Below, piece after piece: positions 1 through 64,000 of a DNA stretch of 64,000 nt (the stretch's first letter is position 1; each line of letters opens with the position of its first letter). Made by a program: the position numbers and the translations under genes. This DNA is from an uncultured Eubacteriales bacterium (GTDB lineage Bacteria; Bacillota; Clostridia; Oscillospirales; Acutalibacteraceae), in assembly GCA_949292775.1 (NCBI GenBank), contig CASFBL010000013.1:42873-106872 (forward strand). The letters are read 5' to 3'. The notes beneath the pieces are model-generated. The model ran no database searches. It was given only the letters and a program-made list of their open reading frames with translations, and was not told the DNA's origin.

Positions 1-799
1 CAACAACCATGATTTCACCGAGTTTGCCAGCATTCTTGACTGCCTGCAAAGCGCCGAGCGCCATAGTATCGTTGCAGCAGTAGATAGCTTTCAGATTGGG
101 GTTCTGCTGAATCATGCTTGCCGCGGTATCAAGGGCTTTCTGTCTGTCCCAATCCGCCGGCTGAGAACCGACAAGGTTAATGCCGGAAGCCGCTTTGAAA
201 GCTTCGGTTGCACCCTGTTTGCGCGCTTCACCGGAAGCGTTGCCTGCTTTACCTTCAATGATTGCGACATCGCCGCCGGAGGTAAGTTTGCTGATGATAT
301 AGTTCGCGCCTTTTTCGCCGACCTTCACATTATCGGTCGTTGCAAATGCGATAACGCTGCCGCCTGCATTCTTCAAAGTTTCCATATCGACCTTTTCATC
401 GATATTCATCACATAGATGCCTTTTTTGTTTGCTTCGACAATACCGTTAATCAGGTTGGTGGGTGAAAGCGGCGCAACGCCGATGGCTTTATAGCCTTTG
501 GCTACGCAGTTTTCCAAAATACGAAGCTGACCTTCGGTATCTTCTTCGCTGTTGGCAGCGAAAATGTCAACCGTAACGCCCAGTTTCTTGGCTTCTTCTT
601 CAATACCGGTCTTCATGGTTGCCCAGAAGTCGTTGGAAAGGGTTTTCAGAATGACGGCGTATTCTGCCTGGGTACCGTCACCGCCGCCGGTCTGACTGTC
701 TGTGTCCGTATTGTTGCCGCAGCCCGCAAAAATGAGGGTCAGAAGCATAACGGATGCCAATAGAACGCTGAGGATCCTTTTTTTCGTAGTTTTCTTCAT
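1..799 (-). CDS. alsB: D-allose/ribose-type ABC substrate-binding lipoprotein (3' part outside window)
   Basis: Extracytoplasmic sugar-binding lipoprotein that delivers D-allose or a related sugar to AlsC/AlsA. The reading frame is open from the start codon at 799 to the window edge (266 codons), so the C-terminus is missing. It begins with a basic stretch, a hydrophobic segment and a lipobox F-A-G-C with the lipidated Cys at about residue 27, then a Gly/Asp-rich linker. The mature part is a periplasmic-binding-protein type I fold. Segments such as EYAVILKTLSNDFW, IEGKAGNASGEAR and SQPADWDRQKALD match E. coli AlsB as I remember it. It is the last gene of the operon, 38 bases after alsK. Specificity for allose rather than ribose is inferred from this similarity and from the alsE and alsK neighbours. 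Confidence 0.88.
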   Translation of the reverse strand, partial: MKKTTKKRILSVLLASVMLLTLIFAGCGNNTDTDSQTGGGDGTQAEYAVILKTLSNDFWATMKTGIEEEAKKLGVTVDIFAANSEEDTEGQLRILENCVAKGYKAIGVAPLSPTNLINGIVEANKKGIYVMNIDEKVDMETLKNAGGSVIAFATTDNVKVGEKGANYIISKLTSGGDVAIIEGKAGNASGEARKQGATEAFKAASGINLVGSQPADWDRQKALDTAASMIQQNPNLKAIYCCNDTMALGALQAVKNAGKLGEIMVV

Positions 800-837
800 G
801 GTGTTACCTCTCTTTTTTAAAAAAATTATGTGGGTGT

Positions 838-1758
838 TTATTTTGAAACGGCCTGAGCCGCTAAAAACTGCATACGGGCGAATTCGCCGCTGCCGTATAC
901 GCCGCTTTGCTGGTCATGCTCGGAAAAGCGAATTTCAAGATTGCTTTCCGGGTAAGGCTTACGCGCTTTTTCGTGAATGGCTTCTAAAAGCACTTCTTTG
1001 GGGAAGCCTTCCATATAAAGCACGCCGCCCGCCAGCACCGCGTAGTCCGGGTCTAAAATATTGATTTCTGTGGCAATGGGCACCGCAAGGTCTTTTACAT
1101 ACTTTAACAGTATTGGATGGTTTGGGTGCTCTTTAAACACATTTTTTATCAAAGTTCCCGGAAAATATTTTTCAGTTAACAATTCGAGGTATCTGCCGGA
1201 GCAACGAACCTCGCTGCAGCCGATGTTGCCGCAGGTGCATTTTTCTTCAATATCCATCAGCGGAATATGTCCGAGTTCTCCGGCGGCGCCGTTTTTACCG
1301 GCATAAAACTTGCCTTCAATATATAAGGCGTTGCCAAAGCCCGTGCCGACATAAAAGCCGAGAATTGTTTTGGTTTTATCCAGCTTCAAACGGCTGATGT
1401 CATTTTGCAAAAGGAAATTGACATCGCGGTCCAAATAAACCGGCAGAGAAAGCTTTTCTTCAAGCGCATCTGCAAAACGGATATTGTCAAAGCCTTTTAA
1501 ATTGGGTGTAGAAATAATGGTGCGTTTGTCTTTGCTGACCAAAGACGGTATGCCCACACCGACGGCACATACTTTATCGGACACGCCGTAGCGCTCCATA
1601 TAGCCTTTTACTGCGTGTGCCATGGTTTCCACGACATCGCCGTTATCAAAAATACGGCTGGAATTTTTTTCAAAATTCTGAATTTCGCCGTTTTCATCGA
1701 CAGTGCCGATACGGAAATTGGTTCCGCCGATATCTATTCCGATGGTTAGAATGCCCAA
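838..1758 (-). CDS. alsK: D-allose kinase (ROK family)
   Basis: Phosphorylates D-allose to allose 6-phosphate in the cytoplasm. ROK-family features are the N-terminal ATP loop IGIDIGGTNFR, the signature GAAGELGHI and a zinc-binding CTCGNIGC segment. The stretch VSKDKRTIISTPNL is essentially identical to E. coli AlsK as I remember it, which favours allose kinase over generic glucokinase. I chose the TTG start at 1758 because GGAGG lies 8 bases before it; the upstream TTG at 1773 and the ATG in between sit on or too close to that ribosome site. It lies between alsE and alsB in the operon. ROK proteins vary in sugar specificity, so the exact sugar is an inference. Confidence 0.85.
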   Translation of the reverse strand: MGILTIGIDIGGTNFRIGTVDENGEIQNFEKNSSRIFDNGDVVETMAHAVKGYMERYGVSDKVCAVGVGIPSLVSKDKRTIISTPNLKGFDNIRFADALEEKLSLPVYLDRDVNFLLQNDISRLKLDKTKTILGFYVGTGFGNALYIEGKFYAGKNGAAGELGHIPLMDIEEKCTCGNIGCSEVRCSGRYLELLTEKYFPGTLIKNVFKEHPNHPILLKYVKDLAVPIATEINILDPDYAVLAGGVLYMEGFPKEVLLEAIHEKARKPYPESNLEIRFSEHDQQSGVYGSGEFARMQFLAAQAVSK

Positions 1759-1791
1759 ACCCATCACCTCCAAATCGCTTTTTCGGTTTAT

Positions 1792-2469
1792 TTACGCACC
1801 GGTCTGTTCGTGGAATTCACGCTGCATGATGTCCCAGGCTTTCGTTAAATCCGGGTCTTTGGAGAACAGCCCGGACGAGCCGACGATGAACACCTCTGTG
1901 CCTGCTTCGTACAAATCCTTAAAGGTGCGCACATTACAGGAACCGTCCACCTCAATTAAATATTTGTAGCCGTATTTCTCTTTGAGTTCTTTTGCCTCGC
2001 GGATTTTGTCAAGCATTTCGCGAATGAACGGCTGCCCTGCAAAGCCGGGGTCCACACTCATAATCGTCAGCTTGTCAATGCGATGGATATAGTGCTGAAT
2101 GTAGGAAAGCGGCGTTGCCGGATTGAGCACCACGCCGGTCTTGCAGCCGAGCGATTCAATCTTGTTGAGGATGCGGAACGCGTCGCGGTTGATGGTCTCA
2201 GCATGCGGGCAGATATAGCCGGCGCCGGCTTTTGCGAGCGTTTCAATAAAATCGTCCGGGTCGGTCACCATCAAATGACAGTCGATCGGTTTTTTCGCAA
2301 TGGTGGAAAATACCTTTACAAAATCCGGGGACAAGGTAATATTTTTGACATAGTGTCCGTCCATAATGTCCACATGGTACAAATCGCACCGCTCGTTGAG
2401 AATCTCTGTCTGGTTGCGGATATCCAAAAGGTCCATACACATTAAGGACGGGTTAAACATTGGTTTCAT
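1792..2469 (-). CDS. alsE: D-allulose-6-phosphate 3-epimerase
   Basis: Ribulose-phosphate-3-epimerase-family TIM barrel of 225 residues, a little shorter than E. coli AlsE. It would convert D-allulose 6-phosphate to fructose 6-phosphate and so feed glycolysis. Family motifs are visible: NPSLMCMD at the N-terminus, the metal-ligand HVDIMDGHYV and HLMV segments, SVDPGFAGQPF, and the C-terminal VDGS and VGSSGLF phosphate-binding loops. The start at 2469 has AGGAG upstream; a longer frame reaching 2502 overlaps that site. Its position between the transporter genes and an AlsK-like kinase supports the allose assignment over a pentose-phosphate Rpe. An allose-6-phosphate isomerase (RpiB/AlsI) is not in the window. 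Confidence 0.88.
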   Translation of the reverse strand: MKPMFNPSLMCMDLLDIRNQTEILNERCDLYHVDIMDGHYVKNITLSPDFVKVFSTIAKKPIDCHLMVTDPDDFIETLAKAGAGYICPHAETINRDAFRILNKIESLGCKTGVVLNPATPLSYIQHYIHRIDKLTIMSVDPGFAGQPFIREMLDKIREAKELKEKYGYKYLIEVDGSCNVRTFKDLYEAGTEVFIVGSSGLFSKDPDLTKAWDIMQREFHEQTGA

Positions 2470-2520
2470 AATGCCGCTCCTTTCTTTTTTGATATAGGGC
2501 ATTTGCTTTTTGAATTTGGT

Positions 2521-3489
2521 TTATTTTTTGCGGGCAACAAAGCGGTCAAGCGCAACGGAGCCAATGATCAGCGCGCCCATGACAACCTGCTGCAGAGTGC
2601 TCGACAGCGACAGGATATTCATGCCGAAGTTGATGACGCCGATGATAAGGCCGCCCATAACCACGCCGAAAATTTTACCTTTGCCGCCAAAGAAGCTTGT
2701 GCCGCCGATGATGGAAGCTGCAATCGCATAGGTCTCAAAGCCTGTTGCAGCAGCCGGTTCTGCGGAACCGACACGACCGAGCAGCACAACGCCCGCGATA
2801 CCGGCGCAGATGCCGGAAATGATGAATACGATAAGGGTATGCAGATTGACATTGATGCCGGAATACCAAGCGGAATCCTTATTGCCGCCGAGTGCATAAA
2901 TGTTGCGGCCGAGCTTGGTTTTGCGTGTTAAGAACGAAAGGAACAACGCCACGACAATGGCAATCAGCGCAACAATTGGGATAATGCCGAAAATGTTGGT
3001 GGAAATCGCTTTGGTAAACGAAGCCGGGAAGCCGAACACGGCGCTGGAATTGGAAATGATAAGCGTTACGCCGCGGAAAATCGCCTGTGTACCAAGGGTG
3101 ATGATGAACGGATGCAGGCCGGTAACATTGATAAGCATACCGTTGATAAATCCTAAGAATGCACCGAGCAAAATACCGAGCAATACGGCTAAAATGGGGT
3201 TTACCCCGGCAACCATAAGCTGGGCGGTAATCATACCGGTGAGCGCCACGACCGAACCAACGGAAAGGTCGATACCGGCAATTAAGATGGCGAAGAACTC
3301 GCCCATAGCAATCAAAATATTAACCGAGCTCTGTGCTAAAATCTGTGTAACCGTGGAAGTGGAGAAGAAGTGCTGCGGGCGGGCTATTGCAAGCGCCGCA
3401 AGCAGGATAACCAGAATGCCGAATGTACCGTATTTTTGCCAAATGGTATTGAAAGTGGGTTTTTCTTTTTTCAGTTGTTTCGTTGCCAT
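2521..3489 (-). CDS. alsC: D-allose/ribose ABC transporter permease
   Basis: Integral membrane permease of 322 residues, the usual length for the RbsC/AlsC family (BPD_transp_2). It shows about eight to ten hydrophobic segments, the family signature AGIDLSVGSVVALTGM near residue 70, and a C-terminal segment ending in DRFVARKK. It pairs with the AlsA ATPase encoded 15 bases upstream and with the AlsB lipoprotein. The start at 3489 has AAGGAG upstream. The sequence fixes the ribose-type family; allose specificity rests on the operon context. Confidence 0.9.
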   Translation of the reverse strand: MATKQLKKEKPTFNTIWQKYGTFGILVILLAALAIARPQHFFSTSTVTQILAQSSVNILIAMGEFFAILIAGIDLSVGSVVALTGMITAQLMVAGVNPILAVLLGILLGAFLGFINGMLINVTGLHPFIITLGTQAIFRGVTLIISNSSAVFGFPASFTKAISTNIFGIIPIVALIAIVVALFLSFLTRKTKLGRNIYALGGNKDSAWYSGINVNLHTLIVFIISGICAGIAGVVLLGRVGSAEPAAATGFETYAIAASIIGGTSFFGGKGKIFGVVMGGLIIGVINFGMNILSLSSTLQQVVMGALIIGSVALDRFVARKK

Positions 3490-3504
3490 GTGAAAGCTCC
3501 TTTC

Positions 3505-5034
3505 TTATTGCACGATGTCGGCGGTCGACGCCATGATGATTTTTTCTTCGGTCGCATCGCGGTGCGCGAAGGTCTTTACTATCTCGCCCTCGCGGAACAC
3601 GGCGATGGTATCGCAGACCGCCAGCAGTTCGGGAAGCTCTGAAGAAACAACCAGAACGCCCTTCCCCTCGTCGGCAAGCCGGCGCATCAGCGCATAAATC
3701 TCGCTTTTGCTGCCGATGTCGATGCCCTTGGTCGGTTCATCGAAAATAATGATTTGTGAATCCGCGGCGATCCATTTCGCCAAAATGACTTTCTGCTGGT
3801 TGCCGCCGGAAAGCTCTGTGATGTTTTGGTCCACAGAAGCACATTTGATGTTCAAATTTTTCTTTTGCTCTTCGGCACATTGTTTTTCGAACTTGCCGCT
3901 GACAAGACCGATTGTGCCGAACGCCTTGGAAGTTTTGATAAACGGCAGAATGGAAATATTCTGTTTGATGTCGAAGTTATGGAAGAAGCCGGTTTCTCGG
4001 CGGTTTTCCGTAACCATGGCAAGTCCGTTTTTAATGGCGCTGTAAGGATTGCGGATGCGCACTTCCTTACCCTTTATAAATATCTTTCCCTGTGATTTTG
4101 GTTCAGCGCCGAAAATGGAATTCATCATTTCACTTCTGCCCGAACCCACAAGGCCGGAAAAGCCAAGGATTTCGCCCTTGTGCAGTTTAAAGGAAACATC
4201 GCGCACCTTACCGTCTTTTCTTGACAGATTCTGCACCTCAAAGAGTACTTCTTCGTTTTCGTAGGAATCCGGTGCGTCCTCGTGCTGGTAGTTGTTCTGT
4301 ACTTTACGGCCGACCATCATGGTGACCAGGTCATCAGCGGTCACTTCGCTGACCTGCCGGGTGCCGACATAGGCGCCGTCTTTCAGCACGGAAACGCGGT
4401 CGCCGATTTCCATAATCTCGCCGAGTTTATGGGAAATGAATACAATGCCTTTCCCCTCCGCTTTCAGCGCGCGGATAACGGCGAACAGGTGATTGACTTC
4501 TTCCGAGGTCAGGGAAGCGGTCGGTTCGTCCATGATGATGACCTGACTGTCTGCCGCCAAAGCTTTGGCAATTTCTACCTGCTGCTTTTCGGAAATGCTG
4601 ATGTCCTCGACCAGCGTTTTCGGGTCGCGGCGCAATCCGACTTTTTCAAGCAGTTCTTTTGCGCGGCGATGCATCTCGCCGTAATCCACCACGGAAAGCG
4701 GACCGTATTTTTTCATTGGGAGCTTGCCGACAAACAGGTTTTCCTGAATGGAAAGCTCGTTGATAACGCTTAACTCCTGATAAATAACGCTGATGCCGTT
4801 TTCGGTGGAATCTTTCGGCGTAAGCTTGGAAAAGGATTTATCGCCGATGATAATCGTGCCTTCCGTGGGCTGATAAACGCCGCTTAAAATTTTCATCAGT
4901 GTGGATTTTCCGGCACCGTTTTCTCCCAGAAGCACATGTACCTCGCCGGCGCGGATGTCAAAGGAAATATCCTTGAGCGCCGTAACGCCGGGAAATTTCT
5001 TGACCACACCTTTCATTTCAACCAAAGTTCCCAT
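3505..5034 (-). CDS. alsA: Sugar ABC transporter ATP-binding protein, two fused nucleotide-binding domains
   Basis: Cytoplasmic ATPase of 509 residues with two ABC domains, as in RbsA/AlsA/MglA. The first domain has Walker A GENGAGKST near residue 38, a signature in SISEKQQVEIAKAL and Walker B VIIMDEPTASL. The second has a degenerate Walker A (GLVGSGRSEM near residue 290), an intact signature LSGGNQQKVILAKW and Walker B IIIFDEPTKGID; this asymmetry is normal for the family. It is the first structural gene after the regulator, with GGAGG before its start and a candidate LacI-type operator about 80 bases upstream. Confidence 0.92.
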   Translation of the reverse strand: MGTLVEMKGVVKKFPGVTALKDISFDIRAGEVHVLLGENGAGKSTLMKILSGVYQPTEGTIIIGDKSFSKLTPKDSTENGISVIYQELSVINELSIQENLFVGKLPMKKYGPLSVVDYGEMHRRAKELLEKVGLRRDPKTLVEDISISEKQQVEIAKALAADSQVIIMDEPTASLTSEEVNHLFAVIRALKAEGKGIVFISHKLGEIMEIGDRVSVLKDGAYVGTRQVSEVTADDLVTMMVGRKVQNNYQHEDAPDSYENEEVLFEVQNLSRKDGKVRDVSFKLHKGEILGFSGLVGSGRSEMMNSIFGAEPKSQGKIFIKGKEVRIRNPYSAIKNGLAMVTENRRETGFFHNFDIKQNISILPFIKTSKAFGTIGLVSGKFEKQCAEEQKKNLNIKCASVDQNITELSGGNQQKVILAKWIAADSQIIIFDEPTKGIDIGSKSEIYALMRRLADEGKGVLVVSSELPELLAVCDTIAVFREGEIVKTFAHRDATEEKIIMASTADIVQ

Positions 5035-5115
5035 ATGTTCCTCCTTTTCTTCCGATTCTGTTCGTGATTTATTCTATAATAGAATGCATCTTAATCATCA
5101 TTTTATGCTGTTTTA

Positions 5116-5135
5116 TTGGGTAAAGGTTTACTCAA
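5116..5135. promoter_or_regulatory. Candidate LacI-family operator upstream of alsA
   Basis: Imperfect palindrome TTGGGTAAA-GG-TTTACTCAA in the gap between the regulator gene and alsA. Read on the minus strand it contains TGAGTAAAC, the same half-site found in the palindrome upstream of the regulator gene at 6203-6220. The shared half-site suggests that one regulator binds both. No convincing -35 box for alsA was found nearby. Confidence 0.6.
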
Positions 5136-5141
5136 CCGCCC

Positions 5142-5166
5142 AAAAGAATGGGGCGAAGCCCCAAAC
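5142..5166 (-). terminator. Intrinsic terminator after the lacI-type gene
   Basis: On the minus strand the stem TGGGGC-TTC-GCCCCA is followed by TTCTTTT. It lies just downstream of the regulator stop codon and upstream of the alsA operator, so it probably separates the regulator transcript from the transport operon. Confidence 0.6.
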
Positions 5167-5173
5167 CCTATCT

Positions 5174-6175
5174 TTATGTGGTTTGCCGCCGAACCAATTC
5201 GACCGGGACGACGACAACCTCGTCGTGCACATTCGGCTCTTGCTTTTTGTGAATCCGCCGCAAGAGAATCTCAACCGATTTTTTTCCGAATTCATCGGTA
5301 TTCTGCCGGATGGTCGTCATCGGCGGGTCACATATCTCTGTGAGCGAAACACCGTCGAACCCGACCAGCTTAATGTCGCGCGGGACTTTGCGTTTTGCCT
5401 CTCTTATCGCATGCAGCGCGCCGAGCGCCATCATATCATTGTTGCAAAACACCCCGTCTATTTCCGGGTGGGCAACCAGCGCTTCCTGCGTTGCCTGCCG
5501 AGCCGCCGCGTAAGAAACCTCGGTTTCTACGACCAGTTCCGGATCAAGCGGAAGCCCGTATTTTTCCAATGCGCCGGCATAGCCTTTGTAGCGGTGGCGA
5601 ACCGTGGAATACGGTTTTGTGTCTTTCACCATCAAAATGTGACGGCAGCCTTTTTTTATAAGTTCCTGTGTGGCTAAAAAACCGCCCATTTCATTGTCAG
5701 AAATTACAAGCGTACCGGCATTTTTCGGCCGCCGGTCAATATAGACAACGGGAATCTTGTAATTCTCATAAATCTTTTTTACATCGCCGCGAGTACTGAT
5801 ATAAATAATACCGTCTACGCCTTTCGCTGCCAAAGAAGAAATGTGAATACCTTCTGTTTCTTCATCTTCATTGGAATCGCAAACAAAGACCGTGTACCCT
5901 TCAGGTACAACATAGCGTTCAATGGCACGCACAATTTGTGAGAAAAACTCGTTGGTGATGTCCGGCACAATTACGCCGATGGTCTGTGTGCGTTTGGTGC
6001 GTAAGCCCTTGGCGTTCACATTGACTTTGTAATCATGCTGGCGGATGACTTCCAAAACGCGCTCTTCGGTTTCCTTGGAATACCTGCCGTTTTTATTGAG
6101 CACCCGGGAAACCGTTGCAATAGACACGCCGGAAAGCTTCGCAATGTCGACCATAGATATCTTTTTTTCGTCCAT
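5174..6175 (-). CDS. LacI-family transcriptional regulator of the allose operon
   Basis: DNA-binding repressor of 333 residues, typical LacI length. The N-terminal helix-turn-helix and hinge (MVDIAKLSGVSIATVSRVLN, residues about 8-27) are textbook. The remainder is a periplasmic-binding-protein-like effector domain (IGVIVPDITNEFF, GFDGVSLTEI). It lies upstream of alsA on the same strand, 139 bases away. Palindromes with a common half-site lie before its own start (6203-6220) and before alsA (5116-5135), which suggests autoregulation plus operon control. E. coli controls its als genes with an RpiR-type regulator instead, so the effector here is unknown; allose or a phosphorylated derivative is the natural guess. 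Confidence 0.9.
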   Translation of the reverse strand: MDEKKISMVDIAKLSGVSIATVSRVLNKNGRYSKETEERVLEVIRQHDYKVNVNAKGLRTKRTQTIGVIVPDITNEFFSQIVRAIERYVVPEGYTVFVCDSNEDEETEGIHISSLAAKGVDGIIYISTRGDVKKIYENYKIPVVYIDRRPKNAGTLVISDNEMGGFLATQELIKKGCRHILMVKDTKPYSTVRHRYKGYAGALEKYGLPLDPELVVETEVSYAAARQATQEALVAHPEIDGVFCNNDMMALGALHAIREAKRKVPRDIKLVGFDGVSLTEICDPPMTTIRQNTDEFGKKSVEILLRRIHKKQEPNVHDEVVVVPVELVRRQTT

Positions 6176-6202
6176 TGCATCACCCCGCCGCAGGATTTTG
6201 AA

Positions 6203-6220
6203 TGAGTAATCGTTTACTCA
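6203..6220. promoter_or_regulatory. LacI-family operator upstream of the regulator gene
   Basis: Near-perfect 18-base palindrome TGAGTAATCGTTTACTCA with the central CG typical of LacI-family operators and one mismatched pair. It starts 28 bases upstream of the regulator start codon. The rest of the gap up to 6410 is AT-rich and shows no gene. Confidence 0.75.
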
Positions 6221-6410
6221 CAATGCCAGTTTACAGCGATATTGCTAAAATGTCAATTAGATTTTTAAATTTTTTAAATGTTTGTTACAACGCATAAAAA
6301 GCTGCTCTTGTCTTTGTGAAGAACGCACAAACGCACTCTCGCATCAGTAGTTTTCTATAAAAAACGCACTTTTTCTTTGGAAATATGCGGAAAAATATCC
6401 AACTTTTTGG

Positions 6411-6439
6411 TTGACAGTAAATTTCTATAATACTATAAT
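6411..6439 (+). promoter_or_regulatory. Consensus sigma-A promoter of the D-glutamate/5-oxoproline operon
   Basis: TTGACA at 6411-6416, a 17-base spacer, and TATAAT at 6434-6439: a perfect match to both boxes with ideal spacing. It lies about 100 bases before the first gene. Such a promoter implies strong basal transcription unless a repressor acts; no obvious operator overlaps it. Confidence 0.88.
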
Positions 6440-6539
6440 ATGGGGGTGAGTTAGGTTGTTTTAATTTCTGTGCAATGGTGGACAAAAATGGAAACGGCTT
6501 AACTTCTTTTATTTTAAAGAACACGGGGGAAAGAGAGCA

Positions 6540-7379
6540 ATGGAAAACATTGGCTACTACAACGGCAAAACAGATTTAATTGAAAACATGATGATTCCGA
6601 TGGGTGACCGCAGCGTCTATTTCGGCGACGGTGTTTATGACGCTACCTATTCGGTCAATCACATCATTTTTGCATTAGATGACCATTTAGACCGCTTTTA
6701 CAACAGCTGCCGGCTTTTGGAAATTCCTGCGCCGATGGAGCGCGAGAAACTGAAAGAAGCGCTTTACAGCTGTGTAAAGCAGGTAGACGACCCGAATCAG
6801 TTTGTCTACTGGCAGTGCACCCGCGGCACCGGCATTCGCAATCATGTATTTCCGGAAGGAAAGTCCAATCTGCTGATTTACTGCCTGCCCTGCCCGATGA
6901 AAGACCTTTCGCAGAAATACAAGCTGATTTCCATGGAAGATACACGATTCTATCACTGCAATGTGAAAACGCTTAACCTGATTCCGAGCGTTATGGCAAG
7001 CCAGCGCGCAGCAGAAAAAGGCTGTCAGGAAACGGTATTTCACCGCGGCGACTTGGTGACAGAATGTGCGCACTCCAATATTTCCATTATCAAAGACGGC
7101 AAATTTATCACACACCAGCTTGACAATTTGGTTTTGCCGGGCATCACAAGAAAGCACTTAATTCAGATTTGCAAAGAAAAAGGCATTCCCGTGGAGGAAC
7201 GCGACTACACGATGGATGATCTGCGTGCAGCGGATGAGGTCATTGTCACTTCCTCCGGTGCGCTCTGCATGGCGGCGTGTGAGCTGGACGGTCAGCCCAT
7301 AGGCGGCAAAGCTCCGGAAATCCTTAAGACCTTGCAGGACGCTTATCTTGAACGCCTGCACAAGGAAACCGACCGCTGA
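6540..7379 (+). CDS. dat: D-amino-acid (D-alanine) aminotransferase, PLP fold-type IV
   Basis: PLP enzyme of 279 residues that would interconvert D-alanine + 2-oxoglutarate and D-glutamate + pyruvate. The PLP lysine is K143 in NVKTLNL. GDRSVYFGDGVYD near residue 22 is the class IV N-terminal motif. An R-x-H pair (R100, H102, in GIRNHVFPEG) matches the carboxylate-binding loop of D-amino-acid transaminases and argues against a branched-chain L-aminotransferase. GDLVTECAHSNISII and the LPGITR loop complete the cofactor site. It is the first gene behind a consensus promoter and is followed by D-glutamate cyclase and 5-oxoprolinase genes, which fits a role in making or draining D-glutamate. Confidence 0.85.
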   Translation: MENIGYYNGKTDLIENMMIPMGDRSVYFGDGVYDATYSVNHIIFALDDHLDRFYNSCRLLEIPAPMEREKLKEALYSCVKQVDDPNQFVYWQCTRGTGIRNHVFPEGKSNLLIYCLPCPMKDLSQKYKLISMEDTRFYHCNVKTLNLIPSVMASQRAAEKGCQETVFHRGDLVTECAHSNISIIKDGKFITHQLDNLVLPGITRKHLIQICKEKGIPVEERDYTMDDLRAADEVIVTSSGALCMAACELDGQPIGGKAPEILKTLQDAYLERLHKETDR

Positions 7380-7396
7380 ACTCGGAGGCACTACAT

Positions 7397-8470
7397 ATGA
7401 CACAAAAAGAACTGACCGACCTGAACATCGGTCAAAATTTAGATAATCTCGCGAACTTGGCCCCGCGCGGCTACGGCGTCTGCCGGATTTTATATAAGGC
7501 GGCGCGCGAATTCACCGGCGAGCCGATGACCATGCACGCGGCAAAGCTGTTGTGCAACACGCTAAAGGAAGGCGATTTGGTCTATTTGATGACCGGATTT
7601 GTGCTGATCGACAACAAGTCCGCTGAGACCGACGGCATTGTCAGCACCATGCTTTTGGCGCGTTCTCTGGTTTTGGCGTTCGGCGTTAAGCCGGTTATCA
7701 TTTGTCAGGAAGAAAACATGGAAGCGGTGAAAAATCTTTCACGCGTTGTAGGGCTTCACCTGTATTCTTCGTTTGACGAATTGTTCGAGAACCCCGTTTC
7801 CATAGCAGCGTTTGCATTTACCAAAGACAAGGCGCAGGCGGAAAGCCAAGCTGACGAGCTTTTGTCGCACGGCATGCCCAAGGCAGTTATTGCCAACGAA
7901 TTTCCCGGCGAAAACTGCGTGGGTGAATTTCACAACGCCGTCGGCAGAAATACGACGCCGCTGGAAGCCAAAGGTGACATTTTATTTGAAAAAATCCAAG
8001 CTGCCGGCGTTCTCAATATTGCAATCGGCGACCTCGGCAACGAGCTTGGCATGGGCGCAATCGGCGCGCATTTGGACAAATACATTCCCTATGCGGCGAA
8101 AGGCGCATGCCAATGCGGCTGCGGCGGCGGAATTGCAACGCGTGTGGCGGCGGACAACATCATCACCGCCACGGTTTCAGACTGGGGCTGCTACGGCATG
8201 ATAGCCGCTATTGCTTATCTGTTAGGCGATATGGACATTATGCACGACGCAGAACTCGAAAAGGAAGCGCTTTGCACGGCGGCAAAAAGCGGCATGGTAG
8301 ACATGTACGGCTGGACCATTCCCGCGATTGACGGCTTCGATTTGCAAACCAACATGGCATTAGTCACCATGATGCGTGAATGCATTCGCTATGCACCGAA
8401 GCTTCAAACCAAGTGCAAAGCCTGGTTTGACAAAACACTCGAATTAAAATTTTTCGACGAAAACAAGTAA
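7397..8470 (+). CDS. D-glutamate cyclase-like protein, DUF4392 (C-terminal half of animal DGLUCY)
   Basis: A 357-residue protein of the DUF4392/glutamate-cyclase family, which forms the C-terminal domain of the mitochondrial D-glutamate cyclase DGLUCY (D-glutamate to 5-oxo-D-proline and water). Visible features are MTGFVLIDNKSAETDGIVSTM (a nucleotide-binding-like early segment), IGDLGNELGMGAIG in the middle, and a Cys/Gly-rich ACQCGCGGGIATR loop near residue 235 that resembles a metal or phosphate site. It starts 17 bases after the aminotransferase. The DUF1445 half of DGLUCY is encoded separately three genes downstream. Enzymatic function is inferred from the animal fusion; the bacterial family is little characterised. 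Confidence 0.8.
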   Translation: MTQKELTDLNIGQNLDNLANLAPRGYGVCRILYKAAREFTGEPMTMHAAKLLCNTLKEGDLVYLMTGFVLIDNKSAETDGIVSTMLLARSLVLAFGVKPVIICQEENMEAVKNLSRVVGLHLYSSFDELFENPVSIAAFAFTKDKAQAESQADELLSHGMPKAVIANEFPGENCVGEFHNAVGRNTTPLEAKGDILFEKIQAAGVLNIAIGDLGNELGMGAIGAHLDKYIPYAAKGACQCGCGGGIATRVAADNIITATVSDWGCYGMIAAIAYLLGDMDIMHDAELEKEALCTAAKSGMVDMYGWTIPAIDGFDLQTNMALVTMMRECIRYAPKLQTKCKAWFDKTLELKFFDENK

Positions 8471-8516
8471 AACGGCGGGCGGCCACAGCCGCCCCTTCTG
8501 CTTTTGAGGTGGTATT

Positions 8517-9245
8517 ATGAGCGAGCCCTTGATTTTACGCGGCGGCGACAGTGCGCTGGTTGTGGAATTCGGTCGGGAAATCGACGAGTCCATCAACCGG
8601 CAGGTACACGCGCTAAACCACGCCATTTCGAATAAGCACATCATCGGCGTGACGGAAACGGTTCCGACCTTCCGCTCGCTGACGGTATATTTTGACCCGT
8701 CCGTGATTTCCGGAGAGAAACTGACAAGAAAGATTCGCAAATGCTGCCACAACCTGACCGAAGGCACAACGGAAGTTGAAAAAACAACGATGATTCCGGT
8801 TTTGTACGGCGGGAAATACGGCGAGGACCTCGAAAATGTTGCCAAGCATACCGGACTTTCGCCGGAAGAAGTCATCCGGTTACACAGTTCCGTGGATTAC
8901 CGCATTTATATGCTCGGCTTTTTGCCGGGGTTTGTTTACCTCGGCGGCATGGACAAACGGCTGTTTTGTCCGCGTCTTCCCACGCCGCGCACCAAAATCC
9001 ATGCCGGTGCGGTCGGCATCGGCGGCGAGCAGACCGGCATTTACCCACTCCCCTCGCCCGGCGGCTGGCAGTTAATCGGAACAACGCCGGTGCGCCCGTA
9101 TGATGCAGAGCGGGAAAAGCCCGTTTTATTTTCTGCTGGCGAGCACATTCGCTTTGTGCCGGTCACGGAAGAGGAATATTTGGAAATCGAAGAACAGGTT
9201 CGCCGCGGCGAATATGTTTGTAAAACCACAGGGGGTGCAAAATGA
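8517..9245 (+). CDS. pxpB: 5-oxoprolinase subunit B (KipI-like)
   Basis: One of three subunits of the prokaryotic ATP-dependent 5-oxoprolinase PxpABC, which opens 5-oxo-L-proline to L-glutamate. The 242-residue chain has the carboxyltransferase C/D fold, with GDSALVVEFG near the start, the central YMLGFLPGFVYLGG segment, and PRLPTPRTKIHAGAVGIGG followed by YPLPSPGGWQLIG. Its stop codon overlaps the pxpC start (ATGA), so translation is coupled. In Bacillus the KipI homologue was first known as a sporulation-kinase inhibitor; the oxoprolinase role fits this neighbourhood better. Confidence 0.93.
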   Translation: MSEPLILRGGDSALVVEFGREIDESINRQVHALNHAISNKHIIGVTETVPTFRSLTVYFDPSVISGEKLTRKIRKCCHNLTEGTTEVEKTTMIPVLYGGKYGEDLENVAKHTGLSPEEVIRLHSSVDYRIYMLGFLPGFVYLGGMDKRLFCPRLPTPRTKIHAGAVGIGGEQTGIYPLPSPGGWQLIGTTPVRPYDAEREKPVLFSAGEHIRFVPVTEEEYLEIEEQVRRGEYVCKTTGGAK

Positions 9246-10198
9246 GCATCCGTGTTATAAAACCGGGCCTGTTAACAACGGTGCAGGACTGGGGGCGCAT
9301 CGGCAGTCAGTCAATCGGCTTTAATGTTTCCGGCGTGATGGACCGCCGTTCTTACCGGCTTGCCAATTTCCTGGTCGGCAACTACACCGATGAGGCAGTT
9401 TTGGAAATGACCGCCATGGGCGGCAGCTTCGTCTTTTTAGAATCCAACTATATTGCCATTACCGGCGCGGACATGGGCGCGACGATTGAAGGCATAGAAG
9501 CGCCGATGTATAAAACGATTTTCGTGCGCGAGGGCGACACGCTTTCTTTTTCTGCGGCAAAAAGCGGAATGTATACTTATGTCGCGTTTGCGGGAGGCTT
9601 AGATGTGCCGCAGGTGCTCGGCAGCCGTTCCACCAATTTAAAATGTTCCATTGGCGGATTTGAGGGACGAAAGCTCAAAAGCGGCGACATTTTGCCGTTC
9701 CGAAACACATTAGACCACTTGGGCGGTTTGCACATTCATGCGCTGACACCGGAGGATTTCTCCCGAAAGGAAGCAACACTGCGTGTGGTGATGGGTCCGC
9801 AGGACGATTATTTTACGGACGAGGGCATCCACACCTTTTTAAACAAGCCCTATACAATTACGCAGAACGCCGACCGAATGGGATATAAACTGGACGGCGA
9901 GCCAATCGCATACAAAGACAGCGTAGATATTATTTCAGACGGCATTGTGTTCGGCAGCATCCAGGTGCCCCCTGCAGGGCAGCCGATTGTGATGCTTGCT
10001 GACCGCCAGACCACCGGCGGCTATGCCAAAATCGCAACCGTGGCAAGCGTCGATTTGCCGCTTCTTGTCCAGCGCAAACCGGGCGACACAGTGTGCTTTC
10101 AAAAAATTTCGGCAAAAGAAGCGGAAAAGCTTTATAAAAAAGAGCAAAAGCATTTTGAAGAACTGCTTTTACATTATGGGGAGGACTTAATATGCTAA
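9242..10198 (+). CDS. pxpC: 5-oxoprolinase subunit C (KipA-like, biotin-dependent carboxylase-related)
   Basis: Second carboxyltransferase-like subunit of PxpABC, 318 residues, the normal length. Family segments are [13 protein letters not shown] at the N-terminus, [17 protein letters not shown], and [24 protein letters not shown] in the C-terminal part. It overlaps pxpB by 4 bases and the following DUF1445 gene by 7, so the run 8517-10983 is tightly coupled. Placing DUF1445 between pxpC and pxpA means the YcsI-family protein is probably made in step with the oxoprolinase. Confidence 0.93.
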
Positions 10199-10983
10199 AC
10201 CCTTATGAGAACACCGCACCGCTTGCGGTGCGTCAGAAAATACGCGCCGGAGAAATCACCGGTCAAACCTCGGGAATGTGCTTAGGCTACGCGCAGGCAA
10301 ATCTTGCTGTGCTGCCGAAAGACCTTGCCTATGACTTTTTGCTGTTTACCCAGCGCAACCCGAAGCCCTGCCCGATTTTAGAGGTTTCGGATGTCGGCGA
10401 CCCGTGGCTTCATAAGATTGCAAAGGACTGCAATATTGCGACGGATATTCCGAAATACCGCGTCTATGAAAAAGGCGTTTTGGTTGGCGAATATACCGAT
10501 GTCACGAAGTTTTGGCGCGATGATTTGGTCGCCTTTTTGATTGGCTGCTCTTTCTCGTTTGAAGCGGAGCTGCTCGAATCGGGCGTGACCGTTCGCCACA
10601 TTGAAGAGGGCAAAAATGTGCCGATGTATTTGACCAACATTCCCTGCGAGCCTGCCGGGGTATTTTCCGGCAACATGGTGGTCAGCATGCGTCCCCTGCC
10701 CAACGACCAAATCGTGAAAGCGATTAACATCACCGCATCCATGCCGCGCGTACACGGCACGCCGGTGCATATCGGCGACCCGGAAGCAATTGGGATTCAC
10801 GACCTTAGCCACCCCGACTTCGGCGAGGCGGTCACCATTCGTCCGGGTGAAACGCCTGTGTTTTGGGCTTGCGGCGTCACGCCGCAGTCTATTGTGATGA
10901 ATTCCAAGCCGGATTTCTGCATCACGCACGCGCCCGGGCATATGCTGATTACCGATGTGAAAAACGCTGACCTGAAATTTTAA
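10192..10983 (+). CDS. YcsI/DUF1445 protein (N-terminal half of animal D-glutamate cyclase)
   Basis: A 263-residue DUF1445 protein, often labelled putative hydro-lyase. Features seen are [18 protein letters not shown] near residue 24, [21 protein letters not shown], the long conserved [15 protein letters not shown] stretch, and a C-terminal FWACGVTPQ and [12 protein letters not shown]. In mammals DUF1445 is fused to DUF4392 in the D-glutamate cyclase DGLUCY; here the two are separate genes in one operon. Translational overlap with pxpC and a 14-base gap to pxpA place it within the oxoprolinase unit. Its individual reaction is unknown; cyclase partner, racemase-like or hydro-lyase activity on 5-oxoproline are all possible. 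Confidence 0.88.
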
Positions 10984-10997
10984 GGGAGGGCTTTCTT

Positions 10998-11765
10998 ATG
11001 GCAAAAGTAGATTTAAACTGCGATATGGGCGAAAGCTTCGGCACTTACACGCTCGGACTTGACGCACAGGTCGCCCGCTATATTTCCTCCGCCAATGTCG
11101 CCTGCGGCTTTCACGCCTCAGACCCCGCGACCATGGCGAAAACCGTGAAAATTTTAAAAGAAAACGGCGTTGCCGCCGGCGCGCACCCGGGTTTTCCCGA
11201 CCTTTTGGGGTTCGGGCGGCGCAACATGAACATAAGCCCGGCGGACGCGAAAGCCTATGTGCAATATCAAATCGGCGCACTTCAAGCATTTTGCAAGGCA
11301 AGTGGATTGCCTTTACAGCATGTGAAGCCGCATGGTGCGCTTTACAACATGGCGGGTAAAGATTATGCTTTGAGCCGCGCCATTTGTGAGGGCATTGCCG
11401 AGGTGGACGACCGCTTGATTTTATTAGGGCTTTCCGGCAGTGAAATGCTGAAAGCTGCCAAAGACATCGGCCTTCGCGCGGCAAAAGAAGTATTTGCCGA
11501 CCGCGCTTATGAAGAGGACGGCTCTTTGGTTGCGCGCACAAAGCCGGGTGCTATGATTACCGATGAGGAAGAAGCGATTGAACGCGTCATCGGCATGGTG
11601 AAACATGGCAAGGTGAAAGCCTTGACAGGCAAAGAAATTGAAATAGAAGCGAATTCCATTTGCGTGCACGGCGACGGCGAAAAAGCGCTTGCTTTTGTTG
11701 AGAAGATTCGCACCGCGCTCGAAGGTGAAGCCATCACCATTGCACCGCTTCATGAAATTGTATAA
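10998..11765 (+). CDS. pxpA: 5-oxoprolinase subunit A (LamB/YcsF family)
   Basis: Third subunit of the 5-oxoprolinase, 255 residues. It has the family signatures [14 protein letters not shown] at the N-terminus (acidic metal-type residues), [27 protein letters not shown] and [12 protein letters not shown]. With PxpB and PxpC it hydrolyses ATP to open 5-oxo-L-proline. The upstream AGGGAGG is a strong ribosome site. It is the last intact catabolic gene before the damaged alanine racemase. Confidence 0.95.
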
Positions 11766-11783
11766 TTAAAGGAAGGACAATAC

Positions 11784-12874
11784 ATGCTGCCGCAAAGGGT
11801 TTATGCCGAGGTCAACCTCGACGCAATTTGTCAGAATATTCAAAACGCCATGGAAAAAGTCGGACCCGACACCAAAATTATGGCAATTATCAAAACCGAT
11901 GCCTACGGTCACGGCGCTGTGCCGATTGCACGCGCGCTTTCTGAAATCGGCTGCTATGCGTTCGGCGTAGCAACGGTACCTGAAGCTGTTCAGCTTCGGA
12001 AAGCAGGAATCGGGAACCCGATTTTGATTTTGGGCTATGTTTTCCCCACAGATTACGACGCGCTGCTCTCGGAAAAACGGTGACCATTCACATTAAGCTT
12101 GACACCGGCATGGGACGCATTGGCATGCAGCCGACCGAAGAAAGTGTTCAGGAAATTCAGCGCATCGCGGCGCTGCCGAACCTTGAAATCAACGGTATTT
12201 TCACACACTTTGCCTGTGCGGACGAGAAAGACAAGACCTCGTGCAACCTGCAAAAGAAGAAATATTTGGACTTCATTCGTCGTTTGGACGAAACGGGTGT
12301 TAAAATTCCGATTAAACACATGTGCAACAGCGCGGGCATCATTGAATTTGACGATAACTTTTTGAACATGGCGCGCAGCGGCATTATGACCTACGGGTTG
12401 TATCCGTCAAACGAAGTAGACAAATCGAAGTTGGAGCTTCACCCTGCTTTGCAATTAAAAAGCCATGTTGCCTTTGTAAAGACCGTTGACGCAGGCTTTA
12501 CAGTAAGCTATGGTTCTACCTATACGACCACCGGAAAGACCGTGATTGCGACCATACCCGTAGGCTACGGCGACGGGTATCCGCGTGCGCTTTCGAACAA
12601 GGGCAAAGTGCTCATTCACGGGCAATTCGCACCGATTGTGGGGCGCGTCTGCATGGACCAGTTCATGGTTGATGTCACCAATATTCCTAATGTGCAGCAA
12701 GGCGACGAGGTTACGATTATCGGGAAAGACGGCGACAACCGCATTACGGTCGAAGATGTGGCGGACAACGCTTACAGCTTCAATTATGAGTTCTGCTGCG
12801 GCATCAACAAGCGCGTGCCGCGTGTTTATATCCGTCACGGGGAAGTGTCCGAAATTGTGGACATGTTGGATTGA
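11784..12874 (+). pseudogene. alr: Alanine racemase, broken by an out-of-frame internal deletion
   Basis: Two overlapping frames (11784-12083 and 12080-12874) together encode one PLP alanine racemase. The first keeps the PLP lysine loop IIKTDAYGHG and ends at ILILGYVFPTDY plus eight residues. The second starts at IHIKLDTGMGRIG and keeps the catalytic Tyr region VSYGSTYTT, GYGDGYPR and GRVCMDQF. Compared with normal racemases, about 25 residues between the GY-x-x-P turn and the HIKLDTG strand are missing, and the frame is shifted by one base at a run of five A (12073-12077). Catalytic residues survive, but a barrel segment does not. It could be a true decaying gene, an assembly or consensus error, or, less likely, a frameshift-read variant. 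It would have supplied or removed D-alanine for the aminotransferase. Confidence 0.8.
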
Positions 12875-12935
12875 CAAAGCCGCGGTTTTCCTCTAAAATT
12901 TATTTTAGGAACCAATTCAACACGGAGCGAAATTT

Positions 12936-13499
12936 ATGGAATTTGATACTTTTGACGCCTTTGACGCCGGCATTGAGATGGGCGGGCTTCGCAACCGCAA
13001 CGAGATAAGGCTTTTGGTGTGTTATCTTCTGAAAGCGATTGACAAACCTGTGCCGAAGTCCCTGCTGTTGGACGCGCTTGTCGGTGAAGGGCTTGCCAAT
13101 TATTTTGAACTCAATGAGGCTGTTGCCGAGCTTTTAAAGAACGGCAATATTGACCGGGACATTGCAGAAGATGAAGAAGTTTTAACCGTTACACCGCGCG
13201 GGAAAGAGTCGGCAGAGCTGTTGGAAACCACGCTTCCGAAAACCGTGCGCGAAAAAGCGGTCAACTCCGGCATCAAGCTGATGACGCTTGCCAAAAATAA
13301 ACGGGAAAATAAAATTTTGACCGAGAAGTTGGAAAACGGCGGCTACAATGTCACCTTTATTCTCGGCGACGAGGGCAACGAGCTTATGCGCCTGACGGTG
13401 TTTGTCGCCGACAGCATGCAATTAGAAGCGGTCAAAAACAACTTCCTGCAAGACCCGGTGAAGCTTTATTCGAGCATTATTACCGCGCTGACCATTTAA
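12936..13499 (+). CDS. DUF4364 family winged-helix protein
   Basis: A 187-residue protein of the clostridial DUF4364 family. The N-terminal 80 residues (RNRNEIRLLVCYLLKAID, followed by LLLDALVGEGLANYFELNEA and VLTVTPRGKE) look like a winged helix with a wing hairpin. The C-terminal half (GYNVTFILGDEGNELMRLTVFVADS) looks like a small alpha/beta sensor domain. It follows the racemase remnant by 61 bases and ends at a strong terminator, so it may be cotranscribed with the D-glutamate genes. Whether it regulates them is unknown. Confidence 0.8.
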   Translation: MEFDTFDAFDAGIEMGGLRNRNEIRLLVCYLLKAIDKPVPKSLLLDALVGEGLANYFELNEAVAELLKNGNIDRDIAEDEEVLTVTPRGKESAELLETTLPKTVREKAVNSGIKLMTLAKNKRENKILTEKLENGGYNVTFILGDEGNELMRLTVFVADSMQLEAVKNNFLQDPVKLYSSIITALTI

Positions 13500-13510
13500 T
13501 TAAAAATAAA

Positions 13511-13547
13511 AACAGCCGTTTGGAAAAATCCAAACGGCTGTTTTTTC
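13511..13547 (+). terminator. Strong intrinsic terminator of the D-glutamate operon
   Basis: Perfect 13-base stem AACAGCCGTTTGG / CCAAACGGCTGTT around an AAAAAT loop, followed by a T run. It lies 11 bases after the DUF4364 stop codon. Confidence 0.92.
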
Positions 13548-13585
13548 TATAACCGGAACCTGCATGCAGGCTAAAAAGGACAAAA

Positions 13586-13613
13586 AAATAGCCCCCCTAT
13601 TGGGGAACTACTT
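13586..13613 (-). terminator. Terminator downstream of the 5S rRNA-like gene
   Basis: On the minus strand the hairpin AGTTCCCC-AATA-GGGGGGCT is followed by TATTTTTTT. It lies immediately 3' of the 5S-like sequence and so fits a minus-strand transcript. Confidence 0.7.
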
Positions 13614-13617
13614 TTAA

Positions 13618-13730
<113 letters not shown>

Positions 13731-13868
13731 AATGCAAGTCTTTTTTTCAAAAAAATTCAATTTTTTTAAACTTTTTTCAAAGAAAAAAATCCGGCGCGGC
13801 GGCAGGTGGTTTTTGACACGAAAAACATAACCTTTCACCGCGCTTTGGAAATATGAATATTTTGAAAA

Positions 13869-14378
13869 TTATTCGGCAACCAGCACTTTTTCGATTGCCC
13901 CGACATACATTCTGTGGTAATCTTGAAGTGCGTAAGTGTCCATAATCGACGGGTCTAAAAAGCCTTTGGGGTCAATGTCCTGGAACGCCATTTTGCGGCA
14001 GACAAAAGCCGTTTGCGCCTGTTCGAAGGTCACGCCCTCCCCCGCTTTTATAGGCTGAAAGCCGGTGAGCGCCATTTTGTCGGTGTCACGGCCGGATTTT
14101 GCACCGCAAATACCGAGCTCTTTTTTATAGTCCCCGCCGAAAAAGCTTAAAGTGAAATAATCGTTTTCTTCCATAAAACCATAGGTATAGCGCTGGGGAC
14201 GCACAAAGACGAACGCGACATCTTTCCCCCAAAGCTCGCCGACGCCGCCCCAGCTTATGGTCATGGTATTGAATTTGTCAAGGGTTCCTGCTGTCAGCAG
14301 CGCCCAGTCGTCGGAGATCATTTTGACCGGGGAAGTCGTTAAGGCTTTCAAAGTTGTTTCCTGAAACATAGTTTTCAC
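13869..14378 (-). CDS. Flavin reductase-like FMN-binding protein
   Basis: A 169-residue flavin-reductase-like domain protein (flavoredoxin family). It has the FMN-binding beta-barrel pattern: WALLTAGTLDKFNTMTISWGGVGELW near residue 25, VFVRPQRYTYGFMEEND, and YFTLSFFGGDYKKELGICG with the AKSGRDTDK loop. Electron donor and partner are unknown. It is divergent from the TIM-barrel gene at 14434 and has the 5S-like gene downstream. The short intergenic space (55 bases) must hold both start regions. Confidence 0.85.
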   Translation of the reverse strand: MKTMFQETTLKALTTSPVKMISDDWALLTAGTLDKFNTMTISWGGVGELWGKDVAFVFVRPQRYTYGFMEENDYFTLSFFGGDYKKELGICGAKSGRDTDKMALTGFQPIKAGEGVTFEQAQTAFVCRKMAFQDIDPKGFLDPSIMDTYALQDYHRMYVGAIEKVLVAE

Positions 14379-14433
14379 GCTTTCTTTAAAGATTTTATCT
14401 TTATTATCATAATACGAAATGAGGTTAAAATCA

Positions 14434-15096
14434 ATGACGGAATTAAAAGGCTATCTGCGCGATTTTCGCCTGCATGTGCCGGAAGTGATTTCCGAATGCC
14501 CCGGCATTGGTATTTTCGGAAGAACCATTCGCTCGGTATTGTTTTCGACCGATGTGAGCATCATTCGCAATTCCAATGCAGATGCAATTATCGCAGTCTA
14601 TCCGTTTACCCCGCAGCCGGTCATTACACAAGCGGTCATGCTTGCGGCAGACGCGCCGGTATTTGTCGGCATCGGCGGAGGACTCACGAAAGGTGAACGG
14701 GTCATAGGCCTCGGCAAGCACGCGGAATATCAAGGTGCAAGCGGCGTTGTGGTAAATGCGCCCACAGCAGATGAAACCATTTCTGCTTTGAAAACACAGC
14801 TGGACATCCCGGTGATTGTAACGGTTGTTTCTGAACGCGATGATATTGCAAAACGCCTTGCCGCCGGCGCGGAAATTCTGAATATTTCCGCTGCGGCTAA
14901 AACGCCGGAGCTTGTGCGCAAAATCCGGACAGACTTCCCACAGGCACCCATTATCGCTACCGGCGGGTCGACGGAAGAAAGCATTCGCCGGACGATAGAA
15001 GCGGGCGCAGATGCCATAACATGGACACCGCCGTCAAACGGCGAGGTTTTCCGCGATGTGATGGAGGCCTACCGTCAAAACAAAGCGCACCCGTAA
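14434..15096 (+). CDS. TIM-barrel (phosphate-binding) protein of unknown function
   Basis: A 220-residue protein that I recognise only as a clostridial TIM-barrel family, sometimes labelled hydrolase. It shows alternating strand/helix units with FVGIGGGLTKGERV, ASGVVVNAPTADETI, IPVIVTVVSE, AGAEILNISAA and ATGGSTEESIRRTIEAGADAI. The last resembles the C-terminal phosphate-binding Gly loops of ThiE- and KDPG-aldolase-like barrels. The start at 14434 is preferred because GAGG lies 9 bases before it; the ATG at 14419 has no ribosome site. Substrate unknown. Confidence 0.7.
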   Translation: MTELKGYLRDFRLHVPEVISECPGIGIFGRTIRSVLFSTDVSIIRNSNADAIIAVYPFTPQPVITQAVMLAADAPVFVGIGGGLTKGERVIGLGKHAEYQGASGVVVNAPTADETISALKTQLDIPVIVTVVSERDDIAKRLAAGAEILNISAAAKTPELVRKIRTDFPQAPIIATGGSTEESIRRTIEAGADAITWTPPSNGEVFRDVMEAYRQNKAHP

Positions 15097-15123
15097 AGCC
15101 AAAATTACCTATAAAATTGACGA

Positions 15124-15160
15124 AGCATCGGCAAAACTTGCCGATGCTCCACTTTTTTAT
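15124..15160 (+). terminator. Intrinsic terminator
   Basis: Stem GCATCGGCAA / TTGCCGATGC with a short loop followed by CCACTTTTTT, after the TIM-barrel gene. It could serve both strands. Confidence 0.85.
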
Positions 15161-15212
15161 ATAAACCGTGATGCAAGGAGAAAGGCCTTATCTCCGGGCA
15201 CATGAAAACCTG

Positions 15213-16784
15213 TTAGTTCCCATAGCCGTATGCACCGAACGGATTGTAATAACCACTGCTGGTTGTTGGTTCCGCAGTTGCGGTCGTTGTACCTTTATCT
15301 TCAACGAGCGTAACTTTCACATCGAACTGATTTAAGGTGTAATTGTTTTGCATATCCACCCGTGCAATCGTCAGTGTCAGTTCATCGCCGACATTGGAAT
15401 TCTCAATCAAATCCGGCAAGGTGTCGGCAGATTCCAAATCTTCTCCGTTTACTTTAATAATCATATCACCCTGCTGCACTTCTGTGTTGGCAAGCGGGCT
15501 GTCGCTGGAAATAGATTGAATGACAATGGTTCCGGCAGGCAGCTTGTTTACGCTTGCAATCATGCTGTACATCTGATTGGAGGATACGGAAAAGTAGGTT
15601 ATGCCAAGCTTCGGGCGATTGGTCACATAGCCGTTGGCGACGATTTCGTCAAACACTTCTTTGACCGTCACACTCGGTACTGCAAAGCCCATGCCCTCAT
15701 AATCGGTGCTTGCGATTTTCGAAGAGTTGATGCCAATGACCTGACCGTAAGCGTTGACCAATGCACCGCCGGAGTTACCGGGGTTAATCGCTGCGGTGTG
15801 CTGAATGCAAAGCATTTCATAGCCAATCTCACTGTCAACCGGGCGGGAAATTGCCGAAACAATACCGTTGGTAAAGGAGCCGGCAAACGCAACGCCGCCG
15901 GGGTTGCCGATAGCATAGACCGTTTCACCGACGGAAAGGCTGTCGGAGTCGCCGAGCTCGGCGGCTTTAAGCCCTGTTGCAGCAATACGAAGAACGCCGA
16001 TGTCGGTTCTTGAATCATACCCAACCACAGTCGCGTCATACTGGGTTTCATCATACAACTGAACTTTAATTGTGCCGCCGTCACTAATCACATGCGCGCA
16101 AGTCACAATGTAGGTGTATTTTCCGGTGCTGTCTTCCCCGACAATCACGCCGGAACCTTCCCCTGCAAGAGAGGTGTTGCTGAAGCTGTTGCTGGCATAG
16201 ACCAAAACACCTACGGAGCTTTCTTTTACCTTTTCATAAACACCTTTGGCGGTCAGTTCCCCGCCGGTGCCGGTGCTGGACGCTGTCGGCGATTCTGCAA
16301 TATTTACAGAAGCAGAATCTCCGTCAGAAGTGGATTTCTGTGCGCTGTTGCCTTTGACAAGCGCCACGGAAAGGCCAACTACCGCAAGGACCAAACAAGC
16401 GGCAACTGCACCAAGGAAGATGCGAAGCCCGTTCTTTTTGTGTTTGGAATTCTTTTCAATTTGCTTTTTCGGCTTTTGCTGCGGTGCCGCTGTGCCGTAA
16501 TAGACATAATTGGGATTACCGTTATAATAGCCGTTTTGCTGTGCATAAGGCGGCTGTTGGTTGGGCACGCCGGTCTGATTGCCGTTGCCGTAAGGATACC
16601 CATAATTCGGCTGCACAGGCTGCTGTTCATTTACAGCAGTTTCTGCCGCAGACGCTGTGTTTTCATTTTCCGCCTGCACGGGTGCGGTCTTTTCGTCCGT
16701 TTCGACCGTATCTTGTGCGGGGGTTGCATTATCCTGCAGCGGCTCTGCCGGCTGCTGTTCTCTATTATTCAAATCATCTTGCAT
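15213..16784 (-). CDS. htrA: HtrA/DegP-type membrane-anchored serine protease with PDZ domain
   Basis: Envelope quality-control protease of 523 residues. The order is a cytoplasmic low-complexity region rich in Gln, Asn, Tyr and Pro (about 1-110), one membrane segment (LRIFLGAVAACLVLAVVGLS), a Ser/Thr/Gly linker, a trypsin-like domain with His in VTCAHVISDG, Asp in SRTDIGVL and Ser in NPGNSGGAL, then a PDZ domain (GTIVIQSISSDSPL to LPDLIENSNVG) and a Tyr/Gly tail. AAGGAGG precedes the start. A two-component system is encoded directly upstream, and 11-base-spaced direct repeats lie in between, suggesting stress control like CssRS-HtrA of Bacillus; that parallel is inference. Confidence 0.95.
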   Translation of the reverse strand: MQDDLNNREQQPAEPLQDNATPAQDTVETDEKTAPVQAENENTASAAETAVNEQQPVQPNYGYPYGNGNQTGVPNQQPPYAQQNGYYNGNPNYVYYGTAAPQQKPKKQIEKNSKHKKNGLRIFLGAVAACLVLAVVGLSVALVKGNSAQKSTSDGDSASVNIAESPTASSTGTGGELTAKGVYEKVKESSVGVLVYASNSFSNTSLAGEGSGVIVGEDSTGKYTYIVTCAHVISDGGTIKVQLYDETQYDATVVGYDSRTDIGVLRIAATGLKAAELGDSDSLSVGETVYAIGNPGGVAFAGSFTNGIVSAISRPVDSEIGYEMLCIQHTAAINPGNSGGALVNAYGQVIGINSSKIASTDYEGMGFAVPSVTVKEVFDEIVANGYVTNRPKLGITYFSVSSNQMYSMIASVNKLPAGTIVIQSISSDSPLANTEVQQGDMIIKVNGEDLESADTLPDLIENSNVGDELTLTIARVDMQNNYTLNQFDVKVTLVEDKGTTTATAEPTTSSGYYNPFGAYGYGN

Positions 16785-16831
16785 AAAGATGCCTCCTTGT
16801 GTTTTGTTCTGCCCTAATCGTACCGGCCGGT

Positions 16832-16849
16832 TATTAACTGGATATTAAC
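16832..16849 (-). promoter_or_regulatory. Candidate response-regulator binding site upstream of htrA
   Basis: Two copies of TATTAAC (GTTAATA on the minus strand) begin exactly 11 bases apart, at 16832 and 16843. OmpR/PhoB-family regulators bind direct repeats with this period. The site lies about 50 bases before the htrA start codon and downstream of the histidine kinase gene. Confidence 0.5.
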
Positions 16850-16896
16850 AGCCTTTAAAGTTTTTTGGGGAGATTGTGAACAACCCGTAAAGCCTG

Positions 16897-18420
16897 TCAG
16901 TGCGTTACAGGCGGGCGATTCGGAATGGTAAACGAAAACTCGGCAAACTCATTTTCTGCACTGCGCACCTGAATGGTGCCGCCGTGCATTTCAATAATGG
17001 TTTTGCAAATATAAAGCCCTAATCCTGCGCCTTTGACATCATAGCTTCTGGATTTGTCTACCTTATAGAACCGCTCAAACACACGGGAAAGCTCTTCTGA
17101 AGAGATGCCGGTCCCGGTATTGCGAATGGTTACAGTCGTGTCAAGAGCATTTTGGGTAACCGACACGCGAATGATTCCGTTTTCCGTAAACTTGACCGCG
17201 TTGTCAATCAGGTTATAAACCACCTGATGCAGCATATCTTTATCTGCCTGAATCGTGGTCGGCTGTAAAGCGTCTAAGCCTTGCACATCAATATGCTTCT
17301 TTTCAATAAGTTGCTCAAAATTGAGCATAGTATTAAATATTTCCTGGCAGATATCAAATTCCTTGGGCTGCAGCTGCAGCTCGCCCGCCTCAATTTTAGA
17401 CATGTTGAGCATAGCGGTCACAAGTCTTGCAAGGCGCTTGGTTTCGGTAGAAACGATCTCCAAATAATGGTCCTGTTTTTCAGGCGGAATGGTGCCGTCC
17501 AAAATACCATCAATAAACCCGCCGATGGTCGTCATGGGCGTTTTCAACTCATGGGACACATTGGCAACAAAGCTGCGCCTTGAGGTCTCCTGTAATGCGA
17601 GAGACGCCGCCATTTTATTAAAGGCGCTCGTCAGTTCCGCAAGCTCGTCAGTACCGTTAACATGCACACGCGGGCTGAAATCTCCGGTTGCATAAGCTTT
17701 GGCGGCGCGTGACATTTCATTCAGCGGCCGAACCAAATTAACAGTAAACAAATAAATTACAACAAAGCCGACCGCAAGCGCCATAAGGGACGCGAAAACG
17801 AACATGCGCAGCACATTGAAAAAGTACTCTTTAAAACTCAGGTTCATGGGTTCCGTAGCGAAGACCACCCCTAACGCCTGCCCATTTACCACAACCGGCT
17901 GTGCCGCCACCAAATGTTTGGTGCTCAAAGTGCCGTCAAGCGTGCTTTTCGCAAAGTAGTTGCCTTTCATGGCTTCACTCAGCACGCTTTCCGGGATTTG
18001 ATAGGTGTCATGCAGCGCGCAGCCGCCGTTGGATTTTACCTCCAAACCGGAAGAAATCAATTCTTTGCAGAGGATGACATGTCCGTTCATATCGCACATG
18101 AACACATCGGCATCGATGGCTTCGGAAACAGTAGTCAGGTTGTTGCAGATAAAAACGATGGAGCCCTGTGGTTCATTCTGCAGCCAGGAGGAAAGCACCT
18201 GTGAGGTGGAAGACGCCACGCTTTTTGCGTTTTCTTTCAGCAATGTGGCTTTTTGGTTGGACCAATAATTGGTTACAAACAACGCCAGCATCAGCCCGAG
18301 AATTAAAAAGCAGATAAACACGATGATAAAAAACACCGTGAAATACTTTACAAACATCGACTGATTGCGGAATTTGCGCATCAGCTTTTGGGAAAACTGT
18401 TTGATTTGACCCTTCAGCAT
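16897..18420 (-). CDS. Sensor histidine kinase with HAMP domain
   Basis: Membrane sensor of 507 residues. It has a first membrane helix near residues 25-50, an extracytoplasmic sensing domain of about 140 residues, a second helix (VFASLMALAVGFVVIYLF), HAMP (VNLVRPLNEMSRAAKAYATG), HisKA with the phospho-acceptor His in FVANVSHELKTPM, and a HATPase domain (NLIDNAVKFT, GAGLGLYICK). It overlaps nothing but follows the response regulator by 3 bases, so the two are co-expressed. Its signal is unknown; the adjacent htrA suggests envelope or secretion stress. Confidence 0.95.
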   Translation of the reverse strand: MLKGQIKQFSQKLMRKFRNQSMFVKYFTVFFIIVFICFLILGLMLALFVTNYWSNQKATLLKENAKSVASSTSQVLSSWLQNEPQGSIVFICNNLTTVSEAIDADVFMCDMNGHVILCKELISSGLEVKSNGGCALHDTYQIPESVLSEAMKGNYFAKSTLDGTLSTKHLVAAQPVVVNGQALGVVFATEPMNLSFKEYFFNVLRMFVFASLMALAVGFVVIYLFTVNLVRPLNEMSRAAKAYATGDFSPRVHVNGTDELAELTSAFNKMAASLALQETSRRSFVANVSHELKTPMTTIGGFIDGILDGTIPPEKQDHYLEIVSTETKRLARLVTAMLNMSKIEAGELQLQPKEFDICQEIFNTMLNFEQLIEKKHIDVQGLDALQPTTIQADKDMLHQVVYNLIDNAVKFTENGIIRVSVTQNALDTTVTIRNTGTGISSEELSRVFERFYKVDKSRSYDVKGAGLGLYICKTIIEMHGGTIQVRSAENEFAEFSFTIPNRPPVTH

Positions 18421-18423
18421 AAA

Positions 18424-19119
18424 TCAGGCGTCCTTTGTTTCAAATTTATAGCCGACGCCCCAAACGGTTTTGAGTTCCCATTTGTCGGAAACGCCTTCCA
18501 GCTTTTCACGAAGCCGCTTGACATGCACATCGACAGTTCTGGAATCGCCGTAATAATCAAAGCCCCAAACCTCATCAAGCAGCTGGTCACGGGTGAACAC
18601 ACGGTTCGGGTTGGACGCCAAGTGGTAAATCAGCTCCAGTTCTTTGGGCGGCGTGTCCACAGGCGTGCCGTTGACTTTCATTTCATAATTGGTCAGGTTA
18701 ATAGAAAGGTTTTCAAAATTGACCTCCTTGGCGGTATCGGAGGTATTGGAGCTGCCGGTGCGGCGCAGAACCGCTTTGATACGCGCCACCATTTCTTTGG
18801 TGTCAAATGGCTTGGTCATGTAATCATCGGCGCCGAGTTCCAGCCCAAGTACCTTGTCAAAGGTTTCGCCTTTCGCCGTCAGCATGATGATGGGTTTGTC
18901 AGAAAATTTGCGGATTTCCCGGCAGACCTGCCAGCCGTCGAGCTTGGGCAGCATAATGTCAAGCAGCATCAAATCAGGATTTTCCTGTTTAAACGCATTG
19001 ACCGCCGAAACACCGTCGTTCACAATTTTGACGGTATACCCCTCTTTTTCGAGATACAATCGAATCAATTCGCAGATATTAGAGTCATCGTCTACAACTA
19101 AAATTTTTTCATTTGGCAT
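18424..19119 (-). CDS. OmpR/PhoB-family response regulator
   Basis: A 231-residue regulator with receiver domain (ILVVDDDSN, phospho-acceptor D54 in LLDIMLPKLDGW, the conserved Lys in IMLTAKGE) and a C-terminal winged helix (LIYHLASNPNRVFTRDQLLDEVWG, RTVDVHVKRLREKL). It is the first gene of the unit regulator > kinase > htrA. Its probable DNA site is the 11-base-spaced repeat upstream of htrA at 16832-16849. Confidence 0.96.
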   Translation of the reverse strand: MPNEKILVVDDDSNICELIRLYLEKEGYTVKIVNDGVSAVNAFKQENPDLMLLDIMLPKLDGWQVCREIRKFSDKPIIMLTAKGETFDKVLGLELGADDYMTKPFDTKEMVARIKAVLRRTGSSNTSDTAKEVNFENLSINLTNYEMKVNGTPVDTPPKELELIYHLASNPNRVFTRDQLLDEVWGFDYYGDSRTVDVHVKRLREKLEGVSDKWELKTVWGVGYKFETKDA

Positions 19120-19226
19120 AAAATTTCACCCTTTCCGGACATTTTAACAATCGTTTTTATTATATTGGGTATTTGAAAATAAGATATGAACAAAAATGGA
19201 AGCATTTGTAAAAGTAAGTTGCCTTT

Positions 19227-19266
19227 TAGCAAAACACCACCCAAAGGGCGCTTTGGATGGTATTTT
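19227..19266. terminator. Terminator after leuD, possibly bidirectional
   Basis: Stem ACCACCCAAAG / CTTTGGATGGT with one mismatch around GGCG. The T run is longer on the plus strand (ATTTTTT) but also present on the minus strand (GTTTTGC), where leuD ends. Confidence 0.6.
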
Positions 19267-19298
19267 TTCGAGGTATTCAGTTTGCCCGCAGGCATAGC

Positions 19299-19778
19299 TT
19301 ACTTCAAAGAAGCCAGCAGCCCGCCTTTTTGAATAATGTTCTGAATGAATGGCGGGAACGGTTCGGCCTTGTAGGTCTTGTTTTTGGTCAGATTGGTGAT
19401 GATGCCGCTGTCAAAATCGACCGCGACCTCGTCACCGTTCTCGATGTCATCCCCCGCTTCGGGGCACTCTAAAATCGGCAGACCGATGTTCAGTGCGTTG
19501 CGGTAGAAGATACGGGCAAAGTTTTTGGCAATGACGCAGGAAACGCCGGACGCCTTAATGGCAATCGGCGCGTGCTCACGCGAAGAACCGCAGCCGAAGT
19601 TTACGCCTGCGACCATAATATCGCCGGGCTGCACCTTTTCTACAAAGTTTTTGTCAATATCCTCCATGCAGTGCGCCGCAAGCTCCTTGGGGTCGCCGGT
19701 ATTTAAGTAGCGCGCAGGGATGATGACATCCGTGTCTACATGGTCGCCGTATTTATGTACTTTTCCTTGAATTTTCAT
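19299..19778 (-). CDS. leuD: 3-isopropylmalate dehydratase small subunit
   Basis: Small swivel-domain subunit, 159 residues, the short archaeal/clostridial LeuD type. It has [17 protein letters not shown] at the N-terminus and the active-site loop [16 protein letters not shown]. With LeuC it isomerises 2-isopropylmalate to 3-isopropylmalate in leucine synthesis. It lies 19 bases after leuC and is the last gene of the operon. The homoaconitase-like alternative cannot be fully excluded for this short type. Confidence 0.93.
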
Positions 19779-19797
19779 AGTGTTCCGTCCTTTCCAG

Positions 19798-21060
19798 TCA
19801 GTCCAAATCCGACGGCGCAGCGATATAGCCTTTTACTGCGCTTGCCGCCGCAACATAAGGGCTTGCGAGATATACTTCACTCGTCGGGTGACCCATTCGG
19901 CCGACAAAGTTACGGTTCGTGGTGGAAACTGCGCGTTCACCCGCCGCGAGAATGCCCATATGCCCGCCGAGGCACGGCCCGCAGGTCGGGGTGGAAACAA
20001 TCGCGCCCGCCTTGACAAAGGCTTCGGTGAGCCCCTCTTCGATGCACTGCAAATACACGGTTTGCGTAGCGGGAATGACAATCACACGCACGCCGTCCGC
20101 TACGGTTCTGCCGCGCAGGACTTCCGCCGCCGCGCGCATATCTTCAATTCTGCCGTTGGTGCAGGAACCGATAACGACCTGGTCAATCGGGATTTTTTCG
20201 ATTTCATCCACAGTGTGGGTATTTTCCGGCAGGTGCGGGAAAGACACCGTGGGCTTGAGCGTATTCAGGTCGATTTCCACGACCTCATCGTACTGTGCGT
20301 CTGCATCCGCTTCAAAAATGACAGGCTTGCGGTCGGTTCTGCCTTTCATATAGGCAAGCGTTTTCTCATCGACCGGGAAAATCCCGTTTTTCGCGCCGCA
20401 CTCAATCGCCATGTTGGCAATGCAGAAACGGTCGTCCATGGACAGGTTTTGAATACCGTCGCCGGTGAATTCCAGCGAGCGATAGCGCGCACCGTCCACG
20501 CCGATTTTGCCAATCAAGTGCAGAATCACATCTTTGCCGCTGACATATTTCTGGAAATTACCGGTGATTTTCACCTGGATTGCCGACGGCACTTTGAACC
20601 ATGCTCTGCCGGAGATCATGCCTGCCGCCATATCGGTGGAACCGACGCCGGTAGAAAACGCACCGAGTGCGCCGTAGGTGCAGGTGTGGGAATCGGCGCC
20701 GATGACGGTGTCGCCGGAAATCACAAGCCCCTGTTCGGGAAGCAGTGCATGCTCGATGCCCATTTTGCCGACATCGAAAAAGTTTTTAATGCCGTATTCT
20801 TTCGCAAAGGTACGCACCTTTTTGCAGTTTTCGGCAGATTTGATATCTTTGTTCGGTGTAAAGTGGTCCATTACAAGGGCAATACGGTCTTTATCAAAGA
20901 CTTTCTCGAAGCCCTTGTCCTCCATTTCGTGAATTGCCACAGGCGAAGTTACATCGTTGCCCATGACAAGGTCCAGATTGACCTCAATCAGCTGCCCTGC
21001 CGTTACGCTATCCAGCCCCGCGTGCGCGGCAAGGATCTTTTGTGTCATTGTCATACCCAT
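19798..21060 (-). CDS. leuC: 3-isopropylmalate dehydratase large subunit
   Basis: Aconitase-family [4Fe-4S] subunit of 420 residues. Cluster ligands are in VIGSCTNGR and in [28 protein letters not shown] is the family segment that binds substrate. It follows ilvN by 15 bases and precedes leuD by 19, so the complete isomerase is made from one transcript. Both LeuC and LeuD are of the archaeal/clostridial subtype. leuA and leuB are not in the window. Confidence 0.95.
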
Positions 21061-21075
21061 AGATATTTGCTCCTT

Positions 21076-21603
21076 TTACTCGGTAATGCCGTTGATGTTG
21101 GTATCGCCCTTTTCAAGCGCCGTAAGACCGGAACGCGACAGCTCAATAATGCCGTGCTTGGTCATTTTGTCAATGAATTTGTCAATCAGAGACGGAAGAC
21201 CCGTAAGCTCCGCCGTAATGGTGGTGTGACCGATATCTTTAACGCGCCCGCCAAAGCCGTTGATGGTTTTGAGCACCGCGGTGCGCCGGCTGTTGGTGGC
21301 ATGCACCTTGATAAGCAGCAGTTCGCTGGAAATAAGCTTGCCTTCATTGAGCTTGACGACCTTAATAACATCTTCAAGCTTAGAAAGCTGCTGCTCTACC
21401 TGCATGAATTTATACGGCTCAACATCGGAAACAATGGTGATGCGCGAATACAGCGGATTTTCGGTTTCGGCAACGGTTAAGCTGATGACATTATAGCCGC
21501 GGCGCGCAAACAAGCTTGCCACGCGCAGCAAAACGCCGGTACGGTTGTAAACCAGTGCGGAAAGAAAAATCCTTTCTAAGTTTTCGTACTTGATTTCTTG
21601 CAT
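21076..21603 (-). CDS. ilvN: Acetolactate synthase small (regulatory) subunit
   Basis: A 175-residue regulatory subunit with an N-terminal ACT domain (FLSALVYNRTGVLLRVASLFARRGYNV split over two elements, about residues 13-85) and the C-terminal ALS_ss domain. It binds valine and tunes the catalytic subunit. The large subunit gene is not next to it, which is unusual; it sits instead between galM and leuC. The stop and start spacings suggest one operon. Confidence 0.92.
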   Translation of the reverse strand: MQEIKYENLERIFLSALVYNRTGVLLRVASLFARRGYNVISLTVAETENPLYSRITIVSDVEPYKFMQVEQQLSKLEDVIKVVKLNEGKLISSELLLIKVHATNSRRTAVLKTINGFGGRVKDIGHTTITAELTGLPSLIDKFIDKMTKHGIIELSRSGLTALEKGDTNINGITE

Positions 21604-21615
21604 ACAAATTACCTC

Positions 21616-22665
21616 TTATTCTACGGAGAATTGATAAATGGTGGTGGAAACAAACGGCTTTTCCGGGGTGAACAGGCACTGCGGGAATTCCGGGTGATTG
21701 AGGCAGTCCGGATAATACTGCGTTTCCAAGCAAAAGCCCTGCCGATAGGTTAAGGGTTTTCCTGCTTTGCCAATCTGCGTACCGTTCATGTAATTGCCGA
21801 TGTAAAACTGCACGCCGGGAAGGTCCGTGTAGGCGCGCATCACACGCCCCGACTTCGGTTCCCAAACGGCGGCAAACTGTTTTAATGTACCGTTATAATT
21901 TTCTATGCAGAAATTATGGTCATAGCCGATACCGATTTTCAGCTGTTCGTCGTCGTGGCGCACATCGCGGCCGATTTTTTTCGGCAGCCTAAAATCAAAC
22001 GGCGTGCCCTCGACCGGACGGATTTCGCCCGTGGGAATGCAAATAGCATCGGTCGGCGTGTAGGCGTCACAGAACAGCTGCAGAACATGCTCGGTCACCT
22101 GCCCTTTGTCGAAGCCTTCCAAATTAAAATAGGAATGGTTGGTCACATTCAGCGCAGTTTTGCAGTCGGGAACGCATTCGTAATGAATCTTGACGGCGTT
22201 GTTGTCGTCAAACGAGAAAGTCACAGCATTTTTGACATTGCCGGGAAACCCCTCGGCGCCATCCGGGCTGTCATATGTAAATCGCACGGCGTTATCCCCA
22301 AGAATTTCAGACTGCCAAACGACAACTTCATATTCATGGTTCGAGTGCAGGGTAATCTGCCCGTTGACATTTTTGGTGATCGGATAGTTTTTTCCGTCAA
22401 TCGTGATACCGCTGCCGGCAATACGGTTGGCGACTCTGCCCACCGTGCGGCCTTGAGAATCAGTACACTTTTCCTGCTGTTCCATTGTGTCAAAACCCAC
22501 GAGCACATCATCAAGCTCGCCGTTTTTGTCCGGCACAACGATTTTGTTGAGCGTTGCGCCGTAAGAAATCAGCTCAATATAAGCGCCGTGCGCATTGGTG
22601 ATGGTAAACGCCGGGACCTCGCGGCCGTCTTTGGTTTTCCCATATAAAAACTGTTCAACTTTCAC
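21616..22665 (-). CDS. galM: Aldose 1-epimerase (galactose mutarotase)
   Basis: A 349-residue cytoplasmic mutarotase that equilibrates alpha and beta hexoses. Motifs are TLHSNHEYEV near residue 95, the catalytic-His region NVTNHSYFNLEG, and the catalytic-Glu region near the C-terminus, FCLETQYYPDC. I chose the GTG start at 22665, 8 bases after GAGG, since family members begin at this point; the ATG at 22689 has no ribosome site. It is the first gene of the ilvN-leuCD transcript, an odd partner for leucine synthesis. Confidence 0.92.
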   Translation of the reverse strand: MKVEQFLYGKTKDGREVPAFTITNAHGAYIELISYGATLNKIVVPDKNGELDDVLVGFDTMEQQEKCTDSQGRTVGRVANRIAGSGITIDGKNYPITKNVNGQITLHSNHEYEVVVWQSEILGDNAVRFTYDSPDGAEGFPGNVKNAVTFSFDDNNAVKIHYECVPDCKTALNVTNHSYFNLEGFDKGQVTEHVLQLFCDAYTPTDAICIPTGEIRPVEGTPFDFRLPKKIGRDVRHDDEQLKIGIGYDHNFCIENYNGTLKQFAAVWEPKSGRVMRAYTDLPGVQFYIGNYMNGTQIGKAGKPLTYRQGFCLETQYYPDCLNHPEFPQCLFTPEKPFVSTTIYQFSVE

Positions 22666-22705
22666 CGTTTTCACCTCAAAAGAATCCATTTTCCATATTT
22701 AGATA

Positions 22706-22734
22706 AGTATAGTATTTTCAGGGCAGCTTGTCAA
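22706..22734 (-). promoter_or_regulatory. Promoter of galM-ilvN-leuC-leuD
   Basis: On the minus strand, TTGACA (22734-22729), a 17-base spacer and TATACT (22711-22706). No T-box or attenuator hairpin is visible between this promoter and galM, so classical leucine leader control is not evident here. Confidence 0.8.
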
Positions 22735-22757
22735 GAAATCCGGACGGAATTTGCACA

Positions 22758-22788
22758 AAGAAAAACCGGCGTATTTCAGCCGGTTTTC
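22758..22788 (-). terminator. Terminator after the membrane/PH-domain protein gene
   Basis: Stem AAAACCGGC / GCCGGTTTT around a short loop; on the minus strand it is followed by TTTTTC. It separates the 24598-22830 operon from the galM promoter. Confidence 0.7.
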
Positions 22789-22829
22789 GAAAAGGTCAGA
22801 GCATATTAAATCGGTTTTCGGCAAGGCTG

Positions 22830-24209
22830 TCAGCTCTCGCCGGCCTGCCATGCTAAAAGCGTCTCGTAAAGCGCCTTTGTTTTCTCCTCGGTCTCATCAT
22901 TGACAAACACATAAGCTGTGTCGCTGTCGCCGGATAAGGTCAGCACCACCGTGCAGGGCACATCGTTATAAGCATACAGCATGCAATCACCGTAGCCTTC
23001 AAAGTTAAAATGACCGAAGCTTTTTTCAAGGCCGCCGTAACCGTTGGTGCGCACGCCGGAGGGCAGGTCGTAAATCAGCTCGACTTTCTGCACCTCTTCG
23101 CGCGTTACGATTATGTCATACATAGATGAATCAAACACGACCGATTGAGGAGTGACATCTACCTCATACCCTTTTAATCCGCTGCCAAAGGCAAACAACA
23201 GGATTGCCGCGATAAACACCCAAATCCCGGCAAAAATTGCTTTGCCCGCCGGGCGTCCCAAGTTAATCGTCCACCCCATGCTTTCAACACGCTTCGGCAC
23301 GAAAATGCGCGGGTCGGCAGGGTCATAATAACAGCCCCATTTCCACTTTTGGTCGCGGTCGGGCGTGGCTTGTGTCGCCGCATCTGCCACAGAATCTTCC
23401 AGCTTGTGCAGCGTTTTTTGCTGCCAGGCGGCACAGCCTAAAAGCATAGCGAGCAAAACCACAATACTTATCACGCACCCGGCAACACTTTTAAGCACAC
23501 AGTTGGAAAAGAAAAACCCCAGCCAAAACAAAAGCCCTGCAAGCGCGATAACCGTTGCCGAAATAGATTGTATACGCTCGGTGCGGCGGGCGAGCATTTG
23601 CGCAAGCGCGGTGTCGTCGCTGGTCATCCGCACAGGCAGGCGCTTCATCTGATAATAAACACCCGTAAACAAAAGCTGGCACAAAGGTCCGATAAATGAA
23701 AAGCCAAACGGCATCGTTTCCTGAAGTTCCGGCTTTAAAAGCAGAACAACGACCGGGATGAAACTCAACAGGAAGAACAGCCAGACAAACACGGCAGAGA
23801 CCGAGGATTTGCCTTTTTCACGGCTGACAGAAAGGTCGACCGTCATATTGGTTTTTACCGGCGGAATCCATCCTTTTTCTTCACGGAGGCGAAACAGCGA
23901 TTTTTGCGAAAGGGAAAAGCAGAGCCAGCTCCCCACAAGATCTGCTATGGTCAAAAGGAGCAAAAACACCTCGCCGTAGGTACGCATGGCAGGGAAAAGC
24001 AACACACAGCTTACCGCCGTAAGCAAAACAAACACGACCGCCATGCCGACGATAAATCTGCGCACGACCGCTTTGATTTCCGGGGCGTGCCGATGCTCCG
24101 CCAAGAAACGCACACCAAGCACCTGTGTCCCCTGCCGTGTACTGATTACGCCAATAAGAAACATGGTGAAGAACAAAACCCACATGGTAATCAACAAAGT
24201 CCAGATCAT
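22830..24209 (-). CDS. Multi-pass membrane protein with C-terminal PH-like domain
   Basis: A 459-residue membrane protein with about eight hydrophobic segments: one at the N-terminus, two near residues 50-105, two near 140-200, two near 215-275 and one near 320. It ends in a soluble domain of about 110 residues (VTPQSVVFDSS, IVTREEVQKVELIYDL) that resembles bacterial PH domains. The N-terminal half resembles SdpI/DUF1648/DUF5808 membrane proteins, which in Bacillus give immunity to toxic peptides. Its start overlaps the stop of the YtrA-type regulator by 4 bases, so the two are translationally coupled. Function in antimicrobial or envelope stress is inference. Confidence 0.65.
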   Translation of the reverse strand: MIWTLLITMWVLFFTMFLIGVISTRQGTQVLGVRFLAEHRHAPEIKAVVRRFIVGMAVVFVLLTAVSCVLLFPAMRTYGEVFLLLLTIADLVGSWLCFSLSQKSLFRLREEKGWIPPVKTNMTVDLSVSREKGKSSVSAVFVWLFFLLSFIPVVVLLLKPELQETMPFGFSFIGPLCQLLFTGVYYQMKRLPVRMTSDDTALAQMLARRTERIQSISATVIALAGLLFWLGFFFSNCVLKSVAGCVISIVVLLAMLLGCAAWQQKTLHKLEDSVADAATQATPDRDQKWKWGCYYDPADPRIFVPKRVESMGWTINLGRPAGKAIFAGIWVFIAAILLFAFGSGLKGYEVDVTPQSVVFDSSMYDIIVTREEVQKVELIYDLPSGVRTNGYGGLEKSFGHFNFEGYGDCMLYAYNDVPCTVVLTLSGDSDTAYVFVNDETEEKTKALYETLLAWQAGES

Positions 24210-24598
24210 TTTTTCTCCTCCTTACTTGCATATACACCGGAGACCAGCTCCAAAAGCCTTTCCTGTACACGCGCCTGCGGCACGCCGCCGGCTTTTGCTT
24301 CGGCAATTAAAAGCGCGGCGCGGCGGTCAAAGTCCGCCGTGGGTAAAAGATTTGCCTCGTCTTTTGCACACACCTGCGCGCCGTGACGGCGGTCTATCGC
24401 GATAACGCCCTCCGCTTTCAAAAGCGAATAGGCTTTATTCACCGTCATTGGGTTGACGCCGATGTCCGCAGCAAGCTGACGAACCGTGGGCAGCTGCTCG
24501 CCGGGTGCAAGCGCGCCGGTTGCAGCACCGTACACAATTTGGTCGCGAATCTGCTTATAAATCGGCACTTCGCTTGTCATATCAATTTGCAGCCGCAC
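24206..24598 (-). CDS. GntR-family regulator, YtrA type
   Basis: A 130-residue short GntR regulator. The winged helix (VPIYKQIRDQIVYGAATGAL, LPTVRQLAADIGVNPMTVNKAYSLL) is followed by only about 55 residues, as in the YtrA subfamily that controls envelope ABC or membrane systems. An inverted repeat TTGTATTA-N7-TAATACAA overlaps its own -10 box, so autorepression is likely. It is translationally coupled to the membrane protein downstream. Confidence 0.92.
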   Translation of the reverse strand: MRLQIDMTSEVPIYKQIRDQIVYGAATGALAPGEQLPTVRQLAADIGVNPMTVNKAYSLLKAEGVIAIDRRHGAQVCAKDEANLLPTADFDRRAALLIAEAKAGGVPQARVQERLLELVSGVYASKEEKK

Positions 24599-24619
24599 AA
24601 AATCACCGCCTTTTCTTTT

Positions 24620-24659
24620 TTGTATTAGTCATTATAATACAAATATGTCATAGTGTCAA
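24620..24659 (-). promoter_or_regulatory. Consensus promoter overlapped by a GntR-type operator
   Basis: On the minus strand, TTGACA (24659-24654), 17-base spacer, TATAAT (24636-24631). The inverted repeat TTGTATTA-N7-TAATACAA (24620-24642) covers the -10 box, the layout expected of an autorepressed YtrA-type operon. Confidence 0.8.
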
Positions 24660-24698
24660 CCATATTATGTTTTATTCACGCATAATTCTCAAACCCTA

Positions 24699-24727
24699 TT
24701 GCAAACCCCATTCGTACACGGTACAAT
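24699..24727 (+). promoter_or_regulatory. Promoter of the GH43 lipoprotein gene
   Basis: TTGCAA (24699-24704), a 17-base spacer and TACAAT (24722-24727), 17 bases before the start codon at 24745. Confidence 0.65.
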
Positions 24728-24744
24728 AAATTTGAGGTGAGGTT

Positions 24745-26388
24745 ATGAAAAAGACAATAAAATGGTTTTCTTTTGTTTTGGCGCTTCTGTTTACAGCACT
24801 TTGCTTTACAAGCTGCGGCGCAGGCAGCACAGAAGCAATTATGATGCCGCTTGCAGGCGACGCTTTGCAGTTTGACGACAGCCGCGGTGTTTCGGTGCAT
24901 GACCCGTCGATTTACAAGGCGAAAGACGGGACTTATTACATAACCGGCTCCCACATTGCCAGTGCCGAAAGCACTGATTTAATCCACTGGCAGACAATAA
25001 GCGCCGGTGTATTTGACAGCAACCGTACACTGGTTGCAGAGGGCTCGACACTTCGCGAAAGCTTTCAAAAAGCATTTGCCTGGTGCGACGGTGCGCAAAG
25101 ACTTTGGGAATACACAGACGACAAGTGGGAGACCAATGTTTGGGCGTCGGATGTTGTTTACAATGAAGCTATGGGCAAATACTGCTATTACGCCTGTTCG
25201 TCTGTTTTCGGAACGACCGGTTCGGTCATTTGGCTTGCCGTGTCAGACAGCCCGACAGGCACTTTCCAATTTGTAGACACCATGGTTTACAGCGGGTTCA
25301 GCAATCGCACGACACTCTTTGGCAACCCGAAAAACCAACTGCACTATTCTTTTACCAACATCGGCGATTTGGTTGAAGCCGGTGTATTTACCAAAGAAGA
25401 GGTCGAGGCGAAAGACTGGTTTGATAAGGACGGAAACTACGACTGCTCCTATGGAAAATACCCGAACGCCATAGACCCCGCGGTGTTTTACGACAAAGGC
25501 GGCAATTTGTGGATGGCTTATGGCTCTTACAGCGGCGGGATTTATATTATGCCGCTAATAGAAGAGACCGGCATGCCGGACTACCAAGCCATGCGGCAGA
25601 CGGAGGGCTATGACATTTACTTCGGCAAACAGATTTCCTGCACCAACGAAGCAACACGCGGCACAGGCGAGGGTCCGTTTATCGTTTACGACAAGCAAAG
25701 TGGCTACTATTATATGTTCCTTTCCTACGGCGGACTCGGCGCGCTGGATGGCTACAACATTCGTGAATATCGCAGTGAAAATCCCGACGGCCCTTATTTG
25801 GACCTTGCGGGCAATGACGCAAAAGACATGATAAACACGGGCACAAAGCTCATCGGCAACTATCAGTTTTCCTTTAACGAACAGGCCGTGCTTTCCCCCG
25901 GGCACTCCTCCTGTCTTGCCGATGACGACGGCAAAATTTATCAGGTTTATCACCAGCGCTACAACGACGGCGAGGGCGCTTTTCACAATGTGCAGGTGCA
26001 CCAGATGCTGCGCACCGAAAACGAGTGGCTGACGATGCTCCCGCTCCCCTATAACGGTGAGACGGCTTCCGCCGTGACAACTACAGACTTAAACGGCGAA
26101 TATGAGTTTGTGCTATTCTCTGCCGAAACAAAAACCACTGACGACTGGGCTAAAATCGGCGACACGATTGAAAAAACCTTGACAGCGGAGATACAAGACG
26201 GCAAGCTGACGGTAAACGGCAAAGCCTATCCCCTTTCGCTTACAAACGGTGCTTACACATTTACGCTGGTTCTTGACGGCGAGACCTTTTACGGTGCGTG
26301 CTGTAAGGGCACAAAGGACGGCAAAACCGTGATGACCCTTTCGGCGGTATCCAACCAAAATCGGACGCTTTGGGCAGTTGAGAAATAG
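24745..26388 (+). CDS. GH43 family glycosidase lipoprotein (arabinan endo-1,5-alpha-arabinosidase-like)
   Basis: Secreted, lipid-anchored plant-polysaccharide hydrolase of 547 residues. The lipobox FTSC places the lipidated Cys at residue 24. The five-bladed propeller shows the GH43 catalytic triad: Asp in SVHDPSIYKAKDGTYY, Asp in AIDPAVFYDKGGNLW, and Glu in GTGEGPFIVYD. The last 100 residues form a beta-rich C-terminal domain as in arabinan hydrolases. It is monocistronic, with its own promoter and a downstream terminator. Arabinan specificity is a family-level inference. Confidence 0.88.
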   Translation: MKKTIKWFSFVLALLFTALCFTSCGAGSTEAIMMPLAGDALQFDDSRGVSVHDPSIYKAKDGTYYITGSHIASAESTDLIHWQTISAGVFDSNRTLVAEGSTLRESFQKAFAWCDGAQRLWEYTDDKWETNVWASDVVYNEAMGKYCYYACSSVFGTTGSVIWLAVSDSPTGTFQFVDTMVYSGFSNRTTLFGNPKNQLHYSFTNIGDLVEAGVFTKEEVEAKDWFDKDGNYDCSYGKYPNAIDPAVFYDKGGNLWMAYGSYSGGIYIMPLIEETGMPDYQAMRQTEGYDIYFGKQISCTNEATRGTGEGPFIVYDKQSGYYYMFLSYGGLGALDGYNIREYRSENPDGPYLDLAGNDAKDMINTGTKLIGNYQFSFNEQAVLSPGHSSCLADDDGKIYQVYHQRYNDGEGAFHNVQVHQMLRTENEWLTMLPLPYNGETASAVTTTDLNGEYEFVLFSAETKTTDDWAKIGDTIEKTLTAEIQDGKLTVNGKAYPLSLTNGAYTFTLVLDGETFYGACCKGTKDGKTVMTLSAVSNQNRTLWAVEK

Positions 26389-26449
26389 ACAGCTCTGTAA
26401 AAACACAACTGCGATTTTTCAGAAAACCCGGCAATATGAAAAACAGGTA

Positions 26450-26484
26450 AAATAAACAGCCCTTTTCGGGGCTGTTTATTTTGT
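26450..26484 (+). terminator. Terminator after the GH43 gene
   Basis: Stem AATAAACAGCCCC / GGGGCTGTTTATT with a TTTTC loop region, followed by TTGTTTT. Confidence 0.88.
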
Positions 26485-26567
26485 TTTGCGCCAATACATC
26501 TTTATTGACTTTTCGAGCATTTAAGGGTAGACTTGTATTGAATTATTTTGCAAAAGGAGGACCACCC

Positions 26568-27302
26568 GTGGATGCCTTTTTAACACAATTTGAATATCTT
26601 TCGCGTTATCTTCTGGCCGCTATCGCGGTCTGTTTCATTCTGCGGTGTGTCATTTCCCTTTTCCGCCTGCGCCCGCGCAAGGAGGTCATGGCGACGCTCA
26701 CAAATCTCGCCGATGACAGCGAAATCGAAATTGAAAACTGGGAAACTTCTATTGGCCGCAGCCGGTCGTGTGATATTTCCTTAAAAAAATACGGCACAGT
26801 TTCGCGCTTTCATGCGGTTTTGGCGCTGCGCAAAGACGGCTGGTTCATATTTGACACAGATTCCAAAACCGGCGTTTATGTCAATGGCAAACAGATTCGC
26901 CGCGCCGCCCAAATCGAGGACGGCGACACCATTTCTTTCGGCAACGCGGTCATGAAGTTCTCCTCTAACGGCTATGGTGTGGACACGGCCGAAGAAGCGG
27001 GCGGCGAAGTCGCAGACTTCACTACTGCCACACGACTGGTCAACCTTGCCGACAACAGTGCATTTTACCTGCGCGGCAGCTGCCTTTTGGGGCGTGACCG
27101 CCACTGCAACATCTGCCTGCCGATGCGGGATATTTCTCCGGAACACGCCGAAATCTATCTCAGCCGCGACGGCTGGATGGTTGCGGACTTAAACTCCGAA
27201 AACGGAACTTTCTTAAACGGAGAAATGGTATTTGGTGCATATCCGCTGTATGACGGCGACATTGTTTCGCTCGGGGCATACAGCTTCCTGTTCAGAGAAT
27301 AA
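26568..27302 (+). CDS. Membrane-anchored protein with two FHA domains
   Basis: A 244-residue protein starting at GTG 26568, which has AAAGGAGG upstream; an upstream ATG at 26481 lies inside the preceding terminator. It has one N-terminal membrane helix (YLLAAIAVCFILRCVISLF), then two forkhead-associated phosphothreonine-binding domains. The first holds IGRSRSCDISLKK and SRFHAVL, then TGVYVNGKQI; the second holds LGRDRHCNICL, SPEHAEIYL and NGTFLNGEMV. It is 13 bases from a SEDS gene and in an operon with a class B PBP. By analogy with actinobacterial FhaA/FhaB clusters it may link Ser/Thr phosphorylation to wall synthesis; no kinase gene lies in this window. Confidence 0.88.
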   Translation: MDAFLTQFEYLSRYLLAAIAVCFILRCVISLFRLRPRKEVMATLTNLADDSEIEIENWETSIGRSRSCDISLKKYGTVSRFHAVLALRKDGWFIFDTDSKTGVYVNGKQIRRAAQIEDGDTISFGNAVMKFSSNGYGVDTAEEAGGEVADFTTATRLVNLADNSAFYLRGSCLLGRDRHCNICLPMRDISPEHAEIYLSRDGWMVADLNSENGTFLNGEMVFGAYPLYDGDIVSLGAYSFLFRE

Positions 27303-27315
27303 GAGGTAGGCTGCT

Positions 27316-28590
27316 ATGGGAAAGAATAAGACAAGCAAAAAAAGAAAACCTTTGAGAAAGCCTGTAAAATGGCCTTTTTGGCTGTTTTTGATGACGATTT
27401 TCCAGCTTGTGTGCATGCTGCAAATCTATATCAACGGCACGCAGGAAAGCAACACCACGCTGTTTACCGTCTATGGCGTTTACATCGCGGCGGAGTGGAT
27501 TTATTTTGCCGTGTTCGGCGGCTTTTTACGGCGTAAAAGCTTTGAAGTGGAGCTGATTGCCTTTTTCTTAACCGGCATCGGCTTAACGCTCACCACCAGC
27601 GTCTACCCGGACAAAACATACACACAGCTGATTGCGGTGCTGATGGGTATTGGCGTATTCATTGTGATGCTTTGGATTTTAAGCGACACCAAGCGCGTAA
27701 TAAAGCTGCGCATGCCTGTGGCGATTCTTGCGATTGCGGCGCTTGTGTTTACGCTGATTTTCGGTGACGAAATCAACGGTGCGAAAAACTGGATCGTCAT
27801 CGGCGACGGGCTTTTGTCCGTTCAGCCGTCGGAAATTGTAAAAATCGCCTTTGTGTTTGTCGGGGCGGCAACGCTTGAGCATTTGCAGTCCACCAGAAGC
27901 CTGACCAAATACATCTTATTTGCAGTCGGGTGCGTGGGTCTTTTGTTCTTGATGAAAGATTTCGGTACTGCGCTGATTTTCTTCTTTACCTTTATTATTA
28001 TGGCGTTCCTGCGTTCGGGCGACATCAAAACCATTTTCCTCGTCTGCGCGGGTGCGCTTTTAGGCGGCATCGGCATTCTTACCTTTAAGCCCTATGTCGC
28101 CAAACGCTTTGAGTCTTACCGCCACATTTGGGAATATGCTTCGTCAAGCGGTTACCAGCAGGTGCGGCTGTTGATTTATTCCGTCAGCGGCGGACTGTTT
28201 GGCCTCGGTATCGGCAACGGCAAGCTGCGCTCTGTCTACGCCGCGACTGAAGACTTGGCATTCGGCATGGTGTGTGAAGAATTCGGCATCATCATCGCCT
28301 TTACGGTATTGCTGACCTTCGTGGCACTGGTGGTTTACAGCATTCGCTATGCTTCGGCGGCGCGCTCCACCTTTTACTCAATTGCGGCGCTGGCCGCTTC
28401 GGGTCTTCTGCTGTTCCAGGCGGCGCTGCATGTATTCGGCGTTACTGACCTTTTGCCCTGGACCGGCGTTACCCTGCCGTTCATCAGCCGCGGCGGCAGC
28501 AGTATGATGTGCTGCTGGGGGCTTGTGGCATTCATTAAAGCGATTGATGTAAAAACCTATAAACGCTATGACAAAATTGCAAGAACCTAA
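27316..28590 (+). CDS. SEDS-family peptidoglycan glycosyltransferase (FtsW/RodA type)
   Basis: Polytopic lipid II polymerase of 424 residues. SEDS motifs are present: GAKNWIVIGDGLLSVQPSEIVK split around residue 155, the catalytic-Asp segment MKDFGTALIFF near residue 215, LAFGMVCEEFGI, and LPFISRGGSSM near the C-terminus (a Tyr to Arg change from the usual FISYGGSS). It is flanked by the FHA protein and a class B PBP, the classical SEDS-bPBP pairing. Whether it serves elongation, division or sporulation cannot be told; an FHA-SEDS-PBP order resembles actinobacterial rodA-pbpA. Confidence 0.93.
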   Translation: MGKNKTSKKRKPLRKPVKWPFWLFLMTIFQLVCMLQIYINGTQESNTTLFTVYGVYIAAEWIYFAVFGGFLRRKSFEVELIAFFLTGIGLTLTTSVYPDKTYTQLIAVLMGIGVFIVMLWILSDTKRVIKLRMPVAILAIAALVFTLIFGDEINGAKNWIVIGDGLLSVQPSEIVKIAFVFVGAATLEHLQSTRSLTKYILFAVGCVGLLFLMKDFGTALIFFFTFIIMAFLRSGDIKTIFLVCAGALLGGIGILTFKPYVAKRFESYRHIWEYASSSGYQQVRLLIYSVSGGLFGLGIGNGKLRSVYAATEDLAFGMVCEEFGIIIAFTVLLTFVALVVYSIRYASAARSTFYSIAALAASGLLLFQAALHVFGVTDLLPWTGVTLPFISRGGSSMMCCWGLVAFIKAIDVKTYKRYDKIART

Positions 28591-28620
28591 GCCTCAGCGG
28601 CTGGAAAGGAGCGTCCCTGT

Positions 28621-30024
28621 ATGAAAACGATGTCACGCAGAGCCTGGGTGCTTTATGCCCTTGTTTTGGCATTCCTCGGCGGACTTTGCTTTCTGTTTTA
28701 TACCTTTTATACCAATGCTGACGACTGGGCAATGAAAAAAGCAAACCGTCACCTTTACACCTCCGGCACGTTGACCACCGCCGGCACCATTACCGACGAG
28801 ACCGGCGCAATCCTCGCCCAGACCGTTGACGGCAAGCGAACCTACAACGAAGACAAAACCGTGCGCACCGCAACCCTGCATGTGGTCGGCGATTCTGAGG
28901 GCTATATTGCTACCGGTGTACAGACCTCTTACAAAGATGAAATTACCGGCTACAATTTTGTGGACGGCATTTATGACATTAAAAAATACGGCAAAGGCAA
29001 TGATTTGCAGCTGACAATCAATGCCGAGCTGTGCGCAACAGCCTATAACGCGCTCGGCAAAAACAAAGGCACTGTCGGCGTATATAATTACAAAACCGGC
29101 GAGCTTGTGTGTGTAGTGTCCAAGCCTTCATATGACATTCAAAACAAACCGACGGAAAACATCAACAACGATAAAACCGGCGCGTATGAGGGTGTTTACT
29201 TAAACCGCTTTTTCTCAGGCGTATACACCCCCGGTTCAACTTTTAAGATTATTACTGCCGCGGCAGCGATTGACAACATTCCCGACATTTCCGAAAAAAC
29301 CTATAAATGCACCGGCGAATACAAGGTAGACGGCAGTTCCGTAAAGTGCATGGGCAAACACGGCACTGTAAGTTTTGAACGGGCGCTGAATGTCTCATGC
29401 AACAGCGCTTTTGCACAAATCGCTTTGGATGTCGGCGCGGAAAACATGACAAAAGAAACGACCGCACTCGGCTTTAATCAGAGCTTTTCCATCGGCAAAA
29501 TCAAGCTTGCGAAAAGCAAATATGACGTTACGAACGCCTCGAAATTAGACCTCGCGTGGTCCGGTGTAGGCCAGTATACAAATCTTGTAAACCCCTGCCA
29601 CATGCTGATGATTATCGGCGCGATTGCAAACGGCGGCACAGCGGTACAGCCGTATCTTGTCGAAAAGATTACCACGCAAACCGGGCGTGTTTCTTACGCC
29701 GCCGAAACCACCTTGATGCCGCAGGCAATGTTCTCCGCCACAACTGCCAAGGAACTGCAGGAACTGCTGCGCTCCAATGTAAAGAACTATTACGGTGATT
29801 CTAAATTCCGGGGCCTTGAAATGTGCGGCAAAACCGGTACAGCGGAAGTCAGCTCTGAAGAGGGCGGCGACGACCCGCACGCATGGTTCGTCGGCTACTC
29901 GCAGCGCGAGGATTTCCCCTACGCCATTGTCGTGGTCGTAGAAAACGGCGGCGGCGGCAGCTCGGTCGCCATTCCCGTAGCAAACAAAACCATGCAGAAA
30001 GCGGCAGAGCTTTACGCAGATTAA
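28621..30024 (+). CDS. Class B penicillin-binding protein (PbpA-like transpeptidase)
   Basis: Peptidoglycan transpeptidase of 467 residues with one N-terminal membrane anchor, a short dimerisation-type domain, and a transpeptidase domain. Active-site motifs are SxxK in PGSTFKIITAAA, SxN in VSCNSAFAQIA and KTG in CGKTGTAEVS. It is shorter than PBP2/SpoVD-type enzymes and lacks PASTA domains, so it resembles mycobacterial PbpA. It follows the SEDS gene by 30 bases and would form a complex with its product. Confidence 0.93.
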   Translation: MKTMSRRAWVLYALVLAFLGGLCFLFYTFYTNADDWAMKKANRHLYTSGTLTTAGTITDETGAILAQTVDGKRTYNEDKTVRTATLHVVGDSEGYIATGVQTSYKDEITGYNFVDGIYDIKKYGKGNDLQLTINAELCATAYNALGKNKGTVGVYNYKTGELVCVVSKPSYDIQNKPTENINNDKTGAYEGVYLNRFFSGVYTPGSTFKIITAAAAIDNIPDISEKTYKCTGEYKVDGSSVKCMGKHGTVSFERALNVSCNSAFAQIALDVGAENMTKETTALGFNQSFSIGKIKLAKSKYDVTNASKLDLAWSGVGQYTNLVNPCHMLMIIGAIANGGTAVQPYLVEKITTQTGRVSYAAETTLMPQAMFSATTAKELQELLRSNVKNYYGDSKFRGLEMCGKTGTAEVSSEEGGDDPHAWFVGYSQREDFPYAIVVVVENGGGGSSVAIPVANKTMQKAAELYAD

Positions 30025-30048
30025 TTCAATATACAGGCAGGCAAGAAT

Positions 30049-31413
30049 ATGACAAATCAGCTTTTTTACCCCGAAACCTATGGTGCGGCCGGCGATGGCA
30101 AAACCAACGACTGCGCGGCAATTCAAAAGGCTTTAGACGCCGCTTTTGAAAACGGCGGCGGCACGGTCGTGCTGACAAGCGGCAAAACCTATTACAGCGA
30201 CTCTTTGCAGCTTCGCAAAAATGTGGAACTGCATTTGATGAAAGGCGCGCGCTTAAAAGCTACCGCGGACATAGGCGGTTACATTCGCCCGTGTGAGCAA
30301 ATCAATGACCCGAAAACAGCAAAAATCGGCAACCCCGTAACCGGCAAGCCCTCGTTTGTATTCCTTTACGGCTATGAAGCGGACGGCTGCTCGGTGACCG
30401 GCGAAGGAATTATCGACGCAAACGGGCACAGCTTTGTGAAACGCAAGGACCAATATTATGTGACCGGCGATTTTTATCCGCGCCCGACTGTCATTTATGT
30501 GGAAAAAAGCAACCACATCTCTTTTCGGGACATCACCATTACAGACGCGCCGTTTTGGACGCTTCACCCGGCGGGCTGTGACGATGTGCTGATTTCCAAA
30601 ATCCGCATTCTGAACGATTTAGATGTTGCGAATTCGGACGGCATTGACCCCGACCACTGTTCAAATGTCCGCATCCTCGGCTGTCACATTGAGTGCGCCG
30701 ACGACTGCATCTGCTTAAAAACCTCGCGCGGGAACGCCGAATACGGCCCGTGTGAAAACATTATTATTGCAGACTGCACGCTGATTTCCACCTCTGCTGC
30801 AATTAAAATTGGCACAGAAGGCGTCGGCGATTTCCGCAATGTTTTGGTGCACCACTGCATTATCTCCCGCAGCAACCGCGGGCTGTCCATTCAAATCCGT
30901 GACGGCGGCAATGTGAAAAATGTGCACTACTCCGACATTATTATCGAGACGCGCCGCTTCTGCCCGGACTGGTGGGGCACGGCGGAGCCTATTGTGCTGA
31001 CGACTTTTGACCGCGATGCAGAAACCAAATCCGGCTCGATTCGCAATGTATCTTTCCGAAACATTACCTGCAAAGGCGAAAACGGCGTTCTCATTCACGG
31101 CAATGAAAAGAACCGCATTTCGGACATTTCCTTTGAAAATGTGCAGGTAGAGCTTACAAAGACCTCCAAGTGGGACTGCGGGCTTTATGATTTGCGCCCG
31201 TGCTTGGAACACGGCGTGGAAAGCTATAAAAACGCCGGATTTTTCCTGCGGTATGCGGACAACATCACCATTGAAAAGACTCGTGTACGCTTCGGCACGG
31301 TGTGTGAGGACTATGCCCACGCGCTTGATGCGGAAAACTGTGAAAACATTGAGCTTATCCGCTTCGACGGCGAAGCGGCGAAAGAGGATTGTGAAGCGGT
31401 CAGCATTCGCTGA
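30049..31413 (+). CDS. GH28 family glycoside hydrolase (polygalacturonase/rhamnogalacturonase-like)
   Basis: A 454-residue right-handed parallel beta-helix enzyme acting on pectin. It starts with the pectate-lyase-like GAAGDGKTNDCAAIQKALD and carries the GH28 acid pairs NSDGIDPDHCSNV and ADDCICLKT, then IKIGTEGVGDF and RGLSIQIRDGG. No signal peptide is visible, so it probably acts on oligosaccharides in the cytoplasm. It begins 24 bases after the PBP gene, so read-through from the wall cluster is possible although the functions differ. Confidence 0.9.
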   Translation: MTNQLFYPETYGAAGDGKTNDCAAIQKALDAAFENGGGTVVLTSGKTYYSDSLQLRKNVELHLMKGARLKATADIGGYIRPCEQINDPKTAKIGNPVTGKPSFVFLYGYEADGCSVTGEGIIDANGHSFVKRKDQYYVTGDFYPRPTVIYVEKSNHISFRDITITDAPFWTLHPAGCDDVLISKIRILNDLDVANSDGIDPDHCSNVRILGCHIECADDCICLKTSRGNAEYGPCENIIIADCTLISTSAAIKIGTEGVGDFRNVLVHHCIISRSNRGLSIQIRDGGNVKNVHYSDIIIETRRFCPDWWGTAEPIVLTTFDRDAETKSGSIRNVSFRNITCKGENGVLIHGNEKNRISDISFENVQVELTKTSKWDCGLYDLRPCLEHGVESYKNAGFFLRYADNITIEKTRVRFGTVCEDYAHALDAENCENIELIRFDGEAAKEDCEAVSIR

Positions 31414-31462
31414 GCTTCCTATAACTTTCCACAGTATCCAACAGAAAGGTTTTTATTAAATT

Positions 31463-32848
31463 ATGCAGCGTGAAAAATTTTCGTCCCGCTTGGGGTTTCT
31501 TCTGATTTCTGCCGGCTGTGCCATTGGCCTTGGCAATGTGTGGCGGTTCCCGTTCATCACCGGGAAATACGGCGGGGCAGCGTTCGTTCTTCTGTATCTT
31601 GTATTTTTAGCGATTTTAGGGCTGCCCATCATGGTTATGGAGTTTGCCGTTGGGCGCGCCAGTCAAAAAAGCTCGGCGCTTTCGTTTGACACACTGGAGC
31701 CTAAAGGCTCAAAGTGGCATTTCCACAAATACACTTCGCTTGCCGGCAACTATCTTTTAATGATGTTCTATGCCCCCATAGCCGGGTGGATGCTTATTTA
31801 TTGCTGGAAAATGATGTCCGGTGCATTTACGGGCCTTAACGCTGCCGGTGTGCAGGGCGTTTATTCCGATATGCTCGCTGATCCGGTTTCCATGACAATC
31901 GCCATGGCGGTGGTTGTTGTCGGCTGCTTTATAATTTGCTCATTCGGGCTTCAAAAAGGCGTTGAAAAAATCACAAAGGTCATGATGATTTGCCTGCTCG
32001 CGATTATGGCGGTGCTGGCAATCCATTCGCTGACGCTTTCCGGCGCGAAAGAGGGGCTGCGTTTTTATTTGTTCCCCGACTTTTCAAAGCTTACCGGCAG
32101 CGGATTTATGGACGCTGTATTTGACGCGATGGGACAAGCCTTTTTCACCTTAAGCATCGGCATGGGCTCTATTGCGATTTTCGGCAGCTATATTGACAAA
32201 AAGCGCTCACTTCCCGGTGAGGCACTTCGGATTACACTTTTAGACACAGGTGTAGCACTGATTGCAGGGCTTATCATCTTCCCCGCCTGCTTTACTTTCG
32301 GCGTCAACCCCGACAGCGGTCCGAACTTGATTTTTGTAACGCTGCCGAATGTATTTATCTCGATTCCCGGCGGCAGAATCTGGGGCACGCTGTTTTTTGT
32401 TTTCCTGCTGTTTGCTGCGCTTTCCACGGTTATTGCCGTATTTGAAAACATTCTCGCATGGTGGATGGATTTAAAAGGCTGGAGCCGCAAAAAAGCGGTT
32501 GCCGTTAACTGCGTTCTGCTGTTAGTTTTGGCCATGCCTTGTGTGTTGGGCTACAATGTATTAAGCGGTGTGCAGCCGCTCGGCGAAAACAGCACGATTA
32601 TGGATTTAGAAGACTTCATCGTCAGCAACAACATTTTGCCGCTCGGCTCGCTTGTGTACCTGTTGTTCTGCACCTCGCGTTACGGCTGGGGCTGGAAGAA
32701 TTTCCGCAAAGAGGCCAACACCGGCGATGGGCTGAAATTCCCGAACTGGGCGCGCATTTATGTGTCTTACATTTTGCCGATTATTGTTCTGGCCATATTC
32801 ATTCAAGGGTATATTGCAAAGTTTTTCCCGCAGCTTGTCGGCGGCTGA
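31463..32848 (+). CDS. Neurotransmitter:sodium symporter family transporter (SNF)
   Basis: Sodium-coupled amino-acid transporter of 461 residues with about 11 membrane segments, typical of bacterial members. The first helix has the unwound sodium/substrate-site signature SAGCAIGLGNVWRFPF. FFTLSIGMGSIAIFGSY and SGPNLIFVTLPNVF match later conserved regions. The substrate (tryptophan, tyrosine, leucine, alanine or others) cannot be read from sequence. It ends at a strong terminator. Confidence 0.95.
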   Translation: MQREKFSSRLGFLLISAGCAIGLGNVWRFPFITGKYGGAAFVLLYLVFLAILGLPIMVMEFAVGRASQKSSALSFDTLEPKGSKWHFHKYTSLAGNYLLMMFYAPIAGWMLIYCWKMMSGAFTGLNAAGVQGVYSDMLADPVSMTIAMAVVVVGCFIICSFGLQKGVEKITKVMMICLLAIMAVLAIHSLTLSGAKEGLRFYLFPDFSKLTGSGFMDAVFDAMGQAFFTLSIGMGSIAIFGSYIDKKRSLPGEALRITLLDTGVALIAGLIIFPACFTFGVNPDSGPNLIFVTLPNVFISIPGGRIWGTLFFVFLLFAALSTVIAVFENILAWWMDLKGWSRKKAVAVNCVLLLVLAMPCVLGYNVLSGVQPLGENSTIMDLEDFIVSNNILPLGSLVYLLFCTSRYGWGWKNFRKEANTGDGLKFPNWARIYVSYILPIIVLAIFIQGYIAKFFPQLVGG

Positions 32849-32862
32849 TTTCAAGAAATTTC

Positions 32863-32896
32863 ATGCAGGGTACGCACTGTACCCTGCATTATTTTT
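32863..32896 (+). terminator. Terminator after the SNF transporter
   Basis: Perfect 11-base stem ATGCAGGGTAC / GTACCCTGCAT around GCACT, followed by TATTTTTG. Confidence 0.92.
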
Positions 32897-32963
32897 GAGA
32901 AAATCTGTTTTTACACTTGACAAAAGCCCTTTGGACATATATAATAATCAAGCATTTGAATTT

Positions 32964-33040
32964 GCGCTGATAGCTCAGCTGGATAGAGCATCTGCCTTCT
33001 AAGCAGAGGGTCGGGGGTTCGAGTCCCTCTCAGCGCGCCA
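32964..33040 (+). tRNA. tRNA-Arg(TCT)
   Basis: Complete cloverleaf of 77 bases: acceptor GCGCTGA / TCAGCGC, D-loop AGCTCAGCTGGATAGAGC, anticodon stem-loop CTGCCTTCTAAGCAG with anticodon TCT, T-arm GGTTCGAGTCC, encoded CCA. Its 3' end and trailer are repeated at 33216-33260. Confidence 0.97.
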
Positions 33041-33067
33041 CTTTTTGCGCTGATTGTGAGCTTTTTT
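33023..33067 (+). repeat. Direct repeat, copy 1: tRNA-Arg 3' end plus trailer
   Basis: GTCCCTCTCAGCGCGCCA followed by CTTTTT, GCGCTGATTGTGAGC and a T run. It recurs at 33216-33260 with one extra T. Copy 1 is inside and just downstream of the functional tRNA. Confidence 0.9.
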
Positions 33068-33097
33068 ACCGCAGACTTTGTTTTTGCTCCGATTTCA

Positions 33098-33215
33098 GGG
33101 GACTCGAACCCCGAGGGGGGTGAGCACCGTTCAGAAAACAATCCGGTGGATTGTTTTTAGGTGCGAAGTCCGAAGCGCTTTGCGCGAGGATGCCCGGTTT
33201 GCAAAGCGAAACGGT
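33098..33215 (+). repeat. Fold-back element between duplicated tRNA tails
   Basis: The stretch begins with an inverted copy of the tRNA T-arm (GGGACTCGAACCCC at 33099-33112 against 33014-33027). It contains a hairpin AAAACAATCC-GGT-GGATTGTTTT (33135-33157) nested in GCACC/GGTGC, and CACCGTT (33125) pairs with AACGGTG (33209-33215). It encodes nothing credible; apparent frames here are antisense reads of the tRNA. A related arrangement follows tRNA-Arg(ACG) at the right edge. Confidence 0.7.
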
Positions 33216-33260
33216 GTCCCTCTCAGCGCGCCACTTTTTTGCGCTGATTGTGAGCTTTTT
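33216..33260 (+). repeat. Direct repeat, copy 2: tRNA-Arg 3' end plus trailer
   Basis: Near-identical copy of 33023-33067, differing by one added T. It holds only the acceptor 3' strand and part of the T-arm, so it cannot fold as a tRNA. Such duplicated tRNA tails are what integration at a tRNA gene leaves behind. Confidence 0.9.
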
Positions 33261-33298
33261 CAAATGTCTGATTAATGAACAGCGCAAAGGCCTATATG

Positions 33299-33375
33299 GT
33301 GGGTATAGCTTAGTTGGTTAAAGCGCCAGTTTGTGGCACTGGAGACCGTCGGTTCGAATCCGACTATCCACCCCA
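33299..33375 (+). tRNA. tRNA-His(GTG)
   Basis: Cloverleaf with acceptor GTGGGTA / TATCCAC, D-arm AGCTTAGTTGGTTAAAGC, anticodon loop TTTGTGGC giving GTG, T-arm GGTTCGAATCC, and encoded CCA at 33373-33375. Confidence 0.96.
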
Positions 33376-33394
33376 CTTTTTTTACTCCGCCGCG

Positions 33395-33422
33395 CGCCCG
33401 TAAGGCAAAGGGCGGGTTTTTT
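33395..33422 (+). terminator. Terminator after tRNA-His
   Basis: Stem CGCCC / GGGCG around a ten-base loop, followed by a run of T. Moderate strength. Confidence 0.55.
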
Positions 33423-33440
33423 CTTTTCAAAATCGTATAT

Positions 33441-33515
33441 TGGGGTGTCGTCAAGCGGTAAGACACAGCACTTTGACTGCTGCATTCGTAGGTTCAAATC
33501 CTGCCACCCCAGCCA
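33441..33515 (+). tRNA. tRNA-Gln(TTG)
   Basis: Acceptor TGGGGTG / CACCCCA, D-arm CGTCAAGCGGTAAGACA, anticodon loop ACTTTGACT giving TTG, T-arm GGTTCAAATCC, and encoded CCA at 33513-33515. Confidence 0.96.
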
Positions 33516-33517
33516 AA

Positions 33518-33554
33518 AAGGAACAAGTGCCAACAGGTGCTTGTTCCTTTTTTA
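33518..33554 (+). terminator. Terminator after tRNA-Gln
   Basis: Stem GGAACAAG / CTTGTTCC extended by wobble pairs around AACA, followed by six T. Confidence 0.85.
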
Positions 33555-33629
33555 TTGACGGGAAAGACGGGCTATGATAACATAAAGCTAACAAAAATCG
33601 TTTTACACCTTACAGAAAGGGTTTTCCTT

Positions 33630-33827
33630 ATGAAGAAAAAGCAAAAATCCGGTTCTATAGGTTTTATTTCCTGCTTAACACTGCTTTTGATAGTATTAAA
33701 GCTCACCGGCAAAGTCACTTTTTCATGGGTTTGGGTGTTTAGCCCCTTATGGCTTTCCGCGTTGCTTCTCACGCTTGTTTTTCTTACAATTCTGATTGTG
33801 GGAAGAATCAAAAAGCGGTCTTGGTAA
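33630..33827 (+). CDS. Small two-helix membrane protein
   Basis: A 65-residue protein with a basic N-terminus (MKKKQKSG), two membrane helices separated by KVTFSWVWVFSPLW, and a basic C-terminal tail. The W-x-W/SPLW pattern resembles small proteins annotated as transmembrane Fragile-X-F-like (Tmemb_185A) in Firmicutes and their phages. The start at 33630 follows the weak site AGAAAGG. No operon partner; function unknown. Confidence 0.6.
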   Translation: MKKKQKSGSIGFISCLTLLLIVLKLTGKVTFSWVWVFSPLWLSALLLTLVFLTILIVGRIKKRSW

Positions 33828-34133
33828 CAAAATAGCGTTTTTATAAAGCACGAAATCTGATTTGTGTCTTAATGTCCTTATAATTTTGCGTAAAACATAT
33901 ATCTAAGAGAATAAAGGAGATACAGAACACAAACGAAAAACGATGATTTTGTTTTTGCCCTTTAAATGACAGAATATTGATATTGTGGACTGTATGGAAA
34001 ACAGAGACACAAAGGAAGAAGTTATCCCGGCAGAATATAAAACCAAATCAAATTGGTAAACCATTTGTCAGAATTGTCTGAATCAAAAATATTAATCGTA
34101 TAGACTTTTTTCTGCCAACAGAAGAAAATAAAC
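33828..34133. other. AT-rich stretch without a recognisable gene
   Basis: Six-frame inspection shows only short broken peptides, for example ENRDTKEEVIPAEYKTKSNW at 33994-34057 and INRIDFFLPTEENKR near 34095-34139, which lie in different frames. It could be a decayed gene, but I cannot name one. No RNA gene recognised. Confidence 0.4.
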
Positions 34134-34176
34134 GCAAACCGGCGCATACCGAAGTATGCGCCGGTTTGCTATTTTT
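34134..34176 (+). terminator. Very strong intrinsic terminator
   Basis: Perfect 16-base stem from GCAAACCGGCGCATAC around CGAA, followed by TATTTTT. It closes the tRNA/small-gene region. The following bases up to 34327 hold no gene. Confidence 0.9.
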
Positions 34177-34327
34177 ACCCTCAATGTTTGAAGATCTGCC
34201 GTTATAAAACTCCCAGCGGCTTATCATTCAAGTGGATTGTAACGGTTTTTTCTCGTTTTGAAAAGGGCAAAAGTAAAACTGACGAAAAATTTAACAAAAC
34301 TAATAATTTTGGTAAGGCTTTTCGCCT

Positions 34328-36937
34328 TTACAGCGTTTCACAGGACACCGGCGTATATCCCGCCTCCCGCACTGCTGCGAGCAACACTTCGTTGCTTACA
34401 TCTTTTGAAAGCGTCACGGTCGCCTGTTTCTTTTCGAGGTCCACAGTTGCCGTTTCGACGCCGTCCACGCCTGCAAGCGCTTTTTCCACATGCATTTTGC
34501 AATGCGCGCACATCATTCCATCAACTTTTAAAACTTTTTGCATACTATAACTTCCTTTCTGAATTTCCGGTGTTTCACCGGGAAGCGTATTGACTGTTTT
34601 ATTTTCCGAACTGTCAAGGTGTTTTCCTTGCGGTGCGGATTTCGGCTTGAAGAACCGCAAACGCAGCGCGTTTGTTACCACACACACAGAGCTTAAACTC
34701 ATCGCCGCAGAACCAATCATCGGGCTTAACCGCAAGCCGAACGCCGGGTAAAACACGCCGGCGGCAACGGGGATGCCGAGAATGTTATAAAAGAACGCCC
34801 AAAACAGATTCATATGGATATTACGGACGACAGCGCGGCTCAGTTCGATTGCAGTGACAACATCGAAAAGAGAATCTTTCATCAGCACCACATCGGCGGA
34901 ATCCACGGCAATATCTGTTCCAGCGCCGATGGCAATACCGATATCCGCACGCATGAGCGCGGGCGCATCATTGATTCCGTCGCCGACCATCGCTACCTTG
35001 TGCCCCTGTTCCTGCAAAGCGCGAATATGCGCTTCTTTTTCGGTCGGCAGGACATCAGATATAACCGTTTCAATTCCGACCTGTTTGCGGATTGCTTCGG
35101 CGGTCACGCGGTTGTCGCCCGTGAGCATAACAACGGAAATGCCCATTTCCCCAAGCTTACTGATTGCCGCACGGCTGTCGTCACGCACAGTGTCCGCCAC
35201 GGCAATGATGCCGGCAAGTTTGCCGTCGCGCGCGAAAAGGAGCGGTGTTTTGCCGTCTTTTGAAAATGCCTGCATTTTATCGCGCGCCGGGCTGTTTTCG
35301 GGCAAAAGACCGTTTTCCTCTAAAAATGCGGCATTGCCCGCAAGATAAGCGTGGCCGTTTACGGTGGCACGAATCCCCCGCCCGCCGACGGCTTCAAAGC
35401 CGCTCGCTTCTAAAAGTGAAAGTCCGTCTGCTTTTGCCTGTTTCACCACGGCGAGCGCCAGCGGATGCTCGCTGCCCGCTTCGGCAGATGCTGCCTCGCG
35501 TAGGAATGTGGCTTCGTCGAGCGTTTCATCTAACACAATCACATCGGTCACGCGCGGCGTGCCGTTGGTTACAGTCCCGGTTTTATCAACCACGACGGTA
35601 TCGACTTTATGCAAATTTTCAAGGCTTTCGGCGGATTTTATCAAGATACCGAGCTCCGCCGCCTTGCCTGTTCCGACCATGATTGCGACCGGGGTAGCAA
35701 GCCCCAAAGCACACGGGCAGGAAATCACGAGCACGGCAATCGCGTTGGAAAGGGCAAAGGAAAAGCTTTGCCCGGCGATAAGCCACACGACCGCCGTAAC
35801 AAGGGCTATCGCCATAACGACCGGCACGAATACGCCGCTGACTTTATCTGCCAAGCGCGCAATCGGGGCTTTGGAATTGCCCGCTTCATCCACAAGCTTA
35901 ATAATTTGGGCAAGGGTTGTTTCTTCGCCGACCTTGGACGCGCGAAAACGGAATGAGCCGTTTAAGTTGATGGTCGCGGAAATCACCTCGTCACCCACCG
36001 TTTTCTCAACCGGCACGCTTTCGCCGGTAATGGCGGACTGGTCGACATAACCTGTGCCGTCTAAAAGAACACCGTCGACCGGAATCCCCTCGCCCGGACG
36101 AATTACAACGATGTCGCCGGCGACAACCTGCTGCGCAGGGATAGTCTGTTCTTCGCCGCCGCGCACAACCACGGCGGTTTTCGGCGCAAGGTCTATGAGT
36201 TTATCGAGCGCGTCGGAGGTTTTTGCCTTGGACTTTGCTTCGAGATATTTCCCGACCGTTACCAAGGTTAAAATCATGGCGGCTGACTCAAAATACAGCC
36301 CGTGCTCGTATTCCTGCGCCGCGGCAAAATCCCCGTGGCCAAAGCTGTATGCGAGCTGAAACATTGTAAACACGCCATAAAGCATCGCGGCGCCGGAGCC
36401 GACCGCAACCAGGGAATCCATATTCGGTGCGCGGTGCCAAAGCGCTTTGAAACCTGTATCATAAAAATGGCGGTTGATAAGCAGTATCGGCAAGGTAATA
36501 AACAACTGTAACAGCGCGGAAATCAGCGCGTTTTGTGTGCCGAGCAAAAAGCCGGGTACAGGGAGATGTAACATATGCCCCATAGCGACATACATCAGCG
36601 GCACCAGCAAAACAACGGAAGCGATTAAACGGCGCTTCATGCTTTCACGCTCTTGTTCGGCGGCGTTTCGGCGCGCCTGCCAGGATTTACGGAAGCTGTC
36701 GCCGTCATCCTCTTTAACAGGTGCCTTCGGGACGCTTGCGCCGTAGCCGATTTTTTCAACTGCGTCACAAATCAACTTTTCCCCGACTTTGTTTTCGTCA
36801 TAGGAAACCGTCATTTGATTGGCAAGGAGGCTGACCTCGACCGACTGCACGCCGTCGAGCTTACGCACACAGCGCTCGACATTCGCCTGACACGCGGCGC
36901 AGGTCATGCCCGTTACATTATATTTTTCGGTTTTCAT
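34328..36937 (-). CDS. copA: Copper-translocating P1B-type ATPase with N- and C-terminal heavy-metal domains
   Basis: Copper exporter of 869 residues. The N-terminal HMA domain has GMTCAACQ (Cys13, Cys16). The core has eight membrane helices, the TGES actuator loop, the CPC metal-site motif in SCPCALGLATPVA, the phosphorylation site DKTGT, the N-domain SEHPLA, and GDGINDAPAL. After the last helix a charged linker of about 40 residues leads to a second HMA domain (VDGMMCAHCKMHVEKAL), a position where most CopA proteins have none. It is encoded 12 bases after csoR. Confidence 0.97.
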   Translation of the reverse strand: MKTEKYNVTGMTCAACQANVERCVRKLDGVQSVEVSLLANQMTVSYDENKVGEKLICDAVEKIGYGASVPKAPVKEDDGDSFRKSWQARRNAAEQERESMKRRLIASVVLLVPLMYVAMGHMLHLPVPGFLLGTQNALISALLQLFITLPILLINRHFYDTGFKALWHRAPNMDSLVAVGSGAAMLYGVFTMFQLAYSFGHGDFAAAQEYEHGLYFESAAMILTLVTVGKYLEAKSKAKTSDALDKLIDLAPKTAVVVRGGEEQTIPAQQVVAGDIVVIRPGEGIPVDGVLLDGTGYVDQSAITGESVPVEKTVGDEVISATINLNGSFRFRASKVGEETTLAQIIKLVDEAGNSKAPIARLADKVSGVFVPVVMAIALVTAVVWLIAGQSFSFALSNAIAVLVISCPCALGLATPVAIMVGTGKAAELGILIKSAESLENLHKVDTVVVDKTGTVTNGTPRVTDVIVLDETLDEATFLREAASAEAGSEHPLALAVVKQAKADGLSLLEASGFEAVGGRGIRATVNGHAYLAGNAAFLEENGLLPENSPARDKMQAFSKDGKTPLLFARDGKLAGIIAVADTVRDDSRAAISKLGEMGISVVMLTGDNRVTAEAIRKQVGIETVISDVLPTEKEAHIRALQEQGHKVAMVGDGINDAPALMRADIGIAIGAGTDIAVDSADVVLMKDSLFDVVTAIELSRAVVRNIHMNLFWAFFYNILGIPVAAGVFYPAFGLRLSPMIGSAAMSLSSVCVVTNALRLRFFKPKSAPQGKHLDSSENKTVNTLPGETPEIQKGSYSMQKVLKVDGMMCAHCKMHVEKALAGVDGVETATVDLEKKQATVTLSKDVSNEVLLAAVREAGYTPVSCETL

Positions 36938-36949
36938 GGTTTTTCCTTC

Positions 36950-37282
36950 TTACTTCAATTTCTTAATGAGGTCAACGGCCTCTTCGACAATTTCCATATT
37001 GCCTTTTTTAATTTCTTCCGCCACGCAGGTTTCGAGGTGGCTTTGCAGCAAAACATAGCTGAAATTCTGAAGCGCGCTTTCCACCGCGGCAACCTGGGTT
37101 AAAATATCGCCGCAATAGCGGTTGTCTTCGAGCATTTTCTCAATCCCGCCGAGCTGACCTTTCATCCGCTTCAGGCGGTTTTGCAAAGAGCGCAGTTCTT
37201 TCTCGCTTCGCGGGGTATGTTTATGGCGGCAAGCGCAATGTTCTTCGTTGCAGTTCATATTTTGCATATTTTTTTCGTTCAT
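36950..37282 (-). CDS. csoR: CsoR-type copper-sensing repressor
   Basis: DUF156 four-helix repressor of 110 residues. The copper ligands Cys-His-Cys are present: Cys in NRYCGDILTQ, and His and Cys in SHLETCVAEE. An N-terminal Cys/His-rich tail (MNCNEEHCACRHKHT) adds possible metal ligands. I chose the start at 37282 because GGAGG lies 7 bases upstream; the frame reaching 37354 runs through the operator and promoter. It represses itself and copA until Cu(I) binds. Confidence 0.95.
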   Translation of the reverse strand: MNEKNMQNMNCNEEHCACRHKHTPRSEKELRSLQNRLKRMKGQLGGIEKMLEDNRYCGDILTQVAAVESALQNFSYVLLQSHLETCVAEEIKKGNMEIVEEAVDLIKKLK

Positions 37283-37294
37283 GTTAAAACCTCC

Positions 37295-37354
37295 AAATAC
37301 CCCTTCGGGGTATCTTACGGCCGTATTATAATACCCCCTCGGGGTATTTGTCAA
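37295..37354 (-). promoter_or_regulatory. csoR-copA promoter with two CsoR operators
   Basis: On the minus strand TTGACA (37354-37349), an 18-base spacer and TATAAT (37330-37325). One operator, ATACCCCCTCGGGGTAT (37331-37347), fills the spacer. A second, ATACCCCTTCGGGGTAT (37297-37313), lies between the -10 box and the ribosome site. Both match the CsoR consensus of TACCCC-N4-GGGGTA form. Confidence 0.92.
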
Positions 37355-37371
37355 GGGAATTAAAAGAATTT

Positions 37372-37403
37372 TACAAAAAAACAGCAGACGGCGCCTGCTG
37401 TTT
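37372..37403 (-). terminator. Terminator after the small lysine-rich gene
   Basis: Stem AACAGCAG / CTGCTGTT around ACGGCGC; on the minus strand it is followed by TTTTTTTG. Confidence 0.75.
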
Positions 37404-37409
37404 GTTTAC

Positions 37410-37625
37410 TTATTTTGATTTTTTGCGTTTTTTAGCTTTGGTCGGCTTTTGGGCGTTTTCCGCAAGTCCTTGGGCGACCGTCGGAAAATCATGATTTGTG
37501 TCCGCAGTCGGCTGAATTTCATAAGTGCCGTATTTCCGAAGCATCTCATAGGAAGTTTCCGGCTCGCCCGCCACGGACTGCACCGAAAGTTCAATATTTG
37601 GTTCTTCTGTTTTTTTCTTCTTCAA
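37410..37625 (-). CDS. Small lysine-rich hypothetical protein
   Basis: A 71-residue protein with a TTG start at 37625 preceded by GGGAGGG. Both ends are highly basic (KKKKTEE at the start, KPTKAKKRKKSK at the end) and the middle is acidic and polar (GEPETSYEMLRKYGTYEIQP). No membrane helix and no recognised domain. It is divergent from mutY and ends at its own terminator, which supports it being real. Confidence 0.55.
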   Translation of the reverse strand: MKKKKTEEPNIELSVQSVAGEPETSYEMLRKYGTYEIQPTADTNHDFPTVAQGLAENAQKPTKAKKRKKSK

Positions 37626-37749
37626 AAAAATCCCTCCCCTGTTACGGTTTGCAGATTTTCAGCGTCTATGCATTTTTAAAAGACGGCGCGTGGATTTTTC
37701 TTAAAAACTATGCTACAATATTTTTATTGTTTAAAAGAGGAGAACCGCT

Positions 37750-38802
37750 TTGAAAAACACGGACAACACAAAAGAAATATATGCCCGCTTACCCGAAACG
37801 CTTTTGCCGTGGTACCGCGCCAACGCGCGCGACCTGCCTTGGCGGCGCGACCGCGAACCCTACCATGTTTGGGTGTCGGAAATCATGCTCCAGCAGACGC
37901 GTGTGGAGGCGGTGCGCGGCTATTACGAGCGCTTTTTGAAAGTGCTTCCCGATATAAAATCGCTCGCCGAAATTCCCGAAGAGGCGCTTCTGAAACTTTG
38001 GGAGGGGTTGGGCTATTATTCGCGCGCGCGGAATTTGCAAAAGGCGGCAAAGTGTATTTTAGAAAACCACGGCGGTGTTTTCCCGAAAAGTTTTGACGCG
38101 GTGCGCGCCCTGCCGGGCGTGGGCGATTACACCGCGGGGGCGGTTTGCTCGATTTGTTATGAAATGCCCACACCTGCGGTAGACGGCAATGTTTTGCGCA
38201 TTACCGCGCGCATGAGCGGAAACACGGCGCCCATTGACCTGCCCGAAACCAAAAAGGCGGTCGCGGCGGCATTAAAAGACGTGTACCCGAAAGGGCATTG
38301 CGGCGATTTCACACAAAGCCTTATGGAACTCGGCGCGTGCGTTTGCACACCGAAAAGCCCGAAGTGCGACGAATGCCCCGCGAAGGATTTTTGCTTTGCG
38401 AAGGCGAACGGCTGCGCGGACAAATTACCTGTAAAACTTCCGAAGCGCGAAAAGCGCGTGGAACCGCGCACGGTTTTTCTTTTGGAATGTGACGGCGCGT
38501 TTGCCGTTTGCAAGCGGGAAAACAAAGGGTTGCTCGCCGGTCTTTGGCAGCTGCCGAACACAGACGGAGCGCTTTCGCCCGAAGCCGCACTCGAAACCGT
38601 GTCAGGCTTTGGCGCAGAGCCCATTGAACTTTTAAAAGAGACGCACAAGGTGCACATTTTCACGCATATTCGCTGGGAAATGGTCGGGTACCACATCCTT
38701 TGCAAGGAAAAATGCGACCGCTTTTTGTGGGTAACGCGTGAAGAACTCGAAAGTACCTATGCCCTTCCGACAGCGTTTCGGATTTTTTTAGACGAGGAGT
38801 AA
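37750..38802 (+). CDS. mutY: A/G-specific adenine DNA glycosylase
   Basis: Base-excision enzyme of 350 residues that removes A opposite 8-oxoG. It has the catalytic Glu in VSEIMLQQTRV, the helix-hairpin-helix LPGVGDYTAGA, the catalytic Asp in PAVDGNVLR, and a [4Fe-4S] cluster motif Cys-x6-Cys-x2-Cys-x5-Cys in CTPKSPKCDECPAKDFC. The C-terminal Nudix-like domain recognises 8-oxoG. The start is TTG at 37750 with an AGAGGAG site upstream. Confidence 0.96.
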   Translation: MKNTDNTKEIYARLPETLLPWYRANARDLPWRRDREPYHVWVSEIMLQQTRVEAVRGYYERFLKVLPDIKSLAEIPEEALLKLWEGLGYYSRARNLQKAAKCILENHGGVFPKSFDAVRALPGVGDYTAGAVCSICYEMPTPAVDGNVLRITARMSGNTAPIDLPETKKAVAAALKDVYPKGHCGDFTQSLMELGACVCTPKSPKCDECPAKDFCFAKANGCADKLPVKLPKREKRVEPRTVFLLECDGAFAVCKRENKGLLAGLWQLPNTDGALSPEAALETVSGFGAEPIELLKETHKVHIFTHIRWEMVGYHILCKEKCDRFLWVTREELESTYALPTAFRIFLDEE

Positions 38803-38814
38803 ACCATATATAAT

Positions 38815-38866
38815 AAACGACCCCCGGGCGATCTGATTCGACCGCTCGGAGGTCGTTTAATTTTTT
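38815..38866. terminator. Terminator after mutY
   Basis: Stem AAACGACC plus CCCGGGCG pairing with CGCTCGG and AGGTCGTTT (bulged), followed by AATTTTTT. Confidence 0.8.
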
Positions 38867-38905
38867 AGTTTGCAGATTGAAAGCGGGCAAGACAAGAGCT
38901 CAACT

Positions 38906-39394
38906 TTAAGAAGCGGTTGTATTTTCTCCGCTTGCCGGCGCGGCGTATTGCGCGCTGTATTGCGTGTTGTAAGCCTGCTCCAGCCAATATAAAGTATTTG
39001 CCGTTGCCGCGTCACAGCGGTACCACTTTTCACCGAGGATTAAGCAGTCATGCTGCACGCCGACATCTAAAGTACTGCCATCTGAAAAGTGCACGCAAAA
39101 TTGATGCAGCCGACCGCCGGTAACGCCGTCAGGCGGATTGCGCATTTCGAGCGGAAAAACGCGTATATTTTGCAGTCCGTTTTTAAAAATTTCAGTATCA
39201 ATTTCCGTCATCTCTATATACGGTTCGTTTGTCCACTTCGCGTAAAGCTCCACTGTGCAATCGTTAAAGTCATATGCTTCCAATGGTGACGGCAGGCTTT
39301 TCAAATAAACGCCCACGCCACCCGCGGCAAAAATCACCAACAAAAGGAACACAGGAACGGCAATCAAAACTTTCTTTTTGGTTTTCGCTTGCAT
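38906..39394 (-). CDS. Hypothetical membrane-anchored protein
   Basis: A 162-residue protein. A basic start (MQAKTKKKV) and one helix (LIAVPVFLLLVIFAAGGVGVYL split by small residues) anchor an exported domain of about 125 residues that ends in a Gln/Tyr/Ala-rich tail (YNTQYSAQYAAPASGE). No known domain recognised. The start at 39394 has GGGGGTG upstream; the longer frame from 39478 has none. Confidence 0.6.
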   Translation of the reverse strand: MQAKTKKKVLIAVPVFLLLVIFAAGGVGVYLKSLPSPLEAYDFNDCTVELYAKWTNEPYIEMTEIDTEIFKNGLQNIRVFPLEMRNPPDGVTGGRLHQFCVHFSDGSTLDVGVQHDCLILGEKWYRCDAATANTLYWLEQAYNTQYSAQYAAPASGENTTAS

Positions 39395-39666
39395 TTTTTC
39401 ACCCCCACAGAAAGTCCAACACAAAAGGGCAGCCGAAACCGACTGCCCGAAATCCATTTGCCAAAACACCTGCTGCAATCGGTGCTATGCACTATATTAC
39501 AATAAAATTATAACATAATGGCTTTTATGATTCTATCGGAAAAAGCGCCGAAAAATAAAAGCGGCTGTTGTAATCTTTGCCTGTTGTCTGTTGGGCGTTC
39601 CCCCCTGCTTTTTTGAAAGGAAAAGAATGTAAATTATTACTTTTTTGTGAACTTTACAAAAAGGGG

Positions 39667-39726
39667 TTGATTTTTTCTAAATAATGGCTAAAATATATAT
39701 TAGCACTCAAGGAGAACGAGTGCTAA
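39667..39726 (+). promoter_or_regulatory. groESL promoter with CIRCE element (HrcA operator)
   Basis: Perfect CIRCE: TTAGCACTC-N9-GAGTGCTAA at 39700-39726. A -35-like TTGATT (39667-39672) and AT-rich -10 region (TAAAAT at 39689-39694) precede it. HrcA bound here would repress groESL at normal temperature. The preceding stretch 39395-39660 shows no gene. Confidence 0.95.
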
Positions 39727-40044
<318 letters not shown>

Positions 40045-40058
40045 TTTTCGGGAGGTAA

Positions 40059-41705
<1,647 letters not shown>

Positions 41706-41725
41706 TCCCCTGAAAGCATAAATAT

Positions 41726-41765
41726 AAACCCCTGAGAGTGTAATACTCTCGGGGGTTTCTTTTTG
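41726..41765 (+). terminator. Terminator after groEL
   Basis: Stem AAACCCCTGAGAGT / ACTCTCGGGGGTTT around GTAAT, followed by CTTTTTG. Confidence 0.9.
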
Positions 41766-41767
41766 TT

Positions 41768-42019
41768 TTAGCCGAGCGCAATTTCAAACCGGCCGATCAG
41801 CTCTTTAAGCTTTAATTTATTTGCAAACTGCTGGTGATAAGTCACCGACTTGGTTTTGTCTTTTTCTTTAAGCGTTTGCAGCTGCGCTTCGGTTTTCTCG
41901 TATTCCGCAAGCAGTCGGTCATACATATCTTCAAGCTTTCCGAGCTTTTGCACGGCAGCATCGGCATCTGTATTTTCGGCAAGGACATAACCCGCATTTT
42001 CTTGTTTCGTCAGTCGCAT
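41768..42019 (-). CDS. Small coiled-coil hypothetical protein
   Basis: An 83-residue protein, largely helical, with a heptad-like charged stretch (LGKLEDMYDRLLAEYEKTEA then LQTLKEKDKTK). No recognised domain. It lies 9 bases after cdd on the same strand, with a GAGGTGAG site upstream, so it is expressed with cytidine deaminase. Confidence 0.7.
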   Translation of the reverse strand: MRLTKQENAGYVLAENTDADAAVQKLGKLEDMYDRLLAEYEKTEAQLQTLKEKDKTKSVTYHQQFANKLKLKELIGRFEIALG

Positions 42020-42028
42020 TTTCTCACC

Positions 42029-42427
42029 TCAAAGTTCAAATGAAAACGGCAACAATTCGCCGAGCGTATGGATTTCGCAGTCACCGGTATCATCACCGAA
42101 AATCACACGCAGGTCGGGTGCGCAGAATTCGGACAGCGCCTGCCTGCAAACGCCGCACGGCGTGCAGAAATGCTTATAAACGCCGTCTTTATCTCTGCCG
42201 ACAACGGCTAAAGCGTCAAAATCCGTTTCGCCCTCGCTGACCGCTTTAAACAACGCGACGCGCTCGGCGCACACCGTTGGAGAAAAGCTTTTGTTTTCAA
42301 TGTTACAGCCAAGATACACCCTGCCCGCTTTGGTAAGCAGTGCCGCACCCACCGTAAAACCGGAATACGGCGCATACGCATGTTTTTGCGCGTCCAGCGC
42401 ACAGACGACCAATTCCTGCGGCGTCAT
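42029..42427 (-). CDS. cdd: Cytidine deaminase
   Basis: A 132-residue homotetrameric cytidine deaminase of pyrimidine salvage. Zinc ligands and the catalytic Glu are in TVCAERVALFKA (Cys, Glu) and TPCGVCRQAL (two Cys); CNIENKSF binds the nucleoside. GGGAGG precedes the start. Normal length. Confidence 0.96.
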   Translation of the reverse strand: MTPQELVVCALDAQKHAYAPYSGFTVGAALLTKAGRVYLGCNIENKSFSPTVCAERVALFKAVSEGETDFDALAVVGRDKDGVYKHFCTPCGVCRQALSEFCAPDLRVIFGDDTGDCEIHTLGELLPFSFEL

Positions 42428-42556
42428 AATAAGCCTCCCTTATGTCTTTTTTATCATCATACAAAAAACGCTTTTAAAAATCAACACCCGCGCCGTTCTT
42501 TTCAGAGGAAAATTGCAATATGCATAGAACAAAACCATCTTTTCGGAGGCATGATT

Positions 42557-43834
42557 ATGGAAACACTACGCTATGGAAGCCGCGGCGCCGAGGTGGAATA
42601 TTTACAGCTTGCTTTACAGCGTGCGGGCTATAGGGATTTAGCAGTTGACGGTATTTTTGGGGCGCGCACCGGGGACGCTGTGCGCGATTTTCAACAAAAA
42701 AACGGACTGTACCCGGACGGCGTGGTCGGCCGCCTTACATGGAACCGGCTGATGCCGTATTTAAAAGGCTACACCACCTATACCGTGCGGCGCGGCGACA
42801 CGCTTTATAAAATCGCGCAGAAATTCGGCACGGATTTACGCCGCATTTTAACGGCAAACCCCACAGTTGACCCACAAAACCTGCAAATAGGCTCGGTCAT
42901 TTATGTGCCGTATGATTTCGCACTGGTGCCGACCAATGTGCGGTATTCTTATGTTTTGCTCACCCTGCTTACAGAAGGGCTTGCCATTCGGTATCCGTTT
43001 TTAAAAACCGGCAGTTTCGGACAGAGCGTCATGGGGAAAAATCTTGTGTATATCCGCATTGGCACAGGCACAAAAGAAGTATTTTACAACGCTGCGCACC
43101 ACGCCAACGAATGGCTGACAACGCCCGTACTGCTCAAATTCACCGAAGAATATGCCGACGCGTTTTCAAAGGGCGGCAGCATCGGCGGTGCATCGGCAAA
43201 TATGCTTTTTACAAATTACAGCCTATATCTTGCCCCCATGGTGGACCCGGACGGCGTGGACCTTGTGACGGGCGTACTCTCTTCGGGCGGATATTACAAC
43301 CAGGCGGTGCGTATTGCAGAGCAATATCCGCAGGTTTCTTTCCCGAACGGTTGGAAAGCAAACATTGCCGGGATAGATTTGAATTTGCAATATCCGGCGA
43401 ACTGGGAGGAGGCTAAGCGCATTAAATTTGAGCAAGGCTTCACCTCCCCTGCGCCGCGGGATTATGTCGGCAAAGCGCCGCTTGTCGCCCCCGAAAGCTA
43501 TGCCGTTTATCGGTTCACAAAATCGCACGATTTTCTGTTAACACTTTCTTACCACAGCCAAGGCAAACTCATCTATTGGAAATATCTTGATTACGAACCG
43601 GCGCGCTCGCGGGAGATTGCCGACTATTTCGGAAAAGTTAGCGGCTATTCCGTTGAGGAAACGCCTTACGCTTCCGGATTTGCGGGCTATAAAGACTGGT
43701 TCATTGAAAATTACGACCGTCCCGGCTACACCATTGAGGTCGGCTCCGGGCAAAGCCCTCTGCCGGTCTCGCAGTTTCCGGAAATCTACCGCGCAAATCT
43801 CGGTATTCTTGTCGGCGGCATGACGCAGATATAA
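42557..43834 (+). CDS. M14-family peptidoglycan peptidase with peptidoglycan-binding and LysM domains
   Basis: A 425-residue gamma-D-glutamyl-diamino acid endopeptidase of ENP1/YqgT type, acting on wall stem peptides. Order: PG_binding_1 (residues about 8-65, GAEVEYLQLALQRAGY), LysM (about 72-118, YTVRRGDTLYKIAQKFG), then an M14 zinc carboxypeptidase fold. Zinc ligands are His and Glu in NAAHHANEWL and a His in LSYHSQGKL; the catalytic Glu is in YTIEVGSGQ. No signal peptide is evident, so it may act on wall fragments during sporulation or recycling. The start at 42557 is preferred: GGAGG is 7 bases upstream, whereas the ATG at 42551 is too close. Confidence 0.9.
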   Translation: METLRYGSRGAEVEYLQLALQRAGYRDLAVDGIFGARTGDAVRDFQQKNGLYPDGVVGRLTWNRLMPYLKGYTTYTVRRGDTLYKIAQKFGTDLRRILTANPTVDPQNLQIGSVIYVPYDFALVPTNVRYSYVLLTLLTEGLAIRYPFLKTGSFGQSVMGKNLVYIRIGTGTKEVFYNAAHHANEWLTTPVLLKFTEEYADAFSKGGSIGGASANMLFTNYSLYLAPMVDPDGVDLVTGVLSSGGYYNQAVRIAEQYPQVSFPNGWKANIAGIDLNLQYPANWEEAKRIKFEQGFTSPAPRDYVGKAPLVAPESYAVYRFTKSHDFLLTLSYHSQGKLIYWKYLDYEPARSREIADYFGKVSGYSVEETPYASGFAGYKDWFIENYDRPGYTIEVGSGQSPLPVSQFPEIYRANLGILVGGMTQI

Positions 43835-43843
43835 AACAAAAAC

Positions 43844-43876
43844 GGCACAGTATCGAAAAGATACCGTGCCTTAAAT
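43844..43876. terminator. Bidirectional terminator between the M14 gene and nagB
   Basis: Stem GGCACAGTATC / GATACCGTGCC (one mismatch) around GAAAA, with A/T runs on both sides, between convergent genes. Confidence 0.85.
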
Positions 43877-43888
43877 TTTAAGAAAGAC

Positions 43889-44608
43889 TTACAGGAGCTT
43901 CGCGGCTTCTTTGTCGAGATAAACGACCACATTCGGGTGGAACTGCAAAATGGACGCCGGGCAAACCGGGGTGACCTCGCCCTTGATCATCGCCGCCATG
44001 GCGTCTGCTTTTGCAGAGCCGGTTGCAATCATAACAATTTTTTTCGCTTTCATAATCGAACCGATGCCCATGGTCAGCGCATAGTGCGGCATGGGGTTCT
44101 CGTCGAAATATTTAGAGTTCGCGTCAATCGTGCTTTCTGTAAGCTTTACTTTGAACGCGCCTTTTGTGAAGCAAATAGACGGTTCGTTAAAACCGATGTG
44201 TCCGTTGCGGCCGATGCCTAAAAGCTGAATATCGATTTGCGCTTCGTCAATCTGCGCGTCGTAGTTTCTGCATTCTGCTTCCACATCTGTTGCGTTGCCG
44301 TCCAAGAAATGGACATTTTCTTCCTGAATATCTGTGTGGTCAAACAGCTGCTCGTGCATGAAGGTGTAATAGCTGTTTTTGTCGTTGCGCGGAAGACCGA
44401 CATATTCGTCCAAGTTGTAAGTCCGCACATCCTTAAGGCTTACCTCGCCCTTTTGGCAAGCACCGTATATGTATTGATAAGTCGGAACCGGAGACGCGCC
44501 GGTTGCAAGCCCCAAAACAATGTCCGGCTTTTTCTGAATGGCGTCCACAAACAATTTACCCGCCGCTTCGCCGATTTGAGCGGCATTGTCCATAATAATG
44601 ATTTCCAT
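43889..44608 (-). CDS. nagB: Glucosamine-6-phosphate deaminase
   Basis: A 239-residue enzyme converting glucosamine 6-phosphate to fructose 6-phosphate and ammonia. Motifs are LGLATGASPVPTY near the N-terminus, NLDEYVGL with the catalytic Asp, and GIGRNGHIGFNEP with the catalytic His. The start at 44608 has an AAAGGGTG site upstream; a GTG three codons earlier is possible. No nagA is nearby, and its promoter region is shared with the divergent acpS. Confidence 0.96.
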   Translation of the reverse strand: MEIIIMDNAAQIGEAAGKLFVDAIQKKPDIVLGLATGASPVPTYQYIYGACQKGEVSLKDVRTYNLDEYVGLPRNDKNSYYTFMHEQLFDHTDIQEENVHFLDGNATDVEAECRNYDAQIDEAQIDIQLLGIGRNGHIGFNEPSICFTKGAFKVKLTESTIDANSKYFDENPMPHYALTMGIGSIMKAKKIVMIATGSAKADAMAAMIKGEVTPVCPASILQFHPNVVVYLDKEAAKLL

Positions 44609-44758
44609 ATATTTCACCCTTTTCTTGGTTTTACAAGGTTTATTTTACCATATTTGTCCCCGTTTGCAACCGGATTTTCTAATTTTGTTGGAAATGCTTA
44701 CAAACCCCAAAAAATATGCTATACTTTTATTGGAAATCCGCGTGAAAGGATGGAAACT

Positions 44759-45130
44759 ATGATACGAAACGGCATTGACCTTGTGGAAATTGAGCGTATT
44801 CGCCGCTCTTTAGAAAGCCCGGCATTTTTGCAGAAGGTGTTTGGCGAACACGAGCGCGCCGCATTTTCCGAGCACGGCCTGCGAGCAGAAAGCGCCGCCG
44901 GTGCTTTTGCTGCAAAAGAAGCGTTTTCGAAAGCGCTTGGCACGGGAATTCGCGGTTTTTCTTTACAGGAGGTCGAAGTTTTGCACGACCGGTATGGCGC
45001 GCCTTATTTCCAATTATCGGGAAAAGCAGCCGCGATTGCCGCAGAAATGAATCTTCAGTTTGCGCTGAGCATTACACACACACAAGACTACGCCGCCGCG
45101 GTTGTGACCGCTTTTGGAAAGGAGCTTTAA
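44759..45130 (+). CDS. acpS: Holo-[acyl-carrier-protein] synthase
   Basis: A 123-residue phosphopantetheinyl transferase that loads the CoA arm onto ACP. The magnesium-binding Asp is in GIDLVEIERI, and the AAKEAFSKALGTG segment holds the catalytic Glu/Lys. FALSITHTQDYAAAVV is the C-terminal strand pair. It is 3 bases from the NAD(P)HX repair gene, an arrangement common in Firmicutes. Confidence 0.97.
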   Translation: MIRNGIDLVEIERIRRSLESPAFLQKVFGEHERAAFSEHGLRAESAAGAFAAKEAFSKALGTGIRGFSLQEVEVLHDRYGAPYFQLSGKAAAIAAEMNLQFALSITHTQDYAAAVVTAFGKEL

Positions 45131-45133
45131 ACT

Positions 45134-46669
45134 ATGATTCCGATTTTATCGACACAAGAGATAAAAGCCCTGGAGACCGCTGCAGACGCACAGGGCATTT
45201 CCTATCTGCGGCTGATGGAAAACGCGGGTTCTGCCTGCGCAAAAGCCATTCGAACACGCTTTGACAACACGGACAAGCGCAAGGTCATTGTTTTGTGCGG
45301 CAAAGGGAAAAACGGCGGAGACGGCTTTGTCGCCGCAAGAAAACTGCAAGAAAACGGTTATGAGGTGCGCGTCCTTTTGACCAGCGGTTCCCCCACGGCA
45401 GAAAACGCACAGGAAATGTTCAGCCGCCTTACAGAGCTGGAAATCCCGGTTGAGCCTTATGACGAGGCTTCCGAGCGGCAGCGCGCGCGTTTGCAGGCGG
45501 CAGACATTATTATTGACGCTGTATTCGGCACAGGCTTTTCGGGCGTTTTGCCGGAAAATTTACAAAAGCTATTCGCCTTTCTCACGAGCTGCAAGGGGTT
45601 TGTGGTCTCTATTGATTTGCCGAGCGGATTGAGCGCAGACACAAATACCGTAGAAAGCGGTGCGGTATTCGCGGACCTCACCATTTCTGTCATGGCACTG
45701 AAAAAGGCTTTGGTCAGTGCTCCGGCAAGGGATTATGCGGGCGAAGTGCAAGTCGTTTCGATTGGGATCCCCAAAGAATTATATGCTTCTTGCGACAAGC
45801 TTGTCACCTTTACAAAGAGCGAAATCGCCGACTGGTTCCCGCAAAGGAAATCCGACGCCAACAAAGGCTCTTTCGGCAAGGCGCTTATCGTTGCGGGAAG
45901 CTATGAAATGCCCGGTGCAGCGCTGCTTTCCTCGTCTGCATGTGTCGAAACAGGCGCGGGGCTTGTGCGGCTTGCATTTCCGGAATGTGCTTATGCAGCC
46001 GTCACGGCCGCTGTGCCTGAGAAGGTACTTTTGCCGTTGAAAGCCAACCGCTTCGGCCGTATTTCTGCACAAGATGAAAAGCGGTTGCTTGACGCCCTGT
46101 CAAGTTCAACAGCTTGCCTGGTTGGCTGTGGGCTTGGGGTGGATTATGACACGCAAACGCTGGTGCGCTCGATGCTTCGAAACGCAAAAGTTCCATTGAT
46201 TTTAGACGCAGACGGCATAAACGCCATGCAAGACGACATAGATATGATACGGGAAGCAGAAGCGCCGGTCATTTTGACCCCACACCCCGGCGAAGCCGCT
46301 CGCCTGCTCGGCTGCACAGCGCAGGATGTGCAGGCAGACCGTGAAGACGCCTGCCGTGCGCTTTGCGAGAAAACCAAAGCAACTGTCGTGCTGAAAGGCG
46401 CCGGGACGCTCATTTCAAATGACGGCGTGCATTTCTCAATGAATCAGACCGGCAATTCCGGTATGGCGACTGCCGGAAGCGGCGATGTGCTGGCGGGCAT
46501 GATTTTAGGGCTTTTGTGCATTGGGCTTTCGCCTTTAGAAGCTTGTATAGCCGGTGCGCATATTCACGGGCTCGCCGGAGACACGGTAAGTGCCGCTTAT
46601 TCTCAATGCGGCAATACACCGTCTAAAATGCTTCAGGTTCTGCCGAAGCTGCTCTCTCAATTTGAATAA
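45134..46669 (+). CDS. nnrDE: Bifunctional NAD(P)HX epimerase / ADP-dependent dehydratase
   Basis: A 511-residue metabolite-repair fusion. The N-terminal YjeF_N epimerase domain (about 1-210) has CGKGKNGGDGFVAARKL and DAVFGTGFSG. The C-terminal carbohydrate-kinase-like dehydratase domain has GSYEMPGAALLSS, LTPHPGEAARLLG and the ATP/ADP site NSGMATAGSGDVLAGM. It restores damaged NADHX and NADPHX. Together with acpS it forms a short operon, and the following lipoprotein gene starts within 20 bases. Confidence 0.96.
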   Translation: MIPILSTQEIKALETAADAQGISYLRLMENAGSACAKAIRTRFDNTDKRKVIVLCGKGKNGGDGFVAARKLQENGYEVRVLLTSGSPTAENAQEMFSRLTELEIPVEPYDEASERQRARLQAADIIIDAVFGTGFSGVLPENLQKLFAFLTSCKGFVVSIDLPSGLSADTNTVESGAVFADLTISVMALKKALVSAPARDYAGEVQVVSIGIPKELYASCDKLVTFTKSEIADWFPQRKSDANKGSFGKALIVAGSYEMPGAALLSSSACVETGAGLVRLAFPECAYAAVTAAVPEKVLLPLKANRFGRISAQDEKRLLDALSSSTACLVGCGLGVDYDTQTLVRSMLRNAKVPLILDADGINAMQDDIDMIREAEAPVILTPHPGEAARLLGCTAQDVQADREDACRALCEKTKATVVLKGAGTLISNDGVHFSMNQTGNSGMATAGSGDVLAGMILGLLCIGLSPLEACIAGAHIHGLAGDTVSAAYSQCGNTPSKMLQVLPKLLSQFE

Positions 46670-46686
46670 CGGAGGTGACGCCCTCC

Positions 46687-47211
46687 TTGCGGCGTGTGTT
46701 TTTTGCTCTTGCAGCGGGGCTATTCCTTTTCTGCTGCGGATGTCAAAAATCAACCGATGAAGCACCGGCACAGCCCATTGCTGCGGCATTTTCGGCAACG
46801 GTTTCCATTGCACAGGGGGAATTTTCCTGTACTGCCGCCGTGACCAAAAGTGCGGACGGCACCTTTGAAACCGTTTTAGAGACGCCGACAGCTTTAAAAG
46901 GACTTACCATTACGCAAACAGACGAAGCCTGTTCGTTTGCCTTTGCCGGGCTGACACTGGAGACGCCGCCCGCCCTTTTGCCGGACGCGGCTTTTTCAAG
47001 CTGCATGCTCGAAGCTGTGGAAACCTTGCAGGAAAGCACACGATTTGTTACCGCCGAGCACGGCGACAATATCGTTTACAGCGGCAGAACAAAAAACGGA
47101 GATCTCTTCACTTTCACGCAGGAAAAAGAAACCGGCAAGCCGCTTTCGCTGGAATTTTCCGACAGGCAGCTGACAATTACATTCACAGACTATCAAGAAA
47201 GCAAAACATAA
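46687..47211 (+). CDS. Hypothetical lipoprotein
   Basis: A 174-residue exported protein. The N-terminal helix (FFALAAGLFLFCCGC) ends in a lipobox-like C-C-G-C; the mature part is beta-rich with repeating Thr/Ala segments, like a small wall-side domain. I prefer the TTG start at 46687 because GGAGG (46671-46675) overlaps the earlier GTG at 46675. No family recognised. It is probably cotranscribed with acpS and nnrDE and ends at a terminator. Confidence 0.65.
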   Translation: MRRVFFALAAGLFLFCCGCQKSTDEAPAQPIAAAFSATVSIAQGEFSCTAAVTKSADGTFETVLETPTALKGLTITQTDEACSFAFAGLTLETPPALLPDAAFSSCMLEAVETLQESTRFVTAEHGDNIVYSGRTKNGDLFTFTQEKETGKPLSLEFSDRQLTITFTDYQESKT

Positions 47212-47252
47212 AAAACCGCTTTGCACTTGCATGCAAAGCGGTTTTCTTTTTG
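47212..47252. terminator. Terminator between the lipoprotein gene and yhcH
   Basis: Stem AAAACCGCTTTGCA / TGCAAAGCGGTTTT around CTTGCA, followed on the plus strand by CTTTTTG. A runs upstream let it work on both strands for convergent genes. Confidence 0.9.
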
Positions 47253-47262
47253 GTCTTACATA

Positions 47263-47721
<459 letters not shown>

Positions 47722-48549
47722 TTATTCTCCTTTCTTGGCATCCTCAATCATATGCACATTCAAGTGGTTATAAGTCATTTCAATGCCGTGGCGGTCGAAA
47801 TCCGCCTTGATTTGTTCAAGCAGCGCATAGCGCGCCGGCCAGTAATCGCCGGTTGCTACCCACGCACGGACGATGTAACAAATACTGCTGTCGTCAAACG
47901 AAGATACCGCAGCAAACGGCGGGTCAGGCTCATCTAAAAACTTACCGACCGTTTTCACGGACTCCAAAAGCGAAGTACGAACCAACGCAATCGGCGCATC
48001 ATAGGAAGCGGATATCTCCAAATCGACCCGGCGTTTCTCTTGCGTGGTATAATTGATAATCTTGGTCGAAATGATTTTGCTGTTTGGAACATAAATCATT
48101 TTGTTGTCTACAGTAGTAATGCGTGTGTGGATAAGCCCAATCATCTGCACTGTGCCGCCGACATCGTCGATATCCACATAGTCGCCCAGCTTAAAAGGTT
48201 TTGAAACCATAAGCATGATGCCGCTTGCGAGGTTGGAAAGGGAATCCTGCACGGCAAGCGACGCGGCAAGACCCACCACAGAAAACGCTGCCAGCAAAGA
48301 TGTTACCGAAACGCCCAGCGCGTCAATAACAATCATCGTTGTGACAAAATATAAAATCAGTTTAATGAAAAAGCGCAGAATCTTTTTGAGCGTATCGTCA
48401 ATGCTGACGCGCCGCATGACCCGTTCAAACAAGCGCATAATAATGCGCATAATCAAGTAACAGATTACAAACGCAATTACGGCGGCTAAAATTTTACCGA
48501 CCGTAAAATTGCCGACCGAATAATCTAATATCTCATGAATTTTTTCCAT
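47722..48549 (-). CDS. Small-conductance mechanosensitive channel, MscS family
   Basis: A 275-residue channel with three membrane helices; the pore helix is SLLAAFSVVGLAASLAVQDSLSN (given here in two overlapping parts: SLLAAFSVVGLAAS and LAVQDSLSN), then FKLGDYVDIDDVGGTV and a cytoplasmic domain with VPNSKIIS. It releases solutes on hypo-osmotic shock. Encoded between YhhN-like and YhcH-like genes in one minus-strand run. Confidence 0.94.
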   Translation of the reverse strand: MEKIHEILDYSVGNFTVGKILAAVIAFVICYLIMRIIMRLFERVMRRVSIDDTLKKILRFFIKLILYFVTTMIVIDALGVSVTSLLAAFSVVGLAASLAVQDSLSNLASGIMLMVSKPFKLGDYVDIDDVGGTVQMIGLIHTRITTVDNKMIYVPNSKIISTKIINYTTQEKRRVDLEISASYDAPIALVRTSLLESVKTVGKFLDEPDPPFAAVSSFDDSSICYIVRAWVATGDYWPARYALLEQIKADFDRHGIEMTYNHLNVHMIEDAKKGE

Positions 48550-48578
48550 TTGCTATCCTCGTTGCCCTGTGCCGCCTG

Positions 48579-49274
48579 TTATTTGGCAAACAGAATGGTC
48601 GCCGCCATGGTAAACTGCGCCGCATAATACAGCGTATGATTTAAAATGATATTGAACTTTGTGTTTTTGCCTTCTGCAAAATACATGCCTGAAAGCACCA
48701 AATCGGAGAGCAGGAACAAAAGCCCGCCGACGGACATAACCACCCACATGGTTTGGAAGCCCGTAATATAGGCGGTTACCATAGCCGTTGTCATTGTCAG
48801 CGCCAGCATGAAGGAATACAGGAAAACAATCCATTTGAATTTGCCATAGTGCATTTTCAAAGGTTTTTCAAGCAAAATTGCGATAACAGCAATCACGAGC
48901 GCCGCCGCCACAGAAACAATGGCAGTCCCCCATGTGTAAGGGCTTGCCGAATATTCTGCAGCAACAAAGCTGATGTGCCCGATTAAAAAGAAAATAAAGC
49001 CGGAATAAAGGTAAGAATCCTTATCCTGCAAATAAATCCACTTTAAGTCGAGCCAAACATCACCCAAAAGCCCGCAGATAAGGCCGAAGGTCATAAAAGA
49101 GCCGAAGCCCAAGAAACTGCGGTTTGTGTTGGTCGCCGCCACCGCCGTTGCAATAAAGCAAAGGCTGGCAACTGCTTTGGCATACAATGCGGCAATCCCG
49201 CCGCGCTTTACACGAAGGGTCAGGAAAACTGCCGTTGCAAGCAGTCCGATTACTAAAAGAATCCAATAATACAA
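48579..49274 (-). CDS. YhhN-family membrane protein (lysoplasmalogenase-like)
   Basis: A 231-residue protein with about eight membrane helices. The YhhN/TMEM86 pattern is visible in FGLICGLLGDVWLDL, GHISFVAAEY and LFLLSDLVLSG; the paired Asp residues in membrane-facing segments are the family hallmark. Animal members hydrolyse lysoplasmalogen. Anaerobic clostridia make plasmalogens, so a lipid role is plausible; activity is inferred. Confidence 0.82.
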   Translation of the reverse strand: MYYWILLVIGLLATAVFLTLRVKRGGIAALYAKAVASLCFIATAVAATNTNRSFLGFGSFMTFGLICGLLGDVWLDLKWIYLQDKDSYLYSGFIFFLIGHISFVAAEYSASPYTWGTAIVSVAAALVIAVIAILLEKPLKMHYGKFKWIVFLYSFMLALTMTTAMVTAYITGFQTMWVVMSVGGLLFLLSDLVLSGMYFAEGKNTKFNIILNHTLYYAAQFTMAATILFAK

Positions 49275-49361
49275 AAAACCACTCCTAAGCGCTTTCTTTT
49301 ATGCCACATAATATACAATATTTTTCAGAATTTTTCAATATATTTTGGGAAAAATCAGAAA

Positions 49362-49658
49362 TTACACCTCATAATCCGCCGCGAGACGCGCCTGCACATA
49401 GGGCGCCGAGCGTTCTTTATGTGCCAAGTGCAGCGGATGGTTTTGAAATGCGCGAACGGCTTCTAAAGATTCCAGCTCTGCGTAAAACACAAAATCACAG
49501 TCGCTGCCCTTTACCGCTTCGCCGATTTCACACGAAAGAAGCCCCGGGATGTTCCCTTGAAGCCCTTTGACAGACGCACGAAGCATGGAAAGCACTTCAT
49601 TGCGGTTGTCGTCATTTACCTGGTCTGAAAACTTCCAAAATAAAATATGACGAACCAT
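49362..49658 (-). CDS. Dabb (stress-responsive alpha/beta-barrel) family protein
   Basis: A 98-residue ferredoxin-like dimeric barrel: MVRHILFWKF at the start, CDFVFYAELESLEAVRAFQ and a terminal HLAHKERSAPYV with the conserved His. The start at 49658 has GGAGGTG upstream; a longer frame to 49853 would run through the T-box promoter of the opposite operon. Ligand unknown. Confidence 0.85.
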   Translation of the reverse strand: MVRHILFWKFSDQVNDDNRNEVLSMLRASVKGLQGNIPGLLSCEIGEAVKGSDCDFVFYAELESLEAVRAFQNHPLHLAHKERSAPYVQARLAADYEV

Positions 49659-49694
49659 TTTAATCACCTCCACAAAACACAAAAAAATAAAGTG

Positions 49695-49723
49695 TTGACA
49701 AAACCGGAAAACTGTGATTAAAT
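49695..49723 (+). promoter_or_regulatory. Promoter of the T-box-controlled ABC operon
   Basis: TTGACA (49695-49700), 17-base spacer, TTAAAT (49718-49723), followed by the T-box leader. Confidence 0.75.
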
Positions 49724-49734
49724 TGGATAAACCG

Positions 49735-49980
49735 TTGAAACGGAAGTAAAACTGCACAACCGGGTTTAAAGAGAGTGGGCGGCGGTGAGAATCCCACAGC
49801 TTCGGCGCAGACAAATGGTCCGTTGAGGGTGCATTGAAAAGATGCAACGGCACTTTCCCGTTACAGAAAGAGGAATATGTCAGTATTCCGTTAAAGGTGG
49901 GCAGAGTTTTCTGTCAATCAAGGTGGTACCGCAGGTTTTTCGCCTGTCCTTGTTTTTTCACAAGGGCAGGCTTTTTGTTT
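49735..49980 (+). promoter_or_regulatory. T-box riboswitch (tRNA-sensing leader), specifier ATG or TGG
   Basis: The conserved T-box sequence AAGGTGGTACCGC is at 49920-49932, followed by the terminator GCCTGTCCTTG / CAAGGGCAGGC and T run (49942-49980). Stem I has the lower helix AACGG/CCGTT, an AGTA loop-E element on its 5' side (49745-49748 region), an upper helix CTGC/GCAG and the apical GGCGGTGAGAATCC loop. The 3' side of the specifier loop is ACAAATGGT (49811-49819). Aligned to known leaders (four bases, codon, two bases) the specifier is ATG (Met, 49815-49817); shifted by one base it is TGG (Trp). Uncharged tRNA would let transcription continue into the transporter genes. Confidence 0.92.
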
Positions 49981-50030
49981 TCGCGGGCAGCCGACTGACA
50001 ACAAGATTAATTTTTTCGGAGGAAAAGAAA

Positions 50031-51026
50031 ATGAAAAAGATCGTATCCCTTCTGCTTTCCGTCGTTTTGGTGCTCGGTCTGTTTACCGCCTGCGGCAACA
50101 ACGCGGAAACCGACACAAGCCTCGACACCCCGCGTGACTCGGACGAAGTTTATAAAGTTGCTATTGTGCAGCTGATTGACAACAACGCATTCACGGAAAT
50201 GCGCGAAGCTTTCATCAGCAGAATGCGCGCGCTCGGCTATGACGAAGCCAAAATGACCTTTGACATCAAAAACGCGCAGGGCGACTCTTCTGCACTCAAC
50301 AGCATTTGCGAGGGCTTAAAGACCGCTGACTATGATTTGGTCGTGCCGATTGTAACCCCCGCGACGATTGCAGTCGTCAACCAGGAGCTTTCCTGCCCCA
50401 CGGCGTTCATTTCGGTGACTGACCCGGTTTCTTCCGGCATTTTGACCACCATGGAAGCGCCCGACAAAAACGCAACCGGCACTTCCAACATTGTTCCGGT
50501 TGACCAGATTTTCACACTTGCAAAGACTTTGACCCCGTCGGTTAAAAATATTGGTATTCTCTATTGCTCCGGCGAACAGAACGCCGTGCAGACCGCCGAA
50601 AAGGCAAAGACATATTTGAGCGCAAACGGCTACACCTACAAGGAAGTTACCGTGGCAAGCTCCGCGGAAGTCCAGCAGGCCGCCCAGTCGCTTGCAGCCG
50701 ATGTAGATGCGATTTACATTCCGATTGACTCTACTGTTCAGGCAGCCATGGCACAGGTCGTGGAAGCGGCAAACGCTAAGAAAATCCCGGTTTACGGCAG
50801 TGACCCGGTTATGGTGCAGTCCGGCGCGCTTGCTTGCGTCAGCGTCAGCAACACACAGCTTGGTGAAAAATCCGCCGAAATGGCAGACGAGATTCTCCGC
50901 GGCAAAAAGGTTTCGGAAGTTCCGGCAGTCGCTATGGAAGAATTCCAATATGTCATCGGCAAATCTGCGGCGAGCACACTCGGCGTCACCATTCCTGCCG
51001 GCGACAATTACACCGTGATCGGCTAA
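50031..51026 (+). CDS. ABC transporter substrate-binding lipoprotein (TrpX/PF04392 type)
   Basis: A 331-residue lipoprotein with lipobox LFTAC (Cys at residue 21) and a two-lobed type I binding fold (VAIVQLIDNNAFTEMREAFI, CPTAFISVTDPVSSGIL, VYGSDPVMVQSGALACVSV). The family is the ABC_sub_bind group paired with a single permease and ATPase. T-box-controlled members of this group import tryptophan (TrpXYZ). GGAGG precedes the ATG at 50031. The ligand depends on how the T-box specifier is read. Confidence 0.88.
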   Translation: MKKIVSLLLSVVLVLGLFTACGNNAETDTSLDTPRDSDEVYKVAIVQLIDNNAFTEMREAFISRMRALGYDEAKMTFDIKNAQGDSSALNSICEGLKTADYDLVVPIVTPATIAVVNQELSCPTAFISVTDPVSSGILTTMEAPDKNATGTSNIVPVDQIFTLAKTLTPSVKNIGILYCSGEQNAVQTAEKAKTYLSANGYTYKEVTVASSAEVQQAAQSLAADVDAIYIPIDSTVQAAMAQVVEAANAKKIPVYGSDPVMVQSGALACVSVSNTQLGEKSAEMADEILRGKKVSEVPAVAMEEFQYVIGKSAASTLGVTIPAGDNYTVIG

Positions 51027-51093
51027 GCTTCGTTTTTCTCCGGGCGGCGATGCCGCCCGGTTTGTATCTTTTACATGCAGGTGATTTTTTCCT

Positions 51094-51996
51094 ATGGCAA
51101 TCGTAACAAGCGCAGTCCTTTTGGGACTGCAATACGCCCTTTTGGCGCTCGGTGTTTACATAACCTTCCGGGTGCTGAACATCCCCGACCTTACCGTAGA
51201 CGGCAGTTTTACATTCGGCGCGGCGGTCTCGGCGCTTTTGAGCATTGCAGGCCACCCGTTTTTGGGCCTTCTTGCGGCGCTTGCAAGCGGTGCGGCTGCC
51301 GGTATTGTGACCGGCTTTTTACAGACGAAAGCGGGCATTCATCCGATTTTAGCCGGTATTCTCACTATGAGCGGGCTTTACACCGTTAACATTACGATTA
51401 TGGGCGCGCCGAATCTTTCGCTCATCGGCAAACCCCGGTTTTATGAGTTTTTATATAAGCTTTTACCCGACGCAGACAAAGACTTATTGAAAATTCTTGC
51501 CGTCGGCGTGATTTGCACCGGTATCTGCGTATTGCTCATTCTCTTTTTCCGCACGGTATTCGGGCTTTGCATCCGTGCGACCGGCAACAATGAAGATATG
51601 GTGCGTGCGTCGTCTATCAACACCAACATGACAAAAATCACGGCGCTTGCCATTGCAAACGCACTTGTCGCCCTTTCCGGCGGCTTGATTGCACAGACCA
51701 GCGGCTATGCCGATGTCAACGGCGGCAGCGGCATGATTGTTGTTGGGCTTGCGTCTGTCATTATCGGTGAAGTGATTTTCGGCAAACGCTCTTTGTGGCT
51801 GGGGCTTGTTTCCGCAATTGTCGGCTCCACGGTCTATCGTCTGATTATTGCGCTGGCACTGGAAACCAGCATTTTCTCCGCCAACGCATTAAAACTCATC
51901 TCGGCGGTCATTGTTGCGATTACGCTGTCTGTACCGGCAATGCGTAAAGCGCTTTCCGACAGCCGCAGAAAAAAGGAGGCGCGCCGAAATGCTTGA
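51094..51996 (+). CDS. ABC transporter permease (TrpY-type)
   Basis: A 300-residue permease with about eight to nine hydrophobic segments, related to the BPD_transp_2 family (FRVLNIPDLTVDGSFTFGAA near residue 30, LSGGLIAQTSGYADVNGGSGM, VGLASVIIGEVIFGKRSLW). It is encoded 67 bases after the binding protein and overlaps the ATPase gene by 8 bases. The cognate substrate is shared with 50031-51026. Confidence 0.9.
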   Translation: MAIVTSAVLLGLQYALLALGVYITFRVLNIPDLTVDGSFTFGAAVSALLSIAGHPFLGLLAALASGAAAGIVTGFLQTKAGIHPILAGILTMSGLYTVNITIMGAPNLSLIGKPRFYEFLYKLLPDADKDLLKILAVGVICTGICVLLILFFRTVFGLCIRATGNNEDMVRASSINTNMTKITALAIANALVALSGGLIAQTSGYADVNGGSGMIVVGLASVIIGEVIFGKRSLWLGLVSAIVGSTVYRLIIALALETSIFSANALKLISAVIVAITLSVPAMRKALSDSRRKKEARRNA

Positions 51997-52789
51997 AATT
52001 CGAGAAATCACCAAAACCTTTTTAAAAGGAACACCCAACGAGCACACCGCGCTGCGCGAGCTTTCACTTTCGCTTCAAAGCGGCGATTTTGTGACCGTGA
52101 TTGGTTCCAACGGCGCGGGAAAATCCACACTGTTCAACGCGGTGGCCGGCAGTTTTCTTTGCGACAGCGGGCGGATTGTATTGGACGGCAAGGACATCAC
52201 ATACCAAAAAGAGCATAAGCGCGCTAAGCAAATCGGCCGGATTTTCCAAGACCCGATGAAAGGCACGGCGCCCGACCTTACGGTAGAAGAAAACATGGCG
52301 CTCGCCTATTCAAAAGCGACGCGCAATATTCTTTCTTCAGCACGGCGCAAAAAAGACCTTGCGTTTTTCCATGAGATGCTTAAGAAACTTGACATGGGGC
52401 TGGAAGACCGCATGCGCACCAAAATGGGGCAGCTTTCCGGCGGTCAGCGTCAGGCAGTAACGCTTTTGATGAGCACGATGGTCACGCCCAAGCTCCTGCT
52501 TTTGGACGAGCACACCGCGGCGCTCGACCCGGTAACCGCGCAAAAGGTGTTGGACATCACCAAGGAAATCGTTTCCGAAAACCACATCACAACGATGATG
52601 ATTACCCACAACATCAACCAGGCGCTACACACCGGCAACCGCACGATCATGCTTTCCGCGGGGCAAATCGTTTTGGATTTAAAAGGCGAAGAACGCGCAA
52701 AAATCACCATTCCGGAACTTATGGAAATGTATCAGGAAAAAGCCGGAAAGGCGCTCGACAACGACCGTATGCTTTTGTCGGAAGTTTAA
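51989..52789 (+). CDS. ABC transporter ATP-binding protein (TrpZ-type)
   Basis: A 266-residue ATPase with Walker A GSNGAGKST, Q-loop GRIFQDPMKG, signature LSGGQRQAV, Walker B LLLLDEHTAALDP (His follows Glu, as is usual in this subfamily) and switch His in ITHNINQAL. The start at 51989 has AAGGAGG upstream; an extended frame to 51911 overlaps the permease and is not needed. Confidence 0.95.
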   Translation: MLEIREITKTFLKGTPNEHTALRELSLSLQSGDFVTVIGSNGAGKSTLFNAVAGSFLCDSGRIVLDGKDITYQKEHKRAKQIGRIFQDPMKGTAPDLTVEENMALAYSKATRNILSSARRKKDLAFFHEMLKKLDMGLEDRMRTKMGQLSGGQRQAVTLLMSTMVTPKLLLLDEHTAALDPVTAQKVLDITKEIVSENHITTMMITHNINQALHTGNRTIMLSAGQIVLDLKGEERAKITIPELMEMYQEKAGKALDNDRMLLSEV

Positions 52790-52803
52790 GCTATTAAAAA
52801 CAG

Positions 52804-52841
52804 AAAAGAGTCGGAAAAAAAGACTTCCGGCTCTTTTTTTT
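52804..52841 (+). terminator. Terminator of the ABC operon
   Basis: Stem AAAAGAGTCGGAA / TTCCGGCTCTTTT around a short A-rich loop, followed by more T. Confidence 0.88.
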
Positions 52842-52928
52842 GATTTTACCCGTCTTTTTCAAAAAGGCGTTTACCTTTCTATAAAAAAATGCTATACTGT
52901 TTTTTAGCAACAGGGAGGCGAAAAAGCC

Positions 52929-53900
52929 ATGAATTTTAAGCAGATAAGCCCGAACGGACAGTTTGAGGGCTTTGCCATTATCACACAGTCAGAAAAGAAA
53001 GTCACCGCCAAAGGGAAAGATTATCTCGACTTGGTGCTTTCGGACAGCAGCGGGGAAATCTCGGCGAAATTTTGGGATTATAACCCGCAGGTGCACGGGG
53101 AATTCCCGGCGGAAACGCTCGTAAAAGTGCGCGGTACGATTTCGCAGTACAACGGCGCGGATCAATTCCGAGTTGAGCGCATCCGCAATGTTACGGAAAG
53201 TGACCATGTGGATATTTCGGATTTTGTGCGCAGCGCCGCTTACAAAAGCGAGGATATGTATGAAAAGCTCGTTGCCGCTGTCAGCGCATTCACGGACGAA
53301 GACCTCAAAGCGCTTGTGCTGCACCTTTTGGAAAAGAACCGCGAGGATTTGCTGAAATGGCCGGCGGCGTTTAAGCTGCACCACGCAATTCGCGGCGGGC
53401 TGCTGTTGCACACGCTTTCTATTGTGCGGCTGTGCGAGGGCGTTTGCAGGGTATATCCGTTTGTGGACGCCGACTTATTGATTGCCGGCGCGGTTCTGCA
53501 CGACATTGCGAAGCTTCGCGAATATTCGGTCGGCAATTCCGGCATCGCCTCCGGCTACACGACCGAGGGCAACCTAATCGGCCATTTGGTCATGGGTGCG
53601 CGGGAGATTGATGAGGCGGCAAAACAGCTCGGCACACCTGCGGAAAAATCCATGCTGTTACAGCACATGGTGCTCTCTCACCACGGCGACCCGGAATTCG
53701 GCGCGGCAGTGCGCCCCGCGTTTTTAGAAGCGGAACTTTTGTCGGAGCTCGACTTGATGGACGCACGCGTTTATCAGATTGCGGAAGCACTCGCCCCCTT
53801 ACAGCCGGGCGCGTTTACCAATCGCCTGTGGGCGCTGGATAACCGCAAAATGTATAACCACGCACGCGGCGATATGCAGAAAAAAGTCAATTTGGAATAA
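52929..53900 (+). CDS. yhaM: 3'-5' exoribonuclease YhaM family
   Basis: A 323-residue RNase of the YhaM type. An OB-fold nucleic-acid domain (residues about 5-90, GKDYLDLVLSDSSGEISAKFW) is followed by an HD phosphohydrolase domain: HAIRGGLLLHTLSIV, then LIAGAVLHDIAKLREY with the metal-binding His-Asp, and LLQHMVLSHHG. It trims short RNAs or DNA ends. A lone promoter precedes it; the DUF2804 gene follows after 43 bases. Confidence 0.93.
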   Translation: MNFKQISPNGQFEGFAIITQSEKKVTAKGKDYLDLVLSDSSGEISAKFWDYNPQVHGEFPAETLVKVRGTISQYNGADQFRVERIRNVTESDHVDISDFVRSAAYKSEDMYEKLVAAVSAFTDEDLKALVLHLLEKNREDLLKWPAAFKLHHAIRGGLLLHTLSIVRLCEGVCRVYPFVDADLLIAGAVLHDIAKLREYSVGNSGIASGYTTEGNLIGHLVMGAREIDEAAKQLGTPAEKSMLLQHMVLSHHGDPEFGAAVRPAFLEAELLSELDLMDARVYQIAEALAPLQPGAFTNRLWALDNRKMYNHARGDMQKKVNLE

Positions 53901-53943
53901 AATCATTTTCAATTCATATGGTGTTTCGAAGGGAGAAAGCAAA

Positions 53944-54969
53944 ATGAGAAATCATGAGGTTACATCGGTACAAAAGCTTTTGCGCGTGGACGGGTCGTTA
54001 AAAGAGCCCGGCTGGTCAAGACAGCTTTATCAAATCTATGACCGTGATGACATCAAAGCGCCGAAATTCCGCATTAAGGAATGGGATTATTATTTGGTGC
54101 TTTGCAACGATTACGCGCTGGCGTTTACGATTTCCGACGACGGCTACATCGGTCTTCAGTCGGTTTCGTTGCTCGATTTTCGCGGCAAACCTTGGGAACA
54201 CACCGAAACGATTTTGACCCCCTTCCCCATGGGCAAGCTTCACTTGCCCGCGACCAGCGAAAAAGGTAACACGGTTTATCGGGACAAACGGCTGAACCTG
54301 GAATTTTCCAAAACGGACGGCGCGCGGCGCATTGTCTGTCAGTTTAAAAACTTCCTCGACGGCAAAACGCTTTCCTGCGACATTACACTCGCACAGCCGC
54401 CGATGGACACCATGGTCATTGCCACGCCGTGGAAAGAAAATCCCAAGGCGTTTTACTACAATCAGAAAATCAACTGCATGCGCGCGAGCGGCTATGCAAC
54501 GCTCGGCAGCGAAACTTACACCTTTTCGCCGGAAACCGACTTCGGCACGCTCGACTGGGGGCGCGGCGTCTGGACCTATGACAACACCTGGAACTGGGGT
54601 TCGGGCAACGCGGTTGTAGACGGCAAGCCCTTCGGCTTCAACATCGGCTACGGCTTCGGCGACACCTCCGCCGCAAGCGAAAACATGCTGTTTTATGACG
54701 GCCTAGGTCACAAGCTGGACGATGTAACTTTCCACATTCCGAAAACCGGCTACACCGACCCTTGGAAGATTTCTTCGAGCGACGGGCGGTTTGAAATGGA
54801 TTTTGTACCGATTATTGACCGGGCGGCGAAAATTGATGTGAAAGCGATTGTAACCGACCAGCACCAGGTATTCGGCAAGATGAGCGGCAAAGCCGTGCTC
54901 GACGACGGGACGGTGCTGGAAATTCAAGACCTCGTTTGCTTCTGCGAACGGGTACACAACAAATATTAA
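53944..54969 (+). CDS. DUF2804 family protein
   Basis: A 341-residue protein of the DUF2804 family, beta-rich with many conserved Trp residues (IKEWDYYLVLC, LDWGRGVWTYDNTWNWG, FGFNIGYGFGD). The fold is unknown to me beyond a lipocalin/hydroxysteroid-like beta-structure guess. GAAGGGAG precedes the ATG at 53944. It lies 16 bases upstream of prmA but has no evident link to it. Function unknown. Confidence 0.85.
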   Translation: MRNHEVTSVQKLLRVDGSLKEPGWSRQLYQIYDRDDIKAPKFRIKEWDYYLVLCNDYALAFTISDDGYIGLQSVSLLDFRGKPWEHTETILTPFPMGKLHLPATSEKGNTVYRDKRLNLEFSKTDGARRIVCQFKNFLDGKTLSCDITLAQPPMDTMVIATPWKENPKAFYYNQKINCMRASGYATLGSETYTFSPETDFGTLDWGRGVWTYDNTWNWGSGNAVVDGKPFGFNIGYGFGDTSAASENMLFYDGLGHKLDDVTFHIPKTGYTDPWKISSSDGRFEMDFVPIIDRAAKIDVKAIVTDQHQVFGKMSGKAVLDDGTVLEIQDLVCFCERVHNKY

Positions 54970-54985
54970 AAACAGGCGGGAAAAC

Positions 54986-55918
54986 ATGGACTGGACAGAA
55001 GTAAAAGTCGAAGTGAATGCGGACGACATTGACCGCGCGGCGGATATTGCCAATATGGCGGTGCCTTACGGCATTTATATGGAGGATTACCGCAATTTGG
55101 AAGAGGAAACCTGGGAAATCGCCAACATTGATTTGATTGACGAAGAACTGCTCAAAAAAGACCGCTCTAAAGGGTATATTCATCTTTACATACCGCAGGA
55201 GGAAAACCCGCAGGAGGCGGTGGCATTCCTTTCGGAACGCTGCAACGCGGCTGGAATTCCCCACACCATTGACCTGAGCGCCTGCAAAAATGAAGACTGG
55301 GAAAACAACTGGAAAGCCTATTTCAAGCCCCTCCCCGTTGGGGAACGGCTGCTCATTCAGCCGCTTTGGATAGAAGAGGTAGACAATCCGCAGAACCGGG
55401 CGGTTTTGCGCATCGAACCGGGTCTTGCATTCGGCACAGGCGGCCACCACACAACAAGGCTCTGCCTCGAAATGCTGGAGCGTTACTTGAAGCCCGGCAG
55501 CAGTGTGCTCGACACGGGCTGCGGCAGCGGCATTCTGTCGATTGCCGCACTGCTCTTGGGCGCAGACAAGGCTGTCGGCGTGGATATTGACGAACTGGCA
55601 GTGAAAACCGCCGCAGAAAACGGTAAGCTAAACGGCTTTACAGAGCCGCAATATACCGTTTTGCAAGGCAACCTTGCTGACAAGGTCAGCGGCTTATATG
55701 ATGTGGTCGTTGCAAACATCGTGGCGGATGTAATTATGCTGTTTGCAAAGGATGTCGGGCATTTTATGAAAGATGACGCGGTATTTATCACCTCCGGCAT
55801 TATCGACACGCGCGAAGAAGAAGTTAAAGACGCGCTCCTTGCCAACGGATTCCGCATTGCGGAGCGTGTTGAGCAAAAAGGCTGGGTTTGTTTCGCCTGC
55901 CGCAAGGCTTCGGTGTAA
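54986..55918 (+). CDS. prmA: Ribosomal protein L11 methyltransferase
   Basis: A 310-residue SAM enzyme that methylates ribosomal protein L11. The N-terminal substrate-binding domain (MDWTEVKVEVNADDI) precedes the methyltransferase domain with PGLAFGTGGHHTTRL, the SAM loop VLDTGCGSGILSIAA, VGVDIDELAV and ANIVADVI. Length and motifs are normal. Confidence 0.96.
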   Translation: MDWTEVKVEVNADDIDRAADIANMAVPYGIYMEDYRNLEEETWEIANIDLIDEELLKKDRSKGYIHLYIPQEENPQEAVAFLSERCNAAGIPHTIDLSACKNEDWENNWKAYFKPLPVGERLLIQPLWIEEVDNPQNRAVLRIEPGLAFGTGGHHTTRLCLEMLERYLKPGSSVLDTGCGSGILSIAALLLGADKAVGVDIDELAVKTAAENGKLNGFTEPQYTVLQGNLADKVSGLYDVVVANIVADVIMLFAKDVGHFMKDDAVFITSGIIDTREEEVKDALLANGFRIAERVEQKGWVCFACRKASV

Positions 55919-55998
55919 GGCTTTTCCGGCTTCGCACAAAAAAGAAAAGCTCCCCTGCCGTTTTTTGTCTGATTTTACAAATGTTTTCATTTTGTTCA

Positions 55999-56027
55999 TT
56001 GACTTTTCGGCGGGCTGTGGGTATAAT
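55999..56027 (+). promoter_or_regulatory. Strong promoter of the cysteine-rich mini-protein
   Basis: TTGACT (55999-56004), exactly 17 bases, TATAAT (56022-56027), 35 bases before the start codon. Confidence 0.85.
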
Positions 56028-56062
56028 AGGCTTAAACCGAAATCAAAAGGAGGATGTTCTTC

Positions 56063-56245
56063 ATGAAAAAAGCTTTGAAAGTCATTGCAATTATTGCTGC
56101 TATTGCCGGTGCGGCATTCGGCATTTATGTTTTGGTTAAGAAATATGTAGACAGCAAGCGCGTTGTTATTGGCAACGATGCAGAAAACTATGTTTCCTGC
56201 TCCTGCTGCGACGATACTTTTGTTACAGAAACAACTGTCGCGTAA
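56063..56245 (+). CDS. Cysteine-rich single-helix mini-protein
   Basis: A 60-residue protein: basic start MKKALKV, one membrane helix (IAIIAAIAGAAFGIYVLVKK), a short linker, and an acidic tail with a CSCCDD cluster. The start at 56063 follows AGGAGG ideally. It has its own near-consensus promoter and a strong terminator 16 bases after the stop, so it is a stand-alone, probably highly expressed gene. The three cysteines near two aspartates could bind metal. No characterised family known to me. Confidence 0.7.
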   Translation: MKKALKVIAIIAAIAGAAFGIYVLVKKYVDSKRVVIGNDAENYVSCSCCDDTFVTETTVA

Positions 56246-56260
56246 AAAACAGTCAACAGA

Positions 56261-56292
56261 AAAGCACAGCTCAACTGAGCTGTGCTTTTTTA
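56261..56292. terminator. Terminator between the mini-protein gene and spoVAE
   Basis: Stem AAAGCACAGCTCA / TGAGCTGTGCTTT with an AC turn, followed by TTTATTT. Convergent genes may share it; it reaches the spoVAE stop. Confidence 0.88.
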
Positions 56293-56643
56293 TTTGCTTT
56301 TCGGCTTTGCAAGAAAAGAAACCAGCAGACCGCAGAGAATGGCGGCGGTGATGCCCGCCGAACCGGCACTTAACGGACCTGTAAGCACCCCTAAAAGCCC
56401 GTCTTCCCGAATGGCGGCTTTTGTCCCCTGCACAAGCGTATTGCCAAAGCCGGTAAGCGGCACGGTGGCACCTGCGCCCGCCCAGTCCACCAGCGGCTGA
56501 TAAAGCCCGAGTCCCCCGAGCACAACGCCAAGCACAACGAACATAACCAAAATCCTTGCCGGAGTCAGCTTGGTGCAGTCTACAAGCAGCTGCCCAATCA
56601 GGCAAATCGCGCCGCCGACCAAAAATGCTTTCAAAAAAATCAT
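56290..56643 (-). CDS. spoVAE: Stage V sporulation protein AE (SpoVAEB)
   Basis: A 117-residue membrane protein with three to four helices: MIFLKAFLVGGAICLIGQLL at the start, then ILVMFVVLGVVLGGLGLYQP, a loop VPLTGFGNTLVQGTKAAI, and a last helix. It is the SpoVAEB part of the channel that moves dipicolinate into and out of the spore. Normally it is encoded with spoVAC and spoVAD; here it stands alone. Its presence marks a spore-former lineage. Confidence 0.93.
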   Translation of the reverse strand: MIFLKAFLVGGAICLIGQLLVDCTKLTPARILVMFVVLGVVLGGLGLYQPLVDWAGAGATVPLTGFGNTLVQGTKAAIREDGLLGVLTGPLSAGSAGITAAILCGLLVSFLAKPKSK

Positions 56644-56740
56644 AGTAACCCTCCCCTAATACACTTTGCGAAAAAATTTGTTTTATACAGCAGAATGTGG
56701 TAAAATAATTTTGCTTGAATTTAATTTTGAGGTGATTCCC

Positions 56741-57607
56741 TTGAACAGCTTAACAGACTGCTATACCCTTTATAACGGCGTGCAAGTGCCCTGTGTGGCA
56801 TTTGGTACATGGAAAATGCCGAACGAAGTCGTTGAAGACGCGGTGGCGTGCGCTATAAAAACAGGCTACCGCCACATTGACACGGCGGCAGCTTATCAGA
56901 ACGAAGCCGGCGTCGGCGCGGGATTTCGCAAAAGCGGCGTTGCAAGACAGGATATTTTCTTGGTCAGCAAACTACCGAACGACGACCACGGCTATCAAAA
57001 CGCGATTGCGTCGTGCGAACGCTCCTTACAGCGGCTGGGCGTAGATTATTTAGACGGGTATCTTATCCACTGGCCGGTGCTGGTGGAAAATCAGGACCAT
57101 TTGGAAGAGGACCTTTGCGACACCTGGCGCGCCATGGAACAGCTTTATAAAGACGGCAAGGTTCGGGCTATCGGCACGAGCAACTTTTTAGAAGAGCACA
57201 TCGACCTTTTGAAAGCCAATTTCTCGGATTACCCGATGATCAATCAAGTACAGATGCACCCGCAATGCCCGCAGGAAGAAATGATTGCCTACTGCAAAGA
57301 AAACAAAATCCTCCCCGAGGCGTGGAGCCCGCTGATTCAGGGGCAAGCGTTCAAACGCGAGCTGCTTATTGAAACCGCCAAGAAATACGGTGTGAGCGTT
57401 GCACAGCTTTGCATTCGCTGGATTTTCCAAAAAGGCGCAGTACCGGTGCCGAAATCGGCAACGCCGGAACGCATTCATAACAACGCGGATATTTTCGGCT
57501 TCACCATTTCCGATGCGGATATGGAAAATATTGCGACGCTTCGTAAATATGGCATGATTGGCAACCCGCCGTCGGTGCCGCGGACACATCAGGTCGTTGG
57601 ATTTTAA
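56741..57607 (+). CDS. Aldo/keto reductase
   Basis: A 288-residue NAD(P)H-dependent oxidoreductase with the (beta/alpha)8 fold. Catalytic tetrad: Asp in HIDTAAAYQNE, Tyr in the same segment, Lys in LVSKLPND, His in YLIHWPV. Cofactor loops are VPVPKSATPERI and GTSNFLEEHI. I prefer the TTG start at 56741 (GAGGTGA upstream at 56729); the ATG at 56666 lies in the upstream region of spoVAE without a site. Substrate unknown. Confidence 0.9.
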   Translation: MNSLTDCYTLYNGVQVPCVAFGTWKMPNEVVEDAVACAIKTGYRHIDTAAAYQNEAGVGAGFRKSGVARQDIFLVSKLPNDDHGYQNAIASCERSLQRLGVDYLDGYLIHWPVLVENQDHLEEDLCDTWRAMEQLYKDGKVRAIGTSNFLEEHIDLLKANFSDYPMINQVQMHPQCPQEEMIAYCKENKILPEAWSPLIQGQAFKRELLIETAKKYGVSVAQLCIRWIFQKGAVPVPKSATPERIHNNADIFGFTISDADMENIATLRKYGMIGNPPSVPRTHQVVGF

Positions 57608-57619
57608 TTTTGACACACA

Positions 57620-57656
57620 AAAGCCCCGGCGTTTAAAAAACGCCGGGGCTTTTATT
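57620..57656. terminator. Strong terminator after the aldo/keto reductase gene
   Basis: Stem AAAGCCCCGGCGTTT pairing with ACGCCGGGGCTTT around an A-rich loop, followed by TTATT. Serves convergent genes. Confidence 0.9.
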
Positions 57657-57670
57657 GCGCTAAATTTCGT

Positions 57671-59155
57671 TTAATAGACCGGAATATCGTTTAAATACAA
57701 ATCCAGCAGTGCGGCGTCGAACGCATCGACAACGCCGTCGCCGTTCATATCCCCTGCCGCCTCATAGGCGGAGCCTGCGGCCAAATCCCGTGTGCCGGAC
57801 AGTGTTTCCTTAACCATGGCGTAGTCTGTGCTGTTTGCGACATTGTCCGCGTTAATATCGCCGCGGCGCACCAGTGTGTAAGTGCCGGAACCTTGGCTTC
57901 CGGAATAAGAAAGCGTATCTCCGGTCGTCCAACCGGTTGCCGTAAGCGTCCAGTCCTGCGGCGTGGTAAAGGCAGTTTCCACTGTATCATTCTTTTGCAG
58001 GAACAGCATGCCTTTTTCACGGCTGAAGGCAGCGGCAGTGTTGGCATTCAGCAAAATTCCGCAGTAGGAAGTATTGCTGAGCGTCGGGTAAGAAAGCGTA
58101 AACAGGTCAGAAGTGAACCGCCGGCCGGTGTTGACATGCTCGCTTTCGAAAGAGCCGCCGCCAAAGTAAACATTCGGCGCGTCTGCGCCCACCAAAAAGT
58201 AATCGTACAGAACATCACCTTGGTCGTCCCAAGTCAAGTCCACGGCATACCAAACGCCGTCTTCCATTTGCACATAGTTCCAGGCGTGACCGCCGCCGTC
58301 CGCTGTACCCACAACGGTGATACAGGGAATGCCCTCGCGCTGGCACAACAGCTGGAAGGCTTCGGCATAGCCCTCACAAACGGTTGTAAACGGCTCTAAA
58401 AAAACGCTGGTCGGCTCGTGGTCGGTCGGGTTTTCACCTGCAGCGCCAAGATTGGGGTCATAAACCACTTGCCGAGCGATATTGTCATGAATAGATTTCA
58501 GTTTTTCATAACGCGTAAAGCCGCGCACCGGGAAAGCGTCAATTGCGGCAAGCATCGCATGATAGGTTGAAAAGACTTCATCCCAGCTTTGGTAAGCTGA
58601 TGTATTCAATGCAATTTGTATGGACAGGGTTGTTATAAAAAGTTCCATTGTCCCGTCCTCTTTCGGCAGGTAACTGAATCGAATGCCGACTTCGAAGCCG
58701 CCTAACCAAAAAAGCTCGGGATGGTCATCCATTAAGGCGGTCAATCCGCCAATTGCAATTTCCATAATGGCATTGTTCATTTCCGGCGGCAGCTGAACTT
58801 GCCCGTCTGCCGGAATCGGAATGTTGCAGGTCAGCTGCTCGGCAAGCGTTACATCATATTTTTCTTTTAGCGGCTCTGCCAAAATGCTGTCATACAACGC
58901 TTTCTGATTATTATTCAGCTGCGCGTAAAAGGTAAACGGCTGCGCTGCGCCGTTTGTATAAAACGGAATAGCCGCAGCACTGTTCTGCGTTGCTTCGACA
59001 TGGGTGGTCGGGTCGTAATCCAAAGCATCCACAGAACCGATAGTCGCATAGGCTAAATCCGGCTGTTTTTCACCCGACGCCAAAGCAGACGCGCCCAGCG
59101 ACAAAACAGAAAACAGCAAACTGACCGAGAGCAGCAAGCAAAGAATTTTTTTCAT
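57671..59155 (-). CDS. Secreted transglutaminase-like protein with C-terminal dockerin
   Basis: A 494-residue exported protein. A signal peptide (MKKILCLLLSVSLLFSVLSL up to SALA) is followed by a large N-terminal region, then a transglutaminase-like core (about 245-330) with the catalytic Cys in TTVCEGYAEAFQLLC, His in GHAWNYVQ, and Asp in VDLTWDD. A beta domain follows, and the last 65 residues are a type I dockerin with two calcium loops (GDINADNVANSTDYAMVK and GDMNGDGVVDAFDAALLD). The dockerin would attach it to a cohesin scaffold on the cell or in a cellulosome-like complex. The start at 59155 follows AAGGGG; the frame upstream to 59182 lacks support. Confidence 0.9.
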   Translation of the reverse strand: MKKILCLLLSVSLLFSVLSLGASALASGEKQPDLAYATIGSVDALDYDPTTHVEATQNSAAAIPFYTNGAAQPFTFYAQLNNNQKALYDSILAEPLKEKYDVTLAEQLTCNIPIPADGQVQLPPEMNNAIMEIAIGGLTALMDDHPELFWLGGFEVGIRFSYLPKEDGTMELFITTLSIQIALNTSAYQSWDEVFSTYHAMLAAIDAFPVRGFTRYEKLKSIHDNIARQVVYDPNLGAAGENPTDHEPTSVFLEPFTTVCEGYAEAFQLLCQREGIPCITVVGTADGGGHAWNYVQMEDGVWYAVDLTWDDQGDVLYDYFLVGADAPNVYFGGGSFESEHVNTGRRFTSDLFTLSYPTLSNTSYCGILLNANTAAAFSREKGMLFLQKNDTVETAFTTPQDWTLTATGWTTGDTLSYSGSQGSGTYTLVRRGDINADNVANSTDYAMVKETLSGTRDLAAGSAYEAAGDMNGDGVVDAFDAALLDLYLNDIPVY

Positions 59156-59227
59156 ATGTACCCCTTTCTCTAAAAAGCACAAACGGCTCCTTTGCCTTTT
59201 CCCGGTAAAGAAGCCGTATTTGGTAAA

Positions 59228-59683
59228 TCAGCGATTCTGCAAAAGCGCAGAAAGCTCGTCCATAAAGGCATTGATATCGCGGAAATGCCGATAAACGGAC
59301 GCAAAGCGAACATAAGCTACCTCGTCAATATCCTTGAGCTTATCCATAGCAAGCTCGCCGATATGCATCGAAGTGACTTCACGGTCCAAAGAATTCTGCA
59401 AGGTGGCTTCGATTTCATCCACCGCTTTTTCAAGCGTATCCATAGCGACCGGGCGTTTTTCACAAGCGCGCATCATGCCGTTGAGCAGCTTGTTGCGGTC
59501 AAACACCTCGCGCGACTTGTCTTTTTTAATAACCAAAATCGGAACGCTTTCGATGATTTCATAGGTCGTAAAGCGTTTGCCGCACTTTAAACACTCGCGA
59601 CGGCGCCGAATGCGCTCGCCCTCATCTGTCGGGCGGGAGTCAATGACCTTGCTTTCTTCATAGCCGCAAAATGGACATTTCAA
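59228..59683 (-). CDS. nrdR: Transcriptional repressor NrdR
   Basis: A 151-residue ribonucleotide-reductase repressor. The zinc ribbon has [16 protein letters not shown] and [15 protein letters not shown]; the ATP-cone follows ([20 protein letters not shown]). The TTG start at 59683 (protein begins MKCPFC) matches NrdR families, with GGATGTG upstream; the frame to 59740 is unneeded. It controls nrd genes outside this window. Confidence 0.96.
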
Positions 59684-59749
59684 AACAATCACATCCGTTA
59701 TATATTCTATATCTTGTATTATAGCAGTTCTCAGCCACAATGTAAAGCA

Positions 59750-60532
59750 TTAAAGCCACTTTTTTAACAGATCTTTGGCGTGGCGGATCTGTTGGGCGTC
59801 CTGATAGCTGTTTTCGTAAAGCTCAATGATATAATCGCCCTTATATCCTTTCTGTTTCATTGTGTCAAAAAAGGTTTTAAAATCAAACTGCGCACCCTCG
59901 CAAAACGGCACAACGCAGTCTTTTTCTTTCGTGAAATCGCTGATATGCACATGCACAATCGAGTCGGCGAAGCGCTCCACAAACGCATAAGGGTCAACCC
60001 CTGTTCTGCGCGCCTGTTTAATATCGAGCACCATTTTAAAGTCGCCGCCCAACGCCTCGCGCATTCTTCCCAGAAAGTCAGGGCTTTCCGAGCGGTAATG
60101 TACCACATTTTCCTGACAAAGGGAAATGCCCTCGGCTTTGCCGATGCGATAAAGCTCGCCGAAGCGCTCAAACACCTGCTCGTCGGGAATGCTGCCCGGG
60201 ATTTTCGCCCCGTGCATGACGAGCAGCTCTGCACCGAGCGCGTGCATACCGTCAAAATAGCGTTTGAAGCTTTCTATGCTTTCCGTATAGCGGCGCGTAT
60301 AGGAGCTGAAATAATAGTAAGACTCCGTAAACGATGCATAGGTGTGAAAGCTTTTGACGCGCATGCCATATTGTTTTTGAATGGCGCAAAGCTTTTTTAT
60401 AAAAGGCTTTTCAAGCTCGCTTGGCGCGTTCATAAAAATCTCGATACAGTCCGCACCGAGTTCGCCGGTTTTGCGCATGGATTCCTCCGTAGTCTCCGGA
60501 TAAAAGCATGCTGTTGAAATTCCGATAGCCAT
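59750..60532 (-). CDS. Sugar phosphate isomerase/epimerase-like TIM barrel
   Basis: A 260-residue xylose-isomerase-like (AP endonuclease 2) barrel. Features: MAIGISTACFYPETTEES, GADCIEIFMNAP, ALGAELLVMHGA, LCQENV with the metal Glu, MVLDIKQARRTG with the metal Asp, VHVHISDF with His, and GDYIIELYE. These metal ligands fit sugar isomerases or inositol-type epimerases. Start at 60532 has GGGAG upstream. Substrate unknown. Confidence 0.82.
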   Translation of the reverse strand: MAIGISTACFYPETTEESMRKTGELGADCIEIFMNAPSELEKPFIKKLCAIQKQYGMRVKSFHTYASFTESYYYFSSYTRRYTESIESFKRYFDGMHALGAELLVMHGAKIPGSIPDEQVFERFGELYRIGKAEGISLCQENVVHYRSESPDFLGRMREALGGDFKMVLDIKQARRTGVDPYAFVERFADSIVHVHISDFTKEKDCVVPFCEGAQFDFKTFFDTMKQKGYKGDYIIELYENSYQDAQQIRHAKDLLKKWL

Positions 60533-60608
60533 AAATCTCCCTGCCAATATTTGTGCATTGTTTTAAAAAAATTCTCTATGTATTATTGTAATAGGGAGGT
60601 ACATAAAA

Positions 60609-60896
60609 ATGCAAGCGTTATTTAGAGAAATTCATGCTTTTTTCAAAGCGTTTCACCCGTTTTGCAAACGGATTTTAAAAATGGGCTGTCCTTTGGTTTT
60701 TTCGCTGTTTTTTACTGCCGGCTTTTGCCGCCTTGCCGCAGGACAAATCGGCGTCTATGACAAAATGCTGCGCCTCGCGTCTGAGTTTTTCCTGTGTGGT
60801 CGGGAAATGTTCGGCGCAGTTGTGGTTTTCTCGCTGCTTTTGCAGCTTTTGTGCATGGCTTATGCTTATGACCACGGGCACATGCCGATGCAATAA
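60609..60896 (+). CDS. Small two-helix membrane protein of unknown function
   Basis: A 95-residue protein with GGGAGG before the start. Two hydrophobic segments (MGCPLVFSLFFTAGFCRLAA and MFGAVVVFSLLLQLLCMAYAY) flank a charged loop, and the N-terminus is rich in Phe and Lys. I know no family. On the plus strand no T run follows the hairpin at 60901-60924, so its own terminator is unclear. Confidence 0.6.
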   Translation: MQALFREIHAFFKAFHPFCKRILKMGCPLVFSLFFTAGFCRLAAGQIGVYDKMLRLASEFFLCGREMFGAVVVFSLLLQLLCMAYAYDHGHMPMQ

Positions 60897-61015
60897 AAAA
60901 CCGCCTGCGGTTTCCCGCAGACGGAGCAAAAGCTAAAGTGCAAACGCAGAAATTCTGAAAAGCTTTTGCTGTCGTTAGATTGCGCAGTTTCGCTCGAAAA
61001 ATACACCGAAACAAA
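60895..61015 (-). ncRNA. Candidate minus-strand small RNA ending in an intrinsic terminator
   Basis: Read on the minus strand, three successive hairpins occur: GTTTCG/CGAAAC (61007-61012 with 60987-60992), a perfect 10-base pair AGCAAAAGCT/AGCTTTTGCT (60961-60970 with 60925-60934), and CCGTCTGCGG/CCGCAGGCGG (60915-60924 with 60901-60910) followed directly by TTTTTT. The last is an intrinsic terminator pointing left, yet no minus-strand gene lies to its right. No convincing promoter was found and no known RNA family was recognised. Confidence 0.4.
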
Positions 61016-61042
61016 AAAATCTTAAAAAAAGTGAAAAAGGGC

Positions 61043-61071
61043 TTGCTTTTTTTATAGCACTGTGATAAAAT
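61043..61071 (+). promoter_or_regulatory. Promoter of secG
   Basis: TTGCTT (61043-61048), 17-base spacer, TAAAAT (61066-61071), about 45 bases before the start codon. Confidence 0.6.
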
Positions 61072-61116
61072 ACCAAGGCATTGAAAAATCAAGTAATACG
61101 GAACGGAGGTTTGAAA

Positions 61117-61365
61117 ATGAGCGCTCTTGAAATTGTCCTTGGCGTTTTTCTGATTTTGGCGTCGGTTGCCATCATCGTCATTGTTTTGATGCAGAAAAGC
61201 CGTGAGGGCGGTCTTTCCGGTGCAATCGCCGGCGGCTCTGACACCTTCTTCGGTAAGAATAAAGGCAGAACCATCGAGGCTCGTCTTGCAAAAATGACAA
61301 GATATGCCGCTATTGTGTTTTTCGTCCTTGCTTTTGCATCGACTTTGTTGATTCTGTTCTTCTGA
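61117..61365 (+). CDS. secG: Preprotein translocase subunit SecG
   Basis: An 82-residue Sec translocon subunit with two membrane helices (LEIVLGVFLILASVAIIVIV and TRYAAIVFFVLAFASTLLIL) and the conserved loop SREGGLSGAIAGGSDTFFGKN. The start at 61117 follows GGAGG. It precedes tRNA-Lys. In many clostridia secG is followed by rnr and smpB; here it is not. Confidence 0.96.
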   Translation: MSALEIVLGVFLILASVAIIVIVLMQKSREGGLSGAIAGGSDTFFGKNKGRTIEARLAKMTRYAAIVFFVLAFASTLLILFF

Positions 61366-61402
61366 TTTTGTTTTTAAGCGGTTTTTTAAAACCGCTTTAT
61401 AT

Positions 61403-61478
61403 GAGCCATTAGCTCAGTTGGCAGAGCACTTGACTTTTAATCAAGGTGTCCGGAGTTCGAATCTCCGATGGCTCACCA
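61403..61478 (+). tRNA. tRNA-Lys(TTT)
   Basis: Acceptor GAGCCAT / ATGGCTC, D-arm AGCTCAGTTGGCAGAGC, anticodon stem-loop CTTGACTTTTAATCAAG giving TTT, T-arm GAGTTCGAATCTC, and encoded CCA at 61476-61478. Confidence 0.97.
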
Positions 61479-61479
61479 A

Positions 61480-61523
61480 AAGAATCCCCGAAATGCTAAA
61501 CGCATTTCGGGGATTCTTTTTTT
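61480..61523 (+). terminator. Strong terminator after tRNA-Lys
   Basis: Perfect 17-base stem beginning AAGAATCCCCGAAATGC, loop TAAAC, followed by T5 after the stem. Confidence 0.92.
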
Positions 61524-61578
61524 GCAATTTGATGTTGTTTATTCTATTGTCGAATTTCACAATGCGCAAAAAAAGAGT

Positions 61579-62862
61579 TCAGCGTTTCGCCCGTTCTGAA
61601 AGGGTTTTAGTCAAAACCTTAGACAGGCAAAGCGGATGATCGGCGGGCGTATCGGAATTCAGTGCCCACACCATGACGCCGCCAACACCGGCGTAAATGC
61701 AAAAAGCGGTTTTATCTTCAATCATTTGGCAGCAATTATAGAAACGGGGCTTAACAAGAATTTCTTTTTGTTTCCAATCCAAGTCACGATATTCATCTTG
61801 GGCCACATTGGTGAACCAGTCCAGTTTATCCACCTCCGTGCGGTAATCGCTCCAATACCCTGTGCCGTCCACCGGTCTTGCGTAATACGGTAAACCGAGA
61901 TCAAGCTGTGCGAGGCTGAACCCAATTTGCACAAAATGATACATGGCGTTCGGTCCGTCGCTGAAAAATTCGGAATGATGCCCGTCAATATCACGCGGCA
62001 TATTATCATAAGTCATAACTTCAGCAACATCGATGCAGGAAAGCGCCTTTTTGCTGAAACGGTAACGCATCCAGGACGGCAGCGCCAATGTAATCGACTT
62101 TTTGCCAATCACCTCTTTGAGCCGAACAATAAAGCGGTCAAACACCATCCACTCATACAGATTTTTGGGGAATTCCCAGTCGAAAGAAACACCGTTGAGC
62201 GCATAGGTATCTAAAAACTTTTTGATGTTTTCCGGTGTTTTTGGATTTTTAAGAACACTGACCATACTGCCTTCGCTCATAAGCGTCGCCACGATATCCG
62301 CATTTTCATCATGCGTGCGCAGCATTTGCAGCGCGCCGTTGAAATTTTCCGCATCAAAGGAAACCTCGCCGCAGTCGTTCATTTGAATGCCGCCAATCAA
62401 ATTGAACTTATTATAGTCGAGCAGATTTTCAGTGTCGATCTTTTTGTATGCGTCCAAAACAATATAGGCCGTTGTGCGGAACCGCACCGGTTTCGGGGGC
62501 AGACAGTAAGAGGAAGCATAAATCTCTTTAAAAAAGCCCTTGCGCGTTTTTAAAACTTTGATGCGAATGGTTTTGGTGCAAACCTCGGGCAATGCGCAAA
62601 GCCGAAAATCGGCAATTCGGTTCTGTTTATAAATTCGCTCAAAGGCACCGTCTTTTTCATAATAGATTTCAAAATCCGTTACATTTTCGCCTTTTTCAAA
62701 CAAAGTAATCATGTTAATGGTTGTCGGCGCGGGAAAGTACAGATCGAGATAATCCATATCTTTACCGCAAAAAACACCGCTTTGCTTCGGGAAATTGCCG
62801 TCGAAGCTCTTTTTGCTGATTTTGAAATTGCCCATTTTCAATAAAGACGGGATTAGATTCAT
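61579..62862 (-). CDS. GH18-family glycoside hydrolase with N-terminal discoidin-like domain
   Basis: A 427-residue protein. The first about 130 residues form a galactose-binding/F5-8-type domain (DLYFPAPTTINMITLFEKG, TDFEIYYEKDGAFERI, TKTIRIKVLK). The rest is a GH18 barrel: NKFNLIGGIQMN, the catalytic motif GVSFDWEFP with the acid Glu (x-G-x-S-x-D-x-E pattern), VMTYDNMPRDIDG, GLPYYARP, and a last strand GGVMVWALNSD. It resembles YkvQ/CotE-like spore or chitin-oligosaccharide hydrolases. No signal peptide. Start at 62862 follows GAGGAGG; the upstream frame to 62976 is not needed. Confidence 0.85.
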   Translation of the reverse strand: MNLIPSLLKMGNFKISKKSFDGNFPKQSGVFCGKDMDYLDLYFPAPTTINMITLFEKGENVTDFEIYYEKDGAFERIYKQNRIADFRLCALPEVCTKTIRIKVLKTRKGFFKEIYASSYCLPPKPVRFRTTAYIVLDAYKKIDTENLLDYNKFNLIGGIQMNDCGEVSFDAENFNGALQMLRTHDENADIVATLMSEGSMVSVLKNPKTPENIKKFLDTYALNGVSFDWEFPKNLYEWMVFDRFIVRLKEVIGKKSITLALPSWMRYRFSKKALSCIDVAEVMTYDNMPRDIDGHHSEFFSDGPNAMYHFVQIGFSLAQLDLGLPYYARPVDGTGYWSDYRTEVDKLDWFTNVAQDEYRDLDWKQKEILVKPRFYNCCQMIEDKTAFCIYAGVGGVMVWALNSDTPADHPLCLSKVLTKTLSERAKR

Positions 62863-63096
62863 GGTTTTCCTCCTCTTTTGTGGGTTTGTGACCACGCTTT
62901 TTATAAAATACATTTTCTGCCGGCTAAAGCGCACACCTGTGCTTGCCTGCCTTTTTGCCGGACAGCTCTTTTTCATTATAGCATGGTTTTTAGAAGTTGC
63001 AATTCTGTAAAATGTAAATTTTTAACCCCGCGTGCAAAGAAAATCGCCTGTGCATCTAACGATGCACAGGCGCAACAATTCAGAGAAATAGTAAGG

Positions 63097-63330
63097 TTAA
63101 GGCAAAGTGTCGCAGACAACATCCCAAAGATGTTCCGGTTCCAGCTGTTCGGCCGTACACTTCGCCGCTAACGCTTCAACAAGCGTCAGGTTTGGTGAAA
63201 CATCTTCGACCTCGCAAACTAAAATCGCCGTTCCGCTGCTTACCGTGTAACAACGAAGCCCGAAGGTATCGCATACACCGCAGTCATTTGACGGACTCGG
63301 CGCTTTATAGACCCGATACTGAAAGCGCAA
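63097..63330 (-). CDS. DUF6514 family small protein
   Basis: A 77-residue protein: MRFQYRVYKAPS, a Cys-rich turn (NDCGVCDTFGLRCYTV), an acidic strand ILVCEVEDVSPN, and a helix ending ELPEHLWDVVCDTLP-like (exact: QLEPEHLWDVVCDTLP). It matches a small clostridial family (DUF6514). Its start overlaps the XRE gene by 26 bases, so the two are co-expressed. Function unknown. Confidence 0.75.
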   Translation of the reverse strand: MRFQYRVYKAPSPSNDCGVCDTFGLRCYTVSSGTAILVCEVEDVSPNLTLVEALAAKCTAEQLEPEHLWDVVCDTLP

Positions 63331-63544
63331 CCGTTTGGTCCTCGTCTTTCAAGTCATCCAGCTGGACATCTAAAACAGTCGCCATTCGAACGGCTGTCGA
63401 CAGTTTCGGATCTGTAATTCCTAACTCCAAATCCTGATAGTGCCGCAAAGAGATGCCGCATTTCTCCGCCGTCTGCCGCTGTGTCCAGTGTCGTGCAACC
63501 CTGCCGTTGTAAAGCATCTCTGCAAAACTGCTTTTCACTGACAT
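63305..63544 (-). CDS. XRE-family helix-turn-helix regulator
   Basis: A 79-residue small DNA-binding protein. HTH_3 helices: FAEMLYNGRVARHWTQRQTA, EKCGISLRHYQDLELGITDP, then MATVLDVQLDDLK. The start at 63544 has GGAAGGGG upstream; the TTG two codons earlier is less likely. It precedes the overlapping DUF6514 gene. A promoter with TTTGCA (63599-63594), 17 bases and TACAAT (63576-63571) lies upstream. Its target is unknown; the inverted repeat at 63724-63748 is a candidate. Confidence 0.9.
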   Translation of the reverse strand: MSVKSSFAEMLYNGRVARHWTQRQTAEKCGISLRHYQDLELGITDPKLSTAVRMATVLDVQLDDLKDEDQTVALSVSGL

Positions 63545-63570
63545 GTTCAATTTCCCCTTCCTGCAAATTG

Positions 63571-63599
63571 ATTGTACCCTTTTTTATGCTTTCTGCAAA
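63571..63599 (-). promoter_or_regulatory. Promoter of the XRE regulator gene
   Basis: On the minus strand TTTGCA (63599-63594), 17-base spacer and TACAAT (63576-63571), 27 bases before the start codon. Confidence 0.6.
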
Positions 63600-63723
63600 C
63601 GAGCCGAAGTTCCTATTGTGAAAACAAAATAAAAAAATTTTATATGTTATGAATTATAACATTATTTTCCACAAAAATGCGACGGTTGTTCTTGTTGAAT
63701 TTTCAAGTTTTTTCAGGGATTTA

Positions 63724-63748
63724 TAGACAAATAAGAAAAATTTGTCTA
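63724..63748. promoter_or_regulatory. Inverted repeat between the XRE gene and tRNA-Arg
   Basis: Perfect 9-base inverted repeat TAGACAAAT-N7-ATTTGTCTA in an otherwise AT-rich gap (63545-63773) without genes. It resembles an operator. It lies 26 bases upstream of the tRNA-Arg -35 box. Confidence 0.45.
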
Positions 63749-63773
63749 AAAGCTGAAAAAAGAAAAATTGGGC

Positions 63774-63802
63774 TTGACTTTTTTTCTATTCGGTGGTATT
63801 AT
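63774..63802 (+). promoter_or_regulatory. Promoter of tRNA-Arg(ACG)
   Basis: TTGACT (63774-63779), 17-base spacer, TATTAT (63797-63802), 39 bases before the tRNA. Confidence 0.8.
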
Positions 63803-63840
63803 ATTTCGGCGGTGAGAGGCAGGAGCTTTAACCCGCACAT

Positions 63841-63917
63841 GCGCTGCTAGCTCAGCTGGATAGAGTGTTTGGCTACGAACCAAAAGGTCAGGGGTTCGAA
63901 TCCCTTGCAGCGCGCCA
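63841..63917 (+). tRNA. tRNA-Arg(ACG)
   Basis: Acceptor GCGCTGC / GCAGCGC, D-arm AGCTCAGCTGGATAGAGT, anticodon loop GGCTACGAACC giving ACG (inosine-modified), T-arm GGGTTCGAATCCC, and encoded CCA at 63915-63917. Confidence 0.97.
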
Positions 63918-63957
63918 AAGAAAGAACTCGGATTTTTCCGGGTTCTTTCTTTTTTTA
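63918..63957 (+). terminator. Terminator after tRNA-Arg(ACG)
   Basis: Stem AAGAAAGAACTCGG / CCGGGTTCTTTCTT around ATTTT, followed by T run. Confidence 0.9.
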
Positions 63958-63963
63958 TTTTTT

Positions 63964-64000
63964 CTGCAAGGGATTCGAAAGCCCGTCAAGAAAACAGTCC
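63964..64000 (+). repeat. Inverted copy of tRNA-Arg 3' end with AAAACAGTCC tail (cut by window edge)
   Basis: CTGCAAGGGATTCGAA (63964-63979) is the exact reverse complement of tRNA positions 63895-63910. It is followed by GCCCGTCAAG and AAAACAGTCC, which resembles the AAAACAATCC hairpin arm after tRNA-Arg(TCT) at 33135-33144. The other arm would lie beyond the window. Confidence 0.7.

Follow-up and report, generated by a model that had tools for sequence, protein, structure and literature searches.

Two groups of enzymes form the background to the locus described here. In the published account of mouse DGLUCY, D-glutamate is cyclised to 5-oxo-D-proline and no L-glutamate is formed, and people are said to excrete far more 5-oxo-D- than 5-oxo-L-proline (PMC5339696). 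TON_0340, an archaeal DUF4392 protein, is reported to be 36% identical to the human DUF4392 domain (PMC5132392). PxpABC is described as acting on 5-oxo-L-proline, and a Keq ([Glu]/[5-OP]) of ~0.035, as given in the same article, favours cyclisation (PMC13274462). No paper joining dat, DUF4392 and pxpABC was found in the open-licence PMC literature. What is new here is the arrangement of known parts in one operon.

The DNA analysed (the window) is a 64,000-nt stretch from an uncultured Eubacteriales bacterium of the Acutalibacteraceae (GCA_949292775.1, an assembly that is 98.6% complete; CASFBL010000013.1, positions 42,873-106,872, forward strand). The host of the operon is a gut-type bacterium.

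Organization of the Operon

Downstream of a promoter-like site the gene order is dat, DUF4392, pxpB, pxpC, DUF1445, pxpA and a split alr (Table 1). The exact TTGACA-N17-TATAAT pattern occurs three times within the window and not once in 100 shuffles. The pairs pxpB/pxpC and pxpC/DUF1445 overlap, and the remaining gaps are short: 17 bases between dat and DUF4392, 46 between DUF4392 and pxpB, 14 between DUF1445 and pxpA, and 18 between pxpA and alr. A GC-rich hairpin between DUF4392 and pxpB (8477-8494) is without a clear T run, and a scan of both strands lists 28 terminator-like sites in 6200-13700, against a shuffle mean of 12.8. Judged from this layout, read-through transcription across the whole dat-to-alr operon is likely. 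DUF4364 is probably a separate unit, because it has its own promoter-like site and follows alr in just 6 of the 80 related loci, a set that includes incomplete ones. The sequence-only reading had proposed a one-promoter operon ending in an "alr remnant" and DUF4364; its genes, order, families and promoter hold, whereas DUF4364 probably lies outside and the "remnant" consists of two open frames.

Table 1. Features of the dat-to-alr operon and its downstream flank (window coordinates).
Feature	Position	Strand	Evidence or remark
Promoter-like TTGACA-N17-TATAAT	6411..6439	+	upstream of dat; exact match
dat, class IV aminotransferase, D-amino-acid transaminase type	6540..7379	+	PF01063
DUF4392 (GLUCM-like_C), long form "type II"	7397..8470	+	PF14336 1.7e-86; six metal-binding acids, CxCxC insert
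pxpB, 5-oxoprolinase subunit	8517..9245	+	TIGR00370 above cut-off
pxpC, 5-oxoprolinase subunit	9242..10198	+	TIGR00724 above cut-off; NF045499 (PxpC) 246.6, below cut-off 500
DUF1445 (Pfam D-Glu_cyclase, NCBI putative hydro-lyase)	10192..10983	+	PF07286 6.5e-71; NF003969 above cut-off
pxpA, 5-oxoprolinase subunit (LamB/YcsF)	10998..11765	+	PF03746 8.8e-104; NF003814 above cut-off
alr N-terminal piece, before deletion	11784..12083	+	PF01168 positions 1-85
alr C-terminal piece, after deletion	12080..12874	+	PF01168 positions 115-220, PF00842, TIGR00492
Promoter-like site before DUF4364	12871..12899	+	11/12 matches, spacer 17; likely operon boundary
DUF4364	12936..13499	+	PF14277
Long terminator-like hairpin	13508..13545	.	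3' of DUF4364; scan lists minus strand only

The best NCBIfam match of the window Dat is TIGR01121 and its best PDB match is 1daa (3.4e-48). Because the TIGR01121 score (219.9) is under the curated cut-off (277.45), the protein is named as of D-amino-acid transaminase type and not as an equivalog, and activity on D-amino acids is predicted from these nearest matches. Its motif TRGTGIRNH aligns with TRGTSPRAH of 1daa and includes R-x-H, the carboxylate-binding motif of D-amino-acid transaminase. The related loci encode 71 Dat-like proteins, of which 67 carry TRG-x(1-4)-RxH and 4 carry RxHxFP instead. All three pxp genes are present, pxpA lying one gene beyond the pxpB/pxpC pair, and their products are a predicted ATP-dependent 5-oxoprolinase. 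Compared with the nearest relative, L027, where the gene is intact, the window alr shows an apparent 70-base deletion that splits it; in L016 and L017, too, alr is one uninterrupted frame. The window alr is the sole alanine racemase C-domain detected in the source assembly.

The DUF4392 and DUF1445 Proteins

The window DUF4392 scores 290.7 bits against a Pfam cut-off of 27.9. Its AF2 model (pLDDT 95.8) has TON_0340 as best fold match (Foldseek 3.2e-17, ~22% identity), and E77, D79, E168, D212, E216 and D312 correspond to the six invariant metal-binding acids of that protein. These acids are kept in 102 of 103 aligned DUF4392 sequences, the lone exception being an incomplete sequence, and together with the Cys residues they are invariant in 64/64. 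Because all six are retained, DUF4392 looks like a complete metal enzyme. In addition, 11 of the 43 genomes with DUF4392 are without DUF1445, and the first suggestion, in which the two proteins are simply halves of a D-glutamate cyclase, is thus not borne out in that form. In L142 and L150 the DUF4392 on the dat-pxpB-pxpC-DUF1445-pxpA backbone belongs to the other deep clade, so both deep clades probably share one job.

Because the mouse study had pointed to a resemblance with a protein that bears the name Asp/Glu/hydantoin racemase (PMC5339696), a role of DUF4392 as a 5-oxoproline racemase was considered. It was rejected, although it may hold for the long form: at E<=0.001 the predicted fold matches TON_0340 only and no racemase, and the mouse product is the D form.

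The window DUF1445 is over the Pfam cut-off and has the fold of 2pif/3db9. Cys119 and Cys227 are invariant, and in the predicted model each is situated at a strand end before a helix. An internal duplication around these residues (strand-cysteine-helix in both halves) was dropped, as the symmetry was one seen by eye and hhalign of the halves gave a probability of 0.1%. A likeness to the nitrogen-repressor-like 3nek was too weak, with a Foldseek E of 2.9e-6 but a TM of 0.41-0.47 and an rmsd of 10 A.

Recurrence of the Gene Set

The operon was compared across 80 related loci, 73 with enough upstream sequence and 55 fully visible; many of these loci are akin to one another, and the counts are non-independent. 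On the same strand and within 1.2 kb upstream of DUF4392, dat is present in 65/73 loci and absent in 8/73. The full set of dat, DUF4392, pxpABC and DUF1445 occurs in 44/55 fully visible loci, and all 33 of these 55 with alr also hold dat. The operon is therefore common to many clostridia and not confined to this contig, and the proposed link of Dat and the DGLUCY-type domains with PxpABC is real.

Wider counts separate the associations of the two domains. Among 398 genomes, DUF1445 is accompanied by pxpA in 63 of the 64 that carry it; DUF4392 is accompanied by DUF1445 in 32/43. Within pxpA genomes, DUF1445 is found in 31/35 with DUF4392 versus 32/86 without it, and DUF4392 in just 35 of 121. 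At the level of regions, dat is present in 4/6 with DUF1445, pxp and DUF4392 versus 0/38 DUF1445 regions without DUF4392 (p 1.1e-4; without the window region, 3/5 versus 0/38, p 8e-4). In seven more regions DUF1445 and DUF4392 are present but no dat or pxp is in view; when these are included, the count becomes 4/13 versus 0/38 (p 0.003; without the window 3/12, p 0.011). No alr was seen in the 38 regions either. L192 and L196 hold DUF4392, pxp and DUF1445 without dat; L049 and L063 have dat-DUF4392-DUF1445 with pxp not in view, and L060 has dat-DUF4392 only. The gene sets are thus nearly nested and, together with the divergent DUF4392 on the same backbone, favour the series Alr-Dat-DUF4392-DUF1445-PxpABC.

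A further operon gene as source of the D-to-L step was also considered, but among the neighbour clusters that recur in 4 or more of the 80 loci none apart from alr looked racemase-like; clusters were judged mostly by the start of one representative each, and family libraries were searched with seven proteins from recurrent groups. The annotation of an amidohydrolase beside L139 and L141 as a D-aminoacylase was set aside, as NCBIfam (under cut-off) and Pfam give a general amidohydrolase only.

Proposed Pathway and Alternatives

The seven genes may constitute a linear salvage line from D-amino nitrogen through D-glutamate and 5-oxoproline to L-glutamate, a reading that we hold to be about evenly balanced between right and wrong. 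Alr would interconvert L- and D-alanine, and Dat would transfer the amino group of D-alanine, perhaps also of other D-amino acids, to 2-oxoglutarate to form D-glutamate. DUF4392, as a putative dinuclear Mn-type metal enzyme, would together with DUF1445 convert D-glutamate into 5-oxoproline, which PxpABC would open to L-glutamate; since PxpABC spends ATP at this step, the pathway would be one-way. This direction, which we infer by analogy with mouse DGLUCY and known PxpABC, agrees with the Keq and with the nested gene sets. DUF4392 would act on the D-glutamate side and DUF1445 on the oxoproline side. The "wall-derived" origin first assigned to the D-amino acids is not supported as worded.

The strongest alternative, though still unlikely, is catabolism of both forms of pyroglutamate: PxpABC would open 5-oxo-L-proline while DUF4392, with or without DUF1445, would hydrolyse 5-oxo-D-proline to D-glutamate, whose amino group Dat would pass to pyruvate, giving 2-oxoglutarate and D-alanine, and Alr would convert the latter to L-alanine. 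No D-to-L step at oxoproline would be needed, every gene including alr would be used in a sensible direction, and L049 and L063 would fit; a dinuclear metal site may also suit lactam hydrolysis. However, with the above Keq hydrolysis is uphill (PMC13274462), the mouse enzyme was observed cyclising (PMC5339696), and the D branch would need no pxp, yet dat and DUF4392 mostly accompany pxp.

It is quite unlikely that the operon serves wall-precursor housekeeping, in which Alr and Dat would provide peptidoglycan synthesis with D-alanine and D-glutamate or keep the two in balance, leaving to DUF4392, DUF1445 and PxpABC only the removal of surplus D-glutamate and its cyclised product. In its favour, 9/10 tested non-Clostridium genomes with alr in the operon have no other alr, and the window's genome also encodes one Asp/Glu-racemase family protein. 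By contrast, 5/5 tested Clostridium genomes with operon alr carry at least one further alr elsewhere, as for a dedicated operon copy, and none of the 38 regions that have the pxp-DUF1445 set without DUF4392 showed dat or alr next to it. That DUF4392 is instead a small-molecule phosphatase for phosphorylated oxoproline or gamma-glutamyl phosphate intermediates of PxpABC is very improbable: TON_0340 with Mn2+ does hydrolyse AMP, an activity lost in two active-site mutants, but weakly (kcat/KM just 1.9 x 10^2 M-1 s-1; PMC5132392), just 35 of the 121 pxpA genomes carry DUF4392, and dat tracks DUF4392 and not PxpABC, which points to D-glutamate.

Several observations speak against the salvage line as well. 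Alr alone would suffice for salvage of D-alanine, leaving Dat dispensable there. The characterised TON_0340 acted weakly as a Mn phosphatase, and the window Dat and PxpC are under their specific NCBIfam cut-offs. Some of the loci listed above are without dat (8/73, L192, L196) or have no pxp in view (L049, L063, L060). Furthermore, DGLUCY yields the D form and PxpABC is described on the L form.

Findings in vertebrates speak against racemisation by the fusion protein: the mouse product is 5-oxo-D-proline without L-glutamate, and human excretion is said to be mostly of the D form; neither mouse domain visibly racemises. For the D-to-L change that the salvage line requires, a tentative and on balance unlikely solution is that the operon encodes the whole of an anaerobic D-amino-acid pathway, with DUF4392 as the D-glutamate cyclase and the DUF1445 of bacteria as a 5-oxoproline D-to-L isomerase using Cys119 and Cys227. 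In this accessory role DUF1445 would make the D form available to PxpABC, and its occurrence without pxpA in just 1/64 genomes would be accounted for; in vertebrate DGLUCY the cyclase would have been retained and the isomerase lost or masked.

If the salvage line is right, D-amino acids re-enter the L pool of strict anaerobes via D-glutamate and 5-oxoproline without an oxidase. In that case the gene associations also help to take apart a human mitochondrial protein that is poorly understood, with dat tracking one of its two domains, DUF4392, and the oxoprolinase tracking the other, DUF1445. This allows a direct test of which one is the cyclase and of whether 5-oxo-D-proline is a substrate for any enzyme of bacteria.

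Comparison with Known Systems

Among 14 control genomes, PF07286 was found in one, that of B. subtilis, and PF14336 in none, B. subtilis included. The ycsF/ycsG/ycsI/kipI/kipA operon of B. subtilis is an example of prokaryotic PxpABC (PMC10448178). With YcsI presumably as the DUF1445 protein, it has pxpA, pxpB, pxpC and a DUF1445 gene, like the window, but B. subtilis differs in having no PF14336. In C. glutamicum pxpTABC, PxpABC opens 5-oxoproline, as predicted for the window, whereas its GntR regulator and APC transporter have no counterpart in the window operon (PMC13274462). The main text of that article nowhere contains the string DUF, and neither PF07286 nor PF14336 is present in the control genome of C. 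glutamicum.

TON_0340 (4fc5, 5gl4; a Thermococcus DUF4392) shares the fold and the six metal acids with the window DUF4392 (PMC5132392). At ~22% identity, it is without the CxCxC insert in the alignment, whereas the window protein is a long form with this insert; the short-form bacterial DUF4392 of L142 is nearer to TON_0340. Vertebrate DGLUCY (C14orf159, mouse 9030617O03Rik) has the same domain pair, DUF1445 and DUF4392, a likeness in domain content (PMC5339696). Its domains are fused in one polypeptide, whereas in the window they are two genes (Table 1) standing in one operon beside dat, pxpABC and alr, and the formation of 5-oxo-D-proline from D-glutamate by DGLUCY is, for the window operon, a predicted activity.

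Recurrence of the operon

Seven aligned type II DUF4392 proteins (the long form, as in the window) served as the query for a scan of GTDB genomes, which gave 186 relatives, and the loci of the best 80 were annotated by blastp with the window proteins. By their record titles these come from clostridia or from Bacillota and bacteria without further classification; metagenome assemblies predominate, and the isolates include C. tyrobutyricum, C. chromiireducens, C. acidisoli, and Mobilisporobacter senegalensis. The neighbourhood might have been unique to this contig, as the sequence-only reading allowed, and it is not: among these best 80 of 186, dat lies on the same strand and at most 1.2 kb upstream of DUF4392 in 65 of the 73 loci having at least 1 kb of upstream DNA. 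The remaining eight have no dat upstream; in one (L089) it is downstream on the opposite strand.

From the best 80 of 186, 55 loci were in full view, with 1 kb of upstream and 6 kb of downstream DNA. All seven genes lie on one strand in 29 of them and alr alone is missing in 15, so the proposed co-occurrence of dat, DUF4392, DUF1445, and pxpABC recurs in 44 of the 55, counts that overstate independence because near-copy loci are present (e.g., L101/L103, L052/L053, and L034/L036, the last from one MAG). Four loci lack dat and alr, and seven have smaller sets; DUF1445 is present in the genome for six of eight reduced-set loci examined. The main orders are dat-DUF4392-pxpB-pxpC-DUF1445-pxpA-(alr) and, in Clostridium, dat-DUF4392-DUF1445-pxpA-(alr)-pxpB-pxpC. 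The distribution of the operon is patchy, since only 10 of the 245 genomes of the window's order, its own included, have any DUF4392.

Operon boundaries and the alr gene

The promoter proposed upstream of dat is an exact pattern match of a kind not expected by chance. The proposal of one operon through DUF4364 holds from dat to alr. The operon probably ends at alr, leaving DUF4364 outside, because DUF4364 has its own promoter-like site, overlapping the alr end, and was seen beside alr in only six of the 80 loci, all close relatives of the window. Terminator-like sites were found by scan on the plus strand inside the unit, just one of them intergenic and without a clear T run. A 5S rRNA gene faces the operon directly beyond its end, and the Rfam scan gave no other rRNA at gathering score in the window.

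Features of the window and of related loci (L-numbers); families of window genes are above the Pfam cut-off
Feature	Position	Strand	Family or remark
Promoter	6411-6439		upstream of dat
dat		+	PF01063
DUF4392		+	PF14336
pxpB		+	PF02682
pxpC		+	PF02626
DUF1445		+	PF07286
pxpA		+	PF03746
alr	11784-12874	+	PF01168/PF00842
Terminator-like site	8477-8494	+	intergenic
Promoter-like site	12871-12899		5' of DUF4364
DUF4364			PF14277
5S rRNA	13622-13737	-	Rfam, 58.4 bits
Cytidylate-kinase-like gene	L101:8449-9108		PF13189 (scanned in L101)
Cytidylate-kinase-like gene	L097:2617-3279
Biotin carboxyl carrier, biotin carboxylase	L054:15544-17333		after pxpC
Amidohydrolase	L139:1659-3233
Amidohydrolase	L141:4657-6231		Amidohydro_3

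The window alr lacks 70 bases relative to L027, from a Candidatus Fimenecus excrementavium MAG (DUF4392 94% identical, DNA 83-90% in aligned blocks), and its frame is shifted. The deletion may be real or an assembly fault. The split gene is the sole alanine racemase found in the 98.6%-complete assembly: PF00842 revealed no further alr, PF01168 gave only two weaker matches outside the operon, and there is one Asp/Glu-racemase family protein. If the deletion is real, Dat could be the cell's route to D-alanine from D-glutamate. All 30 genomes examined behind the loci have alr. The operon copy is the only one in 9 of 10 non-Clostridium genomes carrying it, and all five Clostridium genomes with an operon alr have at least two copies; in some lineages the housekeeping gene is therefore the operon alr itself, and in others operon alr is an additional copy.

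DUF4392 and DUF1445

In a tree of 60 DUF4392 proteins (midpoint root, for drawing), a short clade (I) includes those of regions L140, L142, and L150 and those paired with DUF1445. Type II lies in a long clade, nested among proteins of other contexts; its 21 rows all group together (fork 99/98; 100/100 against other labelled groups). L142 and L150 retain the window's dat-pxpB-pxpC-DUF1445-pxpA backbone, which a clade I DUF4392 either follows or precedes. The sharing of one backbone by two deeply different DUF4392 suggests that they perform the same reaction.

The L142 protein matches the Thermococcus structure TON_0340 (4fc5, 5gl4) far better than the window protein does (1e-29 vs 1e-13). For the AF2 model of the latter (pLDDT 95.8), all matches at E 0.001 or better (15 chains) are TON_0340 entries. 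The relevant passages of PMC5132392 describe six metal-binding acids and a weak Mn-dependent phosphatase activity in TON_0340, and propose that the functions of the animal fusion are linked in sequence. These six acids occur in 102 of the 103 DUF4392 sequences aligned, the lone exception being an incomplete sequence. A CxCxC motif (C238, C240, C242) occurs in 64/64 type II, 15/17 other long, and 0/22 short proteins, and C29 in 64/64, 0/17, and 1/22, respectively. In the sections of the mouse study cited here (PMC5339696), DUF4392 is conserved in vertebrates and invertebrates and DUF1445 in vertebrates only; these sections leave the cyclising half undecided, because purified DGLUCY, the animal fusion, was tested as a whole protein. 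The association with dat points to DUF4392 as the putative cyclising half. Three other regions (L157, L021, and L153) carry two or three DUF4392 copies close together, adjoining peptide ABC transporter or organic-acid genes (by eye); dat, DUF1445, and pxp are absent there, and the family may have another use in these regions.

The DUF1445 model (pLDDT 90.7) has the same fold as 2pif and 3db9. An alignment of 120 distinct sequences has C60, C119, and C227 in every one, and no sequence repeat was detectable between the two halves. A two-cysteine isomerase is a lead for DUF1445, not a result.

Nested gene sets

Among 398 genomes drawn evenly from the phylum, the window's included, DUF4392 occurs in 43, DUF1445 in 64 (29 families), and pxpA in 121. 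These genomes are related to one another and the Fisher p values are indicative: pxpA is present in 63/64 DUF1445 genomes (5e-38) and 35/43 DUF4392 genomes (3e-13), DUF1445 in 32/43 DUF4392 genomes (2e-20), and, among pxpA genomes, DUF1445 in 31/35 with DUF4392 vs 32/86 without (2e-7).

Inspection of the DNA around DUF1445 covered 51 of the 64 genomes, namely the window's, 10 from a set of 20 regions, and 40 further. Of these last 40, 38 have no DUF4392 nearby, and neither dat nor alr was detected in them (tblastn, E up to 1e-6); in four of the 38 (L174, L178, L180, L194) some or all of the pxp genes lie beyond the DNA in view. The other two of the 40 (L192, L196) have DUF4392 beside pxp and DUF1445 and no dat; L140, L142, and L150 combine dat, pxpABC, DUF1445, and DUF4392; in seven regions DUF1445 and DUF4392 form a pair, and the DNA in view has no dat or pxp. 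Hence dat is found in 4/6 regions with DUF1445, pxp, and DUF4392 vs 0/38 without DUF4392 (p 1.1e-4), or 3/5 vs 0/38 (p 8e-4) when the window, chosen for having dat, is left out; adding the seven pairs gives 4/13 (p 0.003), or 3/12 without the window (p 0.011). In the 55 full-view type II loci, alr occurs only with dat (33/33). The nesting pxpABC > DUF1445 > DUF4392 > dat > alr is the remnant expected of a linear route extended backwards. The pattern is imperfect: 11 DUF4392 genomes lack DUF1445, several having other DUF4392 types in other surroundings.

Two genomes of a single family (L139, L141) have an amidohydrolase, possibly a D-aminoacylase, upstream of a DUF1445-DUF4392 pair.

Direction of the proposed pathway

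In the proposed series, PxpABC with ATP would make the route from D-glutamate through 5-oxoproline one-way, towards L-glutamate. The main rival, in which Dat and Alr would pull the hydrolysis of 5-oxo-D-proline, requires no isomerase and is kept as a less likely alternative; cyclisation is favoured, with a Keq of about 0.035 (PMC13274462).

The surroundings do not settle the direction. An Lrp/AsnC-type gene occurs in 14/80 loci, and in 11 of the 14 it lies on the same strand, 232-458 bases upstream. Clusters of branched-chain-type ABC transporter genes recur (binding protein in 12 loci, permease in 12), partly elsewhere or on the opposite strand, as do Na:alanine symporters (a four-locus cluster including L040, and L150, outside the 80). 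A cytidylate-kinase-like gene lies immediately before the operon or overlaps its start in 7 of the cluster's 10 loci; in L101 it is preceded by a complete branched-chain-type ABC transporter. In five loci pxpC is followed by genes for biotin carboxyl carrier and biotin carboxylase (families scanned in L054 only).

Comparison with known systems

In the open-licence PMC literature searched, we found no report of a recurrent operon that joins pxp-DUF1445/DUF4392 to dat and alr. Earlier work already covers both the pxp-DUF1445 neighbourhood and the DUF1445-DUF4392 fusion, and a table in PMC12547972 lists, for gut bacteria, six homologues of the human protein that are split.
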